Shown here in pieces: positions 1-34,466 of a stretch of DNA of 34,466 nucleotides (position 1 is its first letter; each line of letters begins with the position of its first letter). Below the pieces are notes generated by a model, which did not search any database, had not been told where the DNA came from, and was given only the letters and a program-made list of their open reading frames with translations. The stretch is from Perkinsus marinus ATCC 50983. Its lineage: Eukaryota; Perkinsozoa; Perkinsida; Perkinsidae. The stretch is taken from assembly GCF_000006405.1 (NCBI RefSeq), contig NW_003201716.1:1-34466 (forward strand). The letters are read 5' to 3'. The position numbers and the translations under genes were made by a program.

Positions 1-1562
1 GAGGAATCTCTCAATAGAATGAAAGACTTCGAGGCTAATCATTTATTCAGTCTAGTGTGGGCCTACTCTACGGCGAAGAGGTGAGTCGTGTTGGATAGAG
101 TGTAGTGACCTCGGACAAGCAGGTTGGATAAGCAGCTGTATGAAGCCTGTCTCGATAGAGTACGGCAACTGGGCAATAAGAAAGACGAAGCGAAAGGCCG
201 CGGAGTCGGTGAGAGGCCTCAGCCGGTGGACATGGACGAGATGGATACCACAGTTCCGGCTGTAGTTCGAAACCTTTCGTTGGTCATGGCTCGAATGGTG
301 GCTTCTAGGTCCTCCACGAGACGAAGCATTTAAGTGTCATCTGGAAGCCCGCTCATTGGTGATGGGCCGATAACATGAACCACACAATATGATTGTCCTG
401 TCCAGGCACGTGTCAGTGACTTCTGCTATAGCAGGGGCGGCTGAGGGGGAGGTAGATGACGCCACGGATGAAGAGGCCGAGGCCAAGGATGCTGCCTTCA
501 AGACGATGACTAGTGCCAACGGGAATGCCTCTGGCTTGCAGGTAATAGTAATAGCAAGCTGAATGTGTTGAGGAGATAGTGGTGGTCAGGAGTGGGTAGA
601 AGAGGCCTACACTGGTTACCCGATAGCAAGGGATCGTCATCATGCCCATGGTATACTCCATCGCCTTGATGTGGGCACTAGCGGTCCTCTACTGTTGGCT
701 CATAGTTATAAAGGCTTCTATATGGGCCGCTTGGTCTTCTGTTCCCACCAGGTAGAAACAGGCATCATAACTTTGTAGAGTCTTAACTGTAGATCGATAA
801 AGAATACGTTGCATTGGTGAAAGGCCATATGGGAACTGTTGGGAAGAAGAGCGTGATAAGTGATCGAATCAAAGTCATATAGTGAGCTCGTGGTGGGACT
901 CCTCTAAAAGGGCTCTGGTAGATCCTCAAGTCGACTCTGGACAATGGGCAGTCCTACAGCACCACGTGTGTAGTAGCGCCTGATGGAAAGCCTTCCCTTA
1001 CGGAAGCTGTACCGGTGGCCCATTACAATGACGGGTGAGCTCAGTAGTTGTTGGCTGATACACATGTGAGTACGTGTGTAGATCTGGCGAGGAATATTCG
1101 TTGGTGTTAGTGAAGTTGCATACAGGAAGAACACATCAGATTAGGTGAGTTCCTCCAACTCCTGCTGCAGTCCTACTACTTTCCCCTTCAGAGTGCATAT
1201 GGCGTACATCGGCCATCCCTTGGTATGCGATCCGAAGTACGGTAATCCGACCGACCCCGAGGCTGCCAAGGCGGTGTGTGCAATAGACAGATTGTGGTGT
1301 CCTCGGACCTTCCTGCACAGCTATCGACTCTGTTATAATCAACCAATGGATGTTGTTGATGAGAAGGGTACAGTCGAGGAGTGCCTACCTCAGCCCACTG
1401 TCGTTGTTAGATGCTACTGTGGACGTGTACGTGCCGATGCCCTTGGATCTACGTCTGGCTCTGGGCAAGTTGACTCCTGTAGAGGAGCATTGTGCTGAGA
1501 CTGCACGATGGCTGAGTGGCAAGAAGTGTGATATTGAGGGAAAGAGCTTCGAGTCGAAGTAG
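1..1562 (+). CDS. RluA-type RNA pseudouridine synthase, 5'-partial, ten exons
   Basis: Converts uridine to pseudouridine in RNA. Predicted exons are 1-80, 123-261, 309-358, 406-541, 590-751, 793-881, 960-1034, 1082-1144, 1192-1367 and 1411-1562; all join in phase, giving 373 visible residues. Family motifs appear in order: an N-terminal segment ending VIWKPAHWHV, the catalytic loop HRLDVGTSG (catalytic Asp codon 668-670), KEYVALVKG, then LHTGRTHQIRVHMAYIGHPL, which is split by the 1145-1191 intron, and RTFLHSYRL near the C terminus. The introns are 41-78 nt. Upstream of the enzyme core is a helical segment (SLVWAYSTAK) that resembles RAP/OPR-type repeats, so this could be a fusion protein of the kind seen in organelle RNA processing; that part is a guess. 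The start lies outside the window. Family assignment is firm; substrate RNA and compartment are unknown. Confidence 0.88.
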
Positions 1563-1875
1563 GAGTATGCCGACTTGTAATGTGTAGTTGATGACGTTTG
1601 TTGTAGATGCGAAAAGGAGAATGATACCGCTGGCGCATGAATTCCCTCTCATGTGACGTATTGTTTCGGATATAATCGTTTCTCTATTTACTATTGTTGA
1701 GTATATAAGCTCTAGGAGAAATGTGGGCTGAGCGTGGTATAACACGAAGGTCCAGGAAAGTATGAGTATTATGATATGTGTACACAAAAATTAACTATAA
1801 CACGAATTGTCTTTTTTCAACATACGGCATGTGAATACAACAACACAGCATACAACAACATGTAAATGCAAGAGC
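1563..1875. other. Convergent intergenic spacer
   Basis: About 310 bases separate the stop of the plus-strand pseudouridine synthase from the stop of the minus-strand gene that follows. Short open frames here have no support from phase-consistent exons. It presumably holds both 3' UTRs; I see no repeat or RNA gene. Confidence 0.5.
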
Positions 1876-3321
1876 TCATCTAGCTGAGACAACTCTGTGC
1901 TTCCGGGGGTTACCAAATCCGTTGAAGGTGTCGTCCTTCTTCTTCCTCTCGATGATCGCCTCTTCCTTCTCCCTTCTCTCGGCCTTCCACGGTGCAAGCT
2001 GCTCGGCCTGTTCCTCCTTGCTAAGCTTGTTGAATGCCTTGATTCTTTCCAACAAAAGCTACACGAATAACAGTAGACACCTCTCCAGTCACGCAGCTAC
2101 TCCTCACTTTTGGAGGGACTCGTTTTTCGAGAGTATAGCTCATCTCGTCGTCAGTAAATTTGGCATTCTGAACGCCAACACCAGCGGTGCCCAACAGCTG
2201 CTCTTAGACCTACTATCACTTACTTTATCCTTTGCCTTAGCTCTACTCGAGGCCTCAAGGCTCTTGGCTAGCCCAGTGGTGTGGTAGGTGAGCTCGTCCA
2301 TGAGGGCCTCGTGGTCTCTCTGAAAAGGAGAGGCACTCTCGTGTTATATCGATTGAATGTCACTCACCAAGAAGTCCGGATCATAAGCGTCGACTCTGTC
2401 ACCTAGGACTAAGGCGAATCGTTTCCTCTGAAATAGAAGAGTACGCTGCTCGATAAGGAAATATGCACATGGCCAACTACATGTCGGTGACAATATGAGA
2501 ATTTTGAGAAAATATTGGTACACGGTTTTGGTACACTTCTACTCGAATTCGTATAAAAACTCTCAAAATAAATGAGGAAAATCCCGAGTTCGGGAAGTGA
2601 ACATAAACTCTAACACTGATTGGATGAGTCGTCCACCTCTGCGGGGGTAAGCGCCCCCCCACTCTTCCTCTCCGCCTTCTTCCATACTCTCTTCCTCTGA
2701 GTAGTGAAAAGTGCAACACGTATCGTGTGCCTCGCCTACCCTATTCAGCTCGTGCACTATGTCATTGGTGCTCATGCGAGCCTTCTTCCCCTCGAAAACC
2801 CTAGGCTCGTATTCCAAGACGCGCTTGCGAACTAAGCCCTACAAAAAGCCAATCAGAAGGCCCCTAGCACGATGAATACACCTACTCCTCTGGGCTCATG
2901 CCCACGACAAGGAACGATTGGTATCACAGCGTAGATGATGAGCAGGATCCAGGCAGTGGAATACATGTTGTTGCGGAGCGATAAGAAGAAGCTCTCGCAA
3001 AAACGGTCAACACGAAGGAGTTGGTCGCTCCCCAACTCAAATGCGGAAGAAGTAGCATTCAACAAGAACAGCTCATATGTACAACTAACGGTGAGAGTCT
3101 AATGAGGAAGACCAACTCCTCCTCGCCCTCCTCTTGTCAGCTCTATACTCGGAATCCATATCGGTTACCCTAGCTTCAGAATACTTCCCTTTATGCTTCA
3201 ACCAGTACTGTGCAGGACTCTGTTAGGAACTGCTCTATCGACAATGACACTACTCACACGCACTCACCATGCCCAACTCATTAGCTCTCTTTAGAATATC
3301 CTTCATCTGTGCCGTCGCCAT
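1876..3321 (-). CDS. Unrecognised membrane protein, multi-exon
   Basis: Function not recognised. Well-supported exons are 1876-2058, 2108-2167, 2224-2319, 2368 to about 2426, about 2640-2838 and 2886 to about 3053, joined in phase by introns of 47-56 nt except the one at about 2427-2640, which carries a dispersed repeat. A hydrophobic segment, AWILLIIYAVIPIVP, near 2920-2960 suggests one membrane span. The C-terminal 60 residues are charged and probably helical (KLSKEEQAEQLAPWKAERRE) and resemble a segment of the secreted protein at 4029-4895, so the two may be related. The likely first exon, 3268-3321, starts ATGGCG and has a strong donor. The join between the exon ending near 3110-3170 and the membrane exon is not settled. 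This first exon overlaps the 3' end of the next gene by 41 nt, so the two could be one transcript. Confidence 0.5.
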
Positions 3322-3687
3322 TTCCGAGGGAATCTACAATGTGCTGGGTTATTTCACACATCGAATCGTACGTCGCCTGTTGAATAAGCTCGTCGCCCCT
3401 GTGGTGGTCTCTTCCTCATTTGCACAACTGGCTTCAAGAAGTGCTCAGCGATGGACTGAGAGGCGTGTGAGAAGGATTGGCTGCTGATTATTCTCTTTAC
3501 TTTCCCCTTAGCCTCAGACTCTTCTCGAAGTTCCTCAATATGCCTTTGAATAGTCGACTTGTTGCTCTGAACAAACAAAGACTGTATCACATCTCCCATA
3601 TGCAAGGAGGCTCGGCCTTACTTTGGTAAGGGTCGAGGCATGTACAGTGAGTAAAGTCGCGAATACAACGAATAACTTCATCACCAT
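3281..3687 (-). CDS. Small secreted protein, three exons
   Basis: Function not recognised. Exons 3622-3687, 3429-3581 and 3281-3376 join in phase through introns of 40 and 52 nt to give about 104 residues. The first exon alone encodes a clear signal peptide: MVMKLFVVFATLLTVHA followed by a polar stretch. The second exon is charged and helical (IQRHIEELREESEAKGK). In the alternative model, a 31-nt intron starting near 3337 carries this gene into the downstream exon at 3268-3306 and on into the membrane-protein gene. Both models keep an open frame. Secretion is inferred only from the leader. Confidence 0.5.
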
Positions 3688-4028
3688 GCTGGGCAAAACA
3701 GCTACAAGGAGTAGTAGCAAGTTTCCCAAACTACTAGTATTCAGTAACAGTGTGATGTGAATAGATTATGGTATCAGTAAGGGCGATGCCGAGGCTTTGG
3801 ACTACAGCAGAATAGAACCAATATGGTGTTGGTCTACAAGGTGTTCATCTCTATAAAGGAAGCTCTACGAGAATTGAACACTCCTCGTTCAAGAGTGAGG
3901 ATAACGATAGGGGAAAACTCAATAAGAATGATAGTATATACATATCATAACACACACAACATGATGATGATGATAATCATTGGGCAACATTATCGACAAC
4001 AACAGGAGGAGTCATAGAGTGGAGAATC

Positions 4029-4376
4029 TCAGAAATGAGTATTCTCAGTCTCAAGATTAAATCCAGGTTCGACTTCAAAAACGTCTCCAAGGCCGTTGTC
4101 TATACGGTTTTGCAAATAACCCTTGGCCGCTGCCGACCCTCCCAAAGCCAAAGACTTGTCCAGCCTCTTCTTCCTGGCCAGCTGCTCTTTTTTCTCAGCA
4201 TCAGTCATCGAACGATACTCCGCCTTCCTGGCCGATTGAGCTTCCTCCATCAACTTCTTGGTACTCTAAAGATACCACGGCTTCAATATCAATATAATCA
4301 TCATCAACAATAGTAACAATAATAACAATAATAACAATAATAACAATAATAATAATAATAATAATAATAACAACAA

Positions 4377-4433
<57 letters not shown>

Positions 4434-4895
4434 CTTGCACAAGCTTACCTCAGGGATGCGCCTCAAGTCATCCTCGGTTGGCGTGTTGAATGCATTCAGA
4501 AGTCCTCGTCTAAAGTGCTCCCTCTTGACCTGAAATAAATACCATATCCTTATCACAGCTTCGAAGTCTTTCTTACAATTGTACCCGGCGCTTGCAATTT
4601 ACCCTGAAAACAAAATATGCCCAAACTCAGCTGGAGCTGAACGAGTCCCGAGTGTCTACCTTTTGTTTCACGACCGGATGACTGTTGCTGACTTTAGCTA
4701 GCATGTTAGTAGCATCAGAGTATCCCCCATCAGCTCCAGGATAATCAGGCTCGGGTTCCTCCTGCTGCTGAGAGCGTCTGATACCCTGAAAGGACCATAG
4801 GCGACATGGATAATCAAATCCAACCCTACCTGAAGAGCTGAGGTCCCCTGGATAGCGGCGAGGATGGCAACAGCAACAGAACGGTTGAACTTCAT
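4029..4895 (-). CDS. Secreted protein of 178 residues, five exons
   Basis: Function not recognised, but the gene model is complete. Exons are 4830-4895 (22 codons), 4660-4785 (42), 4577-4603 (a 27-nt microexon), 4449-4529 (27) and 4029-4265 (78 plus stop). All introns have GT...AG borders and agree in phase; four are 44-56 nt and the last is 183 nt, swollen by a microsatellite. The first exon is a textbook signal peptide, MKFNRSVAVAILAAIQGTSA, and ends exactly at the first intron. The mature part is acidic and Gln-rich, then strongly charged (TDAEKKEQLARKKRLDK). No cysteine pattern or catalytic motif is visible. It belongs to a run of minus-strand genes several of which encode leaders, suggesting a local cluster of exported proteins. 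Confidence 0.78.
4315..4434. repeat. AAT/AAC trinucleotide microsatellite in an intron
   Basis: About 120 bases of trinucleotide repeat on the plus strand, AAT-rich on the left and pure AAC on the right. It lies wholly within the fourth intron (4266-4448) of the 178-aa secreted-protein gene. Poly-Val and poly-Leu frames across it are artefacts. Confidence 0.9.
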
Positions 4896-5285
4896 TGAGG
4901 GAACAAGGATAGGGAGGAGGGAAAGCTGACTCGTAGATTGGCTACTAGTATTAATGACATAGGTATTCTTCGGTGGAACTTCTGCAGAAGTTCTGCAAGG
5001 CCAATTACCCCCCAAAACAGGAGTTCTGGTACTCCTGAGTACCTACCTCTGGCCGTGTGTGGAGCTTGCGCTGAAACTCGTCAGCACATCCATTCCAACA
5101 CCAACCGACAGAGAGGGAATGCCCAGTAATAGCGAATTGACAAGACGAACATTTGCGGATAATCGGACACCTTTATCATGTACAACAACACGAAGAAGTA
5201 AAATAAGAGAAATGAACAACAATCGACAACGATGACAATGGACAACTCATTCTTCGTGATGATGATTTTCTCGAATCGCACCCTA
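4896..5285. other. Intergenic region upstream of the 178-aa secreted-protein gene
   Basis: About 390 bases between the start codon at 4895 and the stop codon of the next minus-strand gene at 5286. No phase-consistent exon was found on either strand. It presumably holds the promoter of the secreted-protein gene; I cannot point to a specific element. Confidence 0.4.
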
Positions 5286-8200
5286 TCATCTGGTACTCGC
5301 CCTATTGCTCACTTCCATAGCACCGTTACGGGACTTCATCTGCAACAGGAAGGAATTCCCAACAACAACAACAACAAAGAGGGAATTCATGACAACTCGG
5401 CTGCCCTCACCTTAGCCCACAAAGATTGTTTTTCATGTAACTAAAGCCAGTGCTGTGTAATGCATGATGTGGATGGGCTCACCTCGAGAGCCCTGAATGC
5501 CTTGTTAGGAATACCCTTAGGGAACTTCAACTGTATGTCCATAACAGGTGAGACCTTCTGCCCATACCGTACTCTCGCCTTACCCCAAGCATTATGCCGG
5601 CCCTTCGTCATCCACGTTCCTTTTATTATCTACATATACCCTCAACCCAAGAAAGTCGTAGTAGTAATAATCCTCACTTACCTCAGCGTAATACAACTTG
5701 TCCCTCTTCATGGGCGCAAACACATTAGAGAGAATGATACCATCCTCCCTCAGCCAGCCCTCCATTTCTAATCCTTTTCTCGGTGGTGCCAGCCCTAGGT
5801 CCTCTCTCATTGCTGTCAGCTGCGGCCCAGATATCGAGGTCGACTTCGCTATTGTCACTAGAACCTATCATCAGCAATATACTTCCCCAGTCTTAGCGGA
5901 TATATATCTCTACTAAGCTGAGCTTGGGAGTTCTCTCACTGACGATAGAGGCTTAGTTACGCATTGTACAGAAGTCAACGATAATTTCCCGGAATTCCCT
6001 CACGATTTTCATATCGTGCTCATCCCCCCCTTACTTTAGTTTTTTTCCCAATATACTTTCGAGTCGGGTCAAAACCAAACACCCGTGGAGGAGGTGCCTG
6101 AAAACCAACAACAACCAGCCTCGACTAAACCACCGGTGAACATGATGACCTTGATAGTGCCCAGTATCTAAAGTGCACAGTGGTATCAACATACTTCAAT
6201 GACTCTGTCGATGGCCTACCTTGCCGGTCTTCCTCGCTGCCCTCTCTAAAAGAGTCTTTTTCTCAATCTGACAAGTATGAACAAATTACCAGGAAAAACC
6301 ACGGGTGATTTTTTCACCGCTCTAATTTTCAGTGAACAGCAATAAAAACAGAGAACAGTTGCTGCCTCTGAGTCGCCCTTTCACTGTGAATGATGAAGCA
6401 CTTTCAAATGTGTTGAGTTGTGAACACCAGAAAAAAACTCTCCGAGTTGTGCGATGCGGTTTCTACGATGCTATACTTTCCCTCGACAAGGAGAGTTTTC
6501 CCAAAAAGCGTTTCGTCCTAGCTGTGGAAGGATGAGCATTAGAATGCGTATAGCCATCATATATTCAACCGAAATGATAATATTTTTAATGACAGTTCTG
6601 GCGTGCATGGGCAGGCAGACCTTCACCCCAAGTACCCCTAGGAAGGCCAGAGCATCGTCCGGAACTTCATCGTTGGGGAACTGCAATCGGACTTCCAAAA
6701 CAGGCTGAACATCTCGATAGTGAACTTGGACTTTCCCCGTGGCTCGACTCTCTTTGTACTTCCACGAACCACCGACGAGTCGAACTTCCGGGTGAGCCAA
6801 TATACTTTTCTCGTCATCAATTTTGGGAAAAAGATGGGTTTCAATGATACCATCCCTCCGTAAAATCGCGCCCCGCTGAGCATAAGGGTCCAAGCCTTTA
6901 TCAAGGAGAGTCTTAGGAATCTCCTGGTGGGGGTCGAGCTCCATAATAACCTGAAAGGCCGCGACTAAGTAGAGAGAATATTACACCACCTTTTTACATT
7001 GTACCGTTTCCCCTTATATCTCTCGTTGAGATCAGGGAAAGACTCCGTTTCAGTGACCTGAGCCCTCCCATTCTCATACCATAAATTCATCAACTCCCCG
7101 TCCTCCTACCCCCAGAATGGCCAGCACTTCCTCAGGTAGGTCCACATTCCTCTGCTGCCCCCCAAATTTAATATCAGCCTCTATCGCGTAAGTCTTGGTC
7201 AAGTGAGGAAAGGTGACCATAAGAGAACCGCTTGCAACGTTACCAACCGTCAACCAGTTTCCGCCCTTCACAGTGACCTTCGACGGTTGCCTCTTGCACT
7301 TCCTCCACAGCTTACTAGACCTCAGCTCCCCACTAGGCAACAGACTACTGCTGACCTTGTCATCGATGAGAGGGACTAGGCCGTGGTAACGCAGCTCAGT
7401 GGGGATGAAGGCGTCCTTGGGGATTATAACGCTGACCTGGAACCCGCCCAGGTTCGACTCCCAGCAAGGGCACTTTTCCACTCACCCTATGCTGCCGCAG
7501 TTTCCTCCTCTTCGGCGTAATCGTCGTATGTGTCTGAGGAGTCTGGACCTAGGAGCCACGTCACAACAGAAAGAAATGATATTCCCCTATACTCACCTTT
7601 GGAGGGTCTTCCTCTTCCCCTTGCTGCTGCTGCTGCTGCTGGTTGTTGTTCTCCTTCTCCTCCTCATCTATAAAGAGCCCCCAGAAGACCTCCCCCGACT
7701 TCCCCTCCTCATTGCCCTCATCCACATCACCATCCCCAACAGGAGGACAAGCCGACTCCCCACTGGGGACACACGAAGCCTGAAGGGCACATCAACGACC
7801 CGATAAAGATGATGATAACGAGGAGGAGGAGGCCGACGAGGAGGAGCACCTCAGCATCCAACTCCTTAGAGGCCTCCTTCTCTTCCTCCTCTTCACCGGT
7901 CTCCTCTCCTCCCCCCACAGAAACTGTCGAATCATCATCATCATTATCATCATCTTCATCAATAGCTTCAGAACTCTACGAAAAAGACAATTCCACACCA
8001 CATAGTATCACCGAGGCTCGTACCGATGCCGAAAAGGCCGCCGCCGCATACTCTCCCTCATCCTGACCAACAACGCCACCCTCCTCCCTTTTTTCCATAA
8101 TCAATCCCCCTACCACTCTTTCCCCAACATCACTAGATCTCTTGAAAGCGGCCCCCAAAGATGACGACCCAACCTAAGATCAACTACTGCCCTTCTACAC

Positions 8201-8666
8201 TGCCGCTCCCCCTACCTCTTCTCCCTCTACAGGAGGAGCCATCACATCCTCCTGAGGGAAAACTCTACCTTCTGCCAATACCACACCATCAACTACTTGT
8301 AGTAAAGCAAATGGTGAGAGAACCTCAACAGCATCTTTACACGACATAGAACCACCCCTATGCACTATGGTGAATTCTATGTTACGTCGATTGAACACTC
8401 CAACTGAGGAGGGGAGGAAGGAATCTTATAACAACTCCACCCTTTTCCTTCTTCTCACTAGCCCTGGACGTGCGCCTTCCTCTCGAGAGGTCATCATCCG
8501 CTTGATAACAAGCATTTGCAAGGACATGCAATTTGGAAATCTCATGGAGTGCCCCCCCACCCTGATCGATGTGCAGTAAGGAAAAAAGAGAAGTAGGGAA
8601 AGAGTTGTTCACCTTCACGAAGCTCCGCACCCCGATGGTCTCCTCGTGAGCACTGTACCACTCTAT
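5286..8666 (-). CDS. Multi-exon protein with acidic N-terminal region and three tandem repeats of an unknown domain
   Basis: Function not recognised. Exons joined in phase: 8613-8666, 8441-8561, 8216-8403, 8024-8173, 7850-7975, 7597-7779, 7486-7548, 7095-7436, 6998-7057, 6627-6950, 6477-6521, 6220-6267, 6057-6097, then 5682-5819, 5483-5629 and 5286-5339. The join between 6057 and 5819 is unresolved, and the true start is upstream or within a missed exon. The N-terminal part is rich in Asp, Glu and Gln (a seven-Gln run near 7630). Three segments share one pattern: an IPK-like or DGI(I) stretch, then GG-x-W, V-x-(V/F)-x-(Y/F) and a closing LPEEVLAILGV-like helix. They are 7095-7436 (114 aa), 6627-6950 (108 aa) and 5483-5819 (95 aa). 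They may be beta-sandwich repeats. Two adjacent genes instead of one cannot be excluded. Confidence 0.6.
5940..6056. repeat. Partial copy of the AT-rich dispersed intron repeat
   Basis: The stretch around AATTTCCCGGAATT and CATATCGTGCTCAT resembles other copies of the dispersed family in this window. It lies in an intron of the triple-domain gene. It is short and degraded. Confidence 0.4.
7437..7485 (-). other. 49-nt intron resembling an antisense tRNA 3' half
   Basis: An intron of the triple-domain gene (GTGAG donor, CCAG acceptor). Its complement on the plus strand reads GGTTCGACTCC at 7451-7461, a good Pol III B-box/T-loop, followed by an acceptor-like stretch and four T's. No full cloverleaf is present, so it is not called as a tRNA gene. 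Confidence 0.6.
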
Positions 8667-9095
8667 CTAAAGAAGTAGACAAGGAGCGGTAGGGAATCCG
8701 CCCAGTCCATATTAAAAAACCCACATCATGTTCAACTGCATGTGTCGATGAATATATGGAAATTTTGCGGAAATTTTCGGGAAATTCGTACTCATACCTA
8801 TTCTAATTCATTTATCAACCTCTATAGTGAGTAGTGAGGGAGCTCCTGCGCTCAACCATATATTTCCTCAACACAGATGAAGTCTCAGAAACAACACCAC
8901 CCCTTCCTAACGTGAACAGAATAAAACAACGCCTTTCTTCTTCTCCCGAGTTAGTTCGAATTTTCCCAGCAAAAACAATAATCATTTTCCAATTCCCGAG
9001 TTGTTAACAACGACTTTATTCATCATCACTATTGTCACTAAAATCACAACTTCACAAATCGGTCATCTACTCTCGACAATCTCCCCCTCCTCTCC
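8667..9095. repeat. Intergenic region with a dispersed repeat copy (about 8733-8870)
   Basis: The stretch separates the triple-domain gene from the stop codon at 9096. The core AATATATGGAAATTTTGCGG and the following AAATTTTCGGGAAATTC match the dispersed family. It may be promoter or a 5' UTR intron of the downstream minus-strand gene; no exon was resolved. Confidence 0.45.
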
Positions 9096-10651
9096 TTACA
9101 TCGAATGGTTGTCCCTTCCTCCCCAAGCCTTGAACACCCCCACCGAGCTACCATAAACCAGCACCATCAAGCCCATACCTGCTATACATACCCTCACCTC
9201 TATGCTGAGGCCCAAGTCCTGGAGGCTCATCTGAAGACGCCATAATGGAGTAGTAGTCGGTCATAGCAACTTTACTTTCTCGTCAAGAGGTTTCCACCAC
9301 GACTGGCCGGCCTCCATCAACCATCGCATCGAGGTGGCCGGGATTTTCGTATCACCTTCACCAGAATGCTCCTAAGATCAAGTGCACGCATGCACATCAG
9401 CAACATGATATTCTCCACCCTTACATGATACAGATGAAAGAGCGTCGTAAAATGCGAAACAAAAAGTCTTTTTCCAAGATCTGTTTTCTCATAGGTAGTG
9501 TCCATCGTCATCCTAGTGTCCTTCTCAGCGACCACTCCTTCGATGAAAATCACATACTCCCCACTCTCCTTGTCGTACCCCGCCCGAGGTGGTGTCGTGA
9601 CTCTAATACGGCACAGGGGTATCTGTCGAATATCTCCGTCTATTCGAAATCTGCATACCAACCTCGGCTCTATCCGAAACCGCAGCAGGCTCTGGAGTGA
9701 CTGGTTGGTCGCAGATCTGCTGAACGGCTTGGATCTGGAAAGGGCGAAAACACATCGAGTAGATACAAAACAGCGGACGACAACGCAGATGTTTGCAGTA
9801 GTGTCGGGGAATACGCAAATGGTCAACCACATACGTTATTGACAATATATAAATTCTGGGAGGAAATTTTGGAAAATTCTCATCAGAATCCTGTACACTT
9901 CTACCCCTTGTTAATACGATATAAGACAGCTAGTATTAGTTTCGCTACAATCACTTGGAAGATTCACTCGAACGTTCTCGTCGGAGCAATGATAGTTAAC
10001 CCTAGGTCTCCCCTGCTGACAGCATTAATTCATCCAATATGAACTTCTACAACAGTGAACGATGAACTTGAACAAGTATGAAGTATGAACTTCTACAATA
10101 TGAACTTGAGAAGACTCTCCAACTCAGCCGATGAAAGCGAACATATATTTCAACACTGCTTCGCAGTTTTGAGGAAATATATGCGTACTTCCCAAAGCTG
10201 AGCTCAAGAATCTCCTCGATAGGTATAGAAATTTATATAGGGCAACCACTAGAAATTTCCCGGAATTTCCTAATTGTGGCCAACACATGTAGTTGACCAT
10301 GTGCATATTTTTCCCCACACTGCCAGGCTCCCCCCTCACCTGATCCGCCTCCTTCGCCACCGCATACGATGAAGGCGTTCTAATCTAACAACAACCACAT
10401 ATTCCATATTGATGGACGCGGCATCACTCACAAGAACACTCTCTGGGAAAGTATCAGCATTGTCCCAATCTTGAACGACAATGTCAACATCACTAATCTT
10501 TAGTCGGCGTTGGAAACTGCCGTGCCCTCCCGACATCTCGCTGGACCCCAACACCTACGACCGAAACATGACTGATCCATCGGCAGACCCCCCGCCTTAC
10601 GAATACAGCCACGCAGTAGGCCAGACCGATGATGACAGTTGGCCCTAGCAT
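9096..10651 (-). CDS. Predicted secreted or membrane protein of 239 residues, six exons
   Basis: Function not recognised. Exons 10601-10651, 10340-10536, 9425-9734, 9276-9371, 9198-9230 and 9096-9128 join in phase. The first 17 codons, MLGPTVIIGLAYCVAVF, form a hydrophobic leader. If that exon is wrong, the gene would start at the ATG at 10536 and lack a leader. The third exon holds a beta-rich segment (RLVCRFRIDGDIRQIPLCRI, then a GYDKESGEYVIFIEG stretch). The 605-nt intron 9735-10339 carries two copies of the dispersed AT-rich repeat in opposite orientations; the other introns are 45-69 nt. The start codon lies 4 bp from that of a divergent plus-strand gene, so the two would share a promoter or one start is wrong. 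Confidence 0.6.
9795..9935 (+). repeat. Dispersed AT-rich repeat, copy within an intron
   Basis: Contains GGGGAATACGCAAATGGTCA, TTGACAATATATAAATTCTG and AGGAAATTTTGGAAAATTC in the family order. It lies in the 605-nt intron of the 239-aa protein gene. Confidence 0.6.
10140..10320 (-). repeat. Dispersed AT-rich repeat, inverted copy within the same intron
   Basis: Reverse orientation relative to the copy at 9795-9935. The plus strand shows CCAACACATGTAGTTGACCA and GTGCATATTTTTCCCC near the right end and AAAGCTGAGCTCAAG in the middle. With the other copy it forms an imperfect inverted pair. Confidence 0.6.
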
Positions 10652-10655
10652 CCTG

Positions 10656-11175
10656 ATGAGAAACTACGTGAAGGAAATGGGAGGGTATAAGGTAACACTA
10701 CAGGCACTGAGTTTAGGGAAGAAAGTAGCGTACAGTTTTAACGTGTACATCTGTATGTAGTTGCGAAGCGAGCGGAGTATATACCGCAACAACAGGCACT
10801 TTCGTGTTGTGCGTGCGTGCAGAATTACTCCGACTTGACTACCAAGTGTGGAACGCCACCAGATAGATCAAACGACTCCTCTATACGCCGAGGTTTGCGC
10901 AAGAATCTAAAAGCTCGATTACGTGAACAGCTCGGAGAGATATACACGAAAAGGTGACGGAAAAACGTCCAATCCGGGGATCGAACCGGGGACACCTAAA
11001 CGACCTACACCACTTCGAAGACCTAGTAAGATATTCGAGTTCGGGAAACGAGTCGCGACTATCTAATGTATGTGTGGATAGTGTGGCAAAATCTACCCTC
11101 CTAACAGACTCTGTAGATGTTGAACAGTCATTTGAGCTGTATATACCCTATCGTCAGCCACAGCAGTCAATCTAG
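10656..11175 (+). CDS. Small unrecognised protein of 103 residues, three exons
   Basis: Function not recognised. Exons 10656-10691, 10823-10953 and 11031-11175 join in phase and end with TAG. The product is basic in the middle (RRGLRKNLKARLREQLGE) and polar at the C terminus. The 131-nt first intron has a good acceptor (GCGTGCAG). The second intron, 10954-11030, carries an antisense tRNA-like T-arm. The gene is divergent from the 239-aa protein gene, with the two ATG codons almost touching. The open frames and paired splice sites make it likely to be real, but no homology is visible. Confidence 0.45.
10954..11030 (+). other. Intron resembling an antisense tRNA 3' half
   Basis: A GTGA donor, five A's at 10961-10965, then GGATCGAACC at 10978-10987. 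Its complement reads as a T-loop/B-box, an acceptor-like stretch and a T5 Pol III terminator. The polarity is antisense to the host gene. Confidence 0.55.
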
Positions 11176-11455
11176 ATGTTGTACGGCTTGCAGCTGACTC
11201 TAGTCACGATTGTGGAAGGAGGCTACTACTGCTGTAAGAAGCATTCTAACCACACAACGCCCAAAGAAGTCATCGCTGAATCTAATGAAGATAATCCATA
11301 ACAGAGTCGGTATGAAATCCTCCTTGCCTCAATAGTGGAGCCGTTGTTGTTGCCCAAGACAACCGAAAATCAGTCTTGGTATTGCCTCGATATCAGTGGC
11401 GTCGTAATCTTCCCATACTCCTCGAACTAGTATCACTTCCGCAGTCCCATCATTG

Positions 11456-11635
11456 TTATATGCTGTAATCAGGCATTAGTTGAGCATTATATCTCTGTGT
11501 GCACCATTGTGATCTCCTCACCTATTCAGTGTAAGTAACTGAGAACGGTTATCCTTGCACTCTTCAAGTTATATGTGCCCTTTAGCTGATAGTTTTAGAT
11601 ATAATGCTCAACTAATGCCTGATCACAGCATATAA
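11456..11635. mobile_element. MITE-like 180-bp element with 39-bp terminal inverted repeats
   Basis: The arms 11456-11494 and 11597-11635 are reverse complements over 39 bp with one mismatch, around a 102-nt unique centre. The core of the left arm is CAGGCATTAGTTGAGCATTA. The size, TIRs and lack of coding capacity fit a non-autonomous DNA transposon or a long foldback structure. I could not define a target-site duplication; TATA lies at both outer edges. Confidence 0.6.
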
Positions 11636-11689
11636 TATCCAAGACCTCTTGCTCACCTGCATTTTGTACATTTTCTCACCAGCTGTGTG

Positions 11690-11870
11690 GTGGAAAAATA
11701 TGCACATTGTCAAATACATGTGTTGGTAAGAATCTGAAAATTCTGGGAGGAAATTTTGGAGAGATTCCTATCACTTCTACCCAAAGTCGTGTGTAAATTT
11801 CGAACTCTAGCCTCGGGAACTCCCAAGCTCAGCTGAGGAAAGCGAACATACATTCCAGAAAGGACACATG
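11690..11870 (+). repeat. Dispersed AT-rich repeat
   Basis: Carries AAAAATATGCACATTGTC, ACATGTGTTGGTAAGAATC, AAATTCTGGGAGGAAATTTT and then AGCTCAGCTGAGGAAAGCG, the same order of blocks as the other copies. It lies in a stretch (11.2-12.0 kb) with no resolved gene. Confidence 0.6.
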
Positions 11871-12045
11871 ATGTGTCACACATCGACACCTCGATAGTCT
11901 CAAATAGCGTCCTGAGATATCGATGATTATGATGATATCACTCGATCTCCCTACTCTCCATCATCATTGCATACCAAAACTTCCCATTCCTCCCAATACT
12001 CAACAGGTCAACTGCATACATCACCAACACGGACAACATGAACAT

Positions 12046-12234
12046 CTACATCACAGCGCTACGCCGTCTCTGGTGGGCCGGGAAAGGGTGGAAGGGCACC
12101 ACCCTCGGTATCATAACTATGTCCTTCCTCTCACCACCCTTCTTCGTTCCAACAACCTTCGTTAACTCGGTCAATATCTTCTTATCTTCCTTTACGAGGA
12201 TAGTTTGTTCATTTTCATCATCAACATCATAATC
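12046..12234 (-). CDS. C-terminal exon of an unrecognised protein
   Basis: A 63-codon open exon with an acceptor at 12235 (ATTTATAG on the minus strand) and a stop at 12046-12048. It encodes an acidic start (DYDVDDENEQ), then a Lys-rich segment (KEDKKILTELTKVVGTKKGG) and a Pro/Arg tail. A possible upstream exon near 12270-12310 joins in phase, but I could not build the rest. No family recognised. Confidence 0.4.
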   Translation of the reverse strand, partial: DYDVDDENEQTILVKEDKKILTELTKVVGTKKGGERKDIVMIPRVVPFHPFPAHQRRRSAVM

Positions 12235-12731
12235 CTATAAATAAACAAAGTCGTGAATATTCTGATACACTCGACGTGAATGTATTCGTTGTAGGGAAAT
12301 GTCGCCAGACGTCAAGTCTTACGCCACAGGCATACGTGTAAGAGACTTTTAATAAACAAAAGCATCAATAGTCTTTAACTGCAATTCTACTTTTGCAGGG
12401 AGAGGTTATTGACTCAAGCGTAAAAAAGAACTCATCACCATATCTTCGAAGACGTGTACACTTTACAACTCCTTCGAATCGAGGACACCCAACCGATCAA
12501 ACTCGAGCTAAGACTATATATTCCTAATGCCTCAATACGGTAATGAGTAAATGACAATGAACTTGTCATACGCACATACATAACAACTCACAAGCGCTCG
12601 CCGTTAATTCTCCTACCAGAGGCAACAACGATACACTAGAAACTTAACCAAGACTTCTATCTCTGCATCGACTGTGCTCTATTGAGTAGTAGTAGCAAAG
12701 TCGAACAATTACCAACAAACAATTTACAATT
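12235..12731. other. Poorly resolved region
   Basis: About 500 bases that may hold upstream exons or the promoter of the gene ending at 12046. I see no repeat, RNA gene or convincing exon beyond the possible one near 12270-12310. Confidence 0.35.
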
Positions 12732-15559
12732 TCACCCAGAATTGAGCTTCCTTACTGCATAGTAGACTGGAGTGAGCGTGAGTACTTCCACCAGAGCTCT
12801 GCAGCTCCTCTCAGTAGCCCCGTACTGGACCATGTACATCATCATACGACCATTTATACTCTCGCCTCCTATCCCAGCACCTATAGCACCACGATAAAGC
12901 TTCTCGAATACCATAACTTGCCCTACTTATCGGAGTGAACATCATCTTCTCGCCACTCTCCGACTCGAACGGTATACAAGCTCGAGGGCTTACATCAACT
13001 CCTGTCATCCATTTAACGGGTACTCCTTGCCTGGTGAAGAAATCCTACCAAAAATAATAATAATAATAATCATACCACTCTTCGAGAACATCACAATGCA
13101 CTTACATAACCAATAGTTTGCAAGTTTAGTGGAGGCAGTCTTGTGTAGTTCACCAGGGGCGTCTCCACAACGGCATTCTCCTCAGCTTCACTTATGGAAG
13201 TCCAAGAAGAACCAGGGGCGAGCGAATATCGTACAGCAGGACCAGACGCGCTATCGTCAATAACAGCATTCGGGGATTCACCACGACCATCACCATCATC
13301 AGCAGGGGGAGAGCCTGGAGACGGAGGACTAGACTGCTGTACGGTGCCTTCACCAGGTAGAGCCTCCTGGAAGACGGCAAGCATACTACAAGGACATCAA
13401 GTGAGGAGACCAACCTCAAACCACCAGGGATCAGTAAGAGCCTTGTACCCCTCAGCCCGGGACTGCAGTACGTGGGAATCAGCAGGTGTGGTCGTTTCGA
13501 CCGACTTCTTCCCCTTTTTCTCCACACTTCGAGTGTTCTACATCATACCACAAATCTTTGAATCTATACACAATTGCACCAACTCACCCTATATTCCTCC
13601 TCCAGCATAAGAGCATGGGCAACGAAAGCCCCATAGGCCTCTTCACTGCGATCGTACACGAACTCGATAGTGATGTCCGTTCTCAGGGGACGTATGAGGC
13701 TACGGGCTTCCATCCTTATAGTAGGAAGACCACTTTCAGAGTCGATGAACGCCCGAGGCATCCCACTGAGCCTAACCTTGCATACTGATATCTACTATAG
13801 AAAAATAACCGCGAATTCCACGGCAGTAGATTCTTACGTAGTGTGTTCGACTGTCCCTCAACTTCTTGAGCCCGCACAACTTCTGTATTCTACTTACCTG
13901 ATATGCACGTTGTTGGCAACAATATGAAAATTCTTAGAAACAATAATTTATTCGTTTCTATATACTTTCACCAGCGAGCTTGAAAGTTAACCTTCGCACT
14001 GTAGTAAAGCTTATACTACATATCATCGCGAGTTCTGTTTATTTGTTCCAATGGTTATTAAGGCTGTTGATGATGAACAATTCACTTGTAACTCGTATAA
14101 TCTACGATGTCAGATTTCGTGTATAATTCTGTTTCCACAAAAGAAGCTCAGCTGTTGAGGAAAGCAATGAATTGCAACATAACATGCTCACCTCCTCTGC
14201 TCCTTCCCCATCCATTGTATACGGCGAACTCGGTACTTCCAACTACCACACCAATTCCTAATCCAATAACCACAGCCGAATAACCACTCACCGAATAGCT
14301 AAGGCCGCCCCCTATCGCCAAGGGAGCCCAACTATTAAAGGTGTAGCTTGTCGGTTTGGTCGACGTCCTCATACTAGGTAGCCTCGCCGTTTTGACGAGA
14401 CTCTTCAACTCCTTGAAAGTTAGAGGCTTCTCTTTGATGGTCACAGTCCTCTGGATGAAGTGCGAATGCCATGTCCCGTTGGCACTTGGTGTGAAGGGAC
14501 GAATCGCGGGTAGCCCTTCCTCCTGAAGATCCACACTGAATAATGCCAGCACAAACGCCAACCTACTCCTCCTGTTGTTGCTCCAACGAGATCAGCAACG
14601 CTTCTACTCTGACAGGAAGGACTGACTCGATAATATATAAGATCCAACTCACCCTCGACCCCATAGAGTGTATGCTCACTTCACTGCCCGGCTTCTGATT
14701 TAACATAGGCGTCTCCTGAGAGTAGTCTTGGAGGAATTCACATTCGCTCTCTTCAGCCGATTCCTTCACCAGTTATAGGAAATTCATACAAATTCGGCTA
14801 GGAGTGTACGTAAGCCCATGAAAAAATTTTGCAGAATTTCCATATTGTCACCAACATATGTGATTGACCACGTTCATGTTCCTCAGAATTTTCATATTGT
14901 CATCACCAACACATATGCATATCTTCCCCCACAGTCAACAGACAGGCCTCGAGAGCTCACCTCGGTCATCTCTCGATCGTTGAGATCATCGCGACCCTAC
15001 AGGAGACAATGAGGTCCTTTTCCCAATCGTGTTCGCTTTCCCCAGCTGAACCCAGAAATTACCTCACTAACTATACAAGTTCACCAGTGAGAATTCCTCA
15101 AAATTTCCGCAAAATTCACCTACGCATGCAGCTGCTAACCATGTACATATTTTCCCACCCCGCTCTTCCCAACCGAGAACTCACCGCTTCATCTCCTCCA
15201 CTCACAGATGCCCTCTCCTGCACTTCACCCTTTGCAGAGTGCTAACAAGAGCCTTCACATAACGATATCAATGCCCACCTACATCAACGTCATGTTGATC
15301 ATCCGAGTCATCCGCTGAGTCGCCGTACGACTCGTAGGAGCCCACACTGGCCTCACCCTGGCGAAGGACCTGATAACGACGACGACAACAATACTACTCA
15401 CATACTAATGAGGCTGTTACCACTGCTAGGAGAAGGAGGGAGACGAGGCTCAAGAATCCATGCATAGTTCAAGTCACTGACCATCACCACACTGTGCCCC
15501 AGTATTGACCAACCCAACAAGGCGAGTAATTCATAATAGAAATCGTCCTTCCACGTCAT
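12732..15559 (-). CDS. Large multi-exon membrane protein, unrecognised
   Basis: Function not recognised. Firm exons include one starting at the ATG 15557-15559 (MTWKDDFYYELLALLGW), short acidic exons between about 15.0 and 15.3 kb, 14192 to about 14480, 13588 to about 13775, 13415-13504, 13106-13366 and 12732-13044 (the last probably split by a 31-nt intron). Hydrophobic segments near 15.5 kb and near 14.25 kb (YSAVVIGLGIGVVVGSTEF) suggest two or more membrane spans. Between them is an acidic, Ser-rich region. Introns around 13.9-14.1 and 14.7-15.2 kb carry copies of the dispersed repeat. The start lies 4 bp after the ADA2 stop; a possible 49-nt intron would instead splice ADA2 into this gene in phase. 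Exon joins near 14.5 kb are not resolved. Confidence 0.5.
13895..14175. repeat. Dispersed AT-rich repeat in an intron
   Basis: Shows GATATGCACGTTGTTGG, CAACAATATGAAAATTCTTA and, further right, AAGCTCAGCTGTTGAGGAAA. It lies between two exons of the large membrane-protein gene. It is more diverged than other copies. Confidence 0.5.
14775..14945 (-). repeat. Dispersed AT-rich repeat, duplicated core
   Basis: Two adjacent copies of the core on the plus strand: CATATTGTCACCAACATATG at about 14840-14860, and TTTTCATATTGTCATCACCA followed by CACATATGCATATCTTCCCC. They lie within an intron of the membrane-protein gene, in gene-sense orientation. Confidence 0.6.
15025..15165 (-). repeat. Dispersed AT-rich repeat in an intron
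   Basis: Contains CCTCAAAATTTCCGCAAAAT and AACCATGTACATATTTTCCC, the antisense form of the family core. It lies in the next intron of the same gene. Confidence 0.55.
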
Positions 15560-15563
15560 CCTC

Positions 15564-18111
15564 TCAGCCGCCTGCAGTAGCCGCTGGGGACGCTCGCTCG
15601 GGGTTCCGAGGGGCCATAACGTGAGCGTTCTCTCCTGCATCTTCCAGTTCGAATTTGAATGTACGACTAAGAGGCTCGGCTCGAGAGATCTTCAGCACCT
15701 ACACCACCAAAGCTGTCTCTCGAAAGGAGGCAACTGCAAACGCTCACCAATTGAGCTCCTCCTCCTCCTCCTCCGGCCGTGCCCTTCAGGGCTTCGCGTA
15801 CGAGTGCATCCCGGACTAGTGCGAAGTGATGTGGTGATACATCAACCTCTTCACACCACGCAAGTTCCTGCTCGCCTAGATTCTTGACACACTCGGATTT
15901 CACCTGTCAATGAGGTGCCGGGTTCGATCCCTGGTGAGGGTATTTTTTCTCACAATATCCTTATTGACTCGTCGCTTCCTAAGAACATGTTTCCTCATCC
16001 ATGCATCTGGTATGGTGCCTTGACGTGCTGGTGCATCGATAGAGGCCGTCTCCTCCGACTTGATCCCTTCCAGCTCCTCTAGCCTGTGTTCGATCCTCTG
16101 TTCCTCCAACAGTAACTGCTCGATAATTGACAACGGGCCGGTAGCATAAAATTCCCCGAACTCCTTTCGAGCCAACACTCCTTAATAATTGACAACGTGC
16201 CGGTTGCATAAAATTCCCCGAACTCCTTTCGAGCCAACACTCCTTAATAATTGACAACGTGCCGGTTGCATAAAATTCTCCAAACTCCTTCCAAGCCAAC
16301 ACTCCTTAATAATTGACAACGGGCCGGTTGCATAAAATTCCCCAAACTCCTTCCGAGCCAACACTCCTCAATAATTGACAACGGGCCGGTTGCATAAAAT
16401 TCCCCGAGCTCCTTCCGAGCCAACCCTCCTCAATAATTGATAACGGGCCGGTAGCATAAAATTCCCCAAACTCCTTCCGAGCCAACACTCCTTGATAATT
16501 GACAACGTGCCGGTTGCATAAAATTCCCCGAGCCGAATCTACCACCACTTACTTGTTTGAACTCCTCACAGTCGTCCTTTGAATCAAAAAACCTTTCCAC
16601 AGGTCGGAGAAGTCGACTCAAGATTTGCCCTAAGCCACATACATTCTCATCACAAGTCACCACACTACCAACACACCTGCACGCGTATGTGCATTCACAG
16701 GAGGGGGTGCAGGAACTCCCCCACCCCCCGCTGATGCACTGCACGGCGGCTGTTGCAGAACCATCTGTCGAGCCACAACATAACGCTTCATTTCCTCACG
16801 AAGGGACAACCGCGCGTTGTAGGCCAACAGGACATCTGCCAGCACTCGTCAACGACGACTTTTCCAACACCGTCCTCACCAGCCTTGATTTTGGTGTCCT
16901 CGGGTCGATCTGAGGGGTTGAACTCCATATCTGCGAGAAGGAGTTCCGCGCAGTCATCGTAGTCCACTTCGAAGTCCCCTCTTCTTGGCGTATAGCCTGG
17001 TATGAACCTGTTGACGATCACTGTTGGAGAAGGAATATATCCTCCCTTTCCTCGGCTGAGCTCAGAAGTTTCCAAAGCTTAGTATAGGAGTTTATATACG
17101 AAGTGCCGAAATTTCCCCACAAATTTCATATTGTCACCAACAGTTGCATATTTCCCCGTACTGCGAGTCGTCATGAAGACCCCAGAAATTTCCACCGGCA
17201 AACTTACTTATCAACATCACTAGAGGCTGCTGCAGCAACGCTTCTTTTCCTCTTGCCCAGGACCGAGTCCACCACCTGTTTTGCATCTCAAAAGATTCCC
17301 GCACTATGAAGGATATTCCTCACCGGACCATCGTGGTCAGCCATGGGGTTCATCACAGAGCAGTGCCCATCAGCCTCGAGAACCTGCCCAGCTATGGAGT
17401 CGTTGGAGGCAGCCTTCCTAGTCGACGGGGATGCTTCCCACGCAGAGTACCTGCATGAGGACGGTCGATGAAAGGGCTGGAAAAATTGAAGGTGTTACAG
17501 TTGCATAAACCGTGATCGACATTGTGCTGGAGTGATCTCCTTTTCCGAGTCCGCTCCAGCTTGCCGCATGCGTGCCAACACATCGTCCCATGACCCAACG
17601 CCAACCTAGCCAAGGTCTGATGTGCTCAAGGTGTGGTATGAGTAGTTCACCTTTGCCACGGCGTCTAGCAAGGCCAGTGTATCCACGACTGTCCATGGGG
17701 ATGATTCATCGGACGAGGGATCGACTTGGGTGGTATCTTAGATGTGTGAATACTAAGCAGCGAAGGGGAAGCTACTGCAACTACCACCTCGTAAAGGCTG
17801 TGAGTCTCGAGATGTTACAAAGTTAAGCGGAGGTATCACACAATATGGATCTTGCTGGTGGGCGTCTGAGGAGACTGTCATCCGAAAGGTCCATGGTTCG
17901 ATCCCGGGCCCCTCCCCCTCACCTGATGTTGCGAAGCACGTCCCACAGTAGTCCTTGTCACTGCATCTGATGTGGCCTTCGTCCTTCAGTAAAGATACAC
18001 CACAATTAGAGCACGTCGTGCCTGAGGAACGTCGAGGCTCTTCCCTTCCTATGGGTTGGGAAGCGCCTTACGAAAGTTGCCTCCTTTTTCTTGAAGTTTT
18101 AACGCTGACAT
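15564..18111 (-). CDS. ADA2: Transcriptional adaptor ADA2 (SAGA-type), 13 exons, 476 residues
   Basis: Nuclear adaptor that couples the GCN5 acetyltransferase to chromatin. Exons: 18072-18111, 17923-18021, 17788-17874, 17651-17736, 17499-17605, 17324-17450, 17208-17275, 16880-17007, 16677-16835, 16553-16629, 15954-16115, 15748-15903, 15564-15698; every join keeps phase. Domains in order: a ZZ zinc finger (TTCSNCG...IRCSDKDYCGTCF, then DPYCVIPPLNF, residues about 15-70); a SANT domain (W90 to about 139, VGVGSWDDVLARM); the diagnostic ADA2 block (GYTPRRGDFEVDYDDCAELL, about 208-250, then YNARLSLREEMKRYVVARQ); LLRPVERFFDSKDDCEEF then EEQRIEHRLEELEG; and a SWIRM-like C terminus (about 381-432). 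Ten introns are 44-51 nt; the others are 198-437 nt or hold repeats. The last exon is the weakest part: a 49-nt intron could instead lead into the following gene. Confidence 0.87.
15904..15953 (-). other. 50-nt ADA2 intron resembling an antisense tRNA 3' half
   Basis: On the plus strand it reads as a T-arm (loop GGTTCGATCC at 15921-15930 with a 5-bp stem containing one G-T pair), a seven-base acceptor-like strand, one base and a T6 run at 15943-15948. No matching 5' acceptor or D-arm was found upstream, so it is not a complete tRNA gene. Confidence 0.65.
16122..16532. repeat. 62-bp minisatellite, 6.6 copies, filling an ADA2 intron
   Basis: Units start at 16122, 16184, 16246, 16308, 16370, 16432 and 16494, exactly 62 bp apart; the last is cut after 39 bp. 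Each begins (A/G)ATAATTGACAACG. Copies differ at only a few positions. The array occupies 411 of the 437 bases of the intron 16116-16552 between LLRPVERF and EEQRIEH exons of ADA2. Because 62 is not a multiple of three, it gives overlapping spurious frames. Confidence 0.95.
17040..17165 (-). repeat. Dispersed AT-rich repeat in an ADA2 intron
   Basis: In gene sense it reads GGGGAAATATGCAACTG, TTGGTGACAATATGAAATTT and then GAGCTCAGCCGAGGAAAGG. It makes up most of the 200-nt intron 17008-17207, while neighbouring introns are 44-51 nt. Confidence 0.65.
17875..17922 (-). other. 48-nt ADA2 intron resembling an antisense tRNA 3' half
   Basis: Intron within the ZZ finger. The plus strand carries GGTTCGATCC at 17896-17905 with a GGGCCCC-rich acceptor-like flank. 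There is no T-run here. The gene-sense order, GTGAG donor then GATCGAACC then a GACAG acceptor, matches the intron at 15904-15953. Confidence 0.6.
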
Positions 18112-18370
18112 CCTGATGCAAAAATTGGCAAATGAGTTTTCCGCTGAATGGAAGTCGTTTTATTGAGCATGTCTACTGTTTTTCGCCCTGGAAAGTGACT
18201 CGCGCGAAAATGAGTACAGTTTCGTGCGCTATCCAAATTCAGTGATATACGCCAAGATCGTGTAAGCTGCCCTCCGCCACCCCCTTGCCATTCGTGTGTA
18301 TGCGTATGGTTTTCTGTACGGCTGTATGCGACTTTTCCCCTTTAAAACGCACACTATCCAACTACTGTGA

Positions 18371-18666
18371 TTGCGAGAAGGCTCAACAGCTATTCTCACC
18401 AAGACAAAGTTCGATTTCACAAAGGGCAAAATAAAGGAGGAAACTGAGTATGTGGTGCCGAAAGGAGGTCATTCGTACGAAGGTAGATCGTGGAATGTAT
18501 TCCTATATACGAAGGAGGAATACATCGTGGAAATCTTAACCATAGTGCTATTGACGATGGCGCAAACACTTGGGCGCACACTCTCAACTTTCCTTATGGC
18601 GACTTATTCTTCTGCGGAGCAACTCCGCAGTAGAGTGAGTGAAAAATTCGCCCACTACTCGCAAAC
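18371..18666 (+). CDS. Possible exon of an unrecognised plus-strand gene
   Basis: An open frame of about 98 codons with no ATG at its beginning (first ATG at 18557), ending at a GTGAG donor at 18667. The translation is mixed (KIKEETEYVVPKGGHSYEG, then TIVLLTMAQTLGRTL) and resembles no family I know. Downstream exons were not resolved. It would be divergent from ADA2. Confidence 0.3.
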
Positions 18667-18735
18667 GTGAGTTAGTAGGATTCGAACTCGGGTGTTCCGC
18701 GAGCCAAACGAGACTACTAACCATTACGCCAAAAG
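18667..18735 (-). other. tRNA-like sequence with A and B boxes, possibly inside an intron
   Basis: On the minus strand it shows TGGCGTAATGG (A box) and, about 34 bases on, AGTTCGAATCC (B box; complement at 18678-18687), with a TTTGGCT anticodon-like loop that would read TGG (Pro). The D-stem and acceptor do not pair, so it is a tRNA pseudogene or SINE head. On the plus strand it begins with GTGAG at the end of an open exon. Confidence 0.55.
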
Positions 18736-19478
18736 ACATCTTCGTGAACCCACTTGGTGAGGGGGCCATTTCCCCGTCAACTTCAGTGGCGGAGTGGGGA
18801 GGGTCCCACGCAGCCTTATTCTGCACCGCGCCGCGAGCAACGTATTCCGAACCGCTGCATAATATCCCGATTACGTCAACGGGCCGTACAAGGTGCTTCA
18901 TTTTCGGGTATTGTGTACAGCACTGCGTGATACACACAACACACTGACAGGTGCCTACATGCTCACCAGCCGTGCCCATATATCCTATGCTACTGTTTAG
19001 ACAACGGAAGACCGTCAGCTGGAATCGATTACTGAGGCGCGCGCCCCTGCCTCTATCAGGGTGCCTTCCTGCCCTGGATGTAGGCCTATCATCATTTCTT
19101 TATCACATCCTGTGACATAGAACATACTCAACGGAGGTCTCTATTCCATTTTGCGTATAACAGTCTGTAACTGTCTGATTCATGTACTGTATACAACTCA
19201 CCTACCACATTTTCTTATAACTTAACACTTATACTCGATGGTCTTGTGTTCCAGTGCAGTCAGTGCCAAAACAGGAGAGAGTAGGGGAGCAAACTGCTCC
19301 TCTTGCCGAGCTGGGTCTGCCCTTCAACTCCTCCCTCTATTGCACTCTCTTCCCCCACGGGAGACGAACAGGCTGACCTCACGGAATTCTACCTTTTCAG
19401 TACCTTCTTATTATCACTATAATGATTACCTCCTGATTCTCCAGCTTATCCCTATCTGAAGGTTATAATCCACACCAT
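18736..19478. other. Non-coding stretch between host genes and the element
   Basis: About 740 bases with no phase-consistent exons and no repeats that I can see. It marks the change from intron-dense genes on the left to the intron-poor minus-strand block on the right; a left end of the transposon could lie here. Confidence 0.35.
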
Positions 19479-20316
19479 TGCAGGTTACATGAAATTGGTT
19501 AGCAGCTTAGGTACAGGTAGTATAATAGGGAGGATTATTAATTAAGTATTTACGAGATACATTTGTCCAAAATTGCTTGAGTTATATCGGTCGCATAATC
19601 CTTTATCTTCAGCCATTCGCTTGGACTCACCTTCCAGCGTTTCAAATAACCCATCAATTTATCTGGATGATAACGCAAGCATGCTTCACGCACTACTTTC
19701 TTTCGTTCGCTATCTGATTGTGTTTCGTGTAGCCACATAGGATTTGTCCGAGGCCCGTCTGGCCATGGTATATCCTTATACGTTACCGTCGCTCCTTCTG
19801 CTCGCGTTAGAAATACTTGCCATGCTTCGGTTAGTGCTCGTCGTTTGTGTTCATGAGGGTCGAAATTGCTTCTAGCATGCTCTTGTCTCTTGCGTCTACA
19901 CTCCGTTTCGTTATATCCGCCCGGTCGTGCTCGTTTATACGTCGGCTTCGCCTCGGATGTTTCATTAACGTCATACATTCTCAGCAATTTCCGATCATCA
20001 ACTCCTAGCTCGAATACTCTGTCAGACCTAATGCTTTTCAACTTCACTCCGTTCAGGATTCCTTCTCGAGCCTTCAGTTGTCCGATTCGTCCATCCATAA
20101 GATATTCTCGGAGCTTAATGTCGTTAGCACCCAATGCAGGCAGTGGAGTAAGTAATACATGGTAACATCTGGGATGACATTTCTGTATGAGCTGTTCAAA
20201 ATTCGAGTCGAATGTAGTCGGCTTTCGATGTGTCATGGAAAGATTCGATACACTGGACTATATTCAAGTATAAATAGTAATACATTTGTTCGCCAAACTC
20301 AACTCCGTAGTAACTA
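19479..20316. repeat. 838-bp direct repeat, copy 1
   Basis: Matches 21525-22362 at a constant offset of 2046; the only difference I found is G at 19491 versus A at 21537. It contains the whole J-domain gene plus about 70 bp at each side. Beyond 20316 similarity drops sharply but does not vanish: GTTCTTGATA recurs in both right flanks. Confidence 0.95.
19550..20236 (-). CDS. J-domain protein resembling the NFKBIL1 C-terminal region, copy 1
   Basis: A 228-aa intron-less protein. The C-terminal third fits the IkB-like/J-like module found in NFKBIL1 and many fungal proteins: an aromatic AWQVFLTRAEG helix, the YKDIPWPDG strand, then REACLRYHPDKL with the HPD triad at residues 190-192 and a closing helix ITQAILDKC. 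J modules stimulate Hsp70-type chaperones; the NFKBIL1-like branch may have other partners. The N-terminal 130 residues are basic with no recognised fold. It lies on the same strand as the transposon genes and is duplicated at the protein level without change, so it may be an element cargo gene. It could also be a member of a host family. Confidence 0.8.
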   Translation of the reverse strand: MTHRKPTTFDSNFEQLIQKCHPRCYHVLLTPLPALGANDIKLREYLMDGRIGQLKAREGILNGVKLKSIRSDRVFELGVDDRKLLRMYDVNETSEAKPTYKRARPGGYNETECRRKRQEHARSNFDPHEHKRRALTEAWQVFLTRAEGATVTYKDIPWPDGPRTNPMWLHETQSDSERKKVVREACLRYHPDKLMGYLKRWKVSPSEWLKIKDYATDITQAILDKCIS

Positions 20317-21524
20317 CTTCGTTCTTGATAATAACTTGTATACATTTATGCACAAGTCATAATTTCAGTGGCTTCAATGACATTCCTCTCGCTATTTATC
20401 CCCACTAACTACACATTACTTTTCTCTACCTCTCCATATGTTTCTACAACCTATTATTCAACTTAAAAATGCCAGTCATGAAATCTAATAACACCCTTTC
20501 TTATCGTATAGTACATCTTTACATATTCCACATCACATCATATGCAAGCACAATTCATGAGCATAGCCTTCCATCCACTAACTGTTATCCACTCGTCTTC
20601 AATTCATCTTCATACAATTTCGCAATTACTTCTTCCAATTTCGTCCTTTACACTAGCTTATCACGCATGTGTCATGCCTTACGCATTCAACTCCACTAAA
20701 CGCTTTCCCCTTCTAAGACAAGTTGTTCATGTAGCGTCTCAAATGTACTTGGTTCCTTCTACCTAAGCATTTCTACGCGGGCTATGCTCATGTTCACGGA
20801 GATATGACGTGGAGGAAGTCAGGTATTTTGAGGTCCGATAAGGCGAGAAAATGTGTCCAGCTAGGCCGTGAACCGATTGCATCAGTCCGACGGACTTTAC
20901 ATCACTTACAATGCTGCTAGAAACTGCCAAGGTCATACTTTTCCTCATCGCCATCGCTTTACGTACGTACATTGTGTGTCACGTAGACCCTATCATTCTC
21001 TGGTCAGGTAGCTCGCCCCTGCAAGTGCCAAGAACCTCGCTGTCCACGCTATCAAGCTTCTAACCTTGTACGACTCCCGTCGTCACAGCAAGGCCCTGGC
21101 AACGGTCACTACAGTTGGTCTACAGTATGTATGCGCCACAGGTTCTCGCATCACCAACGTCCCTTCCACGTTCTCCGCTCAGCTTTATTCACGTATGTAC
21201 TATCTGCGAAGCGCATGTTCAACGGTCGTTTATGCATATGTATTTCAGGTATCCTCCAATTTCGTCTGCTCGTTCACCGTTCGCCAACGTATCCCTAGTA
21301 GGGATTCCCCACTACAGCGTTATTACTGCTACCTCAAATTTCCGACATATACAACACAAGGGACAGTATAACAAATACTCAGCTGAGGTTTGTTAACATG
21401 CGGTAATATTTCGCTGTTCACAATTACATTATAGCTTTTATGCCGACTTTGTCTTAGAACATCGTATGCGGAGACTGCTCTCCGCAGTGGCAACTGAAGT
21501 CTACAATGCCGAAGACGACCGTAA
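20317..21524. other. Spacer between the two J-protein copies
   Basis: About 1.2 kb, pyrimidine-rich on the plus strand in its left half. No convincing coding exon. It contains a perfect hairpin at 21467-21486 (8-bp stem TGCGGAGA, loop CTGC), 38 bp from the start of the second repeat copy. Confidence 0.5.
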
Positions 21525-22362
21525 TGCAGGTTACATAAAATTGGTTAGCAGCTTAGGTACAGGTAGTATAATAGGGAGGATTATTAATTAAGTATTTACG
21601 AGATACATTTGTCCAAAATTGCTTGAGTTATATCGGTCGCATAATCCTTTATCTTCAGCCATTCGCTTGGACTCACCTTCCAGCGTTTCAAATAACCCAT
21701 CAATTTATCTGGATGATAACGCAAGCATGCTTCACGCACTACTTTCTTTCGTTCGCTATCTGATTGTGTTTCGTGTAGCCACATAGGATTTGTCCGAGGC
21801 CCGTCTGGCCATGGTATATCCTTATACGTTACCGTCGCTCCTTCTGCTCGCGTTAGAAATACTTGCCATGCTTCGGTTAGTGCTCGTCGTTTGTGTTCAT
21901 GAGGGTCGAAATTGCTTCTAGCATGCTCTTGTCTCTTGCGTCTACACTCCGTTTCGTTATATCCGCCCGGTCGTGCTCGTTTATACGTCGGCTTCGCCTC
22001 GGATGTTTCATTAACGTCATACATTCTCAGCAATTTCCGATCATCAACTCCTAGCTCGAATACTCTGTCAGACCTAATGCTTTTCAACTTCACTCCGTTC
22101 AGGATTCCTTCTCGAGCCTTCAGTTGTCCGATTCGTCCATCCATAAGATATTCTCGGAGCTTAATGTCGTTAGCACCCAATGCAGGCAGTGGAGTAAGTA
22201 ATACATGGTAACATCTGGGATGACATTTCTGTATGAGCTGTTCAAAATTCGAGTCGAATGTAGTCGGCTTTCGATGTGTCATGGAAAGATTCGATACACT
22301 GGACTATATTCAAGTATAAATAGTAATACATTTGTTCGCCAAACTCAACTCCGTAGTAACTA
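21525..22362. repeat. 838-bp direct repeat, copy 2
   Basis: Second copy of 19479-20316 in direct orientation, with one difference found by eye. The right border is abrupt after CCGTAGTAACTA. Confidence 0.95.
21596..22282 (-). CDS. J-domain protein resembling the NFKBIL1 C-terminal region, copy 2
   Basis: Translation identical to the copy at 19550-20236 over all 228 residues, including the HPD triad at 190-192. The one base difference between the repeat copies lies outside the coding frame. Either the duplication is recent or gene conversion keeps the copies alike; the diverged flanks favour conversion. Both copies remain open, so both could be expressed. Function in the element is unknown. 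Confidence 0.8.
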   Translation of the reverse strand: MTHRKPTTFDSNFEQLIQKCHPRCYHVLLTPLPALGANDIKLREYLMDGRIGQLKAREGILNGVKLKSIRSDRVFELGVDDRKLLRMYDVNETSEAKPTYKRARPGGYNETECRRKRQEHARSNFDPHEHKRRALTEAWQVFLTRAEGATVTYKDIPWPDGPRTNPMWLHETQSDSERKKVVREACLRYHPDKLMGYLKRWKVSPSEWLKIKDYATDITQAILDKCIS

Positions 22363-22700
22363 ATGAGTTCTTGATAGTTACTTATATATATATGACTGTA
22401 TTCTTGCGAAAGCCACCCTTATGCTCGGTGTCTATCATGCTTTTGCTCAACGCTTCATGAATAGTAAGCCTCTCGATGTCTGAGGGCTGAATATTAGGGC
22501 TTAATATTGTAGCCAACTCATAGGAGAAAAGTAGTTATTGAGGCCGGCTCGGTACCTGCAAAAATTGTCGATATTGCGTGGCTCTTGGTATCTATCGACA
22601 ATTCGCGTTACCTTACTCAGGTCAGCATCCCTATCCATAATGTCTGCCGTACCGAAAGTGAGGAATGGATAGATGCATATGTGACTCACATAATGTGAGA
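22363..22700. other. Non-coding spacer before the tandem array
   Basis: About 340 bases right of the second J-protein repeat, with no coding signal seen. It may contain a worn first unit of the array. Confidence 0.4.
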
Positions 22701-23770
22701 GGAACATGAGATGCCTGCTATGAAAAACGTACCTCGCAACTCTGATTCCGCATTGATAAGTAATGCCATCTTACTTAGTTGAGGCCTCGTCTACCATACA
22801 CTCGTTTCACTCAGAATTCTATGACAAGCAATACTCTTTCATGTCGGTGCGGTGCCTGCGAGGTCCTGTATACATCAGATCTTCCATCATACCGTCATTT
22901 TTGACATGTCCTCACGTCAGCGTCTGGCCTTCGACATACAAAGATAGGTAAAGTACGTATTTCAATGATGGAAAGGTCTTACTGAGGTACGCAGGGTGCC
23001 TACGATATCATACGTACTGTGCAATATTCACCTTAGCTTCGTGTCTGACCTCTTGCCTACAAAATACAACATCGTTTCAGTGAAAATGTTATGAACGCCT
23101 TATTCACGTTGGCGGAGTTTTACAGTGCCTGCAAAATGCTATATACTACACCGCTCGGATCATGCAGTGATAATTCGGATTACGTCATTTGTGTCAACAC
23201 TTCGCCTCCAGCACATCACGTTGAAGTGACTCATTGCACGTGAGCAGCTGGAAAATATTCGGGTATACGGAATGTCTGCAACTTAACACGTACTCCATAA
23301 GTCCTATCATGCATTGAATAAGATTGTGTTACTTACATCTGTGCTTCGCCTGAAATACAACGTACTGAAATTCAGCATTTGATAAACAAAAATGTGTCAT
23401 TCAGATCAGTCAGGTATCTGCCTATTCCCGTGACTTTGATTATGATTCGGTACTCTAAATGATCTTACCGACATCACCCTTTGTTTCTAATACACAACCT
23501 AGTACAGGTTTCACATTTGATGAATGGTAATGTCTTCATAGACTAGGGGGAATGTCTGCAACACTCACTTATGACTATGCAAGTACAACTTTCTTACCGG
23601 CGTCTTTGCTTTGCCTTAACTCGTCGTTATGCACGATTATAAATATAAATGTCGTATTCAGCTTAGCCTCATGCCTGCATGATTCCGCATCCTTAGTAAT
23701 GATACATTACGCTCGCTCGTTCATCGGTTATAATTTCTCGCTAACATTACAGTGCCTTGTGAAGTATAAC
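22701..23770. repeat. Degenerate tandem array with a period of about 140 bp
   Basis: A motif close to TGCCTGC recurs at 22712, 22853, 22997 (TGCCTAC), 23126, 23273 (TGTCTGC), 23415 (TATCTGC), 23553 (TGTCTGC), 23672 and weakly at 23753. Spacing is 129-147 bp through 23553, then shorter. A second block, close to CTTACNNNCGTCTTTGC and TTCGCCT, recurs midway in several units (for example near 23330, 23465 and 23595). Units are too diverged to align by eye along their full length. The array lies between the GIY-YIG stop and the J-protein genes. Confidence 0.5.
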
Positions 23771-23898
23771 TTACTGTTTATGCATTTCAGAAGATCTCCT
23801 CTGTTGCTGATTCATACACAACTTCACCACAGTGGATCAATGTGAGCTCCGAAAACCTGTAATTCATACTTATTACTTAGGTTCATTCTTGTCGATTG

Positions 23899-26800
23899 TT
23901 ACCTGCTACTTTGTTGCTGTACCCAACCCCATGCTGCGAGCCGTTCCTTTGCAGTTGGGACTGTATTATACCGCATACATGCAGTAATCCATGTTTGCTC
24001 AACTTCCAAACGTGCCCTCCTTTGTTCTTCCTTAGATACTCCCAACGTATCAAAACCAATAACATACGCGACTATCCCAAACGGCCGTAAATGGATGGCG
24101 GTTGAAGAAGCGCCTGGGGTCGCGCCTCTATTATGTTCGTGCAATCTACGGGGTAAATTCTTCGTCTGCCCGATGTAAGTCTTTGATGGAAATGGGATAG
24201 ATACCAACAAGTATACCGCTCCTCCTATAGGCTTTGCCACTGGAATATTTCTCGTCGGTAGAGGATGATATTGCATATTCACTCGTCGTATAGCATCTCT
24301 CGCGGCTGAATGGCCCACGTTTGTCGAGTCCAACACGTGTTCAATATACAAGTCCCATTGACTAACCTAAAGATAGATGTTATATACTCAAATTGTCGAC
24401 ATAAGATCTATAGTTCGAATCAATGCTTACTTGTGTCAGCAATGCTCCTATTCCATTAACGTTCTCTAGCATGCCCCCGATTAACGTGACATCCCTTAGG
24501 CGCTTCACGCGGGAAAATAATACATACACTTGGCTTTTCAACCATAACGTGAAATCAGACTCAGTTAATGATATTCGGCTGGCAATTTTATTCAACGTGT
24601 CACCAATGACTTTATGTATCGTGCATGAAATATAAGGTCGAAGGGGATATTGGAAACGTCGACCACTGCCTCCAGCCAATCTCTCTGTAGGAGAAGCTTG
24701 TTTATACACTTTCACGCGCCTCCAACCCAATCTTTCAACGTCTACTGCTTCAGGTACATGTCTCTGGCTTACCGGCGCAACATAAACAGTAATCGCATCA
24801 CCATCAAATGCTGGAAACTCAGCAACTTTGCACAATTGCGAGTTCCAGAACTGTCTTCCAGAGTCATTAGCTACGAATTGAAGTAAGCCTCCATCTAGTA
24901 GTGTTAACTCTTCGGCGAATCTTGTTCGAGATGACATCTCGGCTCTTACATTCTCGTTCGCTTCTTGCCACAATACGCCATTATCCACTGTGAATTCGTC
25001 AAAGGCTTTTAGAATCATCGCATGTCGACCTCTACTTCTCTCATAAGTAATGAAATCATTTTCGGCAATTTCTTCGGCTCTCTTCTTACCCACAACACGC
25101 AGCACATCTGGCTCTAGCATATTCCAATCAGCAAGTGTTCGACAGTGGCTCTGAATGAGCTGCTTGCATTCATCTACTTCCGTTGATGAGGGAGGAGTCT
25201 TCCGCATTATTTCTAACACTCTTTTCAGGTATTTGCATGTCGCAGCCCGCACCTCTCCAACAAGGACCACGGGCTTAAAGGTGGTCAACAACATTGTTCC
25301 AGTGAAGATCGACGCTTTTCGGATAGGAGGTAACTGTAAATGGTCACCCGTCGCAAAAATTATTTTTCCTCCATACGGGGCGGACGATCCATGGACGTAC
25401 TGTAAAATCCGATCAATCACGTCCAAAATATCGACTGGAATTGTGCCAATCTCATCGAAGATTATCATATCGAGACACTCCAAAAACTTCAAACCCGTTG
25501 AAGTAGCTCCTAATTTCCCGATAGCTGACTCGGCGGCTGCGGACGTCGTCGTATAGTGGATAGGAATTTTAAACACACTATGTATATGACGTCCACCCAA
25601 AGCACATGATCGCTCCGCAGCTAAGCTCGTGAAAAGTACATGAAGGCCTTTCGATAACCCGTATGCAGCCGCTTGCGCAATGACATGCGTCTTTCCGCTT
25701 CCCGCAGGCCCACAGAGTAACAATCCTCGTTGATATGCCACGGACCCAGAAAGATAGATGTCGATATGTTTCACACAACTGTCCATAGCTACCTCTTGCG
25801 ACCGCAACGAATCCATGCTCTGTTCCTCTGCTCTGTGTATTTCAGGCCTCCACTCCAGCGGCTCATCCGCTGATGCTCTACGAAGATCTTCTTCACTTGG
25901 GAGGCCAGGTATATTCATATTCGACAGTGCCTCTATTAGTCTTCCCCGTGTATCTTTCAGCTCTTCTTCGCACTCTCTATACATCCTGCAACTGATCGCT
26001 CTGTCGAGTACAAGTGGTGTAGCTGCATATACAATATTGTTTTCCTCCAACAATTCCGTAAGACAGTTCTTCGCATTACATACATCCCTATCGAATGTTC
26101 TCGTCCCTCCTGGGATGTATAATAATTGCTCGGTAATATATCGCCTCAATATTCCCGCTATTTCTTCTCCTCGCTTAGTTTCATCGTCTCCCACTAATTC
26201 TGCTATCCGGAATGACCGTGCTAAGTTACCGCAGCTGAAAAGATCAACCTCAGTCTCAAAACGTCCCAGGCTATACAGTAAGTGGATAAGAAATTTATGA
26301 CCAAAATGAGGGAGGGGAGATGAAAATACCACAACTCTTCGCTTGCTGTTATTGTCCACAAATCGCTTTCGTGCATCTTCATTAGAACCTAACACACTCA
26401 AAATCCTTCGCAGAACGTGTGCGGCTCGCTCGTCTCCTTCTGCCCGCTTTGTAGTATAATCAATAAGACGTGGAAGATACCGGTTTTGGACTCTGATTTC
26501 TTGTCCAGTTGCATCGATCCAACTCGATTCCAACACATCTATTGACACTCTAGCTTCATGTGAATTTAATCTTCTACCGTCAGCGCTTCTTCGTTCACGT
26601 AGAGGAATACTCCTAGCAGTAAACCACTTGGTGTATAATCTCAGACTGTCCACGTAGAGTAGTTCAGGCGGTCGCAATCCAAACTTTGTTATCGGGTCGG
26701 GATGGATCTCGCTCCTAGCCGAATCGTAAGCAAGTACCTCTTGCGATCTAGTAAACTGTCGCCATTCAGGAAGTGCGAGACTTCTTCGCCAAGTTACTCC

Positions 26801-29800
26801 TTGCGGCTGGTCTCCCTCGGAGAATTCCCCATGTTTTTTCTGTCGGACAACACCACTCCTACTTTCCGGTGGATTTGTATTCACGTGGATATAATCTGCA
26901 TCAGAGTACACGTAGTCGTATCCTTCCAGTACAAAGCAGCTTTCAGATAAGCTTATGGTTTTTCCAGTCACCTCTCGCCTATGTTTTTGTTTGTCAGATT
27001 CTCCTGCTCCACCTGGCCCAACCTTCACATTTTCAAAACCACTCTCGGGATGTGCTTCGCCGCTTCTGCTCAACTGCACTTCATTCGTGGCCGCACTTGC
27101 CGTGAAAGATAATTTACTCCTCTCCTCAACGCCAGCAGCATATTTGGCAAGATATCGCGCAGCAAAATATGTTGAACAAATCAACAAATTCATCGACCCA
27201 CGTAAGAGAGCGAATAGAGGTCCGTTGAGAGGGCTAAAATGTTCATTTTTCATTGCAGGATACACGTGTTTACCAGTCCGAAGAAGCTCATGATAAACGA
27301 CATCCTCAGTGCCCTCAATCCTACCTGCCAGACCCGTTTCTATGAGGATATTCAAAGCCTCAGGTGAGTGGTGAACTTCTATTTCCTCATACCCATACGC
27401 ATAGCTCTGTGGCCTCTGAGGGAATCGGCACTTCCACTCGCCTTCTCCGTTAATTCTACTCCTCTTCATACATCTAAATTTCCCTTTTGCGCAGTCATGT
27501 GTCTGAACCCTAGAAGCGGTGTGAATAAGACTCTCAAAATCTTTATATCCTTCAACAAGCCCAAACTCTGTCAGCTCAGCTTCCTCGCCGAATAAATGTG
27601 ACAACGATGCGCTAACTCGTTCGCGTACTATCATCGAACTATTTGATTCATTGGTCCAAATCAGACTATGAACGTGTGGTAAATTACCAGCTTCATTTTG
27701 AAATTCGAAACGCCACCACACTTTTACCGTACACCCTAAAACTCCCCCTTTCTCGATCGCGTGCATCACGGCCTTAACCGTTTTAACCCATGCCCGTAAC
27801 ATCAAATTCAAGCTTCCCTGTACATGCGCTCGATATTCCTCAGGTGAACATTCTAAACGACTCGCTTCGAGAGCTTCAAATATTTTCCGAAGCCCTGGAC
27901 ATAACCTCTGATTCGGAGTTAAGGTAAGGAAATATGTCACTCGGGGCTCATCTGTCTCTGCAAGGTCGGCAGCTAATTCCATGACCGTACGTCGAGATTC
28001 TGCTTGTTCGAATCGCAGTTGGTGTTCAAGTGTTTTTGCCTCGAACTGGCCACAGCTCTCGTGCAGAGCACAGAAACCTTTATGAAGAACTATCCGACTA
28101 TGACTTCGTCTCAGTAATAAATTAGTCATAGCATCAAAATAGAATTGCAGCATGCGGGGATCTGTTGATGCCAGCAATCGTCCGTTTCGGACTCGCGCCC
28201 TTATTTGTGCCACAATGCCTGCAAAACCATATCGCTTTGTAATTCCTTCTTCGTCATACAGCACGCTCGGCAGCGCTCCTGATATACTCAAATTATCATC
28301 GTTGTAGTGCCAGTATGCTGACGGAAACAATTCTCCTTCAGGTTGTAGAAGTGGGATCGACTCTCCGCTAGCCTTCGACACAACGCTTTGCAGAAAGCGT
28401 TTACTTGCAATACTACTTTCGTGCGCTCTACCAGGTCGCACAAGTAAGTTACAATGCCTATTCAACAGGATGTGACCGGATACATGGTGTAAAATATTAT
28501 TTGTAGGTTCCACAAACGTAGCACAACGACCAGCATTGCTGTAAGGAATCTCAGATGACATTTCGTCTATGCTTCTATCAGATTCACTGGAGCTACTTTC
28601 GGAACCCCATTGAGACTCTGCCTCTGCGAAGTACTCAGAGCTTGCCTCAGCAAAAGTAACGTCACTCCGGCTACTTCGCTCACTCAAGTCTTCCTCACTG
28701 CCAGTACTATTCTCCTCATCTTCAGGAACTCCACTACGATCTGCTTCAACAGAATAATACCCAAGCCTTGCATCCTCGCTCTCCAGTAAGTATATTCCAT
28801 GCTTTTCACAGATGCCAGCTGTACACGATGCCTCAGGACATGACCATGCTGCGTGTTTACTGCACCTCTCATGTCCGTCCTCCCTACCGCTTATGTTATA
28901 GCAACATCGCATTTTATCCCTCTTATGCTGGGCAACCAGAGGAGACTTATGTACCGCGCAATACATCACACCCTGACCTCCTGTATACTGTAGCAGAGCC
29001 AATCGGAGTGTATCTGCTTGTCCACCGCAACTTCGCCTATAAATCAACAGGTTCCATATTCCTCGCATGCGTCTCAGCTCGTCTTCGACTCTCCCGGGTG
29101 CGAGATACTTCCCTCGACGTCTCCGCTCCATCAAATACCAGTAAGTATTTTCTGTCCCTGGTTTAAATAAGCATTCTGCACTCCATCTATTCTGATTGCA
29201 ACGAATCCAATCATCATCAGCCCTAGAATCGTCTGTGCTGACCATACACAACCCAAAAACATCATCACCAATTGTAATACTTTCAGGTATCTCTGCAGCA
29301 CGACGTACTGATGTTCGGCTTGAGTCTGTAACTATCATCAATATACGGACATCCTGCCATTGCCGCATGCCGATAGATGGAGTGCTATTCGAGACCGATG
29401 CAGCAGTCAAGTGTATCCCTCTACTGTCATGGTAGACACAGTGCACCAAAGGTGAGCTCCAGTAGTACCTACCCAAATTCACCGCACTGTTGTAGCTTTC
29501 ATCTGGCCCGAAGTCCTCAGTAGCATCTGCAATATCCAACATCAACCTTTGTAGCGCTATGCCATCGCTCAATCGCTCGCGACATTTTGTAGGGATTTTT
29601 AAAATACTGCGTGTAACATACTCGAGAAGCTGTGCTCGTGGCTTAGATACCGTGTTTTTAGCAAGCAACGATGCTGCCTTCCAAATATCTGGCACACCGA
29701 TAGAACTTACTACATACAACCATAGGAGAGGAGTAAATCCCGAGTATCTCGGAATAGTGGGTAAGATCGGTCCTCGTCCTGATAATGGCGATGCAATAAC

Positions 29801-31294
29801 TAGAGTATTGAGGTATTCTGGTAGAGTACCGCTTCCCTCTCTTGCCTGCACTACATTGCTCGCATCTACGGCATTAAGATTGCTCGCACGACCTCCATAA
29901 CTTCTCTGCGTACCTTGCAATTCCCGTTTCCTATCTCTTAACAAATCAACACTTTCCCGTGCGCCAACAGTGGTACTCCCATATAATGCACTGCTCAATT
30001 TTTCAGGATCCCCAGCACTACGCACTACCGCCAGCTCCTCCGCAACCGGACCACTCAACGGGTCTTGTTCGATAGTGCTATGGAAGTAAGCATTCAGATC
30101 TTTCCTCTGCTCATATATCAATGCTTCTCTATCCGCCACTATCTCAGATGCTATGCTCCATTTTCGTCGTTCGCTTACAACCCAAGAAGATAACCCTTGA
30201 TATCCTCCACGTACTTCATTCATCTGCCACGTGTGCGATGAATATTTGGACTTCAAGCTTTGCAATACCGACGGGATCAAAACAACCGTGCCAAGTTGTT
30301 CACTGTAAGGCGATGGTAGACTCCCTCTGATAGGATTCTTTGGCATATGTAGATACTGCAAACCACAGCCTTTGCCATGATCAACACAAGTAAGTAAGAG
30401 TAACCCTTTTCCGCTGCATATTTGTACTGCACCAGCTACTTTATAACCATGCTGTGTCCATGGCTCAATGAAATCTCTCCGCATCCCACGAACCATTCGG
30501 AAGGCATCACTCCGGAATGCGCTAAACTCTGGAATATAGGCTTGTATAAGATGGCTGAACTGTATGCTCTTTGCATCAGTGGAATACTCTTGAGCTCCAC
30601 AAACACACATCACTGTCGGGATCGGATCATTCTCTAGTAAGTTGCGTACATGTACCAAGTCCGTGAATTCACTTAGCTCCCGTAAGCGCTTTATCTCAAC
30701 CGTTTTATCCACAAGACATACTGGAATTTCCTTTAGCGATACATGGCTGTATCCTTCCAGATACATCGCACGTGCCTCCCATTGTATCCTCAGAGTATCG
30801 GGGATAAGTCTCCAGTGCTCTTCGGGTGTTGAAGCTTCACATTCCGCATCGATCCTGAGAAAAGCCAGTGACCAGAGTACCGATGGCCATGCATCTTTCC
30901 ATTGTCCTTTGCTTTTTCTTCTCAGGTACTCTGCGCATTGTAGACACAGAGTGAACGCCTCTGGCCTATTGCTACGAATCTCCCGCAAATACCCGTATTG
31001 TCGGCTTTGTAATTCCGCTCCAGCAATGCATACCAAGGTAAGTGGTAACGATGGGGTGTCCGAACGCCAACAGTTTTGGCATTCTTCGCATTCGACCCCG
31101 TCCAATACAAGTTCATTCTCAGCAGCAACCGAATCCAATTCGACTCTATGGTCAGCTACTCCATCCGCATGCTCAGTTTCACTCCGCTGAGGCTTACAGC
31201 TGTCACATAAACTTATACTGCCGACGCTTTGCACGAACCTCTGACACTGTTGACAGCGGGCAGAGGAACGTTTCTTGCGAGAATAATATGGCAT
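23899..31294 (-). CDS. Helitron-type HUH Rep / PIF1 helicase with a spliced C-terminal GIY-YIG nuclease
   Basis: Predicted exons 24431-31294 and 23899-24366, joined in phase by a 64-nt intron (donor GTAAGC, acceptor CTTTAG); product about 2443 residues. Unspliced, the first frame stops at 24380 and the second lacks an ATG at its start. Order: zinc knuckle C14-x2-C17-x12-C30-x2-C33; a WPSVLWSL block; a Cys/His-rich module (about 775-835); an acidic Ser-rich linker (about 850-908); HNLLVRPGRAHESS-type N-terminal Helitron region; Rep motif FLTLT (about 1121), HUH motif H1207-V-H1209, catalytic Y1381-x3-Y1385 with K1384; PIF1 helicase with Walker A GPAGSGKT (1862-1869), DEIG, GDHLQLPP, TIHKVIGDTL and VLFSRVKR. 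The GIY-YIG part has VYL (2339-2341), YIG (2352-2354), R2361/R2362, a Glu at 2409 or 2411 and N2422. All catalytic residues are intact, so the element may be active. The Rep-helicase call is firm; the splice to GIY-YIG is a prediction. Confidence 0.9.
24367..24430 (-). other. Predicted 64-nt intron joining helicase and GIY-YIG exons
   Basis: In gene sense: donor CAA|GTAAGC and acceptor ATCTTTAG|GTTAG, phase 0 on both sides. Removal replaces the last 16 codons of the helicase frame with a 155-residue GIY-YIG tail. It is slightly longer than most host introns here, with the same border consensus. Confidence 0.65.
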
Positions 31295-31721
31295 TATGCA
31301 AGAAGTTAAAACTATTACTCAGGTGAGTAGTTTCGGTCACCCTGTCCTATTAACAACTCAACATGAACTTATATTCGCCACTCCATAAAAATCCTCAACC
31401 TCTTAAGCTCATAACCAACTCTTAACCTTCGATCCGTAGCTCCCACTAACGGGAGGCTTATTGGAGTAAAATAAAAAGTCATCTTTTTCATATGTACTAT
31501 ACTCTTTCAATCTTCATTTCGAATTCTCAGCACATAAGTCTATACGAACCTCTTCCAACAATGAACAATACGAAATTATACGCGAGGCTACAGACAGCAA
31601 TTCTATAGCTACGCTGGCATATCGTATTGTGGAAAATTGCTACTATCAAGTAGCGTTTAATGGTGATAAAATTATGAAATATATGAGACAATTGTACTTG
31701 AATACATCATCCTCAGATGCT
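31295..31721. other. Spacer between the accessory gene and the Rep-helicase gene
   Basis: About 430 AT-rich bases with no exon or repeat found. It presumably contains the 3' end of the upstream transcript and the promoter of the Rep-helicase gene. Confidence 0.4.
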
Positions 31722-32993
31722 TCATGTTGCTGAGGACGAACTCGATGATGACGACGACGAAGACGATGCAACCCCTTGTTGTTGGCTCGACGTCGCTTCT
31801 CTTGGACCAGTCCGCCGACCCGCTGATGTAGGTTTCATCTGACTTCCGCTTCTCCCATTCTGTGCTACACTTGTTCTCTCTCCCTCTGTTCGCACAGCAT
31901 TCTCCAAATGCGTTCGTTCGGCTAATCGAGCAATCGACTCTTCGTTAAAGCTCGCATTCACTTCTACGGCTCTATTGGCCTCATAGATCAGATGCTCCCA
32001 TTCTTCCCGTTTCTTTATGGTGGGCTTAATTTCTACTATATGCACTTTTATCTCGTTGACTATAGCGTGTGATCCGCCAGTTGTATGATTATCGTTTGTA
32101 GAGGCCGTCCGGAGGTCCGTCATCGATGGCTTGTACCATCCATAGATATCCCATCCACGCTGCAGGAGAGGCTGTGAGTCAGTACCGTTGATGCGTGATA
32201 CTATCCAATCCATCGTCTCTCTCAGCTCGAATACATCGATATCTTCATCCCGAAATGGATTCATCAATATGCCTGGCGGGAGAAAAAGCTTTGACCAAGC
32301 TAATCCCTGATGCTCACACTGCCCGCCTGGAAGCGAAGGAGAACATATCACCGAACGTAAGGCCCACGTGTTTCGACGAGCTCTAGCAATACAGAAGCAG
32401 TCTGTGTTAGAGCCGTACTGCCTATCACATGTATCTCCTGAGCATAGACCATCTTCCACCCATGTTGGTCCAAGGCTAATGAGACAATTCCGCATACCAA
32501 ACGCTTTGAATCCTGTATTCGATGCGATAGTTAATGGATTGATCAACCGTTCTTGATCGTACACAGTTGGAACTAAGTACTCTCGTGTACGGATGATCTT
32601 TACTCCTCCATCACCCATCTGACCTCGATAGCTTGGCTCAACAACGGAGAAAACTTGACCTAGCCGTGCGTCTCTGAAACGAAGTAAATTCGCTGTCTCT
32701 TGATGATTATCAGTGAGCACCACAAAAACGGAGCTCGTTTGAAGGCATTGGAAGACAAAAAAACGATCGTAGGCTATTTCAGTTGAGTGACGCACCGCTC
32801 TCTCCCGACTGATAAACCTCGTCATCCTCATCGGTTTTTCGTCACTCTTTTTACCATGTAGGAGCCTAGCAACCAAGCGAGTTTTCCTAGCAGCAATTCC
32901 CGTATCCTCTTCAGATATATCTTCTGCACTCCGAATGGTAAAATCACTTACCAATAAGGCGCCTTTTACAAGATTTGCTGGAAGAGCTGGCAT
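31722..32993 (-). CDS. Element-encoded accessory protein, possible OB-fold DNA-binding protein (423 aa)
   Basis: Single open frame of 423 residues on the same strand as, and 427 bp upstream of, the Rep-helicase gene. Residues about 75-145 alternate hydrophobic strands (YDRFFVFQ, FVVLTD, LGQVFSVVEP, VKIIRTREYLVP) in a way that could fit an OB fold. A Cys cluster follows: C184-x4-C189 and C199-x-C201 (CSGDTCDRQ...DCFC), then a RGWDIYGWYKP motif at 279-289. The C terminus is basic and ends in a Ser run of about 13. Some Helitron groups carry a replication-protein-A-like gene, so a single-strand DNA-binding role is plausible, but the match is to the pattern only. A nucleocapsid-like or capsid role is an alternative. 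Confidence 0.6.
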   Translation of the reverse strand: MPALPANLVKGALLVSDFTIRSAEDISEEDTGIAARKTRLVARLLHGKKSDEKPMRMTRFISRERAVRHSTEIAYDRFFVFQCLQTSSVFVVLTDNHQETANLLRFRDARLGQVFSVVEPSYRGQMGDGGVKIIRTREYLVPTVYDQERLINPLTIASNTGFKAFGMRNCLISLGPTWVEDGLCSGDTCDRQYGSNTDCFCIARARRNTWALRSVICSPSLPGGQCEHQGLAWSKLFLPPGILMNPFRDEDIDVFELRETMDWIVSRINGTDSQPLLQRGWDIYGWYKPSMTDLRTASTNDNHTTGGSHAIVNEIKVHIVEIKPTIKKREEWEHLIYEANRAVEVNASFNEESIARLAERTHLENAVRTEGERTSVAQNGRSGSQMKPTSAGRRTGPREATSSQQQGVASSSSSSSSSSSSAT

Positions 32994-33055
32994 ACAGAGT
33001 AAGGAGCGATCTGCGTCAGAGATGTCTCTACTGTGCTTAACTACCTATCTTTATC

Positions 33056-33070
33056 AGAGACGCCGTCTCT
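33056..33070. other. Hairpin 1 upstream of the accessory gene
   Basis: AGAGAC / GTCTCT, 6-bp perfect stem with a 3-nt loop. A shorter AGAGA/TCTCT pair lies just to the left near 33019. Confidence 0.6.
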
Positions 33071-33124
33071 TCGGGCGAACGACTTGGACAGGAAATCTCG
33101 GCTCGCCTCAAAAAGATCCTCTCC

Positions 33125-33145
33125 ACTGAAGATACTCTCTTCAGT
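33125..33145. other. Hairpin 2 upstream of the accessory gene
   Basis: ACTGAAGA / TCTTCAGT, 8-bp perfect stem with a 5-nt loop. Confidence 0.7.
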
Positions 33146-33184
33146 CGGTACATAGCATCACTCGAGGAACACGGAATCCTTCGA

Positions 33185-33218
33185 GCAGCGCATTTCCACT
33201 TCTGTGGAAATGCGCTGC
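33185..33218. other. Perfect 15-bp hairpin, possible element terminal or origin structure
   Basis: GCAGCGCATTTCCAC and its exact reverse complement around a 4-nt loop TTCT. It lies about 190 bp upstream of the accessory gene start. Such a long perfect palindrome is not expected by chance. Helitrons carry a hairpin at their 3' end; here it lies on the 5' side of the gene block, so it may be an end signal of a subterminal type, an origin, or the end of another element. Confidence 0.75.
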
Positions 33219-34466
33219 CTGCAACATCTGCTGTGCTGCCTTTCTATGGGCTTCGTATGCCTTGCTTTCATGTTAAACATGTTCGGAAGAAGAAGGATTT
33301 CAACTCACTGTACGGTCTCCTTGTTGTGTTTATAGTTATCGCCATTCCGAGCGTTTACGATATATAATATATTCTTCTCGTATCGTCCATGCGTTTGTCT
33401 CGAATTGGTGTGACTCTACAACATTCATTATTAATATCCACCCCCAGTTGAACACTTACAGCATCTATAATAGAACAACACGCATCGAGTGTTTTTCATC
33501 TGATTACTATGACAAACTTCGAGATTATAATATTTTCATAGTTTAATAGTTCATGATTTTTCCTACTTTTCGACTGAGAATTTTTAGAAATTATGATGCA
33601 CTGATTGACACTAATAGTGTCCAATAATGTCACACTATGTAGATTGTTGAATATCGGTCGAAAACGTAGACCAAGTGTGGTAGGCTACGACACGTTAGAA
33701 GTCTTTAGTCGTACACGGTATGAATGCTAACTCTTACACGACCTCTTACAAATTAGTGAGTCAAAATCTTTTCTTACTGTGTAATTCGTAGGTTACAAGC
33801 CTGGTAAATTATCCGTATATTCTCTACACGACATAAATCCTTAAACAATGCTTAAACAATCCTTTGACAATCCTTAATACATACCAATTAACAACTCTAC
33901 CCAACTAAATCGTGCGAATACCTACTCAACCACCACTCCCACCACGTGGAGAAAATGCTACAAACCAACATGCGATTAATCTATACTTTCCTTACGCTCT
34001 GCACGGAAAGACGTGTTTTACAACCAGACGCTGACCCTCTTCGTTACAAAAGAAGTATTCAACTTTATGCTCATCACGTTAGACACTATTATTCTACTAA
34101 CAAACCTACCTCAACACTGAGAAGTTGTTTATTGTATATATGTTTCACGTATACGACGTACGCGCGATGTTTAGTAGACAATGGTGGCGATTAACTCATA
34201 GCCAGTTTACCGAGTGCGAAGCGGTACATACACACTTTTCTGATCCATGTCTTACAAACTTGTACAGAGGTATAAGAGTGAACGAAATGCAAATACCTGA
34301 ACTATGAAAGCTTGTAGCGCAGTGCAACGAGTGGGATTTCTTGACTTGTTATCAGCTGTGCCATATTAATTGCATAGACATCCGAGTTTAGGTTGCAAAC
34401 ATGATATGCAATTGCCTCGCTGTGTAGGTAGGTAAAGTAGCCCTATTGTGTTCTGATAATAAACGG
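33219..34466. other. Right flank without recognised genes
   Basis: About 1.25 kb of AT-rich sequence. Short plus-strand frames near 33.95-34.3 kb have no family resemblance and no matching splice partners. It may be the genomic target flank or the rest of the element's 5' region. Confidence 0.4.

Follow-up and report, generated by a model that had tools for sequence, protein, structure and literature searches.

Organization of the locus

The window (the whole stretch of 34,466 nt of Perkinsus marinus DNA analysed here) carries on its minus strand a Rep-helicase gene, a GIY-YIG nuclease frame directly behind it and a second gene, ORF-B. According to the ORF list and its translation, positions 24380–31294 form an intact ORF of 2,304 aa. 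The part at 24431–31294 (minus strand) is exon 1. It encodes residues 1–2288 of the joined protein and comprises an N-terminal region, a Rep and a PIF1 helicase, as assigned from the ORF, Pfam and alignments. By eye, several CxxC pairs were seen within the N-terminal region.

The Rep region (residues 960–1440; 26975–28417, minus strand) contains the HUH residues H1207 (27676–27674) and H1209 (27670–27668) and the two tyrosines Y1381 (27154–27152) and Y1385 (27142–27140), all on the minus strand. The PIF1 helicase was matched by Pfam at residues 1858–1993 (25316–25723, minus strand; PF05970, E 5.7e-14), and in a PDB profile search the helicase region matched PIF1 and Helraiser chains. The match to Helitron_like_N (PF14214) was borderline: 28.1 bits at a cut-off of 28.9, and 31.5 bits, above the cut-off, in the genome scan. 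It covered model positions 84–191 of 191 only. ORF, Pfam and alignments agree with an earlier note on this DNA, which had placed a HUH/two-tyrosine Rep and a PIF1 helicase in one intact frame.

Exon 2 (23899–24366, minus strand) encodes the GIY-YIG tail, 155 aa followed by a stop codon, and was assigned by PF01541, alignment A2, matches to SLX1 and a structure model. In the Pfam scan, the frame 23902–24366 matched PF01541 with an E-value of 5e-7. The window tail carries all of Y52, Y64, G66, R74, H78, N79 and E123 (alignment A2), and thus the core-fold signature of GIY-YIG proteins: Tyr, Tyr-x-Gly, Arg, His-Asn and Glu. The frame begins 13 nt past the apparent stop codon (24380–24382), as the earlier note had stated. 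Its description of the frame as lacking an ATG of its own has to be corrected: an in-frame ATG at 24276–24274 encodes residue 31 of the tail and precedes the catalytic core. The similarity of the tail to its relatives starts upstream of this ATG.

The junction between the two frames

The two frames are separated by a 64-nt interval, GTAAGC...TTTAG (24367–24430; minus strand, read from 24430 to 24367), which is a probable intron according to a junction test and an alignment. For the junction test, GT/GC..AG pairs spaced 30–300 nt around the gap were considered (n=357, of which 53 were open and in frame) and scored with a profile of 13 relatives. The predicted 64-nt join ranked first of the 53 with 218.7 bits; the runner-up reached 204.2 bits and the unspliced sequence 99.0 bits. 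As proposed, this interval would join both frames phase 0 to phase 0; it is the best-scoring join against the profile of the relatives. The joined sequence LLTQ|VSQWDLYIEHV aligns without gaps with LLTQSTQWDAYVRHV and with like stretches of the single-frame copies. Because it was the best of 53 joins and aligns gaplessly with the sister copies, the junction is more than chance. In the alignment, the 64-nt interval is missing from five single-frame sister copies. Its removal probably joins the Rep-helicase to the GIY-YIG domain in the window copy.

Copies in the P. marinus genome

A six-frame search of the P. marinus genome (54.46 Mb, 347 contigs) with the tail gave matches at nine or more places, and a search with the GIY-YIG family returned the same nine. 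C135 was left out of the locus count because its sequence recurs within C54 at 100%. Among the matches listed, eight distinct GIY-YIG loci were found: the window, two on C191 (C191a and C191b) and one each on C54, C4, C252, C118 and C188. All GIY-YIG matches listed in the genome fall within these loci, and no host SLX1 was among them.

In five of the eight distinct loci, one continuous frame (2,586–2,669 aa) spans Rep, PIF1 helicase and GIY-YIG domain. As these frames are uninterrupted, the fusion is independent of splicing. The fusion of the Rep-helicase with the GIY-YIG domain proposed in the earlier note is therefore upheld by the single frames in this genome and by the same domain order in proteins elsewhere. 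The coding sequence of the C118 and C188 copies is split over several frames. When introns were sought in the C118 copy, there was no outstanding GT..AG join. The frame breaks of this copy resemble small frameshifts by eye, and one of them is at a G run.

Relatives elsewhere and conservation of the tail

The earlier note had suggested a search of other genomes for the same domain order. Protein searches found Rep-helicase-GIY-YIG in the tunicate Styela clava and in proteins from JGI, ENA and Logan. Seven S. clava proteins under six gene names were listed, and P. olseni was represented by two models, both incomplete (P0008, P0012). Two of the JGI relatives are annotated as 'predicted GIY-YIG superfamily endonuclease'. 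Homologues with the tail as a separate gene, named beforehand as evidence that would speak against a fusion, did not occur among the returned proteins; in three of these, P0010, P0026 and P0027, the model stops at the helicase.

The alignment of 34 rows comprised 32 family rows (26 proteins besides the window's own P0001, five further copies from the P. marinus genome and the window) together with a piece of the C118 copy and the canonical Helitron C267. In alignment A4, all 14 rows share the H, H, Y and Y of the Rep. HUH and both tyrosines were present in 33 of the 34 rows, including C267 and the C118 piece, and P0012 had a gap.

A tail was present in 25 family rows out of 32. All seven checked residues (Y, Y, G, R, H, N and E) were kept in 20 of these 25, counts which are not independent because some rows are near-identical (L010 and P0007; L009 and L011). 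P0009, P0019, P0022, P0024 and P0025 miss at least one checked residue at the aligned places, P0025 being a cut-short sequence. Intact seven-residue tails sit on several deep branches of the Rep-helicase tree. The root of this tree is unsure, since C267, its sole outgroup, sits on a very long branch (6.24). The tail tree resembles the Rep-helicase tree in several groups, but no more than 5 of its 22 inner branches were starred, and P0009 was placed elsewhere.

Seven family rows had no tail letters. Four of them (P0008, P0012, P0017 and P0018) break off early or have odd-looking gene models. The other three, P0010, P0026 and P0027, share one endpoint after the helicase and form a single clade beside P0009, whose tail is without the Arg and the Glu. 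Because of the shared endpoint and the damaged tail of this neighbour, tail loss is possible in the clade. Either the tail would be dispensable in some lineages, or it was missed by these three gene models.

The dN/dS ratio was measurable in one of the seven pairs compared, and the other six were saturated at synonymous sites. In the measurable pair, C54 and C191a, it was 0.072 for the tail, 0.055 for the helicase, 0.028 for the Rep and 0.156 for the N-terminus.

Relationship of the tail to SLX1

SLX1 is the structure-selective endonuclease subunit that cuts branched DNA. The tail frame of the window matched SLX1 chains in the PDB ahead of others. When the PDB was searched with a profile built from 14 tails, the top five distinct sequences were all SLX1 (E 8e-12 to 2e-8), followed by two UPF0213 proteins and then a weak match to endonuclease II. 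The structure model of the window tail was of moderate quality (pLDDT 74.5), and its order of strands and helices was as expected for GIY-YIG. In a Foldseek search with this model, the top 10 chains came from Slx1 or Slx1-Slx4 entries with probabilities of 0.91–1.00; the E-values were weak (best 5.9e-3). Hence the element's domain is of the same GIY-YIG type as that of SLX1, which ranked first in both the profile and the fold searches. It differs in being fused to a Rep-helicase and in having no RING part behind it: none was reported by Pfam, and the tail ends 28 residues past the PF01541 match. By relationship, the sequence comparison identifies the tail as an SLX1-type GIY-YIG nuclease domain.

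Relationship of the Rep to Helitrons, Helentrons and other elements

The family has the trait of the Helitron superfamily in the broad sense, namely HUH with two tyrosines and a PIF1-type helicase in one protein. Canonical Helitrons (C267; Helraiser, 7lcc) likewise combine HUH with YxxxY and a PIF1 helicase in one protein. C267, from the same genome, has a short loop and a PF14214 score of 211 bits and ends without a GIY-YIG tail, whereas the window protein has 28–31 bits, a long loop and a tail.

In the available parts of PMC4067079, the pattern of Rep motif 2 is (V/I)ExQxRG(S/L)(P/L)HxH, with L in Helitrons and S in Helentrons, and Helentrons have (F/Y)xR near motif 2. The stretch from the Gln to the first His of HUH was 7–11 residues long in 31 of 31 readable family rows (P0012 and P0016 were not readable) and 5 residues long in C267. 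It mostly ends G-N-L-P or G-N-K-A in the family; C267 has the short GLPHLH loop. The Arg of the (F/Y)xR signature ahead of motif 2 is kept in the family, usually after W-x or F-x. The S that Helentrons have between the G and the P leading up to the first HUH His was absent from the readable family rows, and the family rows did not show the canonical Helitron motif ExQxRGLPHxH. The published pattern has a 5-residue Gln-to-His stretch for Helentrons and Helitrons alike, whereas the family has 7–11 residues and no S directly before P-H. Since the Arg is kept yet the loop is longer than published, the family by these signs fits the typical form of neither Helitrons nor Helentrons.

As far as Helentrons are described in the parts of PMC4067079 available, their protein consists of Rep, PIF1 helicase and AP endonuclease, with the nuclease at the C-terminus. 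The window family and Helentrons have in common one protein with Rep, PIF1 helicase and C-terminal nuclease, an Arg that precedes the E of Rep motif 2 by two residues and another ORF next to the Rep gene (RPA in Helentrons; ORF-B, of unassigned kind, here). The difference is in the nuclease, which is an AP endonuclease there and GIY-YIG here. No AP endonuclease family was found by Pfam in the window frames, L011, P0002 and P0003, and GIY-YIG was found in each tail. Because of this absence in four proteins, the window family was not classed as Helentron despite the nuclease after the helicase. In our reading it is a Helitron-like lineage of its own, in which an SLX1-type nuclease takes the place of the Helentron AP endonuclease.

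GIY-YIG domains occur in other mobile elements. In the parts of PMC6431247 and PMC5718144 available, the endonuclease of Penelope retroelements is GIY-YIG. Penelope-like retroelements share with the window family a main protein ending in a GIY-YIG nuclease, but contain a reverse transcriptase where Rep and helicase are found here; no reverse transcriptase family was found in the Pfam scan of the window frames. The giant rotifer retroelements called Terminons have GIY-YIG-like endonucleases and rolling-circle Rep proteins (PMC6431247, same parts). In Terminons these are separate accessory ORFs of a retroelement, whereas here they form one protein together with a helicase. A Mariner element with a GIY-YIG protein as a separate ORF is described in the accessible part of PMC3627910.

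The earlier note was not aware of any description of a Helitron-like transposase that ends in a GIY-YIG domain, and the literature searched, to the extent of the text available and with Repbase and most subscription journals outside its scope, agrees. The fusion is not described in the available sections of PMC3627910, PMC6431247, PMC5718144, PMC4469406, PMC4522978, PMC12910113, PMC8504770, PMC4067079 or PMC6213432.

ORF-B and flanking sequences

ORF-B (31722–32993, minus strand; 423 aa) was recognized as a second gene by comparison with relatives near other copies. Such relatives lie on the same strand within ~6 kb of four of the seven other distinct copies (C4, C252, C191b and C118). There they are 1.5–6 kb downstream of the Rep gene; in the window, ORF-B is 0.4 kb upstream. 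This difference in gene order might result from a head-to-tail arrangement or from circular permutation. No ORF-B relative was seen near C188, and the flanks of C54 and C191a were not readable far enough. Among the matches listed in the genome, 21 stretches matched ORF-B, the window's own included, several of them with stops. The alignment of members showed conserved cysteines. The window protein had no Pfam family (one of five members had one weak match, E 0.065) and no PDB match, and the fold model was unusable (pLDDT 38). A single-strand-binding role of ORF-B is for these reasons only a guess.

A non-coding stretch of 218–233 nt was found ~75–540 nt past the stop codon in the five sister copies, and not in the window, C118 or C188 (E up to 1). 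Changes on both sides occurred in 19 of 72 proposed pairs, compared with 10.4 in shuffles. The covariation score was 0.394 versus 0.258, and 0.08–0.16 when the stretch was slid. These values suggest a conserved structure, a case weaker than it looks because the five rows include two that hardly differ and also served to derive the structure. With E up to 1, Rfam matched none of the five sister loci; in the window it gave two chance-level matches.

Canonical Helitrons have a 5'-TC end, a 3' hairpin and CTRR, and insert between A and T. Helentron/Helitron2 elements have terminal inverted repeats, palindromes and a T-T target. The comparison of C54 with C191a (8.7 kb, 92%), which may be segmental duplicates, gave no clean element ends or target duplications. 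Three ORF-B repeats were also compared and gave no clean ends; two of them sit at the ends of contigs and could represent a single locus. Satellite arrays adjoin some copies, and two loci share a contig with long tandem satellites.

Proposed function and alternative explanations

The locus almost certainly encodes one large Helitron-like transposase, in which a CxxC N-terminus is followed by a HUH/Y2 Rep, then the PIF1 helicase and finally the SLX1-type GIY-YIG domain. The sequences compared show the fusion, the catalytic-type residues, the relationship to SLX1 and a conservation that extends over copies and hosts. The whole reading, which combines the identity as a Helitron-like transposase with a tail that cuts branched DNA, is reasonably probable. 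The Rep tyrosines would nick and transfer one strand, and the PIF1 helicase would peel off the transferred strand; we take both actions to be as in Helitrons, from work on Helraiser. The tail would cut branched DNA at the point of contact between the transferred strand and the target or donor. The element would thereby supply a step that nuclease-less Helitrons leave to the host. That the tail itself cuts at the strand-transfer junction is quite possible, though short of probable. Only tentatively do we propose an old separate eukaryotic rolling-circle lineage, present in at least a Perkinsus-like alveolate and a tunicate, whose SLX1-type nuclease cuts its own branched intermediate. The suggestion of the earlier note, that the tail cuts the second strand or resolves intermediates, is plausible from the sequence.

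The main rival is the same fused transposase with a tail that cuts intact target DNA, as a second-strand or site-choosing nick. Intact-target cutting is supposed for the GIY-YIG domain of Penelope and the AP endonuclease of Helentrons. The C-terminal position of the nuclease would fit, as in Helentrons (PMC4067079, available parts), and so would the use of GIY-YIG as the Penelope endonuclease (PMC6431247 and PMC5718144, likewise). However, the nearest solved relatives in the profile and fold searches are SLX1, a cutter of branched DNA. As the tail resembles SLX1, branched-DNA cutting is somewhat likelier than simple target cutting, which we consider rather unlikely. It is improbable that the tail binds DNA without catalysis or represents a decaying nuclease. 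The five tails with missing residues, one of them in the cut-short P0025, and the three proteins ending at the helicase (P0010, P0026 and P0027) point in this direction, but 20 of 25 tails on several deep branches have all seven residues, and dN/dS was 0.07 in the one measurable pair.

The protein could also be the replication initiator of another large element, such as a virus-like, plasmid-like or subtelomeric unit. This would agree with the copy comparisons, in which no ends were found, the contig with long tandem satellites shared by two loci, the very long N-terminal part and the presence of ORF-B near several copies. The order of Rep and PIF1, the two-tyrosine HUH and the PF14214 match are of the Helitron type, however, and several S. 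clava genes encode relatives (seven proteins under six names listed). Moreover, an IMG/VR scan with the Rep alignment returned 46 pattern stretches and no relative among them. We regard such an initiator as quite improbable. A GIY-YIG gene of its own behind the Rep-helicase gene, with the 'intron' arising by chance, is extremely improbable: in the window copy a stop parts the frames and the tail frame contains the ATG at 24276–24274, but five copies in the same genome are single-frame, fused proteins exist elsewhere and the similarity runs without gaps across the join. Readings as a separate gene or as read-through were ruled out by the single-frame copies.

To our knowledge, it is unsettled how eukaryotic rolling-circle transposons complete single-strand integration. 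The lineage with a fused SLX1-type nuclease, together with side branches in which the nuclease is damaged or missing, makes this step directly testable. If the preferred reading of a branched-DNA-cutting tail is true, elements with their own SLX1-type nuclease would offer a natural way of testing how Helitrons complete their integration. The comparison with Helentrons suggests that two or more unrelated folds have come to occupy the place behind the helicase, AP endonuclease there and GIY-YIG here. In retroelements, the nuclease position is likewise filled by unrelated folds.

A conserved stretch with predicted structure 3' of the fused gene

A non-coding stretch 3' of the fused Rep/PIF1 helicase/GIY-YIG gene was conserved in five single-frame sister copies from the same genome: L011:107-339, L009:689-921, L014:518-744 and L010:370-597 on the minus strand, and L013:8703-8920 on the plus strand. 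Covarying pairs were present when the five copies were aligned. On the gene's sense strand, G-U pairs were frequent, with 66 G-U cells versus 12 A-C cells; the structure was predicted on the same strand. The stretch was assigned to no Rfam family, and a search for it at the window copy gave no match.

Domain variation among relatives

The GIY-YIG tail (the C-terminal SLX1-type nuclease domain) lacked at least one catalytic-type residue in the predicted protein relatives P0009, P0019, P0022, P0024 and P0025, and the helicase was the last domain in P0010, P0026 and P0027. An OTU-like protease was additionally matched in P0002 (E 0.0051) and, by precomputed annotation, in P0004; no such match was reported for the window protein. 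The same genome also contains, at C267:183400-188400 (locus L045), a canonical Helitron whose Rep-helicase lacks the GIY-YIG tail; it makes a useful control.

Neighbouring gene and repeats

Several of these elements have a second gene, ORF-B, in their vicinity; in the window it occupies positions 31722-32993 on the minus strand, and it has conserved cysteines. It matched no known family; 21 stretches of the genome matched it, several of them interrupted by stops.

The window contains an 867-nt direct duplication (19479-20345 and 21525-22391; 99.1% identity between copies); the other element loci examined showed no sign of it. An identical frame of 228 aa lies in each copy and weakly matches DnaJ (PF00226, E 0.015). 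A tandem array of 62-nt units lies at 16053-16610. Elsewhere in the genome, satellite-like tandem repeats of ~1.5 kb adjoin two element copies, at roughly 29.8-37 kb and 59-70 kb on contig C191 and roughly 11.7-13.6 kb on C54.
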